From a virus: a stretch of 64,000 nucleotides of DNA. Below the pieces are notes generated by a model. It searched no databases, was not told where the DNA came from, and saw only the letters and a program-made list of their open reading frames with translations. A program made the position numbers and the translations under genes. Shown here piece after piece: positions 1 to 64,000 of this stretch (positions are counted from its first letter, which is position 1; every line of letters begins with the position of its first letter). The stretch is from positions 43,282 to 107,281 of IMG/VR virus record IMGVR_UViG_3300021964_000023; one strand, given 5' to 3'.

Positions 1-1
1 A

Positions 2-799
2 ATTGTAGGTAATCATACTGCATACTACAAAAATACAAATGAGTTGAATGCAGTTGATCTCTTGCTTAGAGAATATAAGAATGTCAAAGTATATTCTGAA
101 CCAACTGAAGCAAAGTTGGGTAAATTAAACGTATTGTTCATTCCTTGGATTAATGATGAAAATTTTGAAACTACCCATCAATCTATTAAAAGTAGCAGTA
201 GCAAGTGCGCGATGGGGCACCTTGAACTACGAGGATTTCCAGCTTATCGTGGACACACCATGGAGGAAGGTCTTGATGGCAAGTTATTTGCGTCGTTCAC
301 CCATGTCTTCAGTGGTCACTATCACACTAGATCAACAGACGGAAGAATAAGTTATTTGGGTAATCCATACGAGATTTACTCAAATGATATTGGTGATGAT
401 AGAGGATTCCACATTCTCGATACTACTACGATGGAATTGGAATCAATCAATAACCCATACACAATGTATGAAGTAATTGATTATGAGGATACTCCATATC
501 AAACCTTTGATACCAGAAAGTATGAAGGCAAGATTGTCAAGTTGATTGTTCGTAAAAAGAGTGATCCTAAAAAGTATGAGAAGTTCGTTGATAAACTTCT
601 TGGATCAGATATCAATGAGATGAAAATTGTTGAAACCTTTGTCGATGTTGAGACAAACTTTGACGACTATGATCCAGAGTCCGAAGATACTATTTCTATT
701 TTAAGTAAATATATTGATGATTCTGATCTATCTCTAAATAAAGCAGAAGTCAAACATTTGATACATCAGGTTTACAAACAAGCATGTGAATTGATATAA
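2..799 (+). CDS. gp47: gp47 recombination endonuclease subunit (5' truncated)
   Basis: This is the 3' part of the Mre11-like nuclease gp47 (T4 naming), which with gp46 resects DNA ends for recombination-dependent replication. The frame is open from base 2 and its first residues read IVGNH, the GNH metal-binding motif of metallophosphoesterases. The gene therefore begins left of the window, and the TTG at 44 is not its start. GHLELRG and FSGHYHTR supply later histidine ligands. 265 residues are visible; T4 gp47 has about 340. The next gene starts two bases after the stop, as expected in an operon with gp46. Confidence 0.93.
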   Translation: MVGNHTAYYKNTNELNAVDLLLREYKNVKVYSEPTEAKLGKLNVLFIPWINDENFETTHQSIKSSSSKCAMGHLELRGFPAYRGHTMEEGLDGKLFASFTHVFSGHYHTRSTDGRISYLGNPYEIYSNDIGDDRGFHILDTTTMELESINNPYTMYEVIDYEDTPYQTFDTRKYEGKIVKLIVRKKSDPKKYEKFVDKLLGSDINEMKIVETFVDVETNFDDYDPESEDTISILSKYIDDSDLSLNKAEVKHLIHQVYKQACELI

Positions 800-800
800 T

Positions 801-1061
801 ATGTTTATTCTCACTCTATCTGGAAAAAATAAAGAAGGAGCATACTCTGTCACGAATAGTAAAGGAAATCAAATCCTTTATATTTTTGAGCAAGAAGATG
901 ATGCTCTTCGTTTTTCTATGATGCTTGAGGATAAGGATTATCCAGAATTGGATGTTGTTGAAGTAGATGATGATCTCATGATTCAAACATGTGAGATGCA
1001 TGAGTATAACTATGCCATCATTACTGCCAATGATCTTGTAATACCGCCAGATGAAGATTAA
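801..1061 (+). CDS. DUF3110-like small protein
   Basis: An 86-residue acidic protein lies between gp47 and gp46. The pattern of an N-terminal strand (MFILTLSG), then FEQEDDALRFSMMLE, then a strand with acidic residues resembles DUF3110, a family of small cyanobacterial and cyanophage proteins of unknown function. The stop codon overlaps the gp46 start (TAATGA), so the two are probably translated together. The family call is from memory of the pattern; no role is known. Confidence 0.75.
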   Translation: MFILTLSGKNKEGAYSVTNSKGNQILYIFEQEDDALRFSMMLEDKDYPELDVVEVDDDLMIQTCEMHEYNYAIITANDLVIPPDED

Positions 1062-2773
1062 TGATTTGTTTTGAGAAGATTCGTTACAAGAACTTTCTTA
1101 GTACTGGAAATCAATTTACTGAATTAGATTTTACAAAAGCATCAACTACTCTTGTTGTTGGCAACAATGGTGCTGGTAAAAGCACAATGCTTGATGCATT
1201 GACTTTCTCTCTATTCGGTAAATCATATCGCGGTGTTAATAAACCTCTCTTGATTAACTCTGTTAACGAGAAGGATTGTCTTGTTGAGATTGAATTTAAA
1301 ATTGGGAATACTGCTTGGAAGGTTGTGCGTGGCATTAAACCTACAGTATTCCAAATTTATAAAGATGGGGAACTATTAAACTCTGATGCAGCTTCCAAAG
1401 ACCAGCAGACCTGGTTGGAGAGAGTAGTTCTAAAGATGAATTATAAGTCATTTACTCAGATCGTGATTCTGGGTAGTAGTAACTTCATTCCCTTTATGCA
1501 ACTCCCTGCAGCATCTAGGAGAGAAGTTATTGAAGATTTGTTGGATATTAAAATCTTCTCCTCTATGAATACTGTTGTAAAGGAGAATATTAAATCAATT
1601 AAAGATGAAATTCGTACTCTAGACTATAAGACCGATAATCTTGAAGAGAAGGTCAAGATGCAAAAAGACTTCATTGTAGAAGTTGAGAGACTTGCTACAG
1701 AAGATATTGGTGCCAAGAAAAATCAAATCAAAACTCTAACAGATACTCAAGATAAACTTTTAAAAGACTCTTTGGATGTTGAGAATTCTTTGATTGAAAA
1801 GCAAAAAGAACTTGAAAAGTATTCTGGTGCAACTGCTAAGTTGAGGAAGTTGGGTAATTTAAAGGGTAAGATCTCACAGAAGGTATCTGTCATTACTGAA
1901 GAACATAAGTTTTTTAGTGATAATACGGTTTGCCCCACTTGTACCCAGTCTATTGAAGAGACCTTTAGAATAAATAGAATTAGCGACGCTCAAAATAAAG
2001 CAAAAGAGTTGCGTTCTGGTTTTATACAACTAGAAGAGGCAATTAAAGAGGAAGAAGATCGAGAGCGTCACTTCTCTACAGTTTCTAAAGAGGTTACTAA
2101 CCTTACACATGAGATTTCTCAAATCAATACTAAGATCTCTGGATATCAAAGACAAGTCCGAGATCTTGAACAGGAAATTCAAACTGTTGCCACTAGACTT
2201 GCAGAAAGAAATTCTGAACATGAGAAGCTAGAGAGTTTACAAGAACAATTTAGGACCGCTTCCGAAGAGACGGAATCTAAAAAAGATCAACTGACTAACT
2301 TTAACTTTGTGTATGATCTTTTAAAAGATGGAGGCGTCAAAACACAAATCATTAAAAAGTATCTGCCACTTATTAACAGTCAAGTTAATAAGTATTTGCA
2401 GATGATGGAGTTTTTCATTAACTTCTGCCTGGACGAGGAGTTTAATGAATCAATCCAATCTCCCATCCAAGAGGATTTTTCTTACTCTTCATTCAGTGAA
2501 GGTGAGAAGATGCGTATCGATCTTGCTCTCTTGTTTACGTGGAGAGAGATTGCTAAGATTAAGAACTCTTTAAATTGTAACCTCATCATCTTTGACGAAA
2601 CTTTTGACTCGTCTCTTGATGGGTTTGGAACCGATGAATTCATGAAGATTATTCGGTTTGTTATTAAGGACGCTAATACGTTTGTCATCTCTCATAAAGA
2701 GGGAATGCGTGATAAGTTCTTAAACGTGTTAAAATTTGAGAAGCAAAAGGGATTCAGTAGGTTAGTTGTATGA
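1061..2773 (+). CDS. gp46: gp46 recombination endonuclease subunit (Rad50/SMC-like ATPase)
   Basis: This 570-residue protein is the Rad50-like partner of gp47. The Walker A motif GNNGAGKS is at residues 34-41. A long coiled coil surrounds the zinc hook CPTC (residues 291-294). The ABC signature SEGEKMRIDL starts near 479 and Walker B LIIFDE near 508. Length and order match T4 gp46 (560 residues). The start overlaps the upstream stop, and the stop overlaps the start of the epimerase gene (ATGA). Gp46/47 process DNA ends to load UvsX, encoded further along. Confidence 0.97.
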   Translation: MICFEKIRYKNFLSTGNQFTELDFTKASTTLVVGNNGAGKSTMLDALTFSLFGKSYRGVNKPLLINSVNEKDCLVEIEFKIGNTAWKVVRGIKPTVFQIYKDGELLNSDAASKDQQTWLERVVLKMNYKSFTQIVILGSSNFIPFMQLPAASRREVIEDLLDIKIFSSMNTVVKENIKSIKDEIRTLDYKTDNLEEKVKMQKDFIVEVERLATEDIGAKKNQIKTLTDTQDKLLKDSLDVENSLIEKQKELEKYSGATAKLRKLGNLKGKISQKVSVITEEHKFFSDNTVCPTCTQSIEETFRINRISDAQNKAKELRSGFIQLEEAIKEEEDRERHFSTVSKEVTNLTHEISQINTKISGYQRQVRDLEQEIQTVATRLAERNSEHEKLESLQEQFRTASEETESKKDQLTNFNFVYDLLKDGGVKTQIIKKYLPLINSQVNKYLQMMEFFINFCLDEEFNESIQSPIQEDFSYSSFSEGEKMRIDLALLFTWREIAKIKNSLNCNLIIFDETFDSSLDGFGTDEFMKIIRFVIKDANTFVISHKEGMRDKFLNVLKFEKQKGFSRLVV

Positions 2774-3687
2774 ATTGCTTAGTAACAGGTGGTAGTGGAT
2801 TTATTGGTTCTAATTTGGTAGATGCTCTAGTAGGTGCTGGACATACGGTAACAGTAATTGATAATGAGTATTCGGATGCTCATGACCAGTTTTATTACAA
2901 TGAGAAGGCACATTATGTAAAGCAAGATATTTGTAATTACGAACTCACTAGAATTTTTTATTGTGGGGTTGATTGGGTCTTTCATCTTGCAGCAGAAGCA
3001 AGGATTCAACCAGCAATTAAAAATCCACTTAACGCTGTTAAAATTAATACTCTTGGTACAGCAACCGTTCTTCAATGTGCTAGAGAAGCAAATGTTAGCA
3101 GGGTGATTTACTCATCTACTTCCTCTGCATATGGATTTAATTCTCCACCAAACACTGAGACTCAAGGAGATGACTGTCTGAATCCTTATTCAGTATCTAA
3201 GGTTGCTGGTGAGAAGTTGTGTGCGATGTATACTGATCTGTTTAATCTCAATACGATTATCTTCAGATACTTTAATGTTTATGGTGAGCGTCAACCACTT
3301 AAAGGTCAATATGCTCCTGTGATTGGAATTTTCCTTCGTCAACTTGCTAATGGTGAAGAGTTGACTGTAGTTGGTGATGGTGAGCAACGTAGAGACTTTA
3401 CTCATGTCTCTGATGTTGTCCAGGCAAATATTCTTGCCGCAACTAAAGATCTACCTGAAGACGCTTTTGGTAAAGTTTATAATGTGGGTAATGGGGAGAA
3501 CTACTCTGTCAATGAGATTGCAGCGATGATCTCTTCCAGGAAGCGATTCATTGATGCTCGTCCAGGAGAGGCAAGAATCACTCTTGCAGACAACTCTAGA
3601 CTTAAAGAGACCCTTGGTTGGGAACCTACAGTAGACCTTAGGGAGTGGGTTGCCAAAGCAGTGGACAGTGTAAAAACTGGTTCCTGA
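2770..3687 (+). CDS. NAD-dependent sugar epimerase/dehydratase (extended SDR)
   Basis: A 305-residue extended short-chain dehydrogenase/reductase. The NAD-binding GGSGFIGSN motif is at residues 7-15, a Ser/Thr-rich active-site strand (YSSTSSAYG) follows, and the catalytic YSVSK (YxxxK) is present. The fold and length match UDP-glucose/UDP-GlcNAc 4-epimerases and related NDP-sugar dehydratases; the substrate cannot be fixed from sequence. It overlaps gp46 by four bases (ATGA), so a sugar-nucleotide enzyme is embedded in a recombination operon. It probably serves the glycan genes elsewhere in the window (inference). Confidence 0.88.
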   Translation: MNCLVTGGSGFIGSNLVDALVGAGHTVTVIDNEYSDAHDQFYYNEKAHYVKQDICNYELTRIFYCGVDWVFHLAAEARIQPAIKNPLNAVKINTLGTATVLQCAREANVSRVIYSSTSSAYGFNSPPNTETQGDDCLNPYSVSKVAGEKLCAMYTDLFNLNTIIFRYFNVYGERQPLKGQYAPVIGIFLRQLANGEELTVVGDGEQRRDFTHVSDVVQANILAATKDLPEDAFGKVYNVGNGENYSVNEIAAMISSRKRFIDARPGEARITLADNSRLKETLGWEPTVDLREWVAKAVDSVKTGS

Positions 3688-3712
3688 CCGTCCATATGGG
3701 GATTCCTCTTTG

Positions 3713-3739
3713 TATACTGTGTTCAGTTCAAACGAATCC
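3713..3739 (+). promoter_or_regulatory. Shared TATACT leader element, copy 1
   Basis: TATACT followed by the block TTCAGTTCAAAC and AATCC ends two bases before the start codon of the VWA gene. A second copy lies in front of cobS at 5931-5957, with 23 of 27 bases identical. TATACT fits a -10 box, but there is no good -35 and no Shine-Dalgarno sequence. Confidence 0.6.
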
Positions 3740-3741
3740 CG

Positions 3742-5889
3742 ATGACTATCAACCACGAAGTCAAAGGACAACTTGCAAAACTGCTTGCCACTGAAGACCT
3801 GGTGGTTGAGCATCGTGCTGTAGATACTGCTCAGTTTAATGTCCATACCCGAGTGCTGACGCTCCCTCAGTGGAACAAGGCATCTAATAATGTGTATGAC
3901 CTTCTGGTGGGTCATGAAGTTGGTCACGCCCTATATACACCAGATGAAGATTGGATTAAGGATCGTAAGATCCCACCACAGATTGTCAATGTTGTCGAAG
4001 ACGCTCGTATCGAGAAGATGATGAAGCGTCGGTATGCTGGTCTTTCCAAGACCTTCTACCGAGGATACGAGGAGTTGGCAGCAGAAGACTTCTTTAGTAT
4101 TGATGATGAAGATGTGTCAACCTTCAATCTTGCAGACAAAATCAACCTGTACTGTAAGATTGGTAATTACGTAGACATTCCATTCACTAATGAAGAAGAG
4201 TCTCTTCTATCTGCAGTTTGCGATTGTGAGACTTTTGCACAAGTGCTGGATGTATCAGAAGCAATTTATAACTATTGCAAGGATGAACAGAAATCAGAGT
4301 CCCCTGCAGACGTTCAATTACAGCCGAATAATGGTGGGTCTTCCACCATCCCACAGGGATCAGATAGTCAGGAGGGAGAATCAGAATCCCCGTCCAGCGA
4401 ATTATCCCAAGGAACCAACGATTCTAACGATGATGATATTCAGGGATCTCCCACAGATGTAGCAGATCAACCCACTATGGGTGGAGATAATGGTGGAGAC
4501 TTCAATGTTGATACGATGAAATCATTTGAGGATGCCATTAAGGATCTGACTAGTGATCAATCTTATGAGAATCAATATCTTGAGGTTCCTAAGGTTAATC
4601 TTGACGCCATTATTATTCCAAACGAGGAAGTCTATCGGGATGTTCCTGAACGTTGGAATGATATTGATCCAAAATACTTTTATGAAGTTGATAAGAGATA
4701 CTCTGAGTTCAAGAAGTCGGCTCAAAAAGAAGTCAACTATTTGGTAAAGGAGTTTGAATGTCGCAAGTCTGCCAGCGCATATGCTCGCGCTACCACTGCT
4801 CGTACTGGTGTCCTAGACTGCACTAAGCTTCACACCTATAAGTACAATGAAGATTTGTTCAAGAAGGTCAGTGTTGTTCCTGATGGTAAGAATCATGGAT
4901 TGATTTTTATCCTTGATTGGTCTGGATCGATGGCAGATGTTCTTACAGATACTGTCAAACAACTGTTCAACTTGATCTGGTTCTGCAAAAAGGTCAGTAT
5001 TCCCTTCGAGGTATATGCCTTTACTAGTGACTTCCCTAAGTATGGATTTAGTGTCGATGAGGACGGAGAGCGCATCTATAAATGTCCTCCAGATACATAT
5101 AAGAAGCGGGATGGTGTTTTGCAAGTCTATGAACAGTTCTCTTTGATGAACATGTTTTCTAGTAAGACAAAGATCAAAGAACTGGACAATCAGATGAAGA
5201 CTATCTTCCGCATTGCAGAAGGGTTTAATCGCAATCACTATACTTATTATCCCATTCCTGGCAAACTATCTCTGTCAGGCACTCCCCTGAATGATACTCT
5301 TATTGCTTTGCATGAGATTATTCCTCAATTCAAGGAGAAGAATAATATTGAGAAGGTTCAGTGTGTGATTCTTACTGATGGTGAAGCACCTCCTTTGAAG
5401 TTCCATAAGACTGTTCAGCGTCACTGGGAGAATGAACCTTATCTTGGTGTTCGTCAGGTTTGTAACAACAACTGTATTCTTCGTGACCGTAAACTTGGAA
5501 CTACTTATTCTCTAAATGGTAACTGGTATGAGGTTACCGATGTTCTTTTGACTCATCTCAAGGATAAGTTCAAGGATACTAACTTTATTGGTATTCGTGT
5601 TCTTGAAGGTCGTGATGCCCATAGTTTTATTGCTCGTTACTATGGTCGATGGAATGATGATCATGATCGCATTCATGCCATCTGGAGGAGGGAGCGTGCA
5701 TTTACGATCACCAACTCTGGATATCATTCTTACTTTGCTATGTCTGCAACTTCTTTGGCACAGGACAACACCTTTGATGTCAAAGAGGATGCAACCAAAT
5801 CCCAGATCAAGAGTGCATTTGTTAAGAGTCTTCGTACTAAGAAAATGAACAAGCGAGTCTTGAACGAGTTCATCGATCTGGTCGCTTGA
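3742..5889 (+). CDS. CobT-like protein: HExxH metallopeptidase-type region plus VWA domain
   Basis: A 715-residue protein. It has HEVGH at residues 58-62 (zinc-peptidase HExxH form), an acidic, Ser/Gly/Asn-rich linker around 185-265, and a C-terminal von Willebrand A domain. The VWA MIDAS motif DWSGS is at 392-396, with SGTPLND and LTDGE further on. Related cyanophage proteins are annotated CobT or peptidase. Pairing with the adjacent CobS resembles both aerobic cobaltochelatase CobS-CobT and MoxR-VWA chaperone pairs. The ATG at 3742 has no ribosome-binding site but sits directly after the shared leader. Whether it helps cobalamin synthesis or remodels another complex is open. Confidence 0.85.
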   Translation: MTINHEVKGQLAKLLATEDLVVEHRAVDTAQFNVHTRVLTLPQWNKASNNVYDLLVGHEVGHALYTPDEDWIKDRKIPPQIVNVVEDARIEKMMKRRYAGLSKTFYRGYEELAAEDFFSIDDEDVSTFNLADKINLYCKIGNYVDIPFTNEEESLLSAVCDCETFAQVLDVSEAIYNYCKDEQKSESPADVQLQPNNGGSSTIPQGSDSQEGESESPSSELSQGTNDSNDDDIQGSPTDVADQPTMGGDNGGDFNVDTMKSFEDAIKDLTSDQSYENQYLEVPKVNLDAIIIPNEEVYRDVPERWNDIDPKYFYEVDKRYSEFKKSAQKEVNYLVKEFECRKSASAYARATTARTGVLDCTKLHTYKYNEDLFKKVSVVPDGKNHGLIFILDWSGSMADVLTDTVKQLFNLIWFCKKVSIPFEVYAFTSDFPKYGFSVDEDGERIYKCPPDTYKKRDGVLQVYEQFSLMNMFSSKTKIKELDNQMKTIFRIAEGFNRNHYTYYPIPGKLSLSGTPLNDTLIALHEIIPQFKEKNNIEKVQCVILTDGEAPPLKFHKTVQRHWENEPYLGVRQVCNNNCILRDRKLGTTYSLNGNWYEVTDVLLTHLKDKFKDTNFIGIRVLEGRDAHSFIARYYGRWNDDHDRIHAIWRRERAFTITNSGYHSYFAMSATSLAQDNTFDVKEDATKSQIKSAFVKSLRTKKMNKRVLNEFIDLVA

Positions 5890-5901
5890 TAAACTGTCCA
5901 C

Positions 5902-5920
5902 GGGGGATCTTAGTTCCCCC
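5902..5920 (+). terminator. Hairpin between VWA gene and cobS
   Basis: GGGGGA pairs with TCCCCC around a 7-base loop, just after the VWA stop codon. No T-run follows, so it may slow or process transcripts rather than terminate them. Confidence 0.5.
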
Positions 5921-5930
5921 ACCTCTCCAC

Positions 5931-5957
5931 TATACTAACTTCAGTTCAAACAAATCC
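5931..5957 (+). promoter_or_regulatory. Shared TATACT leader element, copy 2
   Basis: The second copy of the element described at 3713-3739, ending one base before the cobS start codon. The two copies share TATACT, TTCAGTTCAAAC and AATCC with the same internal spacing. Confidence 0.6.
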
Positions 5958-5958
5958 A

Positions 5959-7056
5959 ATGGGTCTCTCCAAAGAAGGCATCGTCAACTCTCTGCAAGAT
6001 CTCTACGGAGATTCTGTGACTGCAGCAGACATTCGTGCTTGGTGTGCGATGAACGATGCCAACTATCAGACCGTTACCAATAAAATTGCTGATTGTAAAG
6101 TTGGTCGTGGTAAGTGGAATCTTACTGTTCGGGAACAGATGGAGCAAAACTACCAGGCACCTGCTGCATCCCCTGCAATTATTCCCTCTCAGGAACAAAA
6201 CCTTATCCCTGAAAAAGATGATTCCTTCGTCAAGTTTGGTAACTTCGCTGATATTAAAAAAATTATTCAGTCCCATCTATTCTATCCAACGTTCATTACT
6301 GGACTCTCTGGCAATGGTAAAACGCTCTCAGTTGAGCAAGCGTGTGCAGCTTTGGGTCGGGAACTCATCCGCGTAAATATCACTATTGAAACTGATGAAG
6401 ACGATCTTATTGGTGGCTTCCGTCTTATCGATGGGGCAACTGTTTGGCATAATGGACCTGTCGTTGAAGCACTCGAACGAGGAGCAATCCTGCTACTCGA
6501 TGAAATTGACCTTGCTTCCAACAAAATTCTATGCCTCCAGTCCATCCTTGAAGGTAAGGGTGTGTTCTTGAAGAAGATTGGTAAGTTTGTTCAACCTACC
6601 GCTGGGTTCAACGTCATTGCAACTGCCAACACTAAGGGTAAGGGTAGTGATGATGGACGATTCATTGGAACCAATGTTCTCAATGAAGCATTCCTTGAGC
6701 GATTCCCAGTGACGTTTGAGCAGTCTTATCCTACGGTCTCTGTTGAGAAGAACATTCTCTCCAAGATTTGTGGTGATGATGACTTCTGCCAACGTCTTGT
6801 AGATTGGGCAGACATTATCCGTAAGACCTTCTATGATGGTGGTATTGAAGAGATCATCAGCACCCGTCGTCTGGTTCACATTGTTAAGGCATATGAGATC
6901 TTTGGCAATAAAGAGAAGGCAATGCAAGTTTGTATCAATCGATTTGATGAAGATACCAAGCAAGCATTTCTGGAACTCTACGACAAAGTTGATGCTGACT
7001 TTGACCTGACTGCTACTGGTGAGAAGGTATACATTGACCAAGAGATTGGATCCTGA
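5959..7056 (+). CDS. cobS: CobS-like AAA+ ATPase
   Basis: A 365-residue MoxR-class AAA+ ATPase, known in T4-like cyanophages as the cobaltochelatase subunit CobS. Walker A (LSGNGKT) is near residues 116-122 and Walker B is LLLDEIDL. TANTKGKGSDD and FLERF follow as sensor and arginine-finger regions. It follows the VWA/CobT-like gene by 70 bases and has the same leader, which points to co-regulation and a shared complex. In bacteria CobS and CobT with CobN insert cobalt into the corrin ring; no CobN is present here, so a direct role in cobalamin synthesis is an inference. Confidence 0.9.
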   Translation: MGLSKEGIVNSLQDLYGDSVTAADIRAWCAMNDANYQTVTNKIADCKVGRGKWNLTVREQMEQNYQAPAASPAIIPSQEQNLIPEKDDSFVKFGNFADIKKIIQSHLFYPTFITGLSGNGKTLSVEQACAALGRELIRVNITIETDEDDLIGGFRLIDGATVWHNGPVVEALERGAILLLDEIDLASNKILCLQSILEGKGVFLKKIGKFVQPTAGFNVIATANTKGKGSDDGRFIGTNVLNEAFLERFPVTFEQSYPTVSVEKNILSKICGDDDFCQRLVDWADIIRKTFYDGGIEEIISTRRLVHIVKAYEIFGNKEKAMQVCINRFDEDTKQAFLELYDKVDADFDLTATGEKVYIDQEIGS

Positions 7057-7062
7057 TATAAT
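7034..7062 (+). promoter_or_regulatory. Sigma70-type promoter upstream of the replication module
   Basis: TTGACC and TATAAT are separated by exactly 17 bp, and a TGA precedes the -10 box (extended -10). It overlaps the end of cobS and lies 15 bases before the next start codon, so it can start the clamp-loader module separately. Confidence 0.7.
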
Positions 7063-7076
7063 GATAACTGATAACT

Positions 7077-7619
7077 ATGCCTCATGACCCCCGCTACTTT
7101 GTAATGGATCAAGTAAAGCATTCCGATTATTATTACGACTATGATCGTAATGGCAGTGACAGACCCAATCCTTTCAGCACATCTAATCAAGACTTCTGGG
7201 AGGAAGATGGGTTCAGTTTGACTGGTAATCCTGGTGCTATGGCACCAGACACTATTTCATTCAACCTTACTATGGAACCTGAAGACAAAATTGATTTGAA
7301 CCTTGATCAACTTACGACCAATGGTTTTTGGAAGTACGAAGAAGATAAGACTATGAAAGAGATTCGTGAGTATCTCTCTTCAACATATAAATCTCACTAC
7401 ACCTCTCAAGAATCTAAAACCCAGACTCTTGACTTGATTGAGAGCATTGGTGATTCAGAACCCTTCTGTCGATCTAATGCAATCAAATACCTGTCTCGAT
7501 TTGGTAAGAAGAACGGTAAGTCAAAGCAAGACATTCTAAAAGCAATTCACTATTGCATTCTTCTCTACCACTTCTCTGGACTGCATAATGAAATTAAGGG
7601 AACCTATGAAACTTTCTGA
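7077..7619 (+). CDS. Protein with DUF3310-like C-terminal domain
   Basis: 180 residues. The N-terminal 90 are Asp/Tyr-rich and unrecognised. The C-terminal part (HYTSQE, then NAIKYLSRFGKKNGK, then DILKAIHY) matches the pattern of DUF3310, small phage proteins related to T7 gp1.7, a nucleotide kinase. It overlaps the start of gp45 by 14 bases and is probably translated with it. Kinase activity is not shown by any motif here. Confidence 0.65.
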   Translation: MPHDPRYFVMDQVKHSDYYYDYDRNGSDRPNPFSTSNQDFWEEDGFSLTGNPGAMAPDTISFNLTMEPEDKIDLNLDQLTTNGFWKYEEDKTMKEIREYLSSTYKSHYTSQESKTQTLDLIESIGDSEPFCRSNAIKYLSRFGKKNGKSKQDILKAIHYCILLYHFSGLHNEIKGTYETF

Positions 7620-8268
7620 TAAGACAATCAACCTTCTGAAGAACTTCTCGGACATCAATCAGTCCATCTTGTTCAAAAAAGGCAACAAGCTCCGCACTAT
7701 CTCTGTGATGAAGAACATCATGGCAGAAGCAGAGGTTCAAGAAGAGTTCCCTAAAGACTTTGCAATCTATGATTTGACTCAGTTCCTTCGGGGTATGTAC
7801 CTGCACAACCAACCAGAACTTGATTTTGGTAATGATGGGCACGTTGTCATTCGTGAAGGCAAGACTCGCTCTAAGTACTTCTTCGCTGACCCCAGTGTAA
7901 TCGTAGTACCCCCTGAGAAGTCTCTAACTCTTCCCACAATGGATGTTGAGTTTGAATTGGCTGCAGAGCAACTTGAGAAGATTCGTAAGGCAGTTTTGGC
8001 ATTCCAGCTTCCTGATCTCTCCGTTGTCGGTGAGGCAGGAGTTGTTAAACTTGTTGTTCATGACAAGAAGAATGATACTTCCAATGACTTTCAAGTTATT
8101 GTTGGTGAGACTAATGAAGAGTTCTGCTTCCATTTTAAAGTTGAGAACATCAAGGTTATTCCTGGTGATTACAACGTCAGCATCTCCAGTAAACTTTTGT
8201 CAAAGTTTGTCAACACTGACTATGATCTGACCTATTATATTGCTCTGGAACCTGATTCTAACTTCTAA
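7606..8268 (+). CDS. gp45: gp45 sliding clamp
   Basis: A 220-residue DNA polymerase processivity factor of the T4 gp45 type. I start it at the second ATG (7606, MKLSDKTINLLKNF), which matches the T4 N-terminus; the ATG at 7588 would add six residues. The pattern FAIYDLTQFLRGM and the closing strand YIALEPDSNF fit gp45. The clamp encircles DNA and in T4 also activates late transcription, relevant to the late promoters found downstream. It is followed by clamp-loader genes. Confidence 0.92.
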   Translation: MKLSDKTINLLKNFSDINQSILFKKGNKLRTISVMKNIMAEAEVQEEFPKDFAIYDLTQFLRGMYLHNQPELDFGNDGHVVIREGKTRSKYFFADPSVIVVPPEKSLTLPTMDVEFELAAEQLEKIRKAVLAFQLPDLSVVGEAGVVKLVVHDKKNDTSNDFQVIVGETNEEFCFHFKVENIKVIPGDYNVSISSKLLSKFVNTDYDLTYYIALEPDSNF

Positions 8269-8480
8269 TGCGTACTCTTACGTTGATGAGGATTGTGGGC
8301 AGCATTGGTGTCATTGCTGCCTATTTCATTATCCTCCATGTCAATGTTCTTACGGGTGTGATCATCAACTTCATTGCTGATCTGATCTCTATTCCGTATT
8401 TTGCAAAAACAAAAGCCTGGGATGTAGTGATCATGCTATCATTCCTACTGGCAATTTCAATGTCAAAACTGGTACAATGA
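8268..8480 (+). CDS. Small membrane protein
   Basis: 70 residues with two hydrophobic segments (about 8-38 and 50-68) separated by a short polar stretch. It begins inside the gp45 stop codon (TAATG) and its own stop overlaps the next ATG. I recognise no family. Its place between clamp and clamp loader suggests co-expression, not shared function. Confidence 0.6.
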   Translation: MRTLTLMRIVGSIGVIAAYFIILHVNVLTGVIINFIADLISIPYFAKTKAWDVVIMLSFLLAISMSKLVQ

Positions 8481-8599
8481 ACATAACCCAAGCGATGACC
8501 CTCCTACTTCTATCTAAGTGTTTGGTTCATCCACATCTGGGTTTATGCTTTATTCTCTTTATTACTGATCCAAAAAACAAGATTGGATATGACTCGTGA
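8477..8599 (+). CDS. Possible 40-residue membrane micro-protein
   Basis: A short frame starting at an ATGA overlap with the previous gene and ending 11 bases inside gp44. Residues 7-31 are hydrophobic. It fills the only gap between the clamp and loader genes, in keeping with the tight packing here, but has no recognisable family. Confidence 0.4.
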   Translation: MNITQAMTLLLLSKCLVHPHLGLCFILFITDPKNKIGYDS

Positions 8600-9536
8600 C
8601 GAATTCCTTTGGGTTGAGAAGTATCGACCCAAAACAATTGAAGATTGTATTCTCCCCAATGAAATCAAGAAGACCTTTGTGGAATTCTTGTCAAAGGGCG
8701 AAGTTCCCAATCTTCTTCTTGCTGGACCTGCTGGGTGTGGTAAGACAACGATTGCTAAAGCACTTTGTAATGAACTAGGAGTAGACGTTTATGTCATCAA
8801 CGGATCCGACGAAGGTCGATTCCTCGATACTGTCAGAAACAATGCGAAAAACTTCGCTTCGACCGTATCGCTTACGTCAACTGCTAAACATAAAGTCATC
8901 ATCATTGATGAGGCAGATAACACAACCCATGACGTACAACTCCTCCTACGGGCGTTTACTGAGGAGTTTGCTGGCAACTGTAGGTTCATCTTTACCTGTA
9001 ACTACAAAAACAAAATCATTGAACCCCTCCACTCCCGATGTGCAGTGGTTGAGTTCTCAATACCAGCAAGCAAGCGTCCAGAGATGGCATCCAAGTTCTT
9101 TGGCCGCCTCCAAAAAATCCTGGATGCAGAGAGTATTGAATATGATAACAAGGTCCTGGTAGAACTTATTAATAAACACTTCCCTGATTGGAGGAGAGTT
9201 TTAAATGAATGTCAACGTTACTCGGCGGGTGGAAAAATCGACTCCGCGATTCTGGCGTCTTTTGCAGATGTCAAGACGAATGACCTTGTTAAAAAACTTA
9301 AGGAGAAGAACTTCCCTGAAGTACGTAAATGGGTCGTCAATAATCTGGACAATGATTCTAGTGTACTTCTGCGTCGTATTTACGATGCTTGTTACGAATC
9401 CTTGGTCCCTTCTACCATTCCTGCTGCTGTGCTCATTATTGCTAAGTATCAGTATCAGGTTGCCTTCGTTGCCGATCAAGAGATTAATCTTTTGGCGGCG
9501 TTGACTGAAATTATGTGTGAATGTGAATTCAAATGA
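8589..9536 (+). CDS. gp44: gp44 clamp loader large subunit (AAA+)
   Basis: 315 residues. I chose the ATG at 8589 because the upstream TTG (8583) adds only two residues and MTRDEFLWVEKYRPKT is the typical clamp-loader opening. Walker A GPAGCGKTT is near residues 49-57, Walker B is IIDEAD, and SRC provides the arginine-finger motif. With gp62 it opens gp45 and loads it on primed DNA. The stop overlaps the start of the next small gene (ATGA). Confidence 0.95.
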   Translation: MTRDEFLWVEKYRPKTIEDCILPNEIKKTFVEFLSKGEVPNLLLAGPAGCGKTTIAKALCNELGVDVYVINGSDEGRFLDTVRNNAKNFASTVSLTSTAKHKVIIIDEADNTTHDVQLLLRAFTEEFAGNCRFIFTCNYKNKIIEPLHSRCAVVEFSIPASKRPEMASKFFGRLQKILDAESIEYDNKVLVELINKHFPDWRRVLNECQRYSAGGKIDSAILASFADVKTNDLVKKLKEKNFPEVRKWVVNNLDNDSSVLLRRIYDACYESLVPSTIPAAVLIIAKYQYQVAFVADQEINLLAALTEIMCECEFK

Positions 9537-9715
9537 AAAAACCTAGACAGACAAAATCCAGAATGTACTATTACTTCTGGTCTATTATGACTGCTTGCGT
9601 CCTCATTGGACAGATCTATGTTGGTACTGGATACCGTGTAATGGCAGCAAGCACCCTACAACTTACTGAGTTTTTTAATACTCTTTTGTCCACTGATCTT
9701 AAAGACTACAAATGA
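9533..9715 (+). CDS. Small membrane protein
   Basis: 60 residues: a basic N-terminus (MKKPRQTKSR) followed by one hydrophobic segment (about 12-37). The orientation rule would leave the basic end in the cytoplasm. It overlaps both neighbours by four bases. No family recognised. Confidence 0.6.
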   Translation: MKKPRQTKSRMYYYFWSIMTACVLIGQIYVGTGYRVMAASTLQLTEFFNTLLSTDLKDYK

Positions 9716-9999
9716 ACGTTAAACTTGTCCGTACCACCTCTGGTGAAGATGTCATCTGTGAGGTTCTAAGTGAGACCGATGATTCGGTTACTTTCTCTAA
9801 TGCAATTGTTGCAGTTCCTGCTGGCAATGGTCAGATTGGTTTTGCTCCCTGGTCTCCACTTCTTAGTAAAGAGGTAAAGGAGTTGACAATCGACAAAAAG
9901 TTTGTAATGTACATTGCAGAAGCACAGGACCAGATCGTGACTGAATATCAGTCTATGTTCAGTCCCATCATTGCTCCTAACAAAAAACTCGCTCTCTGA
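9712..9999 (+). CDS. Sm-like small beta protein, paralogue A
   Basis: 95 residues made mostly of predicted strands. The opening KLVRTTSGEDVICEVL, a mid FAPWSPLL and a late strand ending in MYIAEAQDQI recur in the two proteins at 13914 and 14263. The arrangement resembles LSm/Hfq-like domains that phages use as small RNA- or protein-binding factors; I infer this from pattern only. It sits between the clamp-loader subunits. Confidence 0.55.
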   Translation: MNVKLVRTTSGEDVICEVLSETDDSVTFSNAIVAVPAGNGQIGFAPWSPLLSKEVKELTIDKKFVMYIAEAQDQIVTEYQSMFSPIIAPNKKLAL

Positions 10000-10014
10000 G
10001 TCTTTTATTTTATT

Positions 10015-10536
10015 ATGATTAACATTGATCGCATCAATCTTGAAGAGTTCTTTGGTTGTGTGAACGCTACCAATACCAAAGAGATGAAGTCCAATGCATT
10101 TAAAACTATCCGTACCTGGTTGCAGGAGAAGTCCTTTGCCAAGTGGAGTGATGGTCAGCTTGAGTATGTTGGAGACTTCAAAGATGGAGTTGATTTTGTC
10201 TCTGAAGACAACATTAACTATGAGATGAAGGGTAAACTCAAGATGTTCAACAAGAATGGGTCTACCTCATCCATCGTTCTTAAGAACTTCCAAGGCGACA
10301 ACAAAGTGATTGAGAAAACGTTTGACTACATGCTTCTGGTAGACACTGGATCCATGGCAATTGGCATTACTGATTGGGACACAGTAGAAAAGCGTATTTA
10401 CTACACCCCCAAATCTCCTACTGCCAAGGTCAAGTTTCTCCCAGGAGACTTCACTATCCTTGCCAAGGACATTAAACCTGCAAAGAAGAGTATTACTTCT
10501 GCAGAGATCCTCGATAACCTGCAAGAGATTCTTTAA
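10015..10536 (+). CDS. Hypothetical protein in the replication module
   Basis: 173 residues, mixed alpha/beta, with no motif I can name. FKTIRTWLQEKSFAKWSDGQ and a central hydrophobic strand (YMLLVDTGS) are the most distinctive parts. It lies between gp44 and the Dam gene, where T4 would have gp62, but it does not resemble gp62, which is found later at 12256. Its stop overlaps the Dam start (TAATG). Confidence 0.6.
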   Translation: MINIDRINLEEFFGCVNATNTKEMKSNAFKTIRTWLQEKSFAKWSDGQLEYVGDFKDGVDFVSEDNINYEMKGKLKMFNKNGSTSSIVLKNFQGDNKVIEKTFDYMLLVDTGSMAIGITDWDTVEKRIYYTPKSPTAKVKFLPGDFTILAKDIKPAKKSITSAEILDNLQEIL

Positions 10537-11447
10537 TGAAAAGTTTTAAGACTCCTCTCCGCTACCCTGGAGGCAAGTCCAGGGCATGTAAAAAGATGGA
10601 TCCTTACTTCCCTGATCTCAGGGATTATAAGGAGTACCATGAGCCATTTATTGGTGGTGGCAGTGTTGCCCTACACATCACTAAGAAGTATCCTCATCTG
10701 AAGATCTGGGTAAATGATCTTCATCCACCTTTAGCAACCTTCTGGCAGCAACTCCAAACTAATGGACGCCAGATGCAAGAGAAACTTAATGAACTCAAGT
10801 CTCGTTATCCTGATAGGGGTTCTGCAAAGGGAATTTTCCTAGCATCTAAAGAGTATCTTGCCACCGATCTGTCCGAACCTTTGTGGACAGCAATCTCTTT
10901 CTATATTGTTAATAAGTGTTCTTTTTCTGGTTTGAGTGAATCATCATCGTTCTCTCCACAAGCATCTGATAATAATTTCTCTATGAAGGGTATCCTTAAA
11001 TTGACTGGATATCAACAACTTATACATAATTGGAAGATCACCAATTATTCATATGATCAGATTCTAGATGAATCTTCTGATCGATCTGGTGTGTTTGTTT
11101 ATCTTGATCCTCCATATGATATTAAAGATAATTTGTATGGTAAAAAGGGTGGGATGCACAAAGGATTTGATCATGATAAATTTGCAGAAGACTGTAGTAA
11201 CTCTTCTACAGACATGATGATCAGTTATAATTCTGATCAACTTGTTAAAGATCGTTTTATCGATTCTAAATGGAGAACTGGAGAGTTTGATCTCACATAT
11301 ACTATGAGATCTGTTGGTGATTACATGAGTGATCAAAAAGAACGTAAAGAACTACTTTTAATGAACTATGAAAATAGAAGTCTCACTCTACAAGGCGGGC
11401 AAACTCTGGAAGGAGGAGTGTCAAGCAGCAGACTTCCAGGATGCTAG
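10536..11447 (+). CDS. dam: Dam-type DNA adenine N6-methyltransferase
   Basis: A 303-residue D12-class methyltransferase. The SAM-binding motif RYPGGKS is near the start, EPFIGGGSVAL follows, and the catalytic YLDPPY (DPPY) is near residue 188. It probably methylates adenine in GATC-like sites, either to protect phage DNA or to mark it. The last 27 residues overlap the next gene in another frame and look unlike Dam family ends (Gly/Ser-rich), so the C-terminus may be a late extension or the result of an indel. Confidence 0.93.
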   Translation: MKSFKTPLRYPGGKSRACKKMDPYFPDLRDYKEYHEPFIGGGSVALHITKKYPHLKIWVNDLHPPLATFWQQLQTNGRQMQEKLNELKSRYPDRGSAKGIFLASKEYLATDLSEPLWTAISFYIVNKCSFSGLSESSSFSPQASDNNFSMKGILKLTGYQQLIHNWKITNYSYDQILDESSDRSGVFVYLDPPYDIKDNLYGKKGGMHKGFDHDKFAEDCSNSSTDMMISYNSDQLVKDRFIDSKWRTGEFDLTYTMRSVGDYMSDQKERKELLLMNYENRSLTLQGGQTLEGGVSSSRLPGC

Positions 11448-11550
11448 AGTGATTGCTCTAGAGAAAAATCCTGGCGCAACAATTGTTGGTGTCAGTGCCA
11501 ATTTGTGTGCTGATCAAATTGGAGACATCCCCGATTACTTTAAAAAATAA
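11368..11550 (+). CDS. Small conserved-type hypothetical protein
   Basis: 60 residues with a compact pattern: strand, helix (DFQDARVIALEKNPGA), strand (TIVGVSANL). It overlaps the Dam frame by 80 bases. The regular alpha/beta spacing and the strong context make me accept it despite the overlap. Function unknown. Confidence 0.65.
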   Translation: MKIEVSLYKAGKLWKEECQAADFQDARVIALEKNPGATIVGVSANLCADQIGDIPDYFKK

Positions 11551-11552
11551 TC

Positions 11553-12266
11553 ATGACCTATAGGTATGAGTTCTCACCTCGTATTAATCCTGGAATACTT
11601 AAGTGGAAATTAAATAAAGATCATATGGATCTTCTATGGGCATATCTTAAAAAACCTACTACTAAAGGTGCCTGGAAGTTTGACGATAATAATAAGATTA
11701 TTGAAAGAACTCCATATCAAGAATGGGCACTCGATGACTATACTAAAAGATTTAGATCTGAAGTATTAGCACCAGCAATTAAGGAGTATGTAGACTATTG
11801 GGGATACCCAATGGCACTTAAGACTAGTCATTATCCGATTCCTAAAATGAATCGATGGTGGGTTAGAGTCTCTGGCAAAGGTGAATATCAACCACTTCAT
11901 GATCATCAATCAATTTGGACATTCATTATTTGGATGAATATTCCTTTTGAATATGAGGATGAGCAATCTGGTGATGCCATAGAACTATATCCAGAAGCAG
12001 GCAATGTTACTATTCATTATCTTGATTCTATTGGAAGACTTCAAGTGTATCCATTTAGATTGGGTAAAAAAGATGAAGGAACTATGCTTTTATTTCCAGG
12101 AGATCTAAATCATACAGTTTATCCTCATTATACTACCGATGAATACAGAATTAGTATTGCGGGTGATATTGTAATTGATAGTTTAAACTGTGATCAATTA
12201 GTTCCAGTTTATCGAAAAAATGATCATGAGTTTTCTAACTTTCGCGAAGAGGACTATGGAACTTAA
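11553..12266 (+). CDS. 2OG-Fe(II) oxygenase-like protein (2OG-FeII_Oxy_5 type), copy 1
   Basis: 237 residues of double-stranded beta-helix type. PLHDHQS supplies the HxH iron ligands seen in this subfamily. NHTVYPH gives the distal histidine, and EYRISIAGD the arginine for 2-oxoglutarate. It is a clear paralogue of the protein at 21409 (shared EGTMLLFP and EYRIS blocks). Target unknown; such enzymes hydroxylate proteins, nucleic acids or small molecules. Its 3' end overlaps the start of gp62. Confidence 0.8.
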   Translation: MTYRYEFSPRINPGILKWKLNKDHMDLLWAYLKKPTTKGAWKFDDNNKIIERTPYQEWALDDYTKRFRSEVLAPAIKEYVDYWGYPMALKTSHYPIPKMNRWWVRVSGKGEYQPLHDHQSIWTFIIWMNIPFEYEDEQSGDAIELYPEAGNVTIHYLDSIGRLQVYPFRLGKKDEGTMLLFPGDLNHTVYPHYTTDEYRISIAGDIVIDSLNCDQLVPVYRKNDHEFSNFREEDYGT

Positions 12267-12621
12267 AGATTGGTTGAATTCTATCAATCAAACAAAAGAA
12301 GATTTGTCTGAGGACATCAAGTCATATCCACCATTCATTGTTAATCGTTGCTTGTCTGGTCATTTAGATTGTGTTTTGTTTGCCAATGAGATGAATAAGA
12401 ATGGTCACCTTGATAAAGACATGCAATATTCTTTTTATCTAAATAGTTTGAGGAAGCGTAAAAGGTTTTCTCCTTGGCTCCGAAAGGATAAGATTACTGA
12501 TCTTGATATTGTCAAGCAATACTATGGTTATAGTAATGAGAAGGCAATGCAGGCATTGAAGATCTTGTCAAAAGATCAAATAGATTTTATTAAGAAACGA
12601 CTTGACATTGGTGGAACATGA
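12256..12621 (+). CDS. gp62: gp62 clamp loader small subunit
   Basis: 121 residues. I start it at the ATG at 12256 (MELKDWLNSI), not the frame opening at 12220, because this keeps the overlap short and matches the cyanophage form. PPFIVNRCLSGHLDCVLFANEMN and RKRKRFSPW are typical of cyanophage gp62, which is shorter than the 187-residue T4 protein. It pairs with gp44. The stop overlaps the RegA start (ATGA), the T4 gene order 44-62-regA. Confidence 0.85.
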   Translation: MELKDWLNSINQTKEDLSEDIKSYPPFIVNRCLSGHLDCVLFANEMNKNGHLDKDMQYSFYLNSLRKRKRFSPWLRKDKITDLDIVKQYYGYSNEKAMQALKILSKDQIDFIKKRLDIGGT

Positions 12622-13055
12622 CAAACAGTATTGAACCTCAGGTAAACTGGAAACCTGAGATGATGGTTGAAGTTATGTTGAATGAACCTGATGACTTTTT
12701 GAAGGTTCGTGAGACTCTTACTCGTATCGGTGTTGCTTCACGCAAAGAAAAGAAACTTTATCAGTCTTGCCACATTCTTCACAAGCAAGGTAGGTATTAC
12801 ATCACTCACTTCAAGGAACTGTTTGCTCTTGATGGCAAACATGCAAACCTTACTGTAAATGATGTTCAGAGACGGAACAGGATTGCGAGACTCCTCTCTG
12901 ATTGGGGTTTAATTAGCGTAGTAGATGGCGAATCCATTATGGATATCGCACCTTTAAACCAAATTAAGGTTTTATCCTATAAAGATAAGAACGACTGGAT
13001 CCTGGAACAGAAGTATAACATTGGGTCGAAGAAAAAAGTAGAAGCGACCGAGTAA
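12618..13055 (+). CDS. regA: RegA translational repressor
   Basis: 145 residues matching T4 RegA closely over the core: KVRETLTRIGVA, LYQSCHILHKQGRYY and LLSDWGLI. RegA binds around start codons of early phage mRNAs and blocks translation, including that of the clamp and its loader. It has a 12-residue N-terminal addition and a C-terminal tail compared with T4 (122 residues). Starts lacking a Shine-Dalgarno sequence in this window, such as the shared leader of the VWA gene and cobS, are possible targets (inference). Confidence 0.96.
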   Translation: MTNSIEPQVNWKPEMMVEVMLNEPDDFLKVRETLTRIGVASRKEKKLYQSCHILHKQGRYYITHFKELFALDGKHANLTVNDVQRRNRIARLLSDWGLISVVDGESIMDIAPLNQIKVLSYKDKNDWILEQKYNIGSKKKVEATE

Positions 13056-13059
13056 TCAA

Positions 13060-13254
13060 ATGGAAGAAGAGTCATACGAATATCAACTATTTTTATCAAT
13101 AGATGATGTTCGTATGCTTTATAACCATACTTGTTATTCAATTGAGAAATGGCCAGGAGCACCTGCTAGACCATATGAAGAACAAGAGTTCTTGTGGCAT
13201 ATGAAGTCTCAACTTTTTGCTATGCTTGCTGACCACACATTCAATAACGGTTAA
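13060..13254 (+). CDS. Small hypothetical protein
   Basis: 64 residues, acidic, mainly helical, with aromatic residues spread through it (Tyr, Trp, Phe). It follows RegA by four bases and precedes the intergenic region of hsp20. Not recognised. Confidence 0.6.
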   Translation: MEEESYEYQLFLSIDDVRMLYNHTCYSIEKWPGAPARPYEEQEFLWHMKSQLFAMLADHTFNNG

Positions 13255-13258
13255 CCCC

Positions 13259-13276
13259 ATAACCATATTCGGTTAT
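13259..13276 (+). other. Hairpin and GGTTA repeats upstream of hsp20
   Basis: ATAACC pairs with GGTTAT around six bases, and GGTTA recurs four times between 13249 and 13307. A further hairpin (GTGGA/TCCAC, 13315-13335) lies nearer the gene. The 117-base gap from 13255 to 13370 is otherwise without a frame; it may hold a terminator plus an hsp20 leader. Confidence 0.4.
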
Positions 13277-13370
13277 TACGGTTACTCTTTTTTGTAGTTT
13301 ATGGTTAAATAGTAGTGGATGCCGAAGGGGTCCACACAACATAAACTCGCTTAGTAAAGGAGCTAAAACC

Positions 13371-13802
13371 ATGGGTAACCTCATGAGATACGGTGCTGCA
13401 GATATTTCGCAGCTTCTGGATAGAATCAATCGTAATAGTATTGGAATGGACGAGTACTTTGATCGTCTTTTCAACATCCATGAATCATCTACCAACTATC
13501 CTCCCTATAATTTGATCCAGGTTAGCAATGTAGAGTCGCGTTTAGAAATCGCGCTTGCTGGATTCAAAAAGGAGGAGGTAAATGTCTACACCGAGTACGG
13601 AAAACTTTTTGTCGAAGGACAAAAAGAATCCAAAGGAGATACGAACTACGTCCATAGAGGAATGGCTCAACGATCTTTCACCAGAGCATGGACGCTCAGT
13701 GATGATACGGAAATTAGATCAGTTACTTTTGAGGATGGGTTACTAAGTATTGAACTTGGTAAAGTAGTTCCAGAACATCATGCTCGCAAAGACTACCTAT
13801 AA
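13371..13802 (+). CDS. hsp20: Hsp20 small heat-shock protein
   Basis: 143 residues with the alpha-crystallin domain: LEIALAGFKKEEVNV, then LFVEGQK, then FTRAWTLSDD, and the closing GLLSIEL strand. Hsp20 is a core gene of T4-like cyanophages and binds unfolding proteins, probably to support virion or photosystem proteins during infection. A good ribosome-binding site (AAAGGAG) precedes the ATG. The stop codon overlaps a TATAAATA sequence and a terminator follows. Confidence 0.95.
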   Translation: MGNLMRYGAADISQLLDRINRNSIGMDEYFDRLFNIHESSTNYPPYNLIQVSNVESRLEIALAGFKKEEVNVYTEYGKLFVEGQKESKGDTNYVHRGMAQRSFTRAWTLSDDTEIRSVTFEDGLLSIELGKVVPEHHARKDYL

Positions 13803-13805
13803 ATA
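13798..13805 (+). promoter_or_regulatory. TATAAATA late-promoter match
   Basis: A perfect match to the T4 late promoter overlaps the hsp20 stop codon. A terminator stands between it and the next gene, so it may not be functional. Confidence 0.35.
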
Positions 13806-13838
13806 ACTGCGGGGCATACCCAAATATCGTCGCCGCAC

Positions 13839-13882
13839 GGGCAGGGTTGGTCAGAATCAACCCTTGCCCACTTTTCTTTTTC
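13839..13882 (+). terminator. Rho-independent terminator after hsp20
   Basis: GGGCAGGGTTG pairs with CAACCCTTGCCC (one bulged T) around an 8-base loop, followed by a T-rich tail. Confidence 0.85.
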
Positions 13883-13913
13883 GTGCTAATATCACATTAA
13901 ACTTCGTTTAGTC

Positions 13914-14261
13914 ATGGCAATTAAATTAGCTGTCGTAAAGACAGGAGAACAAATCATTACTGATGTTGAAGAGATGCTTCTCGAAGACAAAGTAGTTGGA
14001 TATTTCTTTAACAAACCCTGTATAGTAAAAACAGGTGATCCAGAGGTTAGTGAAGAGGGTGGTGCATCCTTTGAGATTAAATTGAGTCCTTGGATTGCTC
14101 TGGGTAAAGGTTATAGATTCCCAGTTCCTCTTGATTGGATCGTAACGTTCGTTGATCCTGTCAATGAACTTCATCGTATGTATTTGGTTGACATCCTCAA
14201 AGAAGAGGAAGAGGATCAAAGTCAATCCATGGTAGTAACTGATAGTTGTGAGGACTGTTGA
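13914..14261 (+). CDS. Sm-like small beta protein, paralogue B
   Basis: 115 residues. It shares with the proteins at 9712 and 14263 a first strand KLAVVKTGEQIITDV, a mid LSPWIAL and a later strand DWIVTFVDP. This suggests an LSm-like barrel with an acidic C-terminal tail. It lies just before the polymerase gene. Function unknown; RNA or protein binding is an inference from the fold-like pattern. Confidence 0.55.
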   Translation: MAIKLAVVKTGEQIITDVEEMLLEDKVVGYFFNKPCIVKTGDPEVSEEGGASFEIKLSPWIALGKGYRFPVPLDWIVTFVDPVNELHRMYLVDILKEEEEDQSQSMVVTDSCEDC

Positions 14262-14262
14262 T

Positions 14263-14517
14263 ATGGACCCTAAAGTTATTATTTTTCAAACTGGTGGAAC
14301 TCTGATTTCTCGATTAGAGGAAGCACCATCTGCTGATATTGGTGAACCAGATTGTATTCTGGTACAACCATTTAATATTATGCCTGACGGAACTCTTAAA
14401 AGTTGGTTGGGTGATATTACGGGAGATCAAAAGTTCAAGATTCATTCCGATAAGATCTTGACCATTGCCGAACCAACTGATAGAATCAAGGAACTGTACG
14501 GCAACTTGACTAAGTGA
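14263..14517 (+). CDS. Sm-like small beta protein, paralogue C
   Basis: 84 residues. I use the ATG at 14263, one base after the previous stop; the frame extends back to a GTG at 14248. The pattern KVIIFQTGGTLISRL, then SWLGDI, then DKILTIAEP parallels the two other copies. The stop overlaps the GTG start of the polymerase gene (GTGA), so it is translated just ahead of gp43. Confidence 0.55.
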   Translation: MDPKVIIFQTGGTLISRLEEAPSADIGEPDCILVQPFNIMPDGTLKSWLGDITGDQKFKIHSDKILTIAEPTDRIKELYGNLTK

Positions 14518-17009
14518 GATTTTATACGAACGTCCAGATGGTCGGGAACCAATTCCTCGTTAGGGGTTATGAAGACGGTAAACGCTTCACAACTCGCGAG
14601 AAGTGGAACCCGACCCTTTTTGTGCCCTCACAAAAGAAGACGTTCTATAAGACTCTTAGTGGAGAACAGGTTGAAGCAATCAAACCTGGGACCGTACATG
14701 AGTGCCGTGAGTTCATCAAAAAATATGATGGTGTAGAGGGATTTAAAATCTACGGTAATGAGCGGTTTATTTACCAATACATCTCTGAGAAGTATTCTGA
14801 GCAAGAGATCAAGTTTGACATTGGTAAGATCATGCTATCTACCATTGACATTGAGGTCGCTTCTGAGAATGGATTCCCAGATGTAGAGTCTGCTGCCGAG
14901 GAAGTTCTCCTTATCACCCTTCAGGATTATGCGACCAAGGAAATCATCACTTGGGGTCAGGGTCCATTCAAATTGAAGCAAGGGAATCATTATTACAAGC
15001 AGTTCAACAATGAAGAAGATCTTCTTCATGACTTCATCAGTTGGTGGATTGACAACACCCCCGAAGTTGTCACTGGATGGAATAGTAAACTGTATGATAT
15101 TCCATATCTAGTTCGCCGCATTGATCGAATCCTTGGAGAGAAGTTGATGAAGAGACTCTCTCCATGGGGTCTTGTGACTGAGCAAGAAGTCTACATTCAA
15201 GGTAGGAAGCAAATGTCTTATGACATTGGTGGAGTCTCTCAGTTAGATTATCTAGATCTCTATAAGAAGTTTACTTATACTAACCAAGAGTCTTATCGAC
15301 TGGATCATATTGCAAATGTAGAGTTGGGTCAGCAGAAGCTAGACCACTCAGAATTTGATACCTTCAAGGATTTCTACACCAACGGTTGGCAGAAGTTTGT
15401 AGAATACAACATCATTGACGTGGAACTTGTTGACCGATTGGAAGACAAGATGAAGTTGATTGAACTTGCGTTGACTATGGCATATGATGCTAAGGTCAAT
15501 TATGAAGATGTGTTCTATCAAGTGAGGATGTGGGACACAATCATTTATAACTATTTGAAGGGAATGGGGATTGTCATTCCTCCCAAGGAAAAATCCGATA
15601 AAAACGAAAAGTACGCAGGTGCTTATGTCAAGGAACCGATTCCAGGAAAGTATGATTGGGTTGTGTCTTTTGACCTTAATAGTCTGTACCCTCACCTTAT
15701 TATGCAGTACAACATCTCGCCAGAGACGCTTCAGGATACCAGGCATCCATCAGCAACAGTTGATCGAATTCTTAATGAAGAGATAGACTTTGAGGATTGC
15801 AAAGATAGTGCGGTCTGTGCTAACGGATCCATGTACCGCAAGAATACCCGTGGGTTCTTGCCAGAACTCATGGATAAGATGTATAGCGAGCGAGTGATCT
15901 TCAAGAAGAAGATGCTCAAAGCGAAGCAAGCATATGAGAAGACACCTACTAAAGAATTGGAGAAGGAAATTGCACGTTGTAACAATATTCAGATGGCTAA
16001 GAAGATCGCCCTTAACTCTGCCTATGGTGCTATTGGCAATCAATATTTTCGTTACTATAAACTTGCTAACGCCGAAGCAATCACCCTATCTGGACAAGTC
16101 TCCATCCGTTGGATTGAGAACAGAATGAATGCCTATCTAAATAGGATTCTAAAGACAGAAGGCAAGGACTATGTTATTGCTTCTGATACTGACTCTATCT
16201 ACCTACATCTTGGTCCACTTGTTGATCGCGTATTTCCTGAAGGAACTGACGATAAAGCAAAAGTAGTTGAGTTCCTTGACAAAGCATGTCAAGATCAGAT
16301 CGAACCATTTATTGATAAGAGTTACAAAGATTTGGCAGAATATGTCAACGCTTATGATCAGAAGATGTTCATGAAGCGTGAGAACATTGCTGACCGTGGT
16401 ATTTGGACAGCTAAGAAGCGATATATCTTGAATGTCTGGAACAGCGAGGGTGTTGCTTATGCTGAACCTAAACTGAAGATCATGGGTATTGAGGCAGTTA
16501 AGTCATCAACTCCTGCACCTTGTCGGGCAATGATTAAGGGTGCTCTAAAACTTATGATGACTGGTACTGAGGAGGACGTGATTGAATTTATTGATAAGAG
16601 TAGGCAAGAGTTCAAGCAACTCCCTCCCGAACAGATCTCATTCCCAAGATCCGTATCGAATGTCAAGAAGTATGAGTGTAGAACTTCTATCTATACAAAG
16701 GGAACACCTATCCATGTCAGGGGTGCTCTTCTATTCAATCATCATGTAAAGGACAAAAAACTGACTAATAAATACTCACTCATCAATAACGGAGAGAAGA
16801 TTAAGTTCTGCTATTTGAAGGAACCAAACCCACTGAGAGAGAATGTTATCTCATTCATTCAAGAATTTCCTAAGGAACTTAACCTTGACAAATATATTGA
16901 CTACAACCTACAATTTGACAAGAGTTTTGTTGAACCCGTAAAAACTATTCTCGACGCCATCGGATGGAATGTTGAGAAGACTGTAAACCTTGAACTATTT
17001 TTTGGATAA
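14514..17009 (+). CDS. gp43: gp43 DNA polymerase (family B)
   Basis: An 831-residue replicative polymerase with 3'-5' exonuclease. The exonuclease I motif TIDIEVA is near residue 108. Polymerase motif A FDLNSLYPHL is near 387, motif B KIALNSAYG near 500 and motif C SDTDS near 558. The length is near the 898 of T4. The start is a GTG overlapping the previous stop; MRFYTNVQMVGN matches the expected N-terminus, and no ATG offers a full-length product. The stop overlaps the next small gene (TAATG). Confidence 0.98.
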   Translation: MRFYTNVQMVGNQFLVRGYEDGKRFTTREKWNPTLFVPSQKKTFYKTLSGEQVEAIKPGTVHECREFIKKYDGVEGFKIYGNERFIYQYISEKYSEQEIKFDIGKIMLSTIDIEVASENGFPDVESAAEEVLLITLQDYATKEIITWGQGPFKLKQGNHYYKQFNNEEDLLHDFISWWIDNTPEVVTGWNSKLYDIPYLVRRIDRILGEKLMKRLSPWGLVTEQEVYIQGRKQMSYDIGGVSQLDYLDLYKKFTYTNQESYRLDHIANVELGQQKLDHSEFDTFKDFYTNGWQKFVEYNIIDVELVDRLEDKMKLIELALTMAYDAKVNYEDVFYQVRMWDTIIYNYLKGMGIVIPPKEKSDKNEKYAGAYVKEPIPGKYDWVVSFDLNSLYPHLIMQYNISPETLQDTRHPSATVDRILNEEIDFEDCKDSAVCANGSMYRKNTRGFLPELMDKMYSERVIFKKKMLKAKQAYEKTPTKELEKEIARCNNIQMAKKIALNSAYGAIGNQYFRYYKLANAEAITLSGQVSIRWIENRMNAYLNRILKTEGKDYVIASDTDSIYLHLGPLVDRVFPEGTDDKAKVVEFLDKACQDQIEPFIDKSYKDLAEYVNAYDQKMFMKRENIADRGIWTAKKRYILNVWNSEGVAYAEPKLKIMGIEAVKSSTPAPCRAMIKGALKLMMTGTEEDVIEFIDKSRQEFKQLPPEQISFPRSVSNVKKYECRTSIYTKGTPIHVRGALLFNHHVKDKKLTNKYSLINNGEKIKFCYLKEPNPLRENVISFIQEFPKELNLDKYIDYNLQFDKSFVEPVKTILDAIGWNVEKTVNLELFFG

Positions 17010-17179
17010 TGGAACTTCCTATTAATGATGCAGAGCTCGCTACTATCGTAGGTGCGCTTCGTTTGGGTGGAGATACCTCTCTCTATCAAAAGTTGAAGAT
17101 CATCAAGGAGATTCGTGAGGAGAACCCTGGCGGACCTTATAAAAGAATTGCTCGTGAAAAGTTTGGATTTGTGATCTAA
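17009..17179 (+). CDS. 56-residue conserved-position protein between gp43 and uvsX
   Basis: The ATG lies in the gp43 stop (TAATG) and the stop overlaps the uvsX start in the same way, so the three are coupled. The sequence is basic and helical (LYQKLKIIKEIREENP, then YKRIARE). Not recognised; the double overlap is the main evidence that it is a gene. Confidence 0.8.
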   Translation: MELPINDAELATIVGALRLGGDTSLYQKLKIIKEIREENPGGPYKRIAREKFGFVI

Positions 17180-18195
17180 TGGATTTTTTAAAAGATATTG
17201 TAAAAGAGATTGGCGATGACTACACTCAGCTCGCTGCAGATATTGACGAGACTGAGCAGTATGTTGACACAGGTTCGCACATTTTTAACGCACTCGTATC
17301 AGGTAGTGTATTTGGTGGTGTATCTGGGAACAAGATTACTGCTATTGCTGGAGAGTCTTCTACTGGAAAGACTTTCTTTTCTCTCGCTGTGGTTAAGAAT
17401 TTTCTGGATTCTAACCCCGATGGTTATTGTCTCTACTTTGATACTGAGGCTGCTGTTAACAAGGGACTACTCGCTAGTCGCGGAGTTGATCTAAACCGAG
17501 TTGTTGTGGTCAACGTTGTAACTATCGAAGAGTTCCGAAGTAAAGCACTCCGTGCAGTAGATATGTACCTCAAAGCGCCTGTAGAGGATCGCAAACCCTG
17601 CATGTTTGTGCTAGACTCTCTTGGAATGCTATCCACCGAGAAGGAGATTACAGACGCTCTCAATGATAAGCAAGTTCGGGATATGACCAAATCCCAACTT
17701 GTCAAAGGTGCGTTCCGTATGCTCACTCTTAAGTTGGGTCAGGCAAACATCCCCATGATTGTTACTAATCACACCTATGATGTTATCGGTGCTTATGTCC
17801 CCACAAAGGAAATGGGTGGCGGTTCTGGTCTTAAGTATGCTGCTTCCACTATCATCTATCTCAGCAAAAAGAAGGAGAAGGATGGAACAGAAGTGGTAGG
17901 TAATATCATCAAGGCAAAGACTGCTAAGTCTCGTTTAAGTAAGGAGAACAAAGATGTGGAAATTCGCCTTTATTATGATGAGCGTGGTCTTGATCGATAT
18001 TATGGTCTTCTTGAACTCGGTGAGATTGGCGGGATGTGGAAGAACGTTGCTGGTCGATATGAGATGACCATAGATGGTGAGACTAAGAAAGTCTATGCCA
18101 AAGCAATCTACAAAGAACCTGAGAAGTATTTTACTTCTGAAGTTCTAGAGCAACTTGACGTTATTGCTAAGTCCGAATTTAGTTATGGTGAGTAA
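17179..18195 (+). CDS. uvsX: UvsX RecA-like recombinase
   Basis: 338 residues. Walker A GESSTGKT is near residues 59-66, and Walker B is the hydrophobic strand CMFVLDSLG. UvsX forms filaments on single-stranded DNA, supports recombination-dependent replication and works with gp46/47, gp41 and gp43. The stop overlaps the helicase start (TAATG). Confidence 0.96.
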   Translation: MDFLKDIVKEIGDDYTQLAADIDETEQYVDTGSHIFNALVSGSVFGGVSGNKITAIAGESSTGKTFFSLAVVKNFLDSNPDGYCLYFDTEAAVNKGLLASRGVDLNRVVVVNVVTIEEFRSKALRAVDMYLKAPVEDRKPCMFVLDSLGMLSTEKEITDALNDKQVRDMTKSQLVKGAFRMLTLKLGQANIPMIVTNHTYDVIGAYVPTKEMGGGSGLKYAASTIIYLSKKKEKDGTEVVGNIIKAKTAKSRLSKENKDVEIRLYYDERGLDRYYGLLELGEIGGMWKNVAGRYEMTIDGETKKVYAKAIYKEPEKYFTSEVLEQLDVIAKSEFSYGE

Positions 18196-19580
18196 TGGAG
18201 TCTATTGAGCACACGATTCTAAAGAATCTTTTATATAATGAAGAATACTCCCGCAAGGTAATCCCCTTTATCAAACCTGAATACTTCCAAGAGGTGTCTC
18301 AGAAAATTACGTTTGAGGAGATTGTTACCTTCATCACAACGTACAATACTCAGGTTACAGTTGAAGCACTCCTCATTGAGATTTCTAATAGGAAGGATAT
18401 CAATGAAGGTATGCTCAAAGAGTTGCAGATTCTTATTACTAATTTGGAAGATAGTCCTGCAGATCTTCAGTGGTTGTTTGATACTACTGAGAAGTGGTGC
18501 CGTGATAGGGCAATCTATCTTGCTTTGATGGACTCTATTAACATTGCTGATGGCAATGATGAGAAGAAGAATCGAGATGCTATCCCATCTATTCTTAGTG
18601 AAGCATTGGCAGTCTCTTTTGACAATAATATTGGTCACGATTACTTTGCAAATGCTGATGAGCGATTCGACTTCTATCACCAGAAGCAGGAAAAAATCCC
18701 CTTCGACTTGGAATACTTTAACAAGATTACCAAGGGAGGTCTTGTTAATAAGAGTCTTAATGTCGCTCTTGCTGGGACAGGCGTCGGTAAGTCTTTGTTC
18801 ATGTGCCATATGGCTAGCGCCTGTCTGCTTAACGGACATAGCGTCTTATACATTACAATGGAGATGGCAGAGGAGAAAATTGCTGAACGTATTGATGCAA
18901 ACCTCCTCAATGTTCCCATACAGGAGATTGCTGATCTTCCTAAAGTGATGTTTGACAGCAAAGTCACAAAGTTGTCACAAAAAACACAGGGTTCTCTTAT
19001 AATTAAAGAGTATCCAACTGCGGGCGCACATAGTGGACACTTTAAGGCACTTCTTAATGAGCTTGCACTTAAGAAGTCATTTAGACCTGATATTATTTTC
19101 ATTGATTACCTTAATATATGTGCTTCCTCTCGGTATCGCCAGAGCGGCACTGTCAATTCATATTCTTATATTAAGTCAATTGCAGAAGAGCTTAGAGGAT
19201 TGGCTGTTGAAGCAAACGTCCCTATCGTTTCTGCCACGCAGACCACTCGTTCTGGTTATGGTAGCAGTGATGTTGACCTTACTGACACTTCTGAATCCTT
19301 TGGTCTCCCTGCTACTGCTGATCTTATGTTTGCCCTTATTAGCACAGATGAATTGGAAGAACTCGGGCAGATTATGGTGAAGCAGTTAAAGAATCGATAC
19401 AATGATATTTCTATTAATAAGAGATTTGTTGTTGGTATTGATCGTGCTAAAATGAGACTGTATGATTGTGAGCAGTCTGCACAGAATGATGTCCTTGACA
19501 GTGGTCAAGACGAAGAGTATGAGTTTGATGAGAAGAAGTCTTCTCGCAAAGAAAAGTTTGGATCCTTCAAGTTTGATTGA
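18195..19580 (+). CDS. gp41: gp41 replicative helicase (DnaB-like)
   Basis: 461 residues. Walker A AGTGVGKS is near residue 193, Walker B is IIFIDYLN, and SATQTTRSG is a RecA-fold sensor region. An N-terminal helical domain and a charged C-terminal tail match T4 gp41 (475 residues). It unwinds DNA ahead of gp43 and associates with the gp61 primase encoded at 35839. The accessory island begins directly after it. Confidence 0.95.
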   Translation: MESIEHTILKNLLYNEEYSRKVIPFIKPEYFQEVSQKITFEEIVTFITTYNTQVTVEALLIEISNRKDINEGMLKELQILITNLEDSPADLQWLFDTTEKWCRDRAIYLALMDSINIADGNDEKKNRDAIPSILSEALAVSFDNNIGHDYFANADERFDFYHQKQEKIPFDLEYFNKITKGGLVNKSLNVALAGTGVGKSLFMCHMASACLLNGHSVLYITMEMAEEKIAERIDANLLNVPIQEIADLPKVMFDSKVTKLSQKTQGSLIIKEYPTAGAHSGHFKALLNELALKKSFRPDIIFIDYLNICASSRYRQSGTVNSYSYIKSIAEELRGLAVEANVPIVSATQTTRSGYGSSDVDLTDTSESFGLPATADLMFALISTDELEELGQIMVKQLKNRYNDISINKRFVVGIDRAKMRLYDCEQSAQNDVLDSGQDEEYEFDEKKSSRKEKFGSFKFD

Positions 19581-19582
19581 TT

Positions 19583-20131
19583 ATGAAGAGCATTAACCCA
19601 GAACTAATCGGTGATTTTAAATCCATTGATTACCCTGCACGCAGACAGTTCCCTAGCGATGAGATTGTAGAGCGTTGGAAAAATCTTGGTCATCTGTATG
19701 TCAATTATACTGGACTTCTTCGTGAAGAGTATCGCGGGGTTCCTGAATGGAGTCATGAGATCGTAAAGGTTCTTAGGAAGAAATATATTCCAGTTGGTGA
19801 TAAGTGGTACTTTATGGATAAGACTTCTTTGTCACTCTATAACATGCCCCCAGGCACAATTATGCCAGAGCATGAGGATACTTATCCAAGGTTCCGAGAG
19901 ATCTATGGAGAACCAGACATCAATAAAATTTGTAGAGTTCTAATTTTTCTTGAAGACTGGAAGACGGGACACTATTTTGAACTGGATCGTCAACCATATA
20001 CCAAATGGAAGAAGGGTGATTATCTTTATTGGACTGGAGATACTACTCACCTTGCAGCAAACCTTGGTAAAGAGAATAGATATACTATGCAAATCACGGC
20101 GACTTTAAAATGCGGAAGCGAAGAGCAGTAG
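19583..20131 (+). CDS. 2OG-Fe(II) oxygenase-like protein
   Basis: 182 residues from the ATG at 19583 (an in-frame TTG at 19577 adds two). MPEHEDTYPRF contains an HxD pair (HED), and THLAANLG with RYTMQI supplies the distal histidine and arginine of the double-stranded beta-helix oxygenases. The best fit is the Asp/Asn beta-hydroxylase-like group. It overlaps the sulfotransferase gene by 22 bases. Target unknown. Confidence 0.7.
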   Translation: MKSINPELIGDFKSIDYPARRQFPSDEIVERWKNLGHLYVNYTGLLREEYRGVPEWSHEIVKVLRKKYIPVGDKWYFMDKTSLSLYNMPPGTIMPEHEDTYPRFREIYGEPDINKICRVLIFLEDWKTGHYFELDRQPYTKWKKGDYLYWTGDTTHLAANLGKENRYTMQITATLKCGSEEQ

Positions 20132-20823
20132 TAGATGATCTTGTAGAGCAGTATGGTAACTACTGCTCTACTTTTACTTTTAAGTTAAGATCTGGATTAG
20201 AAGGACAAATCCATAAAGAAGGATTTATTAATTGCTTCTGGCATAAAACTAGTAAATTAGTTTATATGCATATTGATAAGTGTGGAAGTACATCAGTGTC
20301 CTCTGCACTAAAGTTACATTGTCCTAACTTTTTGTCTCTTGATTTATTAAAGACCGACAAAGATCCAGATTACCTTGCAAAATATTTTGTTGAGAGTGGT
20401 CACACATTTTTTGCTGTTACTAGAGATCCAGTCCAACGGTGGATCTCTGGATTAAATGAATTTATGTGTAGATATAAACCACCAATTGATTGGGTCATAA
20501 AACAAATTGAGAATGGTAAATATATTTTTGATGAACACACTGGACCTCAAACAGCATTTTTGAGATTGTGTTTGGAGAATGAAGGAAAGTTGAAACTTAT
20601 TAAATTGGATGGTGATTTATCTACAAAAGTAAATTTATTTGTAAAAAATCATACGTCAGATTATAAACCATTTGAAGTGCCTCACCTTAGAGATTCAAAA
20701 TATTTCACCCCCAATTTCAAACCACTCTGTGCTAAGATATATACAGAATACGTAGAACCTAATAACAAAAGGTTTTGTGATCTTTATGAATCGGACTATG
20801 AGTTATACGCAAAAGGTGTCTGA
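20110..20823 (+). CDS. Sulfotransferase
   Basis: 237 residues. HIDKCGSTSV (54-63) is the 5'-phosphosulfate loop and FAVTRDPVQRW (101-111) the 3'-phosphate-binding segment of PAPS-dependent sulfotransferases. Such enzymes move sulfate from PAPS to sugars or other hydroxyls. It opens the accessory island and sits with sugar and amino-sugar genes, so a sulfated glycan or metabolite is the likely product (inference). Confidence 0.82.
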   Translation: MRKRRAVVDDLVEQYGNYCSTFTFKLRSGLEGQIHKEGFINCFWHKTSKLVYMHIDKCGSTSVSSALKLHCPNFLSLDLLKTDKDPDYLAKYFVESGHTFFAVTRDPVQRWISGLNEFMCRYKPPIDWVIKQIENGKYIFDEHTGPQTAFLRLCLENEGKLKLIKLDGDLSTKVNLFVKNHTSDYKPFEVPHLRDSKYFTPNFKPLCAKIYTEYVEPNNKRFCDLYESDYELYAKGV

Positions 20824-21412
20824 CCCATTTCATGAGGTTGAAAAATTTGAGGACACTATCGCAAACTTTTATGGCGCAAAGTATGGAATCGCAACAGACT
20901 GTTGTACTCATGCTATTGAGTTGTGTTTAAGATATGAAGGATATGATAAGGTAACAATACCAGAACGCACCTATGTCTCCATTCCAATGACCTGCATGAA
21001 GATTGGTCTTGAATGGAGATTTGATAATATTGAGTGGTATGATCAATACCATCTTGGTGGTACTAATATTATTGATGGTGCAGTTTTATGGAGACCAAAT
21101 TCATATATCTCTGGGACTTATTTGTGCTTGAGTTTTCAATATAGGAAGCATCTATCTTTGGGTAGAGGTGGAATGATCCTGACAGATGATAAGTACGCTG
21201 CGGAACAGTTGCGAATGATGACCTATGATGGACGTAAGAAGTACGTTCCTTGGGGAGATCAAAACATTAGTGTGATGGGGTATCATTATTATATGACCCC
21301 AGAGACTGCAAAAAAAGGTATTGAGGTATTCTGGAAAGTCAAAGACTCATTTCCTCTTATCAAGGACTATAGATCTTACCCTTATCTTCCTAATATGAGT
21401 GTATTCAAATGA
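20798..21412 (+). CDS. Short DegT/DnrJ/EryC1-type aminotransferase
   Basis: 204 residues from the ATG at 20798; the frame extends back to a GTG at 20777. KFEDTIANFYGAKYGIATDCCTHAIEL and TIPERTYVS match the N-terminal PLP-fold half of sugar aminotransferases. FQYRKHLSLGRGGMI contains the lysine that binds PLP. The family usually has about 370 residues, and most of the C-terminal domain is missing. It may still be active or may be a reduced form. It overlaps the sulfotransferase by 26 bases. Confidence 0.75.
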   Translation: MSYTQKVSDPFHEVEKFEDTIANFYGAKYGIATDCCTHAIELCLRYEGYDKVTIPERTYVSIPMTCMKIGLEWRFDNIEWYDQYHLGGTNIIDGAVLWRPNSYISGTYLCLSFQYRKHLSLGRGGMILTDDKYAAEQLRMMTYDGRKKYVPWGDQNISVMGYHYYMTPETAKKGIEVFWKVKDSFPLIKDYRSYPYLPNMSVFK

Positions 21413-22059
21413 AAATTGCAAGAATTGATTTACCCAATCCTGGAGTTTTGCAAGCAGATTTAAGTCAAGAGGAAATTGATAATCTGTGGAAACTTATTCA
21501 TAAGAATTCCCCAAAGACTGCAGAGTGGGATGAAAATAAATTATTGAATATTGATGTTGAGTTTAAACAGTGGACTATAACTGATGATGGATCATTTAAA
21601 CAAAATGTTTTGATGCCACTAGTTCAAGAGTATTTGGATCAATTTGGAACTCCATTTCGTCATAAGACAAGTAATTATCATGATCTTGTTTTAAATAGAT
21701 TTTGGACTAGAGCATCTACTGAGGGAGACTATCAAAGTTTACATGACCACGAGGGCATCTTTACTTTTGTTGTATGGATGAAAATTCCTTTTGATGGAGA
21801 AAAAGAGAACACAGTCCAATCTGGATTTAGACCATATGCCAGCGATTTTGGACTAGTGTACCCAAATACATGTGGAACTTTAATTAAGCAAAACTGGACT
21901 TTAACTCCAGAAATGGAGGGAACTATGCTTTTATTTCCCAGTGATATAAATCATATTGTTTATCCTCACTTTACGACTAAAGAGTACAGGATATCTGTTG
22001 CTGGTGATATTTCATTAAATAGTCATATTTCATCTGATGTAATTAATCCAGCATTATGA
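21409..22059 (+). CDS. 2OG-Fe(II) oxygenase-like protein (2OG-FeII_Oxy_5 type), copy 2
   Basis: 216 residues, a paralogue of the gene at 11553. It has the same SLHDHEG (HxH), EGTMLLFP and NHIVYPH blocks, and EYRISVAGD. It is overlapped by four bases on each side, so it is translated with the aminotransferase and the first GT25-like gene. The substrate may be a product of the sugar cluster (inference). Confidence 0.78.
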   Translation: MKIARIDLPNPGVLQADLSQEEIDNLWKLIHKNSPKTAEWDENKLLNIDVEFKQWTITDDGSFKQNVLMPLVQEYLDQFGTPFRHKTSNYHDLVLNRFWTRASTEGDYQSLHDHEGIFTFVVWMKIPFDGEKENTVQSGFRPYASDFGLVYPNTCGTLIKQNWTLTPEMEGTMLLFPSDINHIVYPHFTTKEYRISVAGDISLNSHISSDVINPAL

Positions 22060-22910
22060 ATAAACTGAAGGGACTTCCTCCCATAATGTACTTGAACTTA
22101 GATCATAGGACTGATAGGAAGGAACATATCGAAGGTCAATTTAAAAAGTGGGGGATCACTGATTTTACTCGGTGGTCTGCTTCTAGGTTTTCTACTAAAA
22201 AAATTGATGAGTGGGGACATAAGTTGGACTTAATGCTTCTCGCTCCATCTGATGCATCAATCGTCATGAATGAATTTACAATGATGATTGAATGGTATGA
22301 ATCTGGAATATCAGAGAACCTTCTCATCATTCAGGATGATCTTTGTTTTGATCTTGTTGAGTATTGGCCATTTGATTGGGAAGATGTAATGAAAGCACTT
22401 CCGTATAATTGGGAAATTGTGCAGTTTTATCATTGCCATGACTATGAAATAAAAATGCATCTTAATCCTAGAGAGTGGCATAGTTCCTCTGCTGCCATCT
22501 TTATGGTTAACAGATCTTTTGTTGAGAAGTTGATGAAGATTCATCTACAACCAGATGGATCATTTAAGTTAGATCAAAGTCTTAGAGATCTTCAAGTTCC
22601 TAGAGAATCGTATAGTAGTGATGACTTTTTGATTTATCAGGTGGGTAAGTCTTATTCATTGCCATTACTAACTCTAGATCCAAAATTAGCAGTGGCACAA
22701 GATAATAAGCAGCAATCTGATGATGATTATGATCCAATCATTGCTGTTTATCATAATAAAATATATGATATTCTTGCCACCTCAAGCATCAAGAAATGGT
22801 GGGAAGAGAAGAGTTCTAGATATACTGCTGACGATATTTTATCCTGGGGAGGTGCAATTCACGAGACAATGGTAATGAAGTTGCCAAGGTATGATCATAT
22901 AGCGCCATGA
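22056..22910 (+). CDS. GT25-like glycosyltransferase, array copy 1 (altered active site)
   Basis: 284 residues. YLNLDHRTDR (12-21) matches the opening of GT25/LPS-type glycosyltransferases. The EDD metal motif reads QDD (93-95), and the Ser/Thr-His before it is lost (MNEFTMM). The blocks FDWEDVMKALPY and MKIHL are shared with the four following genes. It may be inactive as an enzyme or have altered specificity. Start and stop overlap the neighbours by four bases. Confidence 0.75.
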   Translation: MNKLKGLPPIMYLNLDHRTDRKEHIEGQFKKWGITDFTRWSASRFSTKKIDEWGHKLDLMLLAPSDASIVMNEFTMMIEWYESGISENLLIIQDDLCFDLVEYWPFDWEDVMKALPYNWEIVQFYHCHDYEIKMHLNPREWHSSSAAIFMVNRSFVEKLMKIHLQPDGSFKLDQSLRDLQVPRESYSSDDFLIYQVGKSYSLPLLTLDPKLAVAQDNKQQSDDDYDPIIAVYHNKIYDILATSSIKKWWEEKSSRYTADDILSWGGAIHETMVMKLPRYDHIAP

Positions 22911-23752
22911 GTAAAATAAAATTTGAGACTAGTGTAAGATTTAAAGGTTTACCTAAAATCATCTATAGAAATTACGATAGTAATATAGATGGTAAAGCGT
23001 TTATGGAGAATCAATTCTCACACTGGGTTATTGATGATTATCATAGGCACTCTAATAAGTATCATGAAGATAACTATTCTGAGTGGGAAGATTTAATTCT
23101 TGATGATCAACTTCCAATAACACCAAAAGAATCTGCATATTGCTTAAATGTTATTGACTCTATAGTTGAATGGTATGATTCAGAATCATCTGAAGTGTGT
23201 ATTTTTGCAGATGACTGTGTTGATTTTTCTGTGTCTGATGATTGGATGTTTGATTGGCAATTTTTAACTCATCATCTTCCTTATAATTGGGATTGTATTC
23301 AGTTTTATGCATCTCCAAATAGATCAATTAAGATGCATCTTCACCCTTGGATTGATCAAAATAAATCACAGCGATGCTGCATGGTTACTAGGAGTTTTGC
23401 AAAGCGTTTAAAAAAGTTTCATTTGATTGATGGTAAATATAAACTATCATACCCATCACCAAATAGATCTTTATTGTTTACTGAATTTGGATCTCTTGAT
23501 TCATTCTTTTATGATCTTGGAATAACATATACTCTTCCTATATTTGCATTAAATACTAAAGGTGAATTTAGTCATACCGAAAAAATATCATCGGATGCTA
23601 TTAGATATTGGTGGGAGAATAAATCACCAGTGTTCTCAAACTTTGAATTCTTTCACTACAATAAGGGAGACAAAGAGTGGAAAATGGAAGTTCAGTTTGA
23701 TTCTGATGGAGTTTATATGGATCCTATGGAAGGTATAATGATATGGATTTAA
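22907..23752 (+). CDS. GT25-like protein, array copy 2 (degenerate)
   Basis: 281 residues. The NLD opening has become YRNYDSN, the EDD motif reads ADD (101-103) and the preceding Ser-His is absent. It retains FDWQFLTHHLPYNWDCIQFY and the C-terminal YTLPI and WWENKSP blocks of the array. It is the most diverged copy and is probably not a standard transferase. It overlaps copy 1 (ATGA) and copy 3 (10 bases). Confidence 0.7.
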   Translation: MSKIKFETSVRFKGLPKIIYRNYDSNIDGKAFMENQFSHWVIDDYHRHSNKYHEDNYSEWEDLILDDQLPITPKESAYCLNVIDSIVEWYDSESSEVCIFADDCVDFSVSDDWMFDWQFLTHHLPYNWDCIQFYASPNRSIKMHLHPWIDQNKSQRCCMVTRSFAKRLKKFHLIDGKYKLSYPSPNRSLLFTEFGSLDSFFYDLGITYTLPIFALNTKGEFSHTEKISSDAIRYWWENKSPVFSNFEFFHYNKGDKEWKMEVQFDSDGVYMDPMEGIMIWI

Positions 23753-24648
23753 ATAATAAACTAAAGGGATTTCCAAAAGTTCACTTCTTCAATCTTGACA
23801 ATAGGAATGATAGAAGGGAATGGATGGTTGATCAGTTTGATTACTATGGTATTGAGTATGAACGTATCTCTGGAACAAAATATCTTGCTTCTGAAAGTAG
23901 TAAGTGGAAACATCTAATCAAAGATATTGAAGATTACAAACTTCTAGTTCCTATTGCAGCTAATGCTGTATCTCATCTTGATTTTTTAAAGAGGTGGTTT
24001 AAAGAGTCTAATGATCCATATGTTCTTCTAATGGAGGATGATTATGATATTAGACTGATTGACTATTGGCATTTTGATTGGCAGACAGTGCTTGATAGAC
24101 TACCTTATGATTGGGACTGCCTTCAAATGGGATTTGAAAATCCAGATGGAATGAGATTCCATTTGCATCCTATTGAAGCAGCACATGATTTTGGTCCTGT
24201 CCTTTTAAGAAGATCATTTGTTGAGAAGTTATTGGATCTTCATTGTGTCGGAGATCAATACAAGTTAGTAAATACTGTTGCTAATGCTGCATGGAATAGG
24301 CAATCTGATGTTGCTGGTTCTGGAACTGTTGATTACTTTATGGTTCATACTGGAAGAACCTACTGTTTGCCTTTGATTACTATTAATGCAAACTTTGGTA
24401 GTTTTGAAAATAATAGTATTATTCAAAAATTCTATAGGAGTGAGGGAGATATTCTTGCCAGGAACACCCAATACTTTTGGTGGCAACATGAGAGAGATCG
24501 ATTTACTTTAGATGAATTTTTTACCTATGGTACTAGGAAGCATGATAGTATGGTTCTAACACCTAGTAATTACCGTACATTTGATATCACTGGGAAGTCA
24601 TATAAATTATATGGGGAATCATACCTTGATTATTTTAGAGGAACATGA
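23743..24648 (+). CDS. GT25-like glycosyltransferase, array copy 3 (intact motifs)
   Basis: 301 residues. FFNLDNRNDRR (15-25), AVSHLDF (Ser-His) and MEDDYD (EDD at 98-100) are all present, as in active GT25 family members. These enzymes use UDP-sugars to extend lipopolysaccharide or protein-linked glycans. It is the longest copy, with a C-terminal Tyr-rich tail. Its stop overlaps copy 4 (ATGA). Confidence 0.82.
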   Translation: MDLNNKLKGFPKVHFFNLDNRNDRREWMVDQFDYYGIEYERISGTKYLASESSKWKHLIKDIEDYKLLVPIAANAVSHLDFLKRWFKESNDPYVLLMEDDYDIRLIDYWHFDWQTVLDRLPYDWDCLQMGFENPDGMRFHLHPIEAAHDFGPVLLRRSFVEKLLDLHCVGDQYKLVNTVANAAWNRQSDVAGSGTVDYFMVHTGRTYCLPLITINANFGSFENNSIIQKFYRSEGDILARNTQYFWWQHERDRFTLDEFFTYGTRKHDSMVLTPSNYRTFDITGKSYKLYGESYLDYFRGT

Positions 24649-25448
24649 ATTTATACGATAAGTTTGCTGGGGTTCCTACCTTCTATTACTTTAATCTAGA
24701 TTCAAATACTCCATTGAAAAAGCACATGGAGAGAAATCTAGATAACTTAAAGATAAAGAATTATCAGAGGGTATCTACTTCAAAGTACACAAACAGTAAT
24801 GTAAGTGAGTGGAAAGATTTATTGGTCAATAGATCTAAGTATAAACTTCCAATCGCTACCGCAGCATATTCAATATCAATTCTTGAATTCTTGAAGCATT
24901 GGTATGAGAATACTGAAGAAGAAACTTTAATAATAAGTAAGGATACTATTGACTTTGGGTTAGTTGAACACTTCCATTTTGATTGGGAGTTTTTAATGAA
25001 AAAGCTTCCCTATGATTGGGACTGCTTTATCTTGGGATTTGAGAATCTAAATTATATCCCATTTTACTTACATCAAATTATGCCAGCCCACACTTATAAT
25101 ACTGCTCTTCTTAATAGAAGGTATGTGAAGAAGTTGATCAAACTTCATTGTGTTGGTGATAAGTATAATCTATCAAACTTTAGTGCCAACAAAAACTTTG
25201 GACTCCATTCTGGAACTCCAGATTATTTTATTGGTCATTGCGGTAAAACTTATTGCTTACCAATGTTCCCAAATCATACTGATTTCTTTGATAAAAAGAC
25301 AAAGAAGTATATTTTGGTTAAGGGATGCAGATTGGCGTATTATGATTGGTGGAGAACTGATAAGAAAAGATTTAGTATGGATGATATATTTACGTATGGA
25401 AAAACCAATGATAGAGGGATGTTGAAAAAAATATCGAAGTACGTTTAA
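24645..25448 (+). CDS. GT25-like protein, array copy 4 (degenerate)
   Basis: 267 residues. NLD remains (FNLDSN), but the EDD motif reads SKD (98-100) and the Ser-His is lost (SISILEF). The shared blocks FDWEFLMKKLPYDWDC and IKLHCVGDKY show common descent with copies 3 and 5. It is probably catalytically impaired; a partner or binding role is possible. Confidence 0.72.
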   Translation: MNLYDKFAGVPTFYYFNLDSNTPLKKHMERNLDNLKIKNYQRVSTSKYTNSNVSEWKDLLVNRSKYKLPIATAAYSISILEFLKHWYENTEEETLIISKDTIDFGLVEHFHFDWEFLMKKLPYDWDCFILGFENLNYIPFYLHQIMPAHTYNTALLNRRYVKKLIKLHCVGDKYNLSNFSANKNFGLHSGTPDYFIGHCGKTYCLPMFPNHTDFFDKKTKKYILVKGCRLAYYDWWRTDKKRFSMDDIFTYGKTNDRGMLKKISKYV

Positions 25449-25449
25449 A

Positions 25450-26250
25450 ATGGATCTGCGAAACAAGTTAAAAAACTTCCCACACATTCACTATGTAAAT
25501 CTCGATAATCGTACTGATCGTAGAGAATACATGGAGGAGCAGTTTAATTATTGGAAGTTACCATTCACTAGAATATCAGGATCAAAATTTTTAGCATCAA
25601 CTATCGAAGACTGGGTGTCCGATTATGTTGTTGGTACTGTCAAGGGAATACCTGCTTATGCCATTGGTAATGCAGTAACTCATCTTGAATTTATGAAGAA
25701 TTGGATTCGGAATAGTGATGATGATTATCTTCTTCTTATGGAAGATGATTATGATTTAACTCTCTTTGAATACTGGAATTTTGATTGGGATTATTTGATG
25801 TCTCGATTACCTTATGATTGGGACTGTCTTCAAATTGGGTTTGAATCTTCAGAGTTTATACCATTCTTCCTTCATCCAAAGTTGAGACATTCATATTTTG
25901 GTCCAGTAATTTTGCAGAGAGATTATGTTGAGAAGATACTACATCTTCATTGCTACAAGGATAAGTATAGATTCGATCATACGACTGCAATACGTGGTTT
26001 TAGTGGTAACTCAACTACTGTGGATTATTTTGTGGGTCACACTGGCAAGACGTATTGTATTCCGTTAATAACAACCAATGTTAAGTTGCCAAGTACAGAG
26101 TTTGGTCTTGACATAAAACGCAAACACCACGAGAATTCTAGACATGCATATTATTATTGGTGGATGGCAAAGCACTTAAAATTCTCTTTGGATGATTTTT
26201 TTACTTTTGGAAAACGAAATGATCACAAGATGGTGATTTTAACAGCATGA
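25450..26250 (+). CDS. GT25-like glycosyltransferase, array copy 5 (intact motifs)
   Basis: 266 residues. YVNLDNRTDRR (15-25), AVTHLEF and MEDDYD (EDD at 98-100) are present. It is closest to copy 3 by eye. It is the last member of the tandem array, and its stop overlaps the amidinotransferase start (ATGA), which places the array in one operon with the guanidino- and dehydrogenase genes. Confidence 0.82.
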   Translation: MDLRNKLKNFPHIHYVNLDNRTDRREYMEEQFNYWKLPFTRISGSKFLASTIEDWVSDYVVGTVKGIPAYAIGNAVTHLEFMKNWIRNSDDDYLLLMEDDYDLTLFEYWNFDWDYLMSRLPYDWDCLQIGFESSEFIPFFLHPKLRHSYFGPVILQRDYVEKILHLHCYKDKYRFDHTTAIRGFSGNSTTVDYFVGHTGKTYCIPLITTNVKLPSTEFGLDIKRKHHENSRHAYYYWWMAKHLKFSLDDFFTFGKRNDHKMVILTA

Positions 26251-27212
26251 ACTCAAGAAACGAATGGGATAAACTTAAGAAGGTAATAGTTGGAGTTGCT
26301 GATTTTGCTCAGATACCTGAGATGGACAAAAGTCTCAGGACTATCAATTATGCAGATCGCTCTGATGTATCTTCGGTTAAAGTTGGACCTTATCCTCAAC
26401 AAGTCATTGATGAGGCAAATGAGGACCTTGAAATCTTCTGTGACTTTTTGCGCGGTGAAGATGTAGAGGTTCTAAGACCAAATAGAGAACCAACCGAATA
26501 TTATAATTACTGCCCTAGAGATTCTGTGTTTATTCATGGTGATCTTGTATTGGCGACTCCGCAACCCTTGAGGTCAAGAGTTGGAAATTGGAGATCGTTT
26601 AAGCATCATCTTGAAAACGTTTTTGAGATGCCATGCTCTTACCATGATGGACTTTATAACGAAAAGTGTATTGGCAATCCAGACATTCTTGCATTGACTG
26701 AAGTTACACCAGCTTTTGATGCTGCTAATGCAATTAGAGCAAATGGCGATGTGCTTTACTTGCAATCAAATAGTGGTAATGCTGCAGGAGCACATTTACT
26801 TCAGAAGTTATTAAATTGTGATGCACATGTATCTGTTGTTAAAGATATCTATACTTATGTGCATATAGATACTACAATTGCATTTTTACGAGAAGGATTG
26901 TTGATGGTTAATCCTACTAGAGTTACAGATCCTGGTAGTCAACTACCACATCCATTCAACACTTGGGATGTGATTAATGCACCAGATCCTATTGACATTG
27001 GATATTATCCTGGGTATAATAATGCTTCGGAGTGGTGTAACATGAATTTGTTTAGTGTATCACCAAATTTGGTTGCTCTTGAAGAACATCAGCATCCAAC
27101 TAGAGAGGTATTAGAAACATATGGTATTGAGTGTGCTATGCTTCCCATGAGGCATCAAAGAACTCTTAGTGGAGGATTCCACTGTGTAACGTTAGATCTG
27201 GAGAGAGGATGA
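26247..27212 (+). CDS. Amidinotransferase (AGAT/StrB1-like pentein)
   Basis: 321 residues. CPRDSVFIHGD, PAFDAAN, YVHIDTTIAFLREG (HID) and GGFHCVTLD (catalytic Cys) match L-arginine:glycine and L-arginine:inosamine-phosphate amidinotransferases, which move an amidino group from arginine to an amine. With sugar genes around it, an amino-sugar or aminocyclitol acceptor is as likely as glycine (inference). It overlaps both neighbours by four bases. Family enzymes have about 350-420 residues, so this one is compact. Confidence 0.85.
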   Translation: MNSRNEWDKLKKVIVGVADFAQIPEMDKSLRTINYADRSDVSSVKVGPYPQQVIDEANEDLEIFCDFLRGEDVEVLRPNREPTEYYNYCPRDSVFIHGDLVLATPQPLRSRVGNWRSFKHHLENVFEMPCSYHDGLYNEKCIGNPDILALTEVTPAFDAANAIRANGDVLYLQSNSGNAAGAHLLQKLLNCDAHVSVVKDIYTYVHIDTTIAFLREGLLMVNPTRVTDPGSQLPHPFNTWDVINAPDPIDIGYYPGYNNASEWCNMNLFSVSPNLVALEEHQHPTREVLETYGIECAMLPMRHQRTLSGGFHCVTLDLERG

Positions 27213-28540
27213 AAGTAGGTATTATTGGGACAGGTAGACTTGGTGGTCCAGTATCAGAGGCGTTTGCGGAATCTGGTCATGAAGTATTTGCTTATGATAT
27301 TGCTGGTGGCAAAAATATCAAAGTAACTGAAGAGGGTGGATCCAGAAAGTACTACAAAACTATTAAAAGTGTGGTGCAAAAGACTGCTATGGTTTTTGTT
27401 GCTGTCCCTACACCGCACAGTGAAGAGTATGATGGTAGTTCTCCATGTATGGATTTAGAACCAAAAGATTTTGACTATACTATAGTTAAAGAAGTTTTAA
27501 CCGAAGTTAACAAATATGCATCATCTCACCAGCAAGTAATTTTAATTTCTACAGTTCTTCCTGGAACTATTAGAGAGCAGCTTCTTCCTTTGGTCCCTAA
27601 TTGTACTCTCATTTACAACCCATATCTTATTGCTATGGGTACAGTAAAGGATGACTTTAGAAATCCAGAGATGATAATGGTTGGGACAGAGAATAATTTG
27701 TCGATCGATAATATTTTGTTTAGATCCTTAATCAAGTTCTATTGTAGTTGCAGTAGTATTTTTGATAAAGATGATGATAGGCGAGAAGATAATCCAGAAT
27801 TTTTGAATAAATTTGTTACTGGAACATATGAAGAGATGGAATGCGTAAAGGTGTTTTACAATACCTTTATCAGCAGCAAAATATCTTTCGTTAACATGAT
27901 TCAAGATGTTGCAGAACGTCAAGGAAATATTGATGTTGACGTTGTAACCAATGCTCTTACTAGTGCATCTACTAGAATTATTAGTTCTGCATATATGAAA
28001 GCGGGTATGGGTGATGGTGGTGCTTGTCATCCGAGAGATAACATTGCTCTTAGATATCTTGCTCAAAAATTAGATCTGGGATATGATATCTTTGAATCTG
28101 TAATGCGTTCTAGAGAGCAACAAGCAAAAAATCTTGCTGAGTTCCTAGTTAAACTTGCAGATACTTGTAGAACTCCCATTGTTATTCATGGCAAAGCATA
28201 CAAACCTAAAGTGCCATATATTGACGGTAGTTACAGTCTTTTAGTTGGTCATTATGTTGAACAACTTGGTGAGAGAGTTAGATATGTTGACCCATATACT
28301 GGTGATAAGTGGAGTGGTCCAGCAATTTTCCTACTCGCACATAGTGTAAGTACTACGTATAGGTATTGGGAAAAACAAAACACTGGTGATGAAGTATACT
28401 GTGATTTCCCATTTGGTAGTGTTATTGTTGACCCTTGGAGGAAGTTTAAAGCTCCTGATGATGAACCTCTAGAGGTAATTTATTATGGTAATACTAGAGG
28501 CAAAGCAGAACACGACGCTAAAAGCATAGACAAATCCTAA
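27209..28540 (+). CDS. UDP-sugar 6-dehydrogenase-like protein (UDP-Glc/UDP-ManNAc DH family)
   Basis: 443 residues. The NAD-binding GTGRLGGPV is near residue 7, STVLPGT is the conserved mid motif, and GGACHPRDN holds the catalytic cysteine. The His-Pro-Arg after the Cys differs from the usual FPKD of UDP-glucose dehydrogenase and is nearer the ManNAc type. The product would be a uronic acid sugar nucleotide. It ends the operon of the first accessory island; MazG follows with its own leader. Confidence 0.85.
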   Translation: MKVGIIGTGRLGGPVSEAFAESGHEVFAYDIAGGKNIKVTEEGGSRKYYKTIKSVVQKTAMVFVAVPTPHSEEYDGSSPCMDLEPKDFDYTIVKEVLTEVNKYASSHQQVILISTVLPGTIREQLLPLVPNCTLIYNPYLIAMGTVKDDFRNPEMIMVGTENNLSIDNILFRSLIKFYCSCSSIFDKDDDRREDNPEFLNKFVTGTYEEMECVKVFYNTFISSKISFVNMIQDVAERQGNIDVDVVTNALTSASTRIISSAYMKAGMGDGGACHPRDNIALRYLAQKLDLGYDIFESVMRSREQQAKNLAEFLVKLADTCRTPIVIHGKAYKPKVPYIDGSYSLLVGHYVEQLGERVRYVDPYTGDKWSGPAIFLLAHSVSTTYRYWEKQNTGDEVYCDFPFGSVIVDPWRKFKAPDDEPLEVIYYGNTRGKAEHDAKSIDKS

Positions 28541-28577
28541 TTTTTAAAGTAAACTATTAGTAAATCAAACTAAAATT

Positions 28578-28982
28578 ATGTCCGTTGATACTCAAAAGTA
28601 CGTCGAGTTCGTCAAGCAAACCACCAGTGCTCCTAGTCTAGACTATCCTGTCTTGTCTGCTCGACTGTCCGAACTTGAAGCAAATGGTTGTAATGTCACT
28701 CAATTGATGACCGCTGCTTTTGGTCTGTCTGCTGAAGCAGGTGAGTTTACCGAAGTTGTGAAGAAGATTGTCTTCCAAGGTAAACCTTATAATGAAGAGA
28801 ATGCATTCCACATGAAGCGAGAGTTGGGAGATATTATGTGGTATCTTTCTCAAGCATGTATGGCACTGGATATTAGCATCGAAGAAGTTATTCAAATGAA
28901 TTTTGAGAAACTTAGTGCTCGTTATCCTGAAGGTGCATTTAGTATTGAACGTTCTGAGAATCGTGTAGAGGGTGATCTGTAA
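28578..28982 (+). CDS. mazG: MazG-like nucleotide pyrophosphohydrolase
   Basis: 134 residues, a single MazG domain. SAEAGEFTEVVKK and KRELGDIMWYL give the ExxE and ExxD metal-binding helices. Cyanophage MazG is a common auxiliary gene that hydrolyses nucleotides and was proposed to alter host stress signalling or support GC-rich host DNA recycling. The 37-base leader has no clear promoter. Confidence 0.92.
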   Translation: MSVDTQKYVEFVKQTTSAPSLDYPVLSARLSELEANGCNVTQLMTAAFGLSAEAGEFTEVVKKIVFQGKPYNEENAFHMKRELGDIMWYLSQACMALDISIEEVIQMNFEKLSARYPEGAFSIERSENRVEGDL

Positions 28983-29014
28983 GCCTAGATAGTGCTATAA
29001 AAAATATAGTAAAA

Positions 29015-30508
29015 ATGAAGATAACTAATATTTGCATACTAGGTGGAGGGACCGCTGGTTTTATGACCGCAGCGGTCCTTTCTCAGTATGTAAAGAATTG
29101 CAATCTTGATATTAAAATAAAGTGTGTATATTCTAGCAAAATCGGAATCATTGGTGTAGGAGAATCTACCCAACTTGCAATAAATGATATCTTTCAGTTT
29201 TTGCGACTGAGAGATTCTGATTGGATGTCTAAGTGTAATGCAACTTATAAAACAAATGTGAGATTTGAATCTTGGTGTAATCCTGGAGAAAGTTTTTACT
29301 ATCCATTTGGAGATTTGACAGGTGAGGATTTATCCCCATTTTTTATCCTACAAGAATTATTTCCCGATCAAATAGATAAGACTCATTTTGCTAGGTATGC
29401 TAGAGATCACTCCAGATTTGCTGAACTAAACAGACTGACAGATAAGGGGTGGGAATTTCATGAACTAACTGCATATCATTTTGATACTCATTTGCTATCT
29501 AAAGTTTTATATGATGTCTGTATCAGTAATGACGTAGAGTTTGTTGATGACGAATATTTGAGTTCGCATCAAAACTCCAGGGGCATTGAATATATTGAGT
29601 GTGAAAATACGGGACTGCATTATGCAGATTTATTTGTAGATTGTACTGGATTTAAATCTCTTTTGCTTGGTGAGGAGATGGGAGTTCCTTTTGTACCCTA
29701 CTCTAAAACTTTGATTAATAATAGAGTTGTTACTGCAAAATTAGAATATACAAATAAAGAAGAGCAGTTAAAAAATTATACAAATAATGTCACTATGGAT
29801 AATGGGTGGTGTTGGGAAATACCTCTTTGGGATGGATTGTCTGTTGGTTATGTTCATTCTTTGAAGTTTACAACAGAAGATAAAATAGAGAAAGAATTTA
29901 TCAAAAGATATGGGGTAGCGCCATCGAGAGTTGTTGAATTTAAAACTGGTAGGAGAGAAAGGGCGTGGGTTAAAAATGTTGCTTCTGTTGGATTATCTTT
30001 TGGTTTTATTGAACCTTTAGAAGCAACAGGATTGGCATCAATCATAACTAATATTTTTAGACTTTTAGAAGTATTCTCAGCAAACCATAGAATAAATTCC
30101 TTCGATAGAGAGTTATTCAATTCTTCAGTTATCGGTGAGTTGGATGGACAAAAAACATTTATTGATATTCACTATTCATCTGCTCAAAGATCTGATACAG
30201 ATTATTGGTATCATGTAACTAATGAGATAGAATATGATTGGAATTTTGGAAACTGTAAAAGATCTATAGATGCTACTGTTGGTGATAGAGATTATTCAGA
30301 TAAAAAATTAAACGGTGGAGTTCCATTTATTCTTGTTGGTAATGAATATTCTCCAACGTCTTCTGGGTTTGTAAAGTCTCTTGGTGATAAAAAGCACTAT
30401 GAAAGTGCGTTGAATGAATGGATTGAATATGATTCTATATCTAATCAAACAGTTTTAGAGCAACCAACTACGTATCAGTTTTTGAAGAACAATGTTTATA
30501 GATCATAA
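29015..30508 (+). CDS. Flavin-dependent tryptophan-halogenase-family enzyme
   Basis: 497 residues. GGGTAGF (10-16) binds FAD. IIGVGEST is the conserved block after it. Lys79 in TYKTNV is at the same number as the catalytic Lys79 of PrnA. WCWEIP is the WxWxIP halogenase motif, and FIEPLEATG holds the glutamate that activates tryptophan halogenases, but the following serine is alanine here. The enzyme should chlorinate or brominate an aromatic or indole-like substrate with reduced flavin. No flavin reductase is seen nearby. Confidence 0.9.
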   Translation: MKITNICILGGGTAGFMTAAVLSQYVKNCNLDIKIKCVYSSKIGIIGVGESTQLAINDIFQFLRLRDSDWMSKCNATYKTNVRFESWCNPGESFYYPFGDLTGEDLSPFFILQELFPDQIDKTHFARYARDHSRFAELNRLTDKGWEFHELTAYHFDTHLLSKVLYDVCISNDVEFVDDEYLSSHQNSRGIEYIECENTGLHYADLFVDCTGFKSLLLGEEMGVPFVPYSKTLINNRVVTAKLEYTNKEEQLKNYTNNVTMDNGWCWEIPLWDGLSVGYVHSLKFTTEDKIEKEFIKRYGVAPSRVVEFKTGRRERAWVKNVASVGLSFGFIEPLEATGLASIITNIFRLLEVFSANHRINSFDRELFNSSVIGELDGQKTFIDIHYSSAQRSDTDYWYHVTNEIEYDWNFGNCKRSIDATVGDRDYSDKKLNGGVPFILVGNEYSPTSSGFVKSLGDKKHYESALNEWIEYDSISNQTVLEQPTTYQFLKNNVYRS

Positions 30509-31106
30509 AGAGATTAATACTAAACTTGCTTTATTAAACACATATCATGATACTATCTTAAATGAGTATCGTTCTAATATCTCTGAATTAGAATTTAGAG
30601 ATTTTACTAATGAGCAAAACTATTATATTAGTAGATACAAACAAGGATATCCTATTGGATATGATACCTATTATAAAGCCCGCTTAAAATCTGATAAGTT
30701 TGGGTGGCACATTGCCCCTCTTTTTGCGGAACAAAAATTGTATACCCGTAATACCATTAAACTCCCAACACTAACATCAGTTCTTAGTCAAATTGGACTT
30801 ACTGATGTTTGTGCAATTAATGTATTAGATCCAGGACAGTCTTTGAACTGGCACATTGATAAAGATTATATTCCTGGAGTTCAGTTACTCAGAATAATTT
30901 GGGGTATGGATATTGGTGAAGGATCATGCATTCAAATTTTGAATGATGATTATAGTATAGAAACAAAGATAATGAAGAACAAAGAGTTCTATATCTTTCA
31001 TCCTCAGTCACGGCATAGAGTTGAGAATCTTGGAGATAATCCTCGTGCTGTTGTCTGCATAGACTACATTACTGATGCTAAATATAGAAAGTCTGGCATA
31101 TTGTAA
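30492..31106 (+). CDS. Asp/Asn beta-hydroxylase-like 2OG-Fe(II) oxygenase
   Basis: 204 residues. NWHIDKDY gives the HxD iron ligands, HPQSRHRVENLG the distal histidine, and PRAVVCIDY the 2OG-binding arginine. The LDPGQSLNWHID block resembles those at 44282 and 48194. It starts inside the halogenase gene (17-base overlap), so a joint modification pathway is possible. Target unknown. Confidence 0.75.
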   Translation: MFIDHKEINTKLALLNTYHDTILNEYRSNISELEFRDFTNEQNYYISRYKQGYPIGYDTYYKARLKSDKFGWHIAPLFAEQKLYTRNTIKLPTLTSVLSQIGLTDVCAINVLDPGQSLNWHIDKDYIPGVQLLRIIWGMDIGEGSCIQILNDDYSIETKIMKNKEFYIFHPQSRHRVENLGDNPRAVVCIDYITDAKYRKSGIL

Positions 31107-31246
31107 TGGCTAAAGAATACAAGACTAGTGTAACTCTTCCATTGACAAAAGAATTAGTGGGTAAGGTTCTTAGGAAGACTAAATTTAAAAATCTTGATGA
31201 ATATTTAAATGCAAAACTCCAGGAAGATCTAGAAAGATTAACTTGA
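31106..31246 (+). CDS. 46-residue ribbon-helix-helix-like protein
   Basis: The ATG lies in the previous stop codon (TAATG). The sequence has a short strand (KTSVTLPLT) followed by two predicted helices, which is the layout of Arc/MetJ-type DNA-binding proteins. It is the last gene before the late-promoter-driven virion block, so it might be a regulator (inference). Confidence 0.55.
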   Translation: MAKEYKTSVTLPLTKELVGKVLRKTKFKNLDEYLNAKLQEDLERLT

Positions 31247-31252
31247 TACAAT

Positions 31253-31260
31253 TATAAATA
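31253..31260 (+). promoter_or_regulatory. T4-type late promoter (TATAAATA)
   Basis: A perfect match to the late consensus, 20 bases before the ATG of the first virion-type gene. Confidence 0.75.
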
Positions 31261-31279
31261 TTATTATATCCTGACAGAT

Positions 31280-31891
31280 ATGAAGAAGTTTTCGCAATAC
31301 ATTGACGAAACAAGATCCCTTGCCTCAATTCAAGGTAAGAGACTTGGTTTGGTGCCCGATGGGCATGGATCTTTTCATGACAAAAAAACTGGTGAATTTA
31401 TTGCGAAGAACGTTGGTGGTAAACTAAAGTTCTATAACCAGAACCAAATTCTTGGTGAACCCGACCCACCACAAAAAAGAACTCAAAATAATCAGAGACC
31501 AGTAGCAACACAAACTTCTAAAAAGAAGACAAAAAATAGTGTAACTACTGAAGTTCCAGAACAACTCACTCGTAGACAAGAGCAAGAACTTAGAGAAAAG
31601 TATATTGCTGGTGATATTTTTTGTGAGGGATCTTTTGTTCATAATATTAAGACTGATCAGATTGGGAAGATTGTTCGTAGAGGAACAAATCATCTTATCT
31701 GTGTAACATCTGAAGATGTTATGTTTAAGTCATGGATTAGAGATGTCCGAGAGTGGACTGAAGTATCTGGGGTTCCTGCCGATCAAAGACTAGTCGGAAC
31801 GGATGCTCATAGGGAGTATGCCATGAGAATGACTGGAACAAAGAAAATCAGGAATTTCATAAATAAATACAAGGCAAAAAAGACGCATTAG
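31280..31891 (+). CDS. Putative virion-associated protein
   Basis: 203 residues, basic. Ordered ends (RLGLVPDGHGSFHDKKTGEF; VPADQRLVGTDAHREYAMRM) flank a lysine/glutamine-rich middle (about 60-95). It lies directly behind a late promoter and starts a run of virion-type genes, so I infer a structural role. No enzyme motif. Confidence 0.6.
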   Translation: MKKFSQYIDETRSLASIQGKRLGLVPDGHGSFHDKKTGEFIAKNVGGKLKFYNQNQILGEPDPPQKRTQNNQRPVATQTSKKKTKNSVTTEVPEQLTRRQEQELREKYIAGDIFCEGSFVHNIKTDQIGKIVRRGTNHLICVTSEDVMFKSWIRDVREWTEVSGVPADQRLVGTDAHREYAMRMTGTKKIRNFINKYKAKKTH

Positions 31892-31895
31892 AGTA

Positions 31896-33314
31896 ATGGC
31901 AAACCTTAAGCATGTTGTCTCTGATCTTCATCAGGTATATCTGGCGGAGATGGAAGCAAAGATTAAACCTCAGTTAGATAAGTCTTCTGCATCTTCCAGC
32001 GGATCAGGTGACGGTGAGAAGAAAGATTCTGCTGGTGGTGGTGGGGACAATGTTCAGAAGGCAGCGAGACAGCTTGCTTATGACACCAGATATAAAGCAA
32101 GAAGGGAAGGTATTCCTTTAGAGAGAGCATTTACTCAGTCTGTTCAGAACTCTAGCGCACCTGCTCCCGTTAAAGATGCTGCTAAGTCGATGCTCTTTAA
32201 AGGTGGTGATAAGAATGAATCTTTTGAGATTGAAGAAGGAAGAAAGGGTGATAAAGAAAAAGTTAGAGTTACTCCCAAGAAGGGATACGGTGATGCTAAA
32301 GGATATGTAAGATTTGCTGATGCTAAAAAGAAGCATGAATTGAGAGCAAACCCTCAAATTCAATCTGTAACTCCTACAGATCATGGTGACGCTTATGAGG
32401 GTGAGGATGATAAGAAGAAGTCTAAGAAAAAGTCTGGCAAACTTGATCCAGTAGGTCAGGAAGACGGTGATGTAAACAATGACGGTAAGAAGGATTCTTC
32501 TGACAAGTACCTCATGAAGCGCCGTAAGGCAATTGGTAAGGCAATTGCCAAAACCAAAAAAGAAGAGTTCTCTAATTGGAAGGCAGAACTTGGTCTTGAA
32601 GAAGAGACCATGGTCGAAGTTGCTGGAGAAGAGAAGTCAAAAAAGATCACTGAGAAGAACGTAAAGAACAAGATTGAGATTCATCCTGATCTCAAAGAAG
32701 GCATCGCTAAACTCGGCGGCGAAGTTCTTGAGGTTGAAGAAGTTGATCAGATTGATGAAATCACTGCCATGGCAAAGCGTGGTCATGATGAGACTGCAAT
32801 CCGCAATAAGATTGCCAAGTCAACTGGTGGCGGTAAGTCTGCCGATAGGGCAACTGCACTTGCAGATAAACCCACCTACGGTAATGACAAAGCTGCTAAG
32901 CAGAGATCTGATCTTGCTAGAAAGCAAAGAGGTGACTTCCGTAAGACTGCTTCTTCTTCTCCTGGTCTTCATGGTTATGGACACAAGTCTGATGACCCTA
33001 AGGTAAAGGCAAAGCAAGCAGCACGAGGTGCTCAACGTGGTGCTCTGACACCTAACGAGAAGAAGTCTCTGAATAGAGAAGAAGTTGAGCAGATTGGTGA
33101 AGAGAGACCTGTAGATAGACTTGATCGTTTAAACAGGGAAAGAATCGCTAAGCAGAAGGCAGCAAAAGATGCTGAGACTGCAAAGAGAGATCAACGTATT
33201 TCTGATTTCAAAAGTTTTAGAGCAGGTGAACGTGCTAAGGGAACTCGTCACGATCACATCCTTGACAAGTGGCAACAGAAGAAGATTGCTGCTGACAAAG
33301 CAAAAAAGCAGTAG
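31896..33314 (+). CDS. Lys/Glu/Ala-rich virion-type protein (zero-frame product)
   Basis: 472 residues, highly charged. It has Gly/Ser-rich and Lys-rich stretches, a calcium-loop-like EDGDVNNDGKKDSSDKYL segment near residues 190-207 and coiled-coil-prone ends. The zero frame stops at TAG 33312-33314, right after an A AAA AAG slippery sequence. The frame one base back is open from 33296 to 33793 and encodes similar material. The full protein may therefore be a frameshift fusion of about 632 residues. Late-promoter context suggests a virion or head-assembly protein. Confidence 0.7.
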   Translation: MANLKHVVSDLHQVYLAEMEAKIKPQLDKSSASSSGSGDGEKKDSAGGGGDNVQKAARQLAYDTRYKARREGIPLERAFTQSVQNSSAPAPVKDAAKSMLFKGGDKNESFEIEEGRKGDKEKVRVTPKKGYGDAKGYVRFADAKKKHELRANPQIQSVTPTDHGDAYEGEDDKKKSKKKSGKLDPVGQEDGDVNNDGKKDSSDKYLMKRRKAIGKAIAKTKKEEFSNWKAELGLEEETMVEVAGEEKSKKITEKNVKNKIEIHPDLKEGIAKLGGEVLEVEEVDQIDEITAMAKRGHDETAIRNKIAKSTGGGKSADRATALADKPTYGNDKAAKQRSDLARKQRGDFRKTASSSPGLHGYGHKSDDPKVKAKQAARGAQRGALTPNEKKSLNREEVEQIGEERPVDRLDRLNRERIAKQKAAKDAETAKRDQRISDFKSFRAGERAKGTRHDHILDKWQQKKIAADKAKKQ

Positions 33315-33345
33315 GCGAGGCGGCACAACCTAGTGCTTCCTCGCT
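33302..33345 (+). promoter_or_regulatory. Candidate programmed -1 ribosomal frameshift signal
   Basis: A AAA AAG (33302-33308) is in the reading frame needed for tandem slippage, as in dnaX. A 5-base spacer follows, then a hairpin: 33314-33320 pairs with 33339-33345 (GGCGAGG/CCTCGCT, one G-T). An inner GCAC/GTGC stem (33323-33326 with 33333-33336) carries a 6-base loop. The zero-frame stop lies at the base of the hairpin. Confidence 0.65.
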
Positions 33346-33379
33346 AAGAGCAAAACAGCAGGATACCGAGCGTCAGCAA

Positions 33380-33793
33380 ATGCAGAATGCAAGAGCTGAA
33401 TTGGAGACCTCCAGAGCATCTTCTGGTCAGGCAAAGATCCAAGCAAGGAAGGATGAGAAGGCACTTAACGATAAAATTCGTTCTATTGCCAGAGAGGAAG
33501 CCGAACTAGATGAGCGTACTCGTTACGCTAAAGAGACTGGTAAGGATCCTCAGACAGGTAAACCATCAGTAAAAGGTGGAAAAAAACCAGACGCAGCATT
33601 TGCTAAAGTCTCTGCTGAACTGCGTAAAACTGGTGGAATGATGTCCTCCAGAAGAAAACCTATTCAACCGCAAGGTAAGAAAAAGGAAAAGGGTAAGAAG
33701 GGTTACCAAGGAGTAACTCCTGTTGATAGAATCAAAGGAGAACTTGCAAGGAAGAGAGCACCCAAACCTGATATTGGGTCTCGCTTTGATTAA
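33380..33793 (+). CDS. C-terminal part of the frameshift product, or a separate virion-type gene
   Basis: 137 residues from the first ATG. The same frame is open without a start from 33296 and reads AVGEAAQPSASSLRAKQQD, which looks like normal coding sequence. This argues for entry by -1 frameshifting from the upstream gene, giving 161 residues after the slip. The protein is Lys/Arg/Ala-rich with coiled-coil-like heptads and ends PDIGSRFD. A one-base deletion in a run of seven A residues would give the same layout. Confidence 0.65.
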   Translation: MQNARAELETSRASSGQAKIQARKDEKALNDKIRSIAREEAELDERTRYAKETGKDPQTGKPSVKGGKKPDAAFAKVSAELRKTGGMMSSRRKPIQPQGKKKEKGKKGYQGVTPVDRIKGELARKRAPKPDIGSRFD

Positions 33794-33845
33794 TTAAAAA
33801 ATCCTTAAGTCTGCTATATAGTCTGTACGGCAGACTGAGGACACT

Positions 33846-34040
33846 ATGCTTGCATTCCTTCTTCCATTAGCACAAAAAATCATTGTAGATGCAGTTGCTA
33901 AGATCCCCGATAACGAGGAACTGGGCGAAAAACTGATTGAAATTTGCCTGATCATCCTGGGCAAAGCGGTTAAATTGACCAAGACAGACATGGATGATAG
34001 GTTACTTGCGAAGGTAACTGAGGCGATGAAAGCTCGCTGA
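33846..34040 (+). CDS. Small hydrophobic protein
   Basis: 64 residues with an amphipathic hydrophobic N-terminus (MLAFLLPLAQKIIVDAV) and a second hydrophobic stretch (IEICLIILGKAV). Such small proteins recur in cyanophage structural regions; a membrane or holin-like role is possible but not shown. It is closed by a strong hairpin. The leader holds a small stem (AGTCTG/CAGACT, around 33822-33838). Confidence 0.6.
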   Translation: MLAFLLPLAQKIIVDAVAKIPDNEELGEKLIEICLIILGKAVKLTKTDMDDRLLAKVTEAMKAR

Positions 34041-34051
34041 TAATTGATCCC

Positions 34052-34070
34052 AGGGGAGCGTTGCTCCCCT
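34052..34070 (+). terminator. Hairpin terminator
   Basis: AGGGGAGC pairs perfectly with GCTCCCCT around a 3-base loop; a pyrimidine-rich CTCTTG follows. Confidence 0.75.
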
Positions 34071-34090
34071 CTCTTGTACGGGATGGTTTT

Positions 34091-34098
34091 TATAAATA
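34091..34098 (+). promoter_or_regulatory. T4-type late promoter (TATAAATA)
   Basis: A perfect match, 35 bases before the ATG at 34133 and just behind a terminator. Confidence 0.75.
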
Positions 34099-34132
34099 AA
34101 AAAAGGTAACTGAATTTTACGGACAGTAAGAC

Positions 34133-34663
34133 ATGGCACTCTGGGGAAATAGTGATAACGTAACCTCTGCAGGAACAGTAACCCTGAACTACGCGACTGG
34201 TATCTGTACTGGATCCAATACTGCATTTGGCGATGCAGGTAGTGCTCAGGAAGGTGATGTGATCAGATTCGGTGATCGCAGTGGTACTTATTTTGGTGAT
34301 GCTGTAATCGTTAGCATCGCAAGCACAACTCAATTGACTATTGGTTCTACCGCAGGACTCAGTGGCGTAGCAATTGCTGCTACCTCGTTCACCGTCTCGC
34401 AGTGCCCTGTCAGCTCTATTGGTGATGTCACCTTCAGTGAAGGTGCTTCTGGTACACAGGACAAGGTTGTATACGGTGTTGCTGCTGAAGGCGTAGACGC
34501 TACAACTACAAGTAAGTATGCGGTAGATCATGGTGGTTGGGTTGGTGTTACAACCTACGTTGATCAGCATGGGGAATTGAGAGTCAAGAAGGAAGTTCTT
34601 GTTGCGATGTCTGGCATCACAACTGGTAACGCTCCTGTATATGACGCTGATCCACTAGGTTGA
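34133..34663 (+). CDS. Virion structural protein (beta-rich)
   Basis: 176 residues, low in charge and rich in Gly/Ser/Thr/Val with alternating strand patterns, as in phage head-decoration and neck proteins. It has its own late promoter and a terminator upstream. The opening MALWGNSDNVTSAGTV is a form I associate with T4-like cyanophage virion proteins. The exact virion part is unknown. Confidence 0.7.
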   Translation: MALWGNSDNVTSAGTVTLNYATGICTGSNTAFGDAGSAQEGDVIRFGDRSGTYFGDAVIVSIASTTQLTIGSTAGLSGVAIAATSFTVSQCPVSSIGDVTFSEGASGTQDKVVYGVAAEGVDATTTSKYAVDHGGWVGVTTYVDQHGELRVKKEVLVAMSGITTGNAPVYDADPLG

Positions 34664-34678
34664 TATATGATATAGATT

Positions 34679-35065
34679 ATGCAATTTAATGAGTTGAATG
34701 AAGATAACTTCCTTCTCTTTGCAATAAAAAATTATGAGAATCCTCAAGCGGTAACAAAAGAGGATTTTGATAAAGACTTAAATCATTTTAAGTATATAAA
34801 GAGATTGTTGAAGAGGTATCGCAATACGGGTCAATTAAAGACTCATTTGCTTATAAACCATTTTATAGTTCTGTATAATATATTTGGAGAAGCAGCAACG
34901 CCAATGCTCTTCTACAAAATAGAGAGAGATCTGTGGGATGTTATGAAGACGTTCATAATTTTTTTGAATCGTTTCCCAGAGTACCCAAAGACATATATTC
35001 ATGACATCCCAGTTGATATTAACTGTCTGTCCGAGTTAAGAAAGGTCTATACTAATGCAGATTGA
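34679..35065 (+). CDS. Conserved-type cyanophage protein of unknown function
   Basis: 128 residues, helical. FNELNEDNFLLFAIKNYENPQ and FGEAATPMLFYKIE are the distinctive blocks; it is a type common in T4-like cyanophages and marine phages near structural genes. No enzyme motif is visible. It overlaps the next gene by 11 bases. Confidence 0.65.
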   Translation: MQFNELNEDNFLLFAIKNYENPQAVTKEDFDKDLNHFKYIKRLLKRYRNTGQLKTHLLINHFIVLYNIFGEAATPMLFYKIERDLWDVMKTFIIFLNRFPEYPKTYIHDIPVDINCLSELRKVYTNAD

Positions 35066-35255
35066 CAAAATCATTCAAATGATTCGTGAATCCATGGTCG
35101 CTAATGCTCCTGGCACTGGCGGCGGATTTAGCAACTCTTCTGATTCTGCGGGACCTACTGCTGGATACGATGCTCCTCTGAGCACCTTAAAAGTATTCAA
35201 GCGTAACAAAAAATATATTTACCAGAAAAATACTCGTAAAAATTGGAAGCAGTAA
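35055..35255 (+). CDS. Small virion-type protein
   Basis: 66 residues: a short N-terminal helix, a Gly/Ser/Pro-rich middle (PGTGGGFSNSSDSAGPTAGY) and a basic end (KRNKKYIYQKNTRKNW). Probably a minor structural or assembly protein, judged by position. Confidence 0.55.
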   Translation: MQIDKIIQMIRESMVANAPGTGGGFSNSSDSAGPTAGYDAPLSTLKVFKRNKKYIYQKNTRKNWKQ

Positions 35256-35256
35256 G

Positions 35257-35664
35257 ATGGCTTTTGGTCTTCAAAAGTTAGCGGTCCTTGAATCCAAACT
35301 CGATATTTATGAAGACCTAAGTAAAGAAATGCTCGACAAATTAGAACGAGCTGTAGGAACTATTTCTGAAAATAGTAATAAGATTGCTATAATTTTGGAG
35401 CGTCATGAAGGACGCTTAGAAGAGAGTGAACGAACAGATAAACTCATCATCAAAATGATTGAGGATCTGAAAATCAAGGTGGATAAAGACCACGAAGCAA
35501 TGCACAAGAGAGTGTCTGGTCTTCAGAAGAAAGTAGATACCAATGCCAAGTTTGTCATTGGTGCTGGTGCAGTATTGGCTACTCTTGTTGCAGTTCTACA
35601 AGTAGTTCCGCCAGTAATAGAAGTATTAACAGCAACACCAACTCAAGTTAGCATTCAAAAATAA
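35257..35664 (+). CDS. Coiled-coil protein with C-terminal membrane segment
   Basis: 135 residues. Residues 10-95 form heptad-like coiled coil, followed by one hydrophobic segment (about 98-122). The layout resembles XhlA-type lysis-associated proteins and DUF-type phage membrane proteins. A role in lysis or tail-membrane contact is an inference. Confidence 0.6.
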   Translation: MAFGLQKLAVLESKLDIYEDLSKEMLDKLERAVGTISENSNKIAIILERHEGRLEESERTDKLIIKMIEDLKIKVDKDHEAMHKRVSGLQKKVDTNAKFVIGAGAVLATLVAVLQVVPPVIEVLTATPTQVSIQK

Positions 35665-35667
35665 ATA
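35660..35667 (+). promoter_or_regulatory. Late-promoter-like AATAAATA
   Basis: A 7 of 8 match to the late consensus at the end of the coiled-coil gene, ahead of a short frame at 35689 and the primase gene. Confidence 0.45.
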
Positions 35668-35688
35668 ATCATGGTTTAAAAACAAACC

Positions 35689-35814
35689 ATGGAACGACAT
35701 AAAGATTCGCTGTACTACTTCCAAAAACTATCTAACTCGGTCTACATGTGGACCAGTATGATGACTGTCTGCTTGTGGGACCTGGAGGTTGACAGTAGGT
35801 TTTGGGAGTGTTAG
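35689..35814 (+). CDS. Possible 41-residue protein
   Basis: A short frame in the 174-base gap before the primase gene, with many aromatic residues and methionines. It follows an AATAAATA element by 21 bases. No family; evidence is position only. Confidence 0.4.
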   Translation: MERHKDSLYYFQKLSNSVYMWTSMMTVCLWDLEVDSRFWEC

Positions 35815-35838
35815 GATCCCAGCATAGACACTTACAAC

Positions 35839-36813
35839 ATGGATTTCGTTGACGTTAGGTTCATCAACCTAATATCCACCAGACTGCCAAAATTTAAGAG
35901 GGTCAAACCTGATCTCTACAACTTCAGGTGCCCTATCTGCGGAGATTCCGAGAAGACAAAAAATAAAGCGCGTGGATACCTTTACAGGATAAAGACCAAT
36001 ACAAATTACAAATGTCATAACTGTGGTATCAGTTTGTCATTTAATAATTTCTTGAAGCAAGTAGATCCTTCTCTTCACAAAGAGTACACTCTTGAGAAGT
36101 TTAAAGAGGGTCACACTGGTAAGAACTTTGTTGCCAAAGAACCTAAGTTTGAGTTTGAGAAACCAAAGTTTAAGAAGACACTAAAGATCGGGTTACCTAA
36201 AGCATCCTCAAATGAGGATGCCAAGAAATATCTTGAAAATAGAAAACTTGATCCTGATAAATTTTATTATACGGATAAGTTCAAAGAGTGGACTAATTCT
36301 AAAGTTCATACTTTTGATGATCTCACCTATGATGAACCAAGGATTATCATTCCTTTGATTTATAAAGATGAGTTTATTGGATACCAAGGAAGATCCCTAG
36401 GTCCAAGCAAGGTTAAATACATTACCGTAATGTTGAATGATGACGCACCAAAAATCTATGGACTTGATACAATCAGAGGAGATGCTCCAGTCTTCGTTAC
36501 AGAAGGACCTTTCGACAGCACGCTCATACGGAATTCGATTGCTATGTGCGGAGCTGATGCTGATGTTAGTCGTTGGGGGGTTGACAATCCTATCTATATC
36601 TACGATAACGAACCTAGAAATAAAGAAATTGTCAACAGAATCAGTAAAACCATCGACAGAGGTTATCAAGTAGTTATTTGGCCAGATCACATCAATGTAA
36701 AAGATATAAATGATATGGTAATGTCTGGACTTGATGTGCAAAACCTGGTAGAATCTAATATCTATAGCGGACTACAAGCAAAGCTAAAGTTTACAAACTG
36801 GAAAAAAATATGA
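35839..36813 (+). CDS. gp61: gp61 DNA primase
   Basis: 324 residues. A zinc-binding N-terminus (CPICGDS and YKCHNCGIS, two CxxC pairs) and a TOPRIM domain (FVTEGPFDS, IYIYDNEPRNKE) identify the primase that partners the gp41 helicase. T4 gp61 has 342 residues. The stop overlaps the nrdA start (ATGA), linking primer synthesis with nucleotide supply. Confidence 0.95.
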   Translation: MDFVDVRFINLISTRLPKFKRVKPDLYNFRCPICGDSEKTKNKARGYLYRIKTNTNYKCHNCGISLSFNNFLKQVDPSLHKEYTLEKFKEGHTGKNFVAKEPKFEFEKPKFKKTLKIGLPKASSNEDAKKYLENRKLDPDKFYYTDKFKEWTNSKVHTFDDLTYDEPRIIIPLIYKDEFIGYQGRSLGPSKVKYITVMLNDDAPKIYGLDTIRGDAPVFVTEGPFDSTLIRNSIAMCGADADVSRWGVDNPIYIYDNEPRNKEIVNRISKTIDRGYQVVIWPDHINVKDINDMVMSGLDVQNLVESNIYSGLQAKLKFTNWKKI

Positions 36814-39107
36814 GCAACGGTATTAAGGTAGTTAAGCGTTCAGGTCAAATTGAACCCATTGACCTAGAGAAGATGCACAAGATGGTTGACGCCGCTTGTG
36901 AGGGTCTTGCAGGGGTCTCTGCGAGTCAAGTTGAGATCCAGTCTGGTATTCAGTTTTATGATGGTATTACAACGGGTGAGATTCAAGAGATCTTGATTCG
37001 CTCTGCAAGTGATCTTATTGATTTGGATCATCCTAATTATCAGTTTGTAGCAGCACGTCTTTTGCTTTTTTCTATACGCAAATCTGTGTATGGTAAGATG
37101 CGCGATCTTCCAGATCTTCTTTCCCACATCAAAGAGTGCATCAATCGCGGTATCTACGATGCAGAAGTCCTAGATAAGTATGGTGAGGATGAACTTGAAA
37201 AAACTAATTCCTATATTGATCATCATCGTGACTTCCTGTTCACTTATGCAGGTCTACGTCAGGTCGTTGACAAGTACCTCGTGCAAGATCGCAGCACTGG
37301 AAAGGTTTACGAGTCGCCACAATTTATGTACATGATGATCGCCCTGACGATCTTCCAGGATTACCCCAAAGAGACGAGACTCAATTATGTCCGAAGATAC
37401 TACGACGCAATCAGCAAGCACAAAATCAACATTCCCACACCTATCATGGCGGGAGTGCGAACTCCACTTCGACAATTTGCTAGCTGTGTGCTTGTTGACG
37501 TTGATGACACCCTCGATTCTATCTTTAGCTCTGATATGGCTATTGGCAGATACGTTGCACAAAGGGCGGGAATCGGTATCAACGCAGGCAGAATCCGTGG
37601 CATCAACGCTAAAATCAGAGGCGGAGAAGTTCAACACACAGGTGTTGTACCATTCCTCAAAAAATTTGAGAGCACTGTCCGATGCTGCACTCAAAATGGC
37701 ATTCGAGGCGGAAGCGCGACTGTCCACTTCCCAATCTGGCACCAAGAAATCGAAGACATCATCGTCCTAAAAAATAATAAAGGAACTGAGGATAACCGAG
37801 TTCGTAAACTAGACTACAGTATTCAAATTAGCAAACTGTTCTATGAGCGGTTCATTAAAGATGGGGAAATCACTCTCTTCTCTCCACACGACGTTCCTGG
37901 TCTTTATGATGCTTTTGGTACTGATCGATTTGACGATCTATATGTGGGTTATGAACGAGATCAATCTGTTCCTCGCAAGACTATCGGAGCTCAAAAACTG
38001 ATCATGGATCTCCTGAAGGAGAGAGCAGAGACTGGTCGTATTTACATCATGAATATTGATCACTGCAACAGTCACTCTTCCTTCAAGGATAAGGTGAACA
38101 TGAGTAATCTATGCCAGGAAATTACTCTACCTACAGACCCCCTTCAGCATATCGATGGTGAGGGCGAGATTGCTCTTTGTATCTTGTCTGCGGTTAATGT
38201 TGGTAAAGTTAAGTCTGATCATGAACTAGAAGAACTTTGTGATCTGTCTGTTCGTGGACTTGAAGAACTGATTGATTATCAGAAGTATCCCATCCTTGCA
38301 GCAGAACTTGCTACAAAGGCACGTAGATCGCTTGGAGTAGGTTTTATTGGACTGGCACACTATCTTGCCAAGTTGGGATATAATTACGCTGATCAAGAGG
38401 CATGGGACGCTGTTCATGGTCTGGCAGAATCCTTCCAGTATTACTTGCTGAAGTCTTCTAATCAGATTGCAAAAGAGAAGGGTGCATGTAGTGCATTCCC
38501 CCGTACTAAGTACGCCGATGGAATTCTTCCTATCGATACATACAAAAAGGACGTAGACGAGATCACCAGCATTAAGTATGAGCATGATTGGGAGGGTCTT
38601 AGGAAGTCTATCCTGGAACACGGACTGCGACACAGCACATTGTCCGCACAAATGCCTTCAGAGAGCAGTTCCGTTGTGTCAAACGCAACCAATGGAATCG
38701 AACCACCTAGAGGATACCTGTCCATTAAAAAGAGTAAAAAAGGACCCCTTAAGCAGATTGTTCCGTCTTATTCGACGTTGAAGAACAACTATACTTTGCT
38801 TTGGGATATGCCAGACAACACTGGTTATATCAACGTTGTGTCTGTGATGCAAAAGTTCTTCGACCAAGCAATTAGTGGAAACTGGAGTTATAATCCAGAG
38901 AACTATCCTGATAGCGAGATTCCAGTATCTGTTATGGCGGGTGATCTACTTAAAACTTATAAGTATGGTTGGAAGACTTCATACTATCAAAACACATATG
39001 ATCTGAAGACTGATGAAGTCTCTGATGATAAAATTGATAAGTTGGAATCGTTACTAGCTGAACTGGATACTGCGGACGAAGAGGACTGTGAGTCCTGTAA
39101 AATTTAA
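36810..39107 (+). CDS. nrdA: NrdA ribonucleotide reductase class Ia alpha subunit
   Basis: 765 residues with an N-terminal ATP-cone. Active-site residues are visible: Cys in RQFASCVLVD, the thiyl Cys with its Asn and Glu in SNLCQEI, Cys in EIALCILSAVN, and the C-terminal redox pair CESC. It makes deoxynucleotides for phage replication. nrdB follows 35 bases later. Length matches E. coli NrdA (761). Confidence 0.98.
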   Translation: MSNGIKVVKRSGQIEPIDLEKMHKMVDAACEGLAGVSASQVEIQSGIQFYDGITTGEIQEILIRSASDLIDLDHPNYQFVAARLLLFSIRKSVYGKMRDLPDLLSHIKECINRGIYDAEVLDKYGEDELEKTNSYIDHHRDFLFTYAGLRQVVDKYLVQDRSTGKVYESPQFMYMMIALTIFQDYPKETRLNYVRRYYDAISKHKINIPTPIMAGVRTPLRQFASCVLVDVDDTLDSIFSSDMAIGRYVAQRAGIGINAGRIRGINAKIRGGEVQHTGVVPFLKKFESTVRCCTQNGIRGGSATVHFPIWHQEIEDIIVLKNNKGTEDNRVRKLDYSIQISKLFYERFIKDGEITLFSPHDVPGLYDAFGTDRFDDLYVGYERDQSVPRKTIGAQKLIMDLLKERAETGRIYIMNIDHCNSHSSFKDKVNMSNLCQEITLPTDPLQHIDGEGEIALCILSAVNVGKVKSDHELEELCDLSVRGLEELIDYQKYPILAAELATKARRSLGVGFIGLAHYLAKLGYNYADQEAWDAVHGLAESFQYYLLKSSNQIAKEKGACSAFPRTKYADGILPIDTYKKDVDEITSIKYEHDWEGLRKSILEHGLRHSTLSAQMPSESSSVVSNATNGIEPPRGYLSIKKSKKGPLKQIVPSYSTLKNNYTLLWDMPDNTGYINVVSVMQKFFDQAISGNWSYNPENYPDSEIPVSVMAGDLLKTYKYGWKTSYYQNTYDLKTDEVSDDKIDKLESLLAELDTADEEDCESCKI

Positions 39108-39142
39108 ATCTTATAAATTAATTTACCTGGAGTAAGGAAGAA

Positions 39143-40342
39143 ATGCATCAATACGACTTTGTTGAATCAAAATCGATGAACTCTTCAACAGTACAAAAAA
39201 AACTTGAAGGCATGACAGTCTTCAATACCGAACAAGTTAATACTAAAAAGCAACCGATGTTCTTCGGTAAACCCCTAGGGGTTCAAAGATATGATTCGTA
39301 CAAATACCCCGTATTTGACAAACTGACTACTCAACAACTTGGATACTTCTGGAGACCAGAAGAAGTCTCTTTACAAAAGGACCGTGGAGATTATCAAACA
39401 CTTCGCCCAGAACAAAAGCATATCTATACCTCTAACCTCAAGTACCAGATTATGCTTGACTCCATTCAAGGGCGTGGTCCTGGGATGGCTTTTATTCCTT
39501 ACTGCAGCTTACCTGAACTAGAGGCATGTATGGAGGTCTGGGGATTCATGGAGATGATCCACAGTCGCTCTTACACTTACATCATCAAGAACATCTATTC
39601 TGACCCCTCTGAGGTCTTTGATAAGATTGTTACTGATGATCGCATTCTAGAGCGTGCTAGTAGTGTCACACAGTCTTATGACGACTTCATCAACTCTGCA
39701 CATCAATACGATAATGGTACTATGTGGGAACTTGCCACAGAGGGTCATTATGCAGGAACCCTGGAGCGTCGTGAGTTGAAGCGTAAACTCTATAGGGCAG
39801 TGGCAAATGTTAACATACTGGAAGGCATTCGCTTTTATGTCAGTTTTGCTTGTTCTTTTGCATTTGGTGAACTCAAGCTTATGGAGGGATCCGCTAAGAT
39901 CATCTCCCTTATTGCAAGAGACGAGAACCAACACCTGGCGATAACTCAGAACATTCTCAACAAGTGGCGTGATGGTGACGACAAAGAGATGCAGCAGATT
40001 GCTGCAGAAGAGGAAGAGTATGTTTACTCTATGTTTGATCGTGCTGTGAATGAAGAGAAGAAGTGGGCGGACTATCTGTTCAAGGATGGATCAATGATTG
40101 GTTTGAATGATAAACTCCTTCAGCAGTATGTTGAGTGGATTGCTAATCGTCGCATGAAGGCGATTGGTCTAAAACCAGTCTATGATATTGCTGCTAAGAA
40201 CAATCCCCTACCCTGGACACAGCACTGGATCTCTTCTAAGGGTCTACAGGTTGCTCCCCAGGAGACTGAGGTAGAATCTTATGTTGTAAGTGGAATTAAA
40301 CAAGATGTCAAAAAAGATACCTTCTCAGGATTCCAACTCTGA
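39143..40342 (+). CDS. nrdB: NrdB ribonucleotide reductase beta subunit
   Basis: 399 residues. Iron ligands and the radical tyrosine are visible in EACMEVWGFMEMIHSRSYTY, and further ligands in FAFGELKLMEG and ARDENQH. It supplies the tyrosyl radical to NrdA. A modest ribosome-binding site (GGAGTAAGGA) precedes the ATG. Confidence 0.97.
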   Translation: MHQYDFVESKSMNSSTVQKKLEGMTVFNTEQVNTKKQPMFFGKPLGVQRYDSYKYPVFDKLTTQQLGYFWRPEEVSLQKDRGDYQTLRPEQKHIYTSNLKYQIMLDSIQGRGPGMAFIPYCSLPELEACMEVWGFMEMIHSRSYTYIIKNIYSDPSEVFDKIVTDDRILERASSVTQSYDDFINSAHQYDNGTMWELATEGHYAGTLERRELKRKLYRAVANVNILEGIRFYVSFACSFAFGELKLMEGSAKIISLIARDENQHLAITQNILNKWRDGDDKEMQQIAAEEEEYVYSMFDRAVNEEKKWADYLFKDGSMIGLNDKLLQQYVEWIANRRMKAIGLKPVYDIAAKNNPLPWTQHWISSKGLQVAPQETEVESYVVSGIKQDVKKDTFSGFQL

Positions 40343-40487
40343 TTGGAAAATTGAGTATCTAGAAATGATGGGGACTCAACTCAATCCGTTCCAAAGACGA
40401 TTACTTGAGGAAGGTCCCCATAAACTTACAGATGCTTGGGCACTTCAAGCAATGAAGTATGATTGGAAGAGAAAAAATAATAAATAA
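40305..40487 (+). CDS. Small hypothetical protein overlapping nrdB
   Basis: 60 residues from the ATG at 40305 (a GTG at 40290 would add five). Charged and helical with NPFQRRLLEEGPH. It overlaps the nrdB end by 38 bases. Not recognised. Confidence 0.55.
   Translation: MSKKIPSQDSNSDWKIEYLEMMGTQLNPFQRRLLEEGPHKLTDAWALQAMKYDWKRKNNK
40479..40486 (+). promoter_or_regulatory. Late-promoter-like AATAAATA
   Basis: A 7 of 8 match 28 bases before the ATG of the histone-H1-like gene. Confidence 0.6.
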
Positions 40488-40514
40488 TATTATCAAATTA
40501 AGTATTTTTCCGTC

Positions 40515-41564
40515 ATGGATTTTAGAACAATCAAAGAGGAATATAACAGCATTTATAAGACTGCTCCTCAGTATTTGTCTGAAGAGACTGAAGACCTGGA
40601 ACTCATTGATGAAGAGTATGAAGCAGAACTTGATGCTCTTGTTGATGAGGACCTTTTAGAGGAAGTTGTTCTTGAACTCCTTGATGAAGGATTGACAGGA
40701 GATCAGATTGTTGAAGCATATGAAGAATTGGTCGAAGCAAGAATCACTTCTGATGCTGGTCGCACTGGTGGTGGCGGTAAAGTAACTTCTGGATCTGGTT
40801 CTAGAATGGCGGCAGCATCTAGACTTTCTCGCATGAAGAGTGCTCAGAAGATTGCTAGAGCAAAAGAGAGAAAGGAAAAGGTAAAGAGTGCAGTAAATAA
40901 GGTAAAGGATACTGCAAGAAAGGCAGTTGATGAACCAGCAAGAAAGTATGCTGAAAAAAGAGGAGTAGTAAAGTCTAAGTCTGGAAAAACTTCTTTGGGT
41001 GGTGGATCTGGAATTGGATCTGTAAAGTTTAAGCAGAAAACTTCTGCGGGGAGAAGAGAAGTTCGTAAGGCAGTTGCTAAGGACATTGGTGATAGAGCAA
41101 AGGCAAAGGCAGCACGCGGTGCTAAGAAGGCAGGTAGTGCTGCTAAGACCGCAGGTCTCGCTGCTGTAGGTGCTGGAGTAGCAGCAGGTAAGGCAGCAAA
41201 GGGTGCTGCAAGTTCTGCTAAGAAAGCAGCGGTGAAGAAGGCAGCATCTGCTGCAGTATCTGGATATGCTGCTGCTAAATCTGTTAAGGATAAGGCAACT
41301 GATGTAAAGAACAGAGCGAAGCAGGGAATCAAGAATAGAATTGCTCAAGCAAAGCGTAATGTTAAGGGTGCTGTTGGTAAAGCAGCACGTAAGGTTGCTG
41401 ACAAGGCAGGTGGAGTCGCTTCTAGAATGGGTGAGGAGACCAATTATGATCTGGTCCTCAAGTACCTTTATATTGAAGGTTACGTAGAGACCCTGGAAGA
41501 AGCAGAAGTAATTATGGTTAACCTCTCAACAGAGGACGTTCAGGCAATTCTGGAAGACTGCTGA
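40515..41564 (+). CDS. Tripartite protein with histone-H1-like middle
   Basis: 349 residues in three parts. Residues 1-75 are strongly acidic and helical (LDALVDEDLLEEVVLELL). Residues about 80-305 are Ala/Lys/Gly-rich and resemble histone H1 or bacterial AlgP tails (AAKTAGLAAVGAGVAAGKAAK). The last 40 are ordered and acidic (YLYIEGYVETLEEAEVIMVN). A late-type promoter precedes it and a strong terminator follows, so I infer a virion or DNA-packaging protein that binds DNA through its middle. No catalytic motif. Confidence 0.65.
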   Translation: MDFRTIKEEYNSIYKTAPQYLSEETEDLELIDEEYEAELDALVDEDLLEEVVLELLDEGLTGDQIVEAYEELVEARITSDAGRTGGGGKVTSGSGSRMAAASRLSRMKSAQKIARAKERKEKVKSAVNKVKDTARKAVDEPARKYAEKRGVVKSKSGKTSLGGGSGIGSVKFKQKTSAGRREVRKAVAKDIGDRAKAKAARGAKKAGSAAKTAGLAAVGAGVAAGKAAKGAASSAKKAAVKKAASAAVSGYAAAKSVKDKATDVKNRAKQGIKNRIAQAKRNVKGAVGKAARKVADKAGGVASRMGEETNYDLVLKYLYIEGYVETLEEAEVIMVNLSTEDVQAILEDC

Positions 41565-41582
41565 ACTGAATAAATTGTTAAG

Positions 41583-41609
41583 AGACCCCCGAAAGGGGGT
41601 CTTTTTTTA
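41583..41609 (+). terminator. Strong rho-independent terminator
   Basis: AGACCCCC pairs with GGGGGTCT around a GAAA tetraloop, followed by a T-run. Confidence 0.95.
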
Positions 41610-41637
41610 TCTAAATATGGTAAAGTGGGTAATATGA

Positions 41638-42078
41638 ATGAGTAGTGACTATGAAAATCCTTGGATTTACATGGAACGAGCTTTTAATAGTGATGATGTT
41701 GGGGACTACTTTGGTTTTGTTTATGAAATTACCAATCTCCTCAACGGTAGACGTTACATTGGGAGAAAGTATTTTTGGTCGTTTAGAACACCAAAAGGAA
41801 AAAAACGTAAAGTAAAACAAGAATCTGATTGGAAAAAGTATTATGGGTCCTGTCCTGAACTTAAGGAAGACATTATCAAACTGGGCAAGCAAAACTTTAG
41901 CAGAACTATTATCAGCCTTCATAAAACGAAGGGCAAAACTAATTTCGAGGAAACCCGACAGTTATTCGGAAACAATGTCCTCACCGAGTCCCTTGACGAC
42001 GGGACTCCACTCTTCTACAATAGCAACATTCTCAGCAGGTACTACCGAAAAGACTACTATGGCAGAGACGACGACTGA
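41638..42078 (+). CDS. GIY-YIG-like nuclease domain protein
   Basis: 146 residues. GFVYEITNLLNGRRYIGRKYF is a variant of the GIY-YIG core (F-VY followed by YIG, with the conserved Arg), and later helices are charged. T4-like phages carry such nucleases as free-standing homing enzymes or as repair nucleases. It overlaps the next gene by 20 bases. The first GIY reads FVY, so activity is uncertain. Confidence 0.65.
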   Translation: MSSDYENPWIYMERAFNSDDVGDYFGFVYEITNLLNGRRYIGRKYFWSFRTPKGKKRKVKQESDWKKYYGSCPELKEDIIKLGKQNFSRTIISLHKTKGKTNFEETRQLFGNNVLTESLDDGTPLFYNSNILSRYYRKDYYGRDDD

Positions 42079-42256
42079 AGAACTTGTGAAGATGGTTAAT
42101 GATTGGGCAGTTCATCGCATTGAGAGTATGGTTAAGAGTAGTGATACTACTCAACGTCAGATTCAAGATGCTCTTGCTCTTACTGATGAGTTCAAGGAAT
42201 GGTTTGAAGATGACGGATCACCTGACATTGAGATTATGTCTATAGAGGAGTATTGA
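42059..42256 (+). CDS. Small acidic helical protein
   Basis: 65 residues from the ATG at 42059. The frame runs further upstream, but that part overlaps the nuclease gene. Acidic and helical with NDWAVHRIESM. Not recognised. Confidence 0.6.
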   Translation: MAETTTEELVKMVNDWAVHRIESMVKSSDTTQRQIQDALALTDEFKEWFEDDGSPDIEIMSIEEY

Positions 42257-42291
42257 TACCTAAATAATAAAATCCACCCAAGAGCAATACC

Positions 42292-42318
42292 TTGACAAGT
42301 CATAAGACACCATACTAT
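42292..42318 (+). promoter_or_regulatory. Candidate sigma70-type promoter
   Basis: TTGACA is followed after 15 bp by TACTAT, or after 19 bp by TATATT. It lies 36 bases upstream of the next ATG in a 97-base gap that holds no gene. Confidence 0.5.
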
Positions 42319-42353
42319 ATTTTGGTTTGCTTATTGGATACCTAGCATTTTGC

Positions 42354-42545
42354 ATGACTAACTTAACTAGGGACGTTTTAATCAAAGCAGTTGTCGCAGA
42401 TGAGATGAGGAGCGTCAACGGCGATGTTTACACGGAGCAACTCAAAACCACATACCACAAGTGGGAGCACGCTTCAAGTTATGATCTCTGCATTAAGTAC
42501 AATCAAATAAACAAAACAAAGATTACTGTTGATGCTTTGCAGTAA
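42354..42545 (+). CDS. Small hypothetical protein
   Basis: 63 residues. I use the ATG at 42354; a TTG at 42327 would add nine residues over the promoter region. Helical, mixed charge (TYHKWEHASSYDLC). Not recognised. Confidence 0.6.
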   Translation: MTNLTRDVLIKAVVADEMRSVNGDVYTEQLKTTYHKWEHASSYDLCIKYNQINKTKITVDALQ

Positions 42546-42551
42546 TAAATA
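42544..42551 (+). promoter_or_regulatory. Late-promoter-like AATAAATA
   Basis: A 7 of 8 match, 22 bases before the ATG at 42573, ahead of the membrane protein and lysozyme pair. Confidence 0.6.
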
Positions 42552-42572
42552 TAACTGCCTTGCATTCTACAA

Positions 42573-42884
42573 ATGGCAGATACAAAGCCCAAAGTAGATG
42601 AGAAGGAGCATGATGAAGATAAGAGTGAAGTTCTTGGTAATTTGGTGAAAGTTGTAGTCCTTATTTGGTCTGCATCCCTTCTCACATTCTCATACGTTAG
42701 ACTTCCTAACGGACAAAAGATTTTAGATTTTGATCCAACATTCATCGCATCTGTGTTTTCTGGATCTTTAGCTGCGTTCGGACTCTCTCCTGCTAAAGCG
42801 GGTGGTGCTAACGGTAAGACACAAGCGAAGAAGACTGAGGAACCCCCTGTAGTCTCAGCTATTGACAAACCAAAACAATCTTGA
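42573..42884 (+). CDS. Membrane protein, possible holin-like
   Basis: 103 residues: a charged N-terminus (about 1-22), a hydrophobic segment (23-42), a second weaker one (55-72) and a Lys/Pro tail. It sits between a late-type promoter and a lysozyme-type gene, a position that suits a holin, but small cyanophage membrane proteins are diverse. Confidence 0.5.
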   Translation: MADTKPKVDEKEHDEDKSEVLGNLVKVVVLIWSASLLTFSYVRLPNGQKILDFDPTFIASVFSGSLAAFGLSPAKAGGANGKTQAKKTEEPPVVSAIDKPKQS

Positions 42885-42908
42885 TAAACTCGTAGGGTCC
42901 ATTTGACA

Positions 42909-43472
42909 ATGGTTATGAAAATTTTTGCTATTGCTGCACTATTAGCAGTCGCAGGAAGTTCTGTACCAGGAGAAGAAACAAAAACTCCCGTGGAACTTCC
43001 TGTAATTCCTGCTACTTGGAAGTGTCCTGATTGCTCTCCTGCTGAACAATATGTTTTAGCGGAACTGCAGGAACACACCAAAATTGCTGATCGCAATGCC
43101 CTTGCAACTATTTTGGGTAACATCAAACAAGAATCTAAATTCATCCCTAACATCTGTGAAGGTGGTGCTAGGGTAAACTATGAAAACTGCCATGTTGGTG
43201 GTTATGGTTTGATTCAGTGGACTTCTATTGGTCGGTATCGGAACCTTGGTAAGTTTGCTGATAAATACGAATGCAACCCCAGTACATTAGAGTGTCAGAC
43301 TCGTTACATGATTAACGAGAGTACATTCCAACGTTACCTTCCTGAGTTTGAGGGAAGTGGACGAACTGTCTCTCAATATATGGTTCCTGCCTATTATTGG
43401 TTAGGATGGGGCATTAAGGGTAATAGAGAATTGTATGCTTACGATTACACTAAAAAGATGGTTTTGTCATGA
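42909..43472 (+). CDS. Exported lysozyme-type protein (Phage_lysozyme2-like)
   Basis: 187 residues with a signal-like N-terminus (MKIFAIAALLAVAGSS). TILGNIKQESKF and GGYGLIQWTSIGRY match the phage tail lysozyme (Phage_lysozyme2) pattern, in which the glutamate of QES is the likely catalytic acid. Six cysteines suggest disulfides outside the cytoplasm. It probably cuts peptidoglycan during entry or lysis. I use the ATG at 42909; 42915 is equally possible. Confidence 0.75.
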   Translation: MVMKIFAIAALLAVAGSSVPGEETKTPVELPVIPATWKCPDCSPAEQYVLAELQEHTKIADRNALATILGNIKQESKFIPNICEGGARVNYENCHVGGYGLIQWTSIGRYRNLGKFADKYECNPSTLECQTRYMINESTFQRYLPEFEGSGRTVSQYMVPAYYWLGWGIKGNRELYAYDYTKKMVLS

Positions 43473-43936
43473 TTCAAAAAGTACTTAATTCGATTAAAGG
43501 AGTTTTTATTCCTAAGTCGGAATTTGAAGAATCTGAGACCCAGACCAGTCTTCTGAAGAAAAAAGCAGAACATTTCAAAGTTGAATGTGCTGTTGATGGT
43601 GAAGTAGTTCCTTGTTCTGAGATCAAAACTACACCATATACTGGTGTTCCTGCTCCCGCATATCTTGCAGAAGATCCTTGGTTCGGTCCTGCTCAAGTGT
43701 ATACTGATACGCAAAAGGACTACATGTCAATTGAAGCAGAGTATATGCAGCAGAAAAAAGAGTCATCCTCTAGTGTAGAGTCTGAAGACATACATGAGAT
43801 GATGTATCAAATCGCCACACGAACTGGTAGTCCAACTACACTTCAGTTGGATCCTCCTGGTGGTTCTGAGAACTTCCATGAAGGACCTGGTGGATGGCAA
43901 TCGGGTAATGGTTACAATCAATTTCGCAAAGACTGA
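43469..43936 (+). CDS. Hypothetical protein
   Basis: 155 residues, acidic in the middle, Gly/Pro-rich at the end (LQLDPPGGSENFHEGPGGWQ). It overlaps the lysozyme-type gene (ATGA). The aromatic/proline segment TPYTGVPAPAYLAEDPWFGP suggests an extended or adaptor protein. Not recognised. Confidence 0.6.
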   Translation: MIQKVLNSIKGVFIPKSEFEESETQTSLLKKKAEHFKVECAVDGEVVPCSEIKTTPYTGVPAPAYLAEDPWFGPAQVYTDTQKDYMSIEAEYMQQKKESSSSVESEDIHEMMYQIATRTGSPTTLQLDPPGGSENFHEGPGGWQSGNGYNQFRKD

Positions 43937-43939
43937 AAA

Positions 43940-44113
43940 ATGAGCAACGTACCTACAGGAGCACTTAACGATTGGGGTCATAATGACCTTGAGGGATTCG
44001 CTAACTATATCGGGTCCCCCGTGCAGCACATCAAAGATCTTGCCAAAAAAAATCAAGATGCAATAGAACAAGCAAAATCAGAAAAGGCGGTTGACGAACA
44101 GGAGACTGCCTGA
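43940..44113 (+). CDS. 57-residue protein upstream of tRNA cluster 1
   Basis: A short acidic, helical protein four bases after the previous gene. Its stop codon overlaps the -10 region of the tRNA promoter. Contains IKDLAKKNQDAIEQAKSEK. Not recognised. Confidence 0.6.
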   Translation: MSNVPTGALNDWGHNDLEGFANYIGSPVQHIKDLAKKNQDAIEQAKSEKAVDEQETA

Positions 44114-44119
44114 TATAAT
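44091..44119 (+). promoter_or_regulatory. Sigma70-type promoter of tRNA cluster 1
   Basis: TTGACG, 17 bp, TATAAT, with TGA before the -10 (extended). It lies 9 bases before tRNA-Arg. Confidence 0.85.
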
Positions 44120-44128
44120 AAACACATT

Positions 44129-44202
<74 letters not shown>

Positions 44203-44206
44203 CCTT

Positions 44207-44279
44207 GGGGAATTAGCTCATTCGGTAGAGCGCCTGCTTTGCAAGCAGGAGGCGAGCGGTTCGATCCCGCTATTCTCCA
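44207..44279 (+). tRNA. tRNA-Ala(TGC)
   Basis: 73 bases. Acceptor GGGGAAT/ATTCTCC, anticodon stem CCTGC/GCAGG with loop TTTGCAA. Follows tRNA-Arg by four bases. Confidence 0.95.
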
Positions 44280-44281
44280 TT

Positions 44282-44974
44282 ATGTACTACTTCCCAGACA
44301 CTGAATACGTTTACTCAAGTCTTATGAGTGGGTTTTTTAAACAGGAAGAAGTTAATCCTGCACTAAACATTCTTAACCTTAACTACGAAAAAGTTAGGGA
44401 TGAGTATGAATCCGTTGAAAATCAACTGGTCTATACTAACTGGCATAGTAACAACGCATATAACACCATTGAAAAAAATCCATATGAAGGATGGAAAGTT
44501 GCTGCGATGTATGCAAAGTATCATCCAACAATGGAGTCTAGACTTCCTGAATTGGAAAAAATGTATGATCAGAGAGTATATCTTGATCCCCAAAGGGGAA
44601 TTGCCTATACAGAGAATGCTAAAAAACTACCAACACTATTCAACCTGTGCTATGAAGCAGGACTACGTGTCCGTGTTGGTGTAAGTGTTCTTGAACCTGA
44701 AAAGGTTATTGATTGGCATACTGATCCAGATCCTACTCTTGATGATGATATGATTATTAGGGGTCTATGGGGAATAAAAGTTAATCCACAGAATCAAGAG
44801 ACTTGCCAGATCATGCTCAATAGTAAAGTTGATGGCGTGATCAATGAAGTGATGATGAACAATAGGATGCACTTCTTCTGGGGAAGAACTCAGCATCATG
44901 TATTCAATAATTTGACTACTCCTAGAGTTTGTCTCTGTTTTGATAATATTGTTCCTCGACAGAATCTTCTCTAA
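44282..44974 (+). CDS. Asp/Asn beta-hydroxylase-like 2OG-Fe(II) oxygenase
   Basis: 230 residues, starting two bases after tRNA-Ala, so it is expressed from the tRNA promoter. LEPEKVIDWHTDPDP holds the HxD ligands, QHHVFNNL the distal histidine and TPRVCLCFD the 2OG-binding arginine. It is the same type as the genes at 30492 and 48194. Target unknown. Confidence 0.75.
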   Translation: MYYFPDTEYVYSSLMSGFFKQEEVNPALNILNLNYEKVRDEYESVENQLVYTNWHSNNAYNTIEKNPYEGWKVAAMYAKYHPTMESRLPELEKMYDQRVYLDPQRGIAYTENAKKLPTLFNLCYEAGLRVRVGVSVLEPEKVIDWHTDPDPTLDDDMIIRGLWGIKVNPQNQETCQIMLNSKVDGVINEVMMNNRMHFFWGRTQHHVFNNLTTPRVCLCFDNIVPRQNLL

Positions 44975-44999
44975 ATAGTAAACAACCGAAAAAGTGTAT

Positions 45000-45212
45000 A
45001 TGCGACAGTCACTAATATTAGCGGCATGTTTAGCACCACTTGGATTGATCTTTATTATTATGAAACTTGCTGTTTGGATGTCTGCTGTCAATACTGAACA
45101 GGATTATGTCAGACAAGAACCTTTACGAAAACGAGGACCCTTTGTGGCAAACCCATATGAGGACGTTGATGCAGAGGAAGAAGAATATGGAAATCGCACA
45201 GACTATAGATGA
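45000..45212 (+). CDS. Small membrane or exported protein
   Basis: 70 residues from the ATG at 45000 (a GTG at 44994 adds two). A hydrophobic N-terminus (6-30) is followed by a charged, acidic tail with Tyr residues. It overlaps the next gene by 107 bases in another frame. Not recognised. Confidence 0.6.
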   Translation: MRQSLILAACLAPLGLIFIIMKLAVWMSAVNTEQDYVRQEPLRKRGPFVANPYEDVDAEEEEYGNRTDYR

Positions 45213-45333
45213 TGCCCTAGAGGAGTATTATAGCGAGAAGGGTTTACCTGTTCCAAACTGGAAAAGGAATAAAGATCCTCAGTGGTGGACTGATTACTTA
45301 AATGGATTAGGTATTGACAAGGACAATTCTTAG
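45106..45333 (+). CDS. Small hypothetical protein in overlapping frame
   Basis: 75 residues from the ATG at 45106; the ATG at 45187 gives 48 residues and would shorten the overlap. The C-terminal part (EEYYSEKGLPVPNWKRNKDPQW) looks well ordered. Its end carries the -35 box of the next tRNA promoter. Not recognised. Confidence 0.55.
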   Translation: MSDKNLYENEDPLWQTHMRTLMQRKKNMEIAQTIDDALEEYYSEKGLPVPNWKRNKDPQWWTDYLNGLGIDKDNS

Positions 45334-45342
45334 TGTTATACT
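45314..45342 (+). promoter_or_regulatory. Sigma70-type promoter of tRNA cluster 2
   Basis: TTGACA, 17 bp, TATACT, ending 10 bases before tRNA-Asn. Confidence 0.85.
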
Positions 45343-45352
45343 TTCCACATAA

Positions 45353-45424
45353 TCCTCTTTAGTTCAGCGGTAGAACGAACGACTGTTAATCGTTAAGTCC
45401 CTGGTTCGATCCCAGGAAGGGGAG
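45353..45424 (+). tRNA. tRNA-Asn(GTT)
   Basis: 72 bases. Acceptor TCCTCTT/AAGGGGA, anticodon loop CTGTTAA, T-arm CCTGG/CCAGG. No encoded CCA. Confidence 0.94.
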
Positions 45425-45428
45425 CCTT

Positions 45429-45500
45429 GCTGGATTAGCTCAGCGGTAGAGCATCTCGTTTACACCGAGGCGGTCGGCGGTTCGATCCCGTCATCCAGCA
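45429..45500 (+). tRNA. tRNA-Val(TAC)
   Basis: 72 bases. Acceptor GCTGGAT/ATCCAGC, anticodon loop TTTACAC. Follows tRNA-Asn by four bases. Confidence 0.94.
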
Positions 45501-45512
45501 TAGAATAAAATT

Positions 45513-46046
45513 ATGAATTACATAGAAGATTGCTGCCAAATAGTTGGTAACTATAATTTGTCATTTTCTGAAGAAGATATATTAAACTTCATTCAGATCA
45601 GACGTAGATGGTCTGTAGGAACTTTGAGTGTTATAAACTATGCAAAAAATGAGACTAATTATCTCTATGAGAATGATGGATATTTGAATTATCCCAAAGT
45701 TAAACGTATGTATGATTTAGGATTTACTATACAAGCACCACATATTTTGGATCTTACGAAAGACCTTAGAGATCTGAATGAAAAACTTTTTGATATACGC
45801 GGATGCGATACAATAGGAAATTTTTATTTCTCAAAAGGTAATAATAGTCTTCCTAGTTTTCTTCCACATACTCATGATTACAATGTTGTAGTTAAACCAA
45901 TATATGGTCAGGCAGAGTGGTTGGTTGGGGAAGATACTTTTACTGCTGGACCTGATGATGTTATATTCATTCCTGCAAAGTGTCCTCACGCAGTTACTAA
46001 AGGTGAAGAACCAAGATTATCGATAACTTTTAATTTAGATGAGTAA
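45513..46046 (+). CDS. Cupin-like protein
   Basis: 177 residues. FLPHTHDYN gives an HxH pair, and the following strands (VVKPIYGQAEWLVG, VIFIPAKCPHAVTKG) have the spacing of a cupin barrel with a distal His. It may be a small 2OG oxygenase or a metal-binding cupin without oxygenase activity. It follows tRNA-Val by 12 bases. Confidence 0.6.
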   Translation: MNYIEDCCQIVGNYNLSFSEEDILNFIQIRRRWSVGTLSVINYAKNETNYLYENDGYLNYPKVKRMYDLGFTIQAPHILDLTKDLRDLNEKLFDIRGCDTIGNFYFSKGNNSLPSFLPHTHDYNVVVKPIYGQAEWLVGEDTFTAGPDDVIFIPAKCPHAVTKGEEPRLSITFNLDE

Positions 46047-46051
46047 AGACC

Positions 46052-46300
46052 ATGTTAGTACGATGCAAATGTTGCAATAGAGAGTTGCAATCTAATTCTA
46101 TAAAGACTGTTGTTTGTGGTTGTTCTAATTCTCTTCAACTTAGAGGAGATGTGATAACAGCTGTTGATTTATCTAAGGTCATTATTGTAGAGGGACTTAC
46201 TGACAATAAAAAACCAGACACACTATCAAGAGAAGATAGGGTCTGGCAAGAGAACCGACGTAAGCGTAAGGTTCGTAAGTTAGATTTTGATATTAGATAG
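46052..46300 (+). CDS. Zinc-ribbon-like small protein
   Basis: 82 residues. CKCC near residue 5 and CGC near residue 22 can form one zinc site. The rest is basic with a Lys/Arg-rich end (WQENRRKRKVRK). A nucleic-acid-binding role is possible. It converges with the - strand gene, overlapping it by 8 bases. Confidence 0.6.
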   Translation: MLVRCKCCNRELQSNSIKTVVCGCSNSLQLRGDVITAVDLSKVIIVEGLTDNKKPDTLSREDRVWQENRRKRKVRKLDFDIR

Positions 46301-46898
46301 GGTGCATATCTAAGTCTTCACCAATGATTGCATATTGCATACCGTCAGACTTTACTTCTCCAAATTTAAATACTTTTTTAGAAAGTATACTTCTTTGGAA
46401 TGTTCCTTCTTGTTCAGATTCGGAGTTGAATCCTTTATCAAATTTAATTCCTAGAGGGTGAGAGACGATAATATCACCAGGTTGTGCGTGAATTCCTTCC
46501 AACCACTCACCTTTAAGAATTAACTTTCTGAATCTTTTGAATCCAGATACAAGGATTCTAGATCTTTCTGATGCCGTAAATTCGGTAGGGTCGATGACAT
46601 ACTCTGCTTCCCATCCCATCTCACCAAGTCTCCCAGGTTCACCATACCTAATGTTGGTAATGAGATCATGCATTTTTCTATCAATGTCCTCTCTATTGAA
46701 ACCAGACATAAAAAGTGATTTCAACCCTACAGCAAGGTAACTCTTTTTACTGTAATATGGGACAATGAATGGACAAAGGTTTATTTGTTTACCGCCCGAT
46801 ATATAGGGAATTTTAATTTGTAGTTTGTCACCAGGTTCAAACAATTCCTCATCGGTAAAATAACCCATTTCGGATAAATACTTATCAATAACTTGCAT
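46293..46898 (-). CDS. Minus-strand hypothetical protein
   Basis: 201 residues, one of only three - strand genes here. Mixed alpha/beta; GGKQINLCPFIVPYYSKKSY and WLEGIHAQPGDIIVSHPLG are the clearest blocks. No motif allows a function. An extended -10 promoter (46920-46928) fits its start. Being reversed and having its own promoter suggest independent control. Confidence 0.65.
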   Translation of the reverse strand: MQVIDKYLSEMGYFTDEELFEPGDKLQIKIPYISGGKQINLCPFIVPYYSKKSYLAVGLKSLFMSGFNREDIDRKMHDLITNIRYGEPGRLGEMGWEAEYVIDPTEFTASERSRILVSGFKRFRKLILKGEWLEGIHAQPGDIIVSHPLGIKFDKGFNSESEQEGTFQRSILSKKVFKFGEVKSDGMQYAIIGEDLDMHPI

Positions 46899-46919
46899 TA
46901 GATTGACACAGTTTTGATC

Positions 46920-46928
46920 ATTATAGCA
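46920..46928 (-). promoter_or_regulatory. Extended -10 promoter, minus strand
   Basis: On the - strand this reads TGCTATAAT, an extended -10 box 22 bases before the ATG of the reverse gene. No good -35 is seen. Confidence 0.55.
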
Positions 46929-46976
46929 TGGATGTAAAGGTTAATCTTTATTACATATTTGTATCAACACGATACG

Positions 46977-47005
46977 TTGACATGCAACTATTCCCTATAT
47001 AGAAT
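46977..47005 (+). promoter_or_regulatory. Sigma70-type promoter
   Basis: TTGACA, 17 bp, TAGAAT, 29 bases before the ATG at 47034. It forms a divergent pair with the reverse gene's promoter. Confidence 0.7.
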
Positions 47006-47033
47006 TTAAAAGCAAACGTAGCACTGTGCCTTA

Positions 47034-47285
47034 ATGGATCCATCTACTACATATACATCTTCTCTTCTTGGAGTTTATTTTCTCCTTTTGGTTATCGTGC
47101 TAATGATAGCATATGGCGGAGTAGAGGGTACGTTGAGAGTCTTTGCATATCTAGATCTTCAATTTAGATTTGCCATAGTCAAAATTCAGATGTTCTTCAT
47201 TGAGAGGAAACTGAGAAGGAGACTTATTAAAGACACAGAAGACTACACTAAACTCATAAAGGAGATGCAAGATGACCAACGATAG
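47034..47285 (+). CDS. Small membrane protein
   Basis: 83 residues with a hydrophobic segment at about 9-30, then a basic helical tail (IERKLRRRLIKDTEDYTK). It overlaps the next gene by 14 bases. Not recognised. Confidence 0.65.
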   Translation: MDPSTTYTSSLLGVYFLLLVIVLMIAYGGVEGTLRVFAYLDLQFRFAIVKIQMFFIERKLRRRLIKDTEDYTKLIKEMQDDQR

Positions 47286-47535
47286 GGAATTCTCCGACCT
47301 CAAACTTGAGAGGAAGGAATGTCCTAAGTGTGGTGCAATCTGGATAAACGGAGAGCACAGATGGTCTGGAACAGGTAACAAGGGAAATGAATTGGACCTT
47401 GCAGGATTGGTATGTAACAAGTTGGGCGACCACCAATGCATTAATCCCCAAAAAGGTATGGACGGTGGAGATACCTGGGCAAAGCGTCTAGAAGAACTTC
47501 ATAAAAAGAGTGATGAAAATGATGTCAATCTTTAA
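47272..47535 (+). CDS. Small zinc-finger-type protein
   Basis: 87 residues. CPKCG near residue 17 and two later cysteines with a histidine (VCNKLGDHQC) could bind zinc. GEHRWSGTGNKGNELDLAG is a distinctive ordered block. A DNA/RNA- or protein-binding role is likely but unproved. Confidence 0.65.
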   Translation: MTNDREFSDLKLERKECPKCGAIWINGEHRWSGTGNKGNELDLAGLVCNKLGDHQCINPQKGMDGGDTWAKRLEELHKKSDENDVNL

Positions 47536-47749
47536 GAAACCGCTTCCACCAGAACCATTGCCAGACTATGCAACTAAAGAAGAAGTGCAGGAGATGATTG
47601 ATGCTGCCATACGCCGTCACAATCGGAATGCTTCGATTATTAGTATGTGTGTTGGTTGGGTTGTTCTTGCACTTTTTGCTGAAGGTCTTCTTCGACTTAT
47701 CGGAGTAATTCCTCCCGTATTGCCATGGCTCAACATTACCCTGAACTGA
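47522..47749 (+). CDS. Small membrane protein
   Basis: 75 residues from one of several close start codons (GTG 47510, ATG 47513, 47519, 47522). A proline-rich, acidic N-terminus is followed by a hydrophobic segment near 40-70. Overlaps the previous and the next gene. Confidence 0.6.
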   Translation: MSIFKKPLPPEPLPDYATKEEVQEMIDAAIRRHNRNASIISMCVGWVVLALFAEGLLRLIGVIPPVLPWLNITLN

Positions 47750-47904
47750 TTGGTATTGTTTTACTGTTAGTGTTTGCCGTCACAATGTTCTATCAGGGGA
47801 CATTGATTGTGACAGGCAAACGTGGTTATAGGCACTGCGAACGAGAAAAACAAAAAATGGAAAGTGCTCGCAAACAAGTAGAAGAATTATTTAAGAAAAA
47901 ATGA
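47725..47904 (+). CDS. 59-residue membrane protein
   Basis: ATG at 47725 inside the previous gene. One hydrophobic segment (8-30) and a basic coiled tail (KQKMESARKQVEELFKKK). Its stop overlaps the next ATG (ATGA). Confidence 0.6.
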   Translation: MAQHYPELIGIVLLLVFAVTMFYQGTLIVTGKRGYRHCEREKQKMESARKQVEELFKKK

Positions 47905-48071
47905 GTCCAGAAGAGAAGAGGGAATTTTACAAATCTTTGAGAGAAAGGGTCCATCAGTTGAGAATGGGACATCTTTTTGAAGAACCATGCCCACTTTATG
48001 AACCTGAATGGGACGACTGTATTTGGGATTGCAGACTAACCTACGATCATGATGAAGAAGATGCCGCTTAA
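47901..48071 (+). CDS. 56-residue acidic protein
   Basis: Starts at an ATGA overlap. Helical N-terminus, then a Cys/Trp/Asp-rich end (EEPCPLYEPEWDDCIWDC) with three cysteines, possibly metal-binding. Not recognised. Confidence 0.6.
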   Translation: MSPEEKREFYKSLRERVHQLRMGHLFEEPCPLYEPEWDDCIWDCRLTYDHDEEDAA

Positions 48072-48168
48072 TGAATTTTGGGAGTTTATCTCCTATGTAA
48101 TGTATCTTTATGTTGCTTGGGTAAGTGGCATTCTTTTGGGATACGTTATCCGCAAAATGGAAGAATAA
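48052..48168 (+). CDS. 38-residue membrane protein
   Basis: Starts inside the previous gene; an ATG at 48061 is an alternative. A single hydrophobic segment (about 10-32) with a charged end. The stop codon is part of the following late-type promoter. Confidence 0.5.
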   Translation: MKKMPLNEFWEFISYVMYLYVAWVSGILLGYVIRKMEE

Positions 48169-48171
48169 ATA
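48164..48171 (+). promoter_or_regulatory. Late-promoter-like AATAAATA
   Basis: A 7 of 8 match, 22 bases before the ATG of the next oxygenase gene. Confidence 0.55.
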
Positions 48172-48193
48172 ATCAAACACTTTTTTAAAGATA

Positions 48194-48799
48194 ATGTTTG
48201 TTGATCCTAGTCTTAGTAGAATAGATACTTCGATCTTCACTGATAATTATGGACAGATCAGGGAAGATTATATAAAGATGCGTAACTATGACTTCTTTAT
48301 TGATTATTCTCATACGTATGATTTGACAGCAAATCCTGGTGATGATTTTCTGGGGTTTACGCCAACCTTAACTCCAGATAGTCCTTGGAAGATATGTCCT
48401 CTCATATTCAATAGGAAAGATATTAAGAGAACTCCGAAGTTATGTAGAGAGTGTTTTACTACGGAGTTGCTTTTAAACCAACCTATTCGACCAGTACTGG
48501 CAGTCTTCTCCATTTTAGAACCAGGAGTAGAGTTAGAACCACATAGTGATGGTGATCAAAGAATTGATCCCAACTATGCAGATTCTAGTGTAATTAAGTT
48601 TCACTTTGGATTGGATGTCCCTCCAAATGGAGATTGTGGACTAGTAGTTAATGGTGAGAAGAGAGTTTTGGAGAATGGAGATTTAAATTTGTTTGATGAG
48701 AAGTTGTCTCCTCACTACGCATATAACCAATCAGCATCTCGTAGGGGTGTGCTAATCGTCTCTTATATTAGAGATGAAGTATTGACAGAACTGGGTTAG
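48194..48799 (+). CDS. Asp/Asn beta-hydroxylase-like 2OG-Fe(II) oxygenase
   Basis: 201 residues. LEPGVELEPHSDGD gives HxD, and HYAYNQSASRRG the distal histidine and arginine. Same type as at 30492 and 44282. Its 3' end contains the promoter of the next tRNA gene. Target unknown. Confidence 0.75.
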   Translation: MFVDPSLSRIDTSIFTDNYGQIREDYIKMRNYDFFIDYSHTYDLTANPGDDFLGFTPTLTPDSPWKICPLIFNRKDIKRTPKLCRECFTTELLLNQPIRPVLAVFSILEPGVELEPHSDGDQRIDPNYADSSVIKFHFGLDVPPNGDCGLVVNGEKRVLENGDLNLFDEKLSPHYAYNQSASRRGVLIVSYIRDEVLTELG

Positions 48800-48810
48800 T
48801 ATTGTACAAT
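48782..48810 (+). promoter_or_regulatory. Sigma70-type promoter of tRNA-Pro
   Basis: TTGACA, 17 bp, TACAAT, ending 10 bases before tRNA-Pro. Confidence 0.85.
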
Positions 48811-48820
48811 AACTGAGTGA

Positions 48821-48894
48821 CGGGATGTAGCTCAGTTTGGTAGAGCACTCGCTTTGGGAGCGAGATGCCGCAGGTTCAAATCCTGTCATCCCGA
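48821..48894 (+). tRNA. tRNA-Pro(TGG)
   Basis: 74 bases. Acceptor CGGGATG/CATCCCG, anticodon stem CTCGC/GCGAG with loop TTTGGGA. No encoded CCA. Confidence 0.95.
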
Positions 48895-48919
48895 TTTTTT
48901 ATATAATCTTTTGTCACAG

Positions 48920-49543
48920 ATGTACGTAGAAAAGTATAAGACTGCAGAACCCGTAATTCAAGGGACGCATAGAATTGCAGAGCAACCTCTTGTTTATTAT
49001 CGGGAAGTCATTCCATCAAAGATCATTGATGTAATGGTAGAAGAGCTTCGTGAGATGGAAGAGTTTAATGTTCCATTTGAAGATGCTGAAGTTGGAGGTG
49101 ATCGTTTTGGTAAGATGGATCACTCCGTCAGAAATTCAAAATTAAATTGGTGGTCTGAAGAGCATTGGTCAACTAGCGTAATCTCTCATTACATTGGACT
49201 TGCAAATAGAAAGTATTGGGAGTATGACCTGAATCTTCTTGAGAGTATTCAGATATCTGTTTATAATAAAGATGGTCATTATGATTGGCATAGTGATTAT
49301 GGTACTTCTACTAATGGGAACTTTACTAGAAAGTTAAGTGCTAGTGTTCTGGTTAGTGAACCTACTGATTATATTGGTGGAGATCTTGAGTTCATTGATT
49401 ATCATGGCAATATAGTAAAGACTCCTAAAGAAAAGGGAACTATTATTGTTTTTGATTCTAGAATTCCTCATCGTGTAACACCTGTAACTCATGGTAGACG
49501 AGTCTCTCTTGTAACCTGGATGTACGGACCTAAACTAAAATGA
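48920..49543 (+). CDS. Prolyl-4-hydroxylase-like 2OG-Fe(II) oxygenase
   Basis: 207 residues from the ATG at 48920; an upstream frame start would lie inside tRNA-Pro. YDWHSDYG gives HxD, SASVLVSEP and GGDLEF follow, and SRIPHRVTPVTHGRRVSLVTW holds the distal His and the Arg. This is the classical P4Hc/PiuC pattern. It follows tRNA-Pro by 25 bases and overlaps the next oxygenase (ATGA). Confidence 0.88.
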   Translation: MYVEKYKTAEPVIQGTHRIAEQPLVYYREVIPSKIIDVMVEELREMEEFNVPFEDAEVGGDRFGKMDHSVRNSKLNWWSEEHWSTSVISHYIGLANRKYWEYDLNLLESIQISVYNKDGHYDWHSDYGTSTNGNFTRKLSASVLVSEPTDYIGGDLEFIDYHGNIVKTPKEKGTIIVFDSRIPHRVTPVTHGRRVSLVTWMYGPKLK

Positions 49544-50187
49544 TCACACACCCTTGGCCAAGATTTACAAAAGAAGGATTTAAAAAGACAAAGGTTCCTG
49601 ATGACCTTTATCTTGATATGGCAGTTGCATACAATCAAGCAAGATTTACCGACATTCAGCAAGACTATTATTATGAAGAGCACTATGGTCATTCTGTTGC
49701 TGGTGGATCGGTTGCAATGTATGACAACCCAAGACCATTTTATCTGAGAGCAAATATACAACAGCATATCTTCCGTCGTTGGGCAAAGAGACTTCAACCA
49801 ATGATGGAAGAATGGTGTGGTGAAGAACTTGAGTTTATTCAGGGTTATGGAATACGCTCGTATATGAGAGATTCTATCTTATGTGTTCATCGAGATGAAA
49901 TTCAAACTCACATTATTAGTCTTATTGTTCACATCGATGAATATCCCGATGTAAAATGGCCTCTAGATTTTATTGATCATGAAGGTAAGCATCATGAAGT
50001 AACCTTTGAAAAACAAGACATGTTGATGTATGAAAGTCTTTGTGTTCATGCAAGATCAACACCCTTTATGGGTGAGTACTATAGAAATATGTACTTCCAT
50101 TGGTGTCCAGTAGATTGGGATCCTTCCCCATATGAAGAAAATACTCTGAGATATAAGACTATTCAGGAGGCACTAGATGAAGTTTGA
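49540..50187 (+). CDS. 2OG-Fe(II) oxygenase-like protein
   Basis: 215 residues. CVHRDEIQTH gives an HxD (HRD), SLIVHIDEY follows, and YESLCVHARSTPF with YYRNMYFHW supplies the distal His and Arg. It is translationally coupled to the previous oxygenase (ATGA), so the two may act together. Target unknown. Confidence 0.78.
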   Translation: MITHPWPRFTKEGFKKTKVPDDLYLDMAVAYNQARFTDIQQDYYYEEHYGHSVAGGSVAMYDNPRPFYLRANIQQHIFRRWAKRLQPMMEEWCGEELEFIQGYGIRSYMRDSILCVHRDEIQTHIISLIVHIDEYPDVKWPLDFIDHEGKHHEVTFEKQDMLMYESLCVHARSTPFMGEYYRNMYFHWCPVDWDPSPYEENTLRYKTIQEALDEV

Positions 50188-50359
50188 GTTTGATACTTAC
50201 ACGATCCAAGAATGGGAGAATAACTGGGATGAGTTGTTCTCAAGAGTTGAGAATGGAGAAACCATAGGAATTATTAGTGAGGACGGTCACACAGCTGTCA
50301 TGGTGCCCGCTGATGATGAGATGATTAGGTTGTATAGTGAACACGACGAAGCATGTTAG
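50177..50359 (+). CDS. Phd/YefM-like antitoxin
   Basis: 60 residues. IQEWENNWDELFSRVENGETIGIISEDGHTAVMVP matches the Phd/YefM N-terminal DNA-binding fold, with an acidic C-terminal end. In the usual operon a toxin follows; here a tRNA-Ile does. It may neutralise a host toxin or act as a repressor (inference). Confidence 0.7.
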   Translation: MKFEFDTYTIQEWENNWDELFSRVENGETIGIISEDGHTAVMVPADDEMIRLYSEHDEAC

Positions 50360-50363
50360 TCAT

Positions 50364-50435
50364 GGGACTGTCGCCTATTGGTTAAGGCCCACTGCTTATA
50401 ACGGTGTGAACTGGGTTCAATTCCCAGCAGTCCTA
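50364..50435 (+). tRNA. tRNA-Ile(TAT)
   Basis: 72 bases. Acceptor GGGACTG/CAGTCCT (one G-T), anticodon loop CTTATAA in stem CACTG/CGGTG. It would read ATA, a codon rare in cyanobacteria but common in AT-rich phages. Confidence 0.9.
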
Positions 50436-50457
50436 TTTGCTATTCGCAAATAGCAAA
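50436..50457 (+). other. Hairpin filling the tRNA-Ile/tRNA-Met spacer
   Basis: A 9-bp perfect stem (TTTGCTATT/AATAGCAAA) with a CGCA loop begins at the base after the tRNA-Ile discriminator and ends one base before tRNA-Met. It probably directs processing of the precursor. Confidence 0.75.
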
Positions 50458-50458
50458 C

Positions 50459-50531
50459 GCTCCTTTAGCAATCTGGTGAATGCAGCGAACTCATAATTCG
50501 CCTGAGGCGTGTTCGATCCACGCAAGGAGCA
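50459..50531 (+). tRNA. tRNA with CAT anticodon (Met, or Ile2 if lysidine-modified)
   Basis: 73 bases. Acceptor GCTCCTT/AAGGAGC, anticodon stem GCGAA/TTCGC with loop CTCATAA. The mature identity (elongator Met or Ile2) cannot be settled by eye. Confidence 0.88.
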
Positions 50532-50532
50532 C

Positions 50533-50561
50533 TTGACGTAATAACGTCATACTAGTAAAAT
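50533..50561 (+). promoter_or_regulatory. Sigma70-type promoter with internal palindrome
   Basis: TTGACG, 17 bp, TAAAAT. The palindrome TGACGT-AATA-ACGTCA (50534-50549) overlaps the -35 and spacer and could be an operator. Confidence 0.75.
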
Positions 50562-50585
50562 ACTATTGTCAACATTCACAGGACA

Positions 50586-50795
50586 ATGACAATCACTGTA
50601 AAGTTCAAGAAGGACATTCAGACTCTCAAGTCTGCTGCCAATGGAGATCTTTTTCTGGACGTAAAAAATCCTAAACTCTTCAAAAAAGTCCGTCGCTATT
50701 ATGAGAACACTGGTGTTGTATTTTCTGGCGATCCTCTAGATGACTATGACATCCTTATGGAGTCTCTGTTAGCGGACCTTGAATCTGTAGTATAA
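50586..50795 (+). CDS. Small hypothetical protein
   Basis: 69 residues, basic N-terminal half, acidic C-terminus (DDYDILMESLLADLE). It has its own promoter with a possible operator, and a hairpin follows the stop. No family recognised. Confidence 0.65.
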   Translation: MTITVKFKKDIQTLKSAANGDLFLDVKNPKLFKKVRRYYENTGVVFSGDPLDDYDILMESLLADLESVV

Positions 50796-50799
50796 GTTT

Positions 50800-50818
50800 C
50801 CTAGTTCTTAAAACTAGG
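50800..50818 (+). terminator. Hairpin after the 50586 gene
   Basis: CCTAGTT pairs perfectly with AACTAGG around a 5-base loop. No T-run follows, so termination is uncertain. Confidence 0.45.
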
Positions 50819-50843
50819 TGGTGGAGTCACATACCCTAAAATT

Positions 50844-51464
50844 ATGCCAACTAAAAACGACTATAACGAAGACATAAAAGAACTACAAACCCTCAACCAA
50901 GATTTCATTGTCGTATGGGACAATGTTATTCCAGATGATTTTTGTGATTGGTTGGTCCATTACTTAGAAGATAACTCTAGTTATCTTATGGGGAAGCGTA
51001 GTAGAAACTTTATGTCCGATAAGCAGGTAGAGATGCATAACTTCTCTCCTGCTGAAGCTGATGGTCTTCAAAGTTTTGTTAATCAATGCTTTATAGATTA
51101 TGCAGATGAGTATCCATATTTAAAATCATTTCCTTTTGTGAGTAGTTGTGTTCTCCTTCAAAAGACTGAACCCAAAGAAGGATATCATGCATTTCATGGA
51201 GAAAATTTGGGTTGGAATAATAAGAATAGAAGTCTTGCTTGGATGGTCTATCTTAATGATGTTGAAGAAGAAGGAGAAACTGAATTTTTATATCAAGAAT
51301 TAAAACTCAAACCCAAAAAAGGTCGAGTAGTTATTTGGCCAGGATCTTTCACTCATCTTCATAGAGGCAATCCACCAAGAAGCACTAAGTACATTGCAAC
51401 TGGTTGGTATGCTTGTTGTGAAGGAATGGAAGAGCGTTATGTGTCTCCTATGGGACAACCGTGA
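50844..51464 (+). CDS. 2OG-Fe(II) oxygenase-like protein (2OG-FeII_Oxy_2 type)
   Basis: 206 residues. YHAFHGENLGW gives an HxE-type pair, SLAWMVYLND and GETEFLYQ are typical strands, and PGSFTHLHRGNPP and KYIATGWY hold the distal His and Lys/Arg region. It is overlapped by the radical SAM gene (GTGA). Target unknown. Confidence 0.78.
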   Translation: MPTKNDYNEDIKELQTLNQDFIVVWDNVIPDDFCDWLVHYLEDNSSYLMGKRSRNFMSDKQVEMHNFSPAEADGLQSFVNQCFIDYADEYPYLKSFPFVSSCVLLQKTEPKEGYHAFHGENLGWNNKNRSLAWMVYLNDVEEEGETEFLYQELKLKPKKGRVVIWPGSFTHLHRGNPPRSTKYIATGWYACCEGMEERYVSPMGQP

Positions 51465-52288
51465 TACATGTACCTCATCTTGAATGGCATGTAACTCACT
51501 CCTGTAATTTTACTTGTCAGGGGTGTGGTCACTATACCAATGATGGATACAAACAAAATATAACTTTAGAGACTCTCAGAGAATGGTATCTTCTATGGAA
51601 TAGAAGAATCCGTCCTCGGGAGTTATCTTTATTGGGAGGAGAACCATTTCTCAATAAAGATATTGTAGATATAATCTACATGACAAAGGAGGTTTGGGAT
51701 ATACAAGAAGATCAAGGATATGAATTAGTATCTAATGGACTCTTATTTGATAGAGTGGAAGGAATAAGTAAAGCATTAATAGATACTAATTGTGTTCTTA
51801 CAATTACAAAACATTCTGAGAATAAAAATTATATTAGATTATTTGATAAGGCAATAAATATTATCAAAGAGTCTGGAGTATCTTATAGAATTCATGATGC
51901 ATCAAACTATTGGTTAAAAACCTATCATGGATATGGTTCAACAATTGAACCACTTCAGAGTGATGATTATAAAAAATCTTGGGACAATTGTCCAGGTGGA
52001 CAAGAGAATTTTATTCTTCAAGATGGTAACATATATAAATGTGCAGCACTTGCATACCTACCATTACAAAAACAAAAGTATGGTAGCGAATTATCTACTA
52101 AGTGGGATCCCTATTTAAAATATAAACCATTATCACCAGATGCAAGTGATTTAGATGTCTTGGAATTTTTTACTAGAACTGCCGAACCTGTCTGTTCAAT
52201 GTGTCCTAAAAATAAAAATTTCTTTACAAAAGAAACCCCTCTTCATTCGCCGCGATACATGAGGTCCTTGTATGAATCCAACAACTGA
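51461..52288 (+). CDS. Radical SAM protein with SPASM-like C-terminus
   Basis: 275 residues. HSCNFTCQGCGHY gives CxxxCxxC for the 4Fe-4S cluster, and LSLLGGEPFLN the GGEP motif for SAM. CPGGQ, YKCAA and CSMCPKN provide further cysteines for an auxiliary cluster. The start is GTG at 51461, overlapping the previous stop; no ATG precedes the cluster motif. It lies between two oxygenase-type genes, which suggests a peptide or small-molecule modifying set (inference). Confidence 0.88.
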   Translation: MIHVPHLEWHVTHSCNFTCQGCGHYTNDGYKQNITLETLREWYLLWNRRIRPRELSLLGGEPFLNKDIVDIIYMTKEVWDIQEDQGYELVSNGLLFDRVEGISKALIDTNCVLTITKHSENKNYIRLFDKAINIIKESGVSYRIHDASNYWLKTYHGYGSTIEPLQSDDYKKSWDNCPGGQENFILQDGNIYKCAALAYLPLQKQKYGSELSTKWDPYLKYKPLSPDASDLDVLEFFTRTAEPVCSMCPKNKNFFTKETPLHSPRYMRSLYESNN

Positions 52289-52955
52289 AGTTCTAATTAT
52301 TGATGATCTTTTTGATGAGTCAACAATATCTGAATTAAAAAGTAGCGTTGAAAAACAATTTAATGATAATTTATTAGCTAAAGATTTTATTGAGATAACA
52401 GAATCTATAGTTGACTGTCATGGTTTGGCATTATCTGATACTGCTTATTTTCCATATTCTGAGAGGTGTTGGAATATTCTTTGCTTGAAAATAAAAAAGA
52501 ATGTTGATAAGTATTCTGAGTCTTTGGGAATTGATCCTGTTTCAGTAATTCCTTATTCTTGCTGGGCAGAAAGATCTGTAAATGCTTCTGCAGAATATAC
52601 TCGTCCTGTAGATGGAACTATAGAATTTGATTTTCCACTTAGACCTAATGGGAATTACGTTAGGGACGCTGCCGAAATCGTAAAAGATCCTGACGGACAG
52701 GTCAGAAAACATTTTTTAAGAACTGTTTATGGTTTAGAATCATATGAAGCTTCTTATGGAACTGTAATACAATTTGGTAATCAATTTAAATGTACTAAAG
52801 TTGAATCCAAAGACAATAGATTAATAATTTATGATGGAGGTAGTCATAAAAGCGCACAATATTATCCAGATGTTCCTGGTAAGTGTAATATTATATTTGA
52901 TTGGTATATAAATGAACCATACGATGTCCCTGATTGGATATTGCCAGTTACTTGA
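52272..52955 (+). CDS. Oxygenase-fold protein with altered metal site
   Basis: 227 residues. The C-terminal strands (GTVIQFGN, LIIYDGGSHKSAQYYP, NIIFDWY) resemble those of the reverse-strand oxygenase that follows. No clear HxD or HxH is present where expected, so it may be a diverged, non-iron homologue. It overlaps the radical SAM gene by 17 bases and meets the - strand gene tail to tail with an 8-base overlap. Confidence 0.55.
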   Translation: MNPTTEVLIIDDLFDESTISELKSSVEKQFNDNLLAKDFIEITESIVDCHGLALSDTAYFPYSERCWNILCLKIKKNVDKYSESLGIDPVSVIPYSCWAERSVNASAEYTRPVDGTIEFDFPLRPNGNYVRDAAEIVKDPDGQVRKHFLRTVYGLESYEASYGTVIQFGNQFKCTKVESKDNRLIIYDGGSHKSAQYYPDVPGKCNIIFDWYINEPYDVPDWILPVT

Positions 52956-53574
52956 ACATACAATCACAAACGATAGTTATCCTTGGGTATTTTTGTACTT
53001 CTTCTAATGCTGGGTATAGTGCAGTGTGATATAGTTTTGGATTGAATATCATAAGACTATTTTCTTCACCATCGTTGTTGAATATTTTTTCCTTAGTTAG
53101 TTGGACGATAGTTCCATATTTTGGACTAGGATTTTTTAAATAATACACTACTCCGATTGGATTGTCAGTATGCGAATGCATATTGCCAAAGGTATTATGT
53201 TGTCTTAACCTGCTTCTTAATTGTTCTTTGGTATGTTTCCCTGGAAATTCAATATCAGCAACTCTTGTAATCCATGATGAATGAATTCTGATTGATGATA
53301 AATCCATTCCTGCAACCTGGCAGTACTTTGCAATATGTTTTTTAATCTCTCTATAGTATTGTGACCAAAGAGGATCAGTCACAAAGTCTGCGTACCCCAA
53401 GAGTTGGTCTGATGCTTCTGGTGGATATACTTCTTTTGTTATTGGCTTCCTAGTGCTTTCTAACCAATGTACTGCAGAAGAGTAAAGGTCGGGAAGTATC
53501 TCTTCTGGCATTACATCAAATGCTTTGTAGAAGTAGGAGTTCTCGTGCTTTTTGACTTGAATCTTCTTCGACAT
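52948..53574 (-). CDS. 2OG-Fe(II) oxygenase-like protein (2OG-FeII_Oxy_5 type), minus strand
   Basis: 208 residues from the second ATG (53574, MSKKIQVKK). The first ATG (53586, MICDMS) lies in a 35-base repeat that carries the promoter and would leave almost no leader. NMHSHTDNP gives HxH, YYLKNPSPKYG a mid block, KLYHTALYP the distal His and PRITIVCD the Arg. It belongs to the same group as the genes at 11553 and 21409. Confidence 0.75.
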   Translation of the reverse strand: MSKKIQVKKHENSYFYKAFDVMPEEILPDLYSSAVHWLESTRKPITKEVYPPEASDQLLGYADFVTDPLWSQYYREIKKHIAKYCQVAGMDLSSIRIHSSWITRVADIEFPGKHTKEQLRSRLRQHNTFGNMHSHTDNPIGVVYYLKNPSPKYGTIVQLTKEKIFNNDGEENSLMIFNPKLYHTALYPALEEVQKYPRITIVCDCMFK

Positions 53575-53604
53575 ATCACAAATCATGCTGTGGTAGTATT
53601 TATT
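53570..53604 (-). repeat. 35-bp direct repeat, copy 1 (minus-strand late promoter plus start)
   Basis: Identical over 35 bases to 53775-53809. On the - strand it contains AATAAATA (53597-53604), then ATG, then a second ATG 12 bases on, where the coding sequence of the oxygenase begins to differ. Confidence 0.9.
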
Positions 53605-53779
53605 ATGGCTCTAGTATATCTAATAACTGATTCTCGCACATAAGACGATGCCTCTTACCAGTAGACCTTGCTCTACTCTGGGCAGACCTACGTGCGTTCG
53701 CCTCATGGTGCATTGTTTGGTAGTGCTTCCAATATCCAAATTGGTCCAGATATTCTATATCAATTTTTTTGACGGACAT
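53603..53779 (-). CDS. Small basic hypothetical protein, minus strand
   Basis: 58 residues from the second ATG (the upstream ATG at 53791 adds MICD). Rich in Arg, His and Gln (NARRSAQSRARSTGKRHR). It shares its promoter and first codons with the oxygenase gene through the 35-bp repeat. Function unknown; the basic stretch suggests nucleic-acid binding. Confidence 0.6.
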   Translation of the reverse strand: MSVKKIDIEYLDQFGYWKHYQTMHHEANARRSAQSRARSTGKRHRLMCENQLLDILEP

Positions 53780-53809
53780 ATCACAAATCATGCTGTGGTA
53801 GTATTTATT
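53775..53809 (-). repeat. 35-bp direct repeat, copy 2 (minus-strand late promoter plus start)
   Basis: The second identical copy; AATAAATA on the - strand at 53802-53809. Confidence 0.9.
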
Positions 53810-53821
53810 GACTCTCTATGC

Positions 53822-53827
53822 TATACT
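53822..53827 (+). promoter_or_regulatory. TATACT -10-like box of the fucose operon
   Basis: TATACT lies 22 bases before the gmd ATG; a TATAAT at 53835 is too close to the start to act. No -35 box is visible, as with the leader elements at 3713 and 5931. Confidence 0.4.
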
Positions 53828-53849
53828 GAAAACCTATAATACCCAAACT

Positions 53850-54857
53850 ATGAAGACAGCACTTATCACGGGCATTACTGGGCAAGATGGATCTTATCTT
53901 GCAGAGTTGCTCATTGAAAAAGGATATATGGTACATGGGATTGTGCGACGATCCTCTCTAATTAATACTCATCGTATTGATCATATCTTTGATCATCCTC
54001 AGATTAAACTTCACTATGGTGATCTCACTGATGCTGGTAATTTGATCCATGTAATCCAGAAGTGTAAACCAGATGAGATTTATAATCTTGCTGCTCAGAG
54101 TCATGTGAAGGTATCGTTTGAACTTCCTGAATACACTGGTAATGTTGATGGACTAGGAACTCTTCGCATTCTTGAAGCAGTTCGTATCTTGGAGATGGAA
54201 GATAAGGTTCGTATCTATCAAGCATCTACCTCAGAACTTTATGGTCTTGTTCAAGAAGTTCCTCAGAAGGAGACTACTCCCTTCTATCCACGTTCTCCTT
54301 ACGGTGTTGCAAAACTCTATGCATACTGGATCACAAAGAACTATCGGGAGTCCTATGGAATCTATGCTTGCACAGGTATTCTATTCAACCACGAATCTCC
54401 TCGTAGGGGAGAGACTTTTGTGACTAGGAAGATCACTAGAGGTTTATCTAAAATCAGTTGTGGTCTTCAAGATGTTCTGTATCTGGGTAACTTGAATGCA
54501 AAGCGTGATTGGGGTCACGCTAAGGACTACGCTGAAGCGATGTGGTTGATGCTTCAGCAAGACTCTCCAGAGGATTATGTCATTGCAACTGGTCAGCAAT
54601 ATTCTGTAAGAGAGTTCGTAGAGAAGTCTGCAGATTACTTTGGTATGGACATTGAATGGCAAGGTGAGGGTTTAGAAGAGATTGGAATTGATAAGAGTAC
54701 TGGTAGAGTGGTCATCAGAGTGGATGATAAATACTTCCGCCCAGCAGAAGTTGAGTCTCTTTTGGGAGATGCAACAAAAGCAAAAGAGCAACTAGGTTGG
54801 GAACCTAAAATTTCATTTGATGAACTCGTTGAGGACATGTGTATCTATGGACAGTGA
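53850..54857 (+). CDS. gmd: GDP-mannose 4,6-dehydratase
   Basis: 335 residues from the ATG at 53850. The opening [18 protein letters not shown] is the Gmd NADP-binding motif, followed by VRRSS, the active-site STSELYG and YxxxK as YGVAK. It converts GDP-mannose to GDP-4-keto-6-deoxymannose, the first step to GDP-L-fucose. fcl follows with an 11-base overlap. It is close in length to bacterial Gmd (about 340-370). Confidence 0.96.
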
Positions 54858-55782
54858 TTCTAGAATTTTGGTTGCTGGTTCCAACGGTTTAGTTGGATCA
54901 GCAATTGTGAGGTGTTTGAAGAGTAAAGGACATAATTTTGTTATTGAATCAACTCGTAGCGAAGTTGACTTTACGAACCAAGTACAGACTCAAGCATATT
55001 TTGGATCAGTAGAACCAGAGTATGTTTTTGTTGCTGCCGCTAAAGTTGGTGGAATCATGGCAAACAAAACATTGCCAGCTGACTTCATCTATCAGAATTT
55101 AATGATTCAATCAAACATTATTAATTCTGCATATGAATATGGTTGTAAAAAACTAGTATTCCTTGGATCATCCTGCATCTATCCAAAGCATCCTCAGATT
55201 CCTATTACTGAGGATCAATTGATGACTGGTCCTTTAGAACCAACAAATGATGCATATGCTGTTGCGAAGATTGCTGGTATTAAGATGTGCCAGGCATACC
55301 GTCAGCAGCATGGGTTTGATGCAATTTCACTTCAACCAACTAATCTGTATGGCGTGAAGGATAACTTTGATCCACTATCAAGTCATGTTATCCCTGGGAT
55401 TATGCGTAGAATGCATGAGGCAAAACTAAATGGCGACACTGAGTTTTGGTGTTGGGGAGATGGATCTCCTTTGAGGGAGTTCTTGTACATTGATGATATG
55501 GCAGAAGCGTGCTATGCTTGTATGGAGAACTATAGTGATTCTGAAATCATCAACATTGGCACAGGATATGATATCTCTATTAAAGAGTTGACAGAAGTTA
55601 TTGCTGAAGTTGTTGGATATAATGGTTACATCAAATGGGATACAACCAAACCAAATGGAACTCCCAGAAAGGTCATGAATGTAGATAAACTTCTTGGTCT
55701 TGGGTGGAAACCTAAAGTTGATATTGTAGAGGGACTGACTAAAACTTACGAATGGTTTAGGGAGAATTATGATCGGATTTAA
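54847..55782 (+). CDS. fcl: GDP-L-fucose synthase
   Basis: 311 residues from the ATG at 54847 (the frame extends back to 54817). [10 protein letters not shown] binds [12 protein letters not shown] carries the active-site Ser-Cys, and YAVAKIAG is YxxxK. It performs the epimerase-reductase step after Gmd. Length and motifs match bacterial Fcl/WcaG. It overlaps gmd and the fucosyltransferase gene. Confidence 0.96.
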
Positions 55783-56572
55783 TAACCTAGGTAAACTGGG
55801 AAGACTTGGGAACCAGATGTTTCAGTATGCATCTCTTCGTGGCATTGCTGCTAAGAATGGATACAACTGGATGATGCCACCTCCAGCAGTTGAGTTCAAA
55901 GATATGAACGAGTGGGAGCATCATCAGATTCTCTATCCGTTTGTTATGGGAACCATTGATAATTTGAATATTCAATATACTGATGGTGAACGCCCAACTG
56001 TTAAGGAAAGCACGTTTGGTTTTGATGAAGAACTTTATAATAATTGCCCTAAGTGGGTAAACATTGAAGGTTACTTTCAGACAGAGAAATATTTTAAAGA
56101 AATTGAAGATGTAATCCGCGAGGACTTTACCTTCAAACCTCAGTTCCTAAGACCTTGTAGGTCTATGATTAGCTCATTTGAAGATCCCGTATCTCTTCAT
56201 ATTAGACGTACAGATTATCTTCAATTGTCTCATCATCATAATAACCTTGGACTAGATTATTATGAAGAAGCACTATCCCACTTTGATGAAGATAGGAATG
56301 TTGTTATCTTTAGTGATGATCCTGAGTGGTGTAAAGAACAGAGTTTGTTTGAGAGTGATCGATTCTTGGTTGCTGAAGGTAATATAAATTATACTGACAT
56401 GTGCTTAATGAGTCTCTGCAAAGCACATATTATTGCTAACTCTTCATTCTCCTGGTGGGGTGCTTGGTTGGCAAAGAGCGAAAAAGTTATCGCTCCTAGC
56501 AAGTGGTTTGGTCCAGACAATCAGCATCTGGATACAAATGACATTTATTGTGAAGGATGGATTGTGATCTGA
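55769..56572 (+). CDS. GT11 alpha-1,2-fucosyltransferase
   Basis: 267 residues. GRLGNQMFQYA near the start, HIRRTDY in the middle (the HxRRxD GDP-fucose-binding motif) and ANSSFSWWGAWL near the end identify family GT11. It transfers fucose from GDP-fucose to a galactose or similar acceptor in alpha-1,2 linkage. It follows gmd and fcl, which make its donor, and overlaps the GT6 gene by one base. Confidence 0.95.
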   Translation: MIGFNNLGKLGRLGNQMFQYASLRGIAAKNGYNWMMPPPAVEFKDMNEWEHHQILYPFVMGTIDNLNIQYTDGERPTVKESTFGFDEELYNNCPKWVNIEGYFQTEKYFKEIEDVIREDFTFKPQFLRPCRSMISSFEDPVSLHIRRTDYLQLSHHHNNLGLDYYEEALSHFDEDRNVVIFSDDPEWCKEQSLFESDRFLVAEGNINYTDMCLMSLCKAHIIANSSFSWWGAWLAKSEKVIAPSKWFGPDNQHLDTNDIYCEGWIVI

Positions 56573-57291
56573 TGAAAGTTGCTGTAATTTTTATTGGCAC
56601 TGAGAAGTACCTAAACTTCCTGCCAAGTTGGTATGAGAGTTGTGAGAAGTTCCTTCTTCCTGGAGTTGAAAAGAAGTATGCCATCTTTACTGATGGTGAG
56701 ATTCCTGAAGCACCTGACAATGCTGTTATCTACAAGCAAGAGCATCTGGAATGGCCATACATTACTTTGTATCGATTCAAGATGATTCGTAGGTGCTTTG
56801 ATGATATCAGGGATTGTGATTGGTTACTCTTCCTCGATGCTGACATGCGGGTAGTTGATACGGTAAATCCCGAAGATCTATTTGATGATACTAAGAAGTA
56901 TATTGGTGTTCATCATCCATGTCACTATTTGAACTTCCCTCCACATGATGAGATTCCTGGTGCATTTGATGTTACCCCACTGTCTAAAGCATGTGTTGCT
57001 GAGACAGATGATCTCTCAATCTACGTTCAAGGTTGTCTGTGGGGTGGTAAAATGCCATATGTTATGGATATGATTGAAGAACTTGATAAGAGAACCACTG
57101 AAGATGAAGCAAACAATGTCATCGCCACTTGGCATGATGAGAGTCATCTAAACAAATTCTACTTGGAACGTAGGGATGAAGTATTTGTAGCATCTCCATC
57201 ACTTGCCTTCCCCGAACTATTTGAATCGGCATGTACGTTCGATGCAAAAATTGTCCACCTAGCAAAAGATAATAGTAAGTATCATGTCTAA
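56572..57291 (+). CDS. GT6 (ABO/alpha-1,3-Gal(NAc)-type) glycosyltransferase
   Basis: 239 residues from the ATG at 56572, inside the previous stop. FLDADM is the DxD motif for metal-bound UDP-sugar. YVQGCLWGG and WHDESHLNKFYL are signature blocks of GT6, the latter nearly identical in mammalian blood-group A/B transferases. Most bacterial GT6 proteins have NxN instead of DxD. GT6 enzymes add Gal or GalNAc alpha-1,3 to Fuc-alpha-1,2-Gal, which the preceding GT11 would make. Confidence 0.92.
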   Translation: MKVAVIFIGTEKYLNFLPSWYESCEKFLLPGVEKKYAIFTDGEIPEAPDNAVIYKQEHLEWPYITLYRFKMIRRCFDDIRDCDWLLFLDADMRVVDTVNPEDLFDDTKKYIGVHHPCHYLNFPPHDEIPGAFDVTPLSKACVAETDDLSIYVQGCLWGGKMPYVMDMIEELDKRTTEDEANNVIATWHDESHLNKFYLERRDEVFVASPSLAFPELFESACTFDAKIVHLAKDNSKYHV

Positions 57292-57988
57292 GGTCGCTAT
57301 GATCTATTCAGGTCAACCCAGGCACCTGAAGGAATGTTTTGAGAATCATCGGTCTATGTTTTGGGATGCAAATCCTGATGCAGAGATCGATGTATTTGCA
57401 CATATATGGTATGATGAAGCATGGGTAGGTTCATACTTCTGGGATCAATATAAAGATCGTGGACGCTGGGAAGCGGATCTTAAAGACTTTATGGTCGATA
57501 AGTGGCAACCTAAGGGTCTTGTCTTTGAAGAACCCAAGGAGTTTGAGGCAGAGGATATTCATCCTGACCCAAGATTTCCTCATCCTGTGAACAATATTAT
57601 CTCTATGTTCTACAGTGTGAGTGAAGCAAACAACCTCAAGAAAAAATACGAGGAAGAGAATGGTTTTAAGTATGATTGTGTTGTTCGATTACGAACTGAT
57701 GAATACTTTTATACACCAATTGGGTCACTTGACAACTACGATCTGAACACTGTAAATGTCCTTAATGAGTGGGCGCATGTAGAGCATGGAATTAATGACC
57801 ACTTTGCATTTGGGTCCTCTGAACTTATGGATAAATATCTCGACGTATTTGAAAACTTCGTTGAGATTTGTGAGATGGGTGCAGAGATCAACCCTGAGTG
57901 TATCATTGGGTTCAATGCCCAAAAAAGACACAAACTTCCTATCACTAAGAATCCCTGGCACTATGTTCTTTGGAGAGACAAAAAATAA
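57284..57988 (+). CDS. Putative glycosyltransferase (GQPR family), copy 1
   Basis: 234 residues. YSGQPRHLKECF, DVFAHIWYDE and VVRLRTDEYF occur in the same order in the gene at 59364. The RxD (LRTDEYF) may serve as the metal motif. I know such proteins as viral and bacterial surface-sugar transferases but cannot name the family. It overlaps the GT6 gene by 8 bases. Confidence 0.65.
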   Translation: MSKVAMIYSGQPRHLKECFENHRSMFWDANPDAEIDVFAHIWYDEAWVGSYFWDQYKDRGRWEADLKDFMVDKWQPKGLVFEEPKEFEAEDIHPDPRFPHPVNNIISMFYSVSEANNLKKKYEEENGFKYDCVVRLRTDEYFYTPIGSLDNYDLNTVNVLNEWAHVEHGINDHFAFGSSELMDKYLDVFENFVEICEMGAEINPECIIGFNAQKRHKLPITKNPWHYVLWRDKK

Positions 57989-59364
57989 TGACAACTAAAC
58001 TTGTTATCTTTGATTTGGATGGCGTCCTTATCGACAGTAAAGATTATCATTACGATGCCCTGAACCAAGCACTTGGTTCTGAATATGCAATCAGTCGGGA
58101 AGAACATGTCAGTATCTATGATGGTCTTCCTACTAAAGCAAAGCTAGAACTTCTTACTAAGAATAAAGGTCTTCCTGTAGATCAGTACGATACGATCTGG
58201 AGAGATAAGCAAGAAGCAACTCTTAAAATCTTTAATGAGTGTGTTGCTAAAGATTATGAACTGATGGGATACTTCCAGCAGTTGGTAGATTCTGGTTATA
58301 AGATTGCAGTTGCTTCTAACAGTATTCGTAATACTGTGAAGATCATTCTCTTGCGTTTGGGACTGCTTGAGTTTGTGGACATGTACGTCTCTAATGAAGA
58401 TGTTGTTCGCAACAAACCATTTCCAGCAATGTATTGGAAGTGTATGACTGCACTGGGTGCTCTCCCTAATGATACTGTCATCATTGAAGACAGTCATATT
58501 GGTCGTCAGGGTGCTCTTGATAGTAAGTGTCATCTTGTTCCTGTAGAAGATCGTAAAGACCTTAATCAGAGTAAGATTGATCGAATCAAAAAAATTCTAA
58601 ATGGTACTAAGAAAAAAGTGGCGTGGGAGAGCAAGACTATGAATGTACTTATTCCTATGGCAGGTCGCGGTAGTCGATTTGCATCTCAAGGGTATACCTT
58701 CCCCAAACCTCTGATTGAGGTCAAGGGCAAACCAATGATTCAAGTGGTTACTGAGAACCTGAACATTAAAGCAAACTATACCTTTATCGTACAGAAAGAG
58801 CACTATGAGCAGTATAATCTTAATTACTTACTTCCTCTTATTGCTCCTGGATGTAACATCGTTCAGGTGGACGGAATCACTGAAGGAGCGTGCTGCACCA
58901 CTCTCCTTGCAAAAGAGTTTATCAACAATGACGAACCGCTCGTGATGGCAAATTCTGACCAGTTTGTTGAGTGGGATTCTAATGAAACTCTTTATGCCTT
59001 CCAAAATGGTGAGGTAGATGGTGGCATTGTTACCTTCCCCGCAACTCATCCTAAGTGGTCTTATGCCAAATTGGGAGAGGATGGATACGTTGCTGAAGTT
59101 GCCGAGAAGAAGCCCATCTCTGAACACGCAACGGTTGGTATCTACTACTGGAAGAAGGGATCTGACTATGTAAAGTATGCTGAGCAGATGATTGAGAAAG
59201 ATATTCGTGTCAATAACGAATACTATGTCTGTCCCGTATTCAATGAAGCAATCGGTGACGGTAAAAAGATTCGTATCAAAGAGATTGACAAATCAGGTAT
59301 GTGGGGTATTGGAACTCCTGAGGATCTGAACTACTTCCTTGAGCATTACGAAGGTGAGGTCTGA
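57988..59364 (+). CDS. HAD phosphatase fused to sugar nucleotidyltransferase
   Basis: 458 residues from the ATG at 57988. Residues 1-205 are a HAD domain (FDLDGVLIDS; SNSIRN; IEDSHIGR). Residues about 220-458 are a nucleotidyltransferase (MNVLIPMAGRGSRF, FPKPLIEVKGKPMI, MANSDQF). A linker with a possible internal ATG near 58639 joins them. The fusion could dephosphorylate one sugar phosphate and activate another, as in some heptose and sialic-type pathways. The substrate is unknown. Confidence 0.88.
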   Translation: MTTKLVIFDLDGVLIDSKDYHYDALNQALGSEYAISREEHVSIYDGLPTKAKLELLTKNKGLPVDQYDTIWRDKQEATLKIFNECVAKDYELMGYFQQLVDSGYKIAVASNSIRNTVKIILLRLGLLEFVDMYVSNEDVVRNKPFPAMYWKCMTALGALPNDTVIIEDSHIGRQGALDSKCHLVPVEDRKDLNQSKIDRIKKILNGTKKKVAWESKTMNVLIPMAGRGSRFASQGYTFPKPLIEVKGKPMIQVVTENLNIKANYTFIVQKEHYEQYNLNYLLPLIAPGCNIVQVDGITEGACCTTLLAKEFINNDEPLVMANSDQFVEWDSNETLYAFQNGEVDGGIVTFPATHPKWSYAKLGEDGYVAEVAEKKPISEHATVGIYYWKKGSDYVKYAEQMIEKDIRVNNEYYVCPVFNEAIGDGKKIRIKEIDKSGMWGIGTPEDLNYFLEHYEGEV

Positions 59365-60092
59365 TGAAAGTAGCACTAGCATTTTTTGGTCAACCTAGAT
59401 TTGTTGATAATCAGCAAATCATTGACACCTATAAGCAAGTCATCCTTGATAGGTATGACACTGATGTCTTCGGACACATGTGGTGGCAAGAAGAGGCAGA
59501 TGGGGAGTATGACTATTCTTCCTGGTCTAAAATTGCAAAGTGTCCTATTCCAAAGGATGCCCCTAAGATTATCGCGGATAACTATTCCCCAATTATTATG
59601 GGTATAGAAGATCCAAGAACTTTTGAATTACCTCCCAACGCACTTAAGTATGTTGATGAGAGATTCACTGGTAAGCATCCTGATGGTCCACACTGGAATC
59701 ACAAGAACTATAGTAATGTGATGTCCCAGTTGTTTTCTATTAAGTCTGTTGCTAATATTGTAAAGTCTTACGCGGAAGAGACTAATACCAGTTACGACTT
59801 TATTGTCCTTGCTAGGTATGATACTGTCCTAATGAGATTCCCTGATCTCAATACTTGTGACAAATATAAGTTCTATCTTCCTGGACACCACCCTAGATTC
59901 CCTGATACTATTCAGTTCTTTGGACCTAAGTATCTCACCTGGGCACTAAATGCCTTTGATGATGTTGATTATGTCTACGAGGGAATTTGGGAACCTTCTC
60001 CAGAAGCATTTAAGATGGGTGCCTTCTTGCGTAGGTTTAGTCAATCCGACCTTGCTCCTTGTCCTATGGATGCTGCTTGCATCAGAAGCTAA
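59364..60092 (+). CDS. Putative glycosyltransferase (GQPR family), copy 2
   Basis: 242 residues, paralogue of the gene at 57284: FFGQPRFVDNQQ, DVFGHMWWQEE and VLARYDTVL. Start and stop overlap the neighbours by one base each. Probably adds a sugar to the phage or host glycan (inference). Confidence 0.65.
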   Translation: MKVALAFFGQPRFVDNQQIIDTYKQVILDRYDTDVFGHMWWQEEADGEYDYSSWSKIAKCPIPKDAPKIIADNYSPIIMGIEDPRTFELPPNALKYVDERFTGKHPDGPHWNHKNYSNVMSQLFSIKSVANIVKSYAEETNTSYDFIVLARYDTVLMRFPDLNTCDKYKFYLPGHHPRFPDTIQFFGPKYLTWALNAFDDVDYVYEGIWEPSPEAFKMGAFLRRFSQSDLAPCPMDAACIRS

Positions 60093-60550
60093 TGAAATTA
60101 ATTGCACACCGTGCCAATATTAATGGTCCAGATGCATCTACTGAGAATGAACCCAAACAAATTGACAAATGTATCGAAGCAGGATATGATGTCGAAATTG
60201 ATGTTAGATATGACCCAAAGACCGAGCGTCTTTGGTTAGGGCACGATACTCCAGATCATGCTGTGACCTGGTGGTGGTTAGCGGGTAGAGCACCTCACCT
60301 GTGGATCCATTGTAAGGACATCACTACCATGTTCGCTTTTGCTGATGGCACAAGCGGATATAATTATTTTTGGCATCAAGAAGATGACTTTACTTTAACG
60401 AGTAAACACTTTATCTGGACATATCCAGGTAAACCATATACAAGTAAGAGTGTTATTGTTATGCCAGAGTGGAATGAACCAAACTGGGATAAACTTAGAG
60501 TCACTAATTGTTATGGTATTTGTACAGATTTCCCAGCAAAATTAAAATGA
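60092..60550 (+). CDS. Glycerophosphodiester-phosphodiesterase-like protein
   Basis: 152 residues from the ATG at 60092. AHRANINGP, TENEP and AGYDVEIDVR match the opening of the GDPD TIM barrel, with GHD later. It is shorter than full GDPD enzymes (about 240-300), so part of the barrel is missing. It may cleave a glycerophosphate or sugar phosphodiester. It is overlapped by the GT4 gene. Confidence 0.75.
   Translation: MKLIAHRANINGPDASTENEPKQIDKCIEAGYDVEIDVRYDPKTERLWLGHDTPDHAVTWWWLAGRAPHLWIHCKDITTMFAFADGTSGYNYFWHQEDDFTLTSKHFIWTYPGKPYTSKSVIVMPEWNEPNWDKLRVTNCYGICTDFPAKLK

Positions 60551-64000: not shown

Follow-up and report, generated by a model that had tools for sequence, protein, structure and literature searches.

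Sequence evidence for a programmed -1 ribosomal frameshift signal in a cyanophage gene of the T4-GC1222/gp186 family

A gene of a Kyanoviridae-like cyanomyophage is broken into two overlapping reading frames, raising the question of whether the break is an error, the boundary between two separately translated ORFs or a site at which some ribosomes change frame. The source record is a 107-kb IMG/VR contig, of which we analysed a stretch of 64,000 nucleotides (the window) containing the Kyanoviridae gene order of a cytidyltransferase-like gene, the frameshift gene, a GC424-like gene (phrog_402; 33846-34040), gp61 primase and nrdA. We consider the break very probably to be a functional signal for programmed -1 ribosomal frameshifting, a judgement made from sequence, without protein, ribosome-profiling or reporter evidence. 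The predicted elements are as follows.

31896-33314, plus strand: open reading frame in the zero frame (ORF1), the short form, 472 aa
33296-33793, plus strand: open -1 frame (ORF2), which after a shift would contribute 161 residues to a 632-aa fusion
33302-33308, plus strand: slippery heptamer A_AAA_AAG, in the zero-frame register (gcA AAA AAG) for tandem -1 slippage, identical in 10/10 split relatives
33309-33313, plus strand: 5-nt spacer, of equal length in groups A and B (defined below)
33312-33314, plus strand: zero-frame stop TAG, one codon past the heptamer, ORF1 ending GCA AAA AAG CAG TAG
33314-33345, plus strand: putative stimulatory two-part hairpin, with outer stem 33314-33320/33339-33345, inner stem 33322-33326/33333-33337 and loop 33327-33332
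33302-33490, plus strand: linker KKAVGEAAQPSASSLRAKQQDTERQQMQNAR..., in the -1 frame, conserved ahead of any ATG
33491-33790, plus strand: C-terminal tail domain (EEAELDERTRYAKETGKDPQTGKPSVKGG...SRFD), matching the end of phrog_11470

An earlier, sequence-only reading had placed gcA_AAA_AAG-cag-TAG at 33302-33314 and, 5 nt from the heptamer, a hairpin at 33314-33345, which proved exact to the base; its claims of a -1 frame open over 33296-33793 and of products of 472 and 632 aa also held. The hairpin comprises a 7-bp outer stem (GGCGAGG/CCTCGCT) and a 5-bp inner stem (GGCAC/GTGCT), each with a G.U outermost pair, and its energy of -20.6 kcal/mol was matched by none of 3000 sequences recoded synonymously in the -1 frame (z = -4.3). 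The other in-frame A_AAA_AAG of ORF1 (TCA AAA AAG, at about 32637) has no hairpin. With the relatives described below, the site meets what is asked of a -1 site of the X_XXY_YYZ type, namely a heptamer in register, RNA structure about 5-9 nt downstream that exceeds coding needs, conservation in diverged relatives and protein-level selection on -1 codons that precede any start. Elsewhere in the window, at 20104, T_TTA_AAA stands at the end of an ORF of 176 codons; the -1 frame there stays open over 239 codons, and the sequence downstream folds strongly (-22). With an ATG two codons on, it is probably an ordinary overlapping start.

In the mechanism that we propose, the hairpin would stand at the mRNA entry channel when a ribosome translating ORF1 arrives at A_AAA_AAG. 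Some ribosomes would read on and stop at the TAG, producing the short form, and in a fraction of ribosomes both Lys-tRNAs, probably of a single tRNA-Lys(UUU) species, would re-pair one base back on AAA AAA. The shifted ribosomes would continue in the -1 frame to yield the long form, with its conserved basic C-terminal tail domain. That shifting occurs, and with what efficiency, is inferred.

Relatives among viral (IMG/VR) contigs were found by searching with the linker protein alignment alone, without any DNA pattern, and 12 contigs with this junction were recovered, two of them uninterrupted (L123 and L125) and 10 split. The sequence-only reading had proposed counting the homologues that keep the heptamer, the nearby stop and the hairpin, and all 10 split relatives, from about 10 metagenomes, keep them: each contains gcA_AAA_AAG and a -1 frame offset, with the zero frame closing 0-5 codons later and a stem after a 5-nt spacer. 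The split sequences form group A (the window and L006-L011) and group B (L012, L018, L030 and L065), with junction and linker protein identity between groups down to ~42%. In group B the stop is a TAA directly after the heptamer (L030 and L065) or a TAG five codons after it (L012 and L018), and across both groups ORF1 ends variously in DKWQQKKIAADKAKKQ-stop, RERVQDAKKDLARR-stop and YRKANAKK-stop. The groups thus differ in the stop and most of the linker, sharing the spacer, the outer stem and the stem architecture. The inner stem occurs as GGCAC/GTGCT, AGCAC/GTGCT, GGTAG/CTATC and AGTGG/CCACT with every pair kept; pairs compared by hand gave two-sided changes at 4/5 positions, with compensatory changes in L010, L012/L030 and L065. 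A covariation count on a MAFFT alignment was uninformative because a codon gap was misplaced into the stem. Hairpins of all seven split sequences tested were better than synonymous recodings in the downstream frame (3000 recodings; z -4.1 to -5.9). By exact DNA similarity, no isolate shares the junction, and no cultured phage in the collection has the window's own; in tblastn searches against isolates, the last ~100 residues of ORF2 were matched in many cyanophages and the linker was not.

The sequence-only reading had offered the loss of one base from seven consecutive A's as the simple alternative; as a sequencing or assembly error, this would split a normal single ORF. In most viral-contig relatives the tail domain does form the end of a single long ORF (about 470-870 aa), as an error would have it, but the split recurs in the 10 other contigs, even at the lowest junction identity and always with exactly six A's, and where contigs match the whole of ORF2, their frame breaks at the corresponding position. 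L123 and L125 maintain one frame from MANLKHVVSDLHQVYL through KKIN/SAEAVD...QQDTER to the tail, that is, ORF1, linker and tail, and they also have six A's, the frame difference lying just downstream of the heptamer; since split and unsplit relatives alike have six, the lost A is not the cause. Nor is a tailored hairpin expected from an error, and this explanation, already refuted by the relatives, is left with practically no credence. Uninterrupted relatives without a conserved hairpin had been named as a result that would refute frameshifting, and this was half met: L123 and L125 are uninterrupted, but both retain A_AAA_AAG and an equally spaced hairpin, which is clear in L125 and not significant against synonymous recoding in L123 (p 0.16 and 0.09).

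A real one-base deletion might instead have left two ORFs translated separately, by re-initiation or from an internal start (ATG 33380), with no frameshifting at all. In group A, about 66 nt separate the zero-frame stop from the first in-frame ATG (in the window 33380, codon 26 after the slip), a limit to our case because some ORF2 could arise separately there, and some module-II genes elsewhere (L150, L159 and L202) have their own start codon with an RBS. However, the linker upstream of ATG 33380 is conserved as protein in the -1 frame: from slip to first ATG, group A pairs show 3-6 synonymous and 0 nonsynonymous changes per pair, and L065 compared with L030 gives pS 0.67 and pN 0.13. Separate initiation cannot account for the conserved pre-start stretch in L012, L018 and L030, because their -1 frame contains no ATG, GTG or TTG for 53 codons past the slip. 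The sequences show purifying selection on the -1 frame ahead of any start codon; moreover, two separate ORFs would not explain why heptamer and hairpin have been kept, and we regard this explanation as improbable. A further possibility is that the long form is made by transcriptional slippage on the A-run, one inserted A leading into the -1 frame, rather than by ribosomal shifting. The run is present, but it has only six A's, which is short for transcriptional slippage, and no other run lengths were seen among relatives, whereas an in-register G at the end of A_AAA_AAG is, like fixed spacing and a hairpin, a hallmark of ribosomal shifting, making this origin highly improbable. On sequence grounds, support for programmed -1 frameshifting is strong.

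Further junctions of this kind were found in the same gene by scanning the retrieved loci for places where the -1 frame is open and a zero-frame ORF stops no more than 20 codons from A_AAA_AAG. Wherever a member of the frameshift-gene family shows this architecture, its hairpin is at -18 or better, and other overlapping gene pairs are at -11.3 or weaker, except L067, a tail-chaperone-like frameshift; L061, L066 and L067, recovered by a pattern scan, are probable tail assembly chaperone frameshifts of the G/GT type. Pattern matches in L062, L064, L068, L070, L071, L073, L074, L077, L079 and L082 were rejected as unrelated. Two more A_AAA_AAG-plus-hairpin junctions (cassettes II and III), not homologous to the window's junction (cassette I), occur in about 10 further records, including two isolates.

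Cassette II, KKDSMG[SD]V[VI]KDFYKSDAPQF: L031, L178, L179, L186, L188 (with little upstream sequence), L195 and isolate SynMITS9220M01
Cassette II in SynMITS9220M01 (L130), MT408532, about 132572-132610: annotated as two CDS
Cassette III, KKVVKEGDYTDAE: L029:3437, L342:2501 and isolate S-BM3 (L215:3642)
Cassette III in S-BM3, OQ319121, about 64122, minus strand

Cassette III reads GCA AAA AAG TAG, with AAGGAG upstream and GGAGGG/CCCTCC enclosing CTGATGCAG/CTGCATCAG. In cassettes II and III the hairpins gave z values of -3.8 to -5.5 against synonymous recoding, and AGGAG or AAGGAG lies 8-11 nt upstream, among the top 1-2% of window positions; internal Shine-Dalgarno (SD) duplexes of these cassettes and of L123/L125 range from -7.4 to -9.8 kcal/mol. 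Cassette II has an ATG four codons past the slip. Its hairpin (GGGG..CCCC) was rejected as frameshift-specific and is by itself weak evidence, because the copies with their own start codon (L150, L159 and L202) fold as well or better.

The uninterrupted relatives bear on the direction in which such a site works. A scan of cyanophage ORFs covered 124 distinct in-frame A_AAA_AAG sites without a split, and of these the homologous site of L125 alone has a hairpin better than -16. The internal SD of L123/L125 is very strong (-9.8 kcal/mol, top 0.2%), and at L125:3973 and L123:3973 a ribosome shifted to -1 would run into a stop after three codons and so make a short form. L042:1162 (cassette II) is similar, uninterrupted and with slip site, internal SD, strong hairpin and a -1 stop three codons on. 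A frameshift of dnaX polarity, giving the short form, is thus possible in L125, L123 and L042, and polarity appears reversible at this gene. In dnaX, a one-base reversal of polarity has been described where efficiency is near 50% (PMC5009743). It can be inferred, with confidence no better than even, that non-homologous junctions of the gene gained efficient -1 cassettes on three or more occasions, and that polarity at the homologous junction was switched by a one-base indel with two isoforms kept.

Other sites were observed in homologous or related loci. In unsplit L052:3220, L054:2767 and L036 (near 3598), gaA AAA AAG is followed 8 nt on by GTCYGAG/CTCRGAC, with a compensatory change between L036 and L052/L054, and by an early -1 stop, a candidate truncating frameshift. 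In isolate S-SM2 (L214:3663) and in contigs L093 (5652) and L202 (1032), GCA AAA AAG TCT GA.. precedes a hairpin of the CGCCCGC..GTGGGCG type, and the -1 frame stops after 3 codons. In S-ShM2 (L002:3348-3420) the homologous gene is split with a +1 offset, a 2-base difference from unsplit L023, and a +1 split is probably also present in S-RIM14 and S-SSM2; S-ShM2 and S-RIM14 were left out of the split count because their offset is +1, not -1.

The gene belongs to the T4-GC1222/gp186 family of Kyanoviridae (phrog_11470, phrog_1418) by its position between the cytidyltransferase-like gene and GC424, a synteny shared with S-BM3, S-ShM2 and ACG-2014d, and by its conserved tail domain, which aligns to residues 550-687 of the 687 in phrog_11470 (E=1.8e-42). 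Members usually consist of one ORF, but a shift cassette splits the gene in the window and in a further 20 or so records, 10 of them with the window's junction and about 10 with cassettes II/III. ORF1 is rich in lysine and glutamate (pI 9.6; N-terminus MANLKHVVSDLHQVYL), and the protein is 39% charged with few hydrophobics; the products of both frames are highly charged and probably disordered. The sequence-only reading had called the frames virion-type, for which we found no support: no Pfam family scored above cut-off for ORF1 or ORF2, and neither frame has a functional family match that passes the cut-off. The only virion link is the protein of the usual neighbour gene, T4-GC190, which has been detected in cyanophage particles (PMC3037559; similarly PMC10665884), and a virion role of the frameshift gene itself is not shown. 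ORF1 residues 191-210 (32466-32525) contain a DVNNDGKKDSSDKYLMKRRKAIGKAI / DVNNDGKKDSSD stretch resembling a dockerin/EF-hand calcium-loop motif (Pfam Dockerin_1, E=0.019, below cut-off), which recurs in several cyanophage proteins. The window also encodes a tryptophan halogenase-like protein (29015-30508; phrog_2928, E=2.7e-114), near a UDP-glucose dehydrogenase-like gene (27209-28540).

The site resembles E. coli dnaX (tau/gamma) in its A_AAA_AAG, a stem-loop at matching distance and two C-terminal isoforms, and a single tRNA-Lys(UUU) may be a further likeness, to judge by one member of the window's probable host clade. The sole tRNA-Lys(UUU) makes A_AAA_AAG slippery in E. coli (PMC5009743); Synechococcus WH7803, which is the host of S-BM3 and not necessarily that of the window's phage, carries 43 tRNA genes, of which a single one is for tRNA-Lys, with anticodon UUU, and none of the seven tRNAs in the window is a tRNA-Lys. 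The distance from the first P-site codon base to the stem is 11 nt, and 11-12 nt is the spacing at which dnaX and HIV stem-loops inhibit A-site binding (PMC7282821). Unlike dnaX, a different gene without homology, the window would shift to the long form and has no internal SD: its best duplex at 6-12 nt is -0.3 kcal/mol, so the dnaX-type element (~8-12 nt upstream) is lacking, and any internal SD of group B is at most weak. Efficiency may be modest, since this element is absent, and a high shift rate would fit the reversed polarity in relatives. The relatives are closer to dnaX, with an internal SD in cassettes II/III and L123/L125 and the same polarity in L123, L125 and L042; in a few bacteria dnaX polarity is itself reversed, tau arising from the shift and the gamma stop following directly (PMC5009743).

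The lambda-like tail assembly chaperones G/GT differ in that the window's protein (472/632 aa) is highly charged without a TAC family match, and its gene lies between the cytidyltransferase-like gene and gp61 primase, not beside a tape measure gene. With csoS2 of alpha-carboxysomes, which undergoes a 50% -1 frameshift (PMC5009743), the likeness is one of analogy only, two isoforms of a protein differing in their C-terminal part; there is no homology as far as tested (no Pfam match), and the csoS2 shift yields the short form. We found no report of frameshifting in cyanophages, including T4-like marine ones, in the accessible literature (subscription papers were not covered), and no paper describing a split of the T4-GC1222/gp186 gene by a shift cassette.

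Both isoforms probably matter to the virus, since related viruses keep or re-invent the frameshift site; a need for both in a set ratio is an inference. As a working model, the product is plausibly a two-isoform particle, assembly or internal protein of which only some copies, the long form, would carry the tail. Current annotation, as in S-BM3 and SynMITS9220M01, breaks the gene into two 'hypothetical proteins'; the finding supplies a testable expression mechanism, with specific junction peptides predicted in two cultured phages. In S-BM3 the short form is predicted to end in ...SAKK-stop and the long form to read ...SAKKVVKEGDYTDAEK; for the window, the predicted tryptic junction peptide is (K)AVGEAAQPSASSLR. 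If the history inferred above is true, these phages would be a natural viral series showing selection for an isoform ratio and not for a particular frame. With putative shift cassettes of either polarity occurring naturally in one gene, isoform-ratio selection becomes directly testable.
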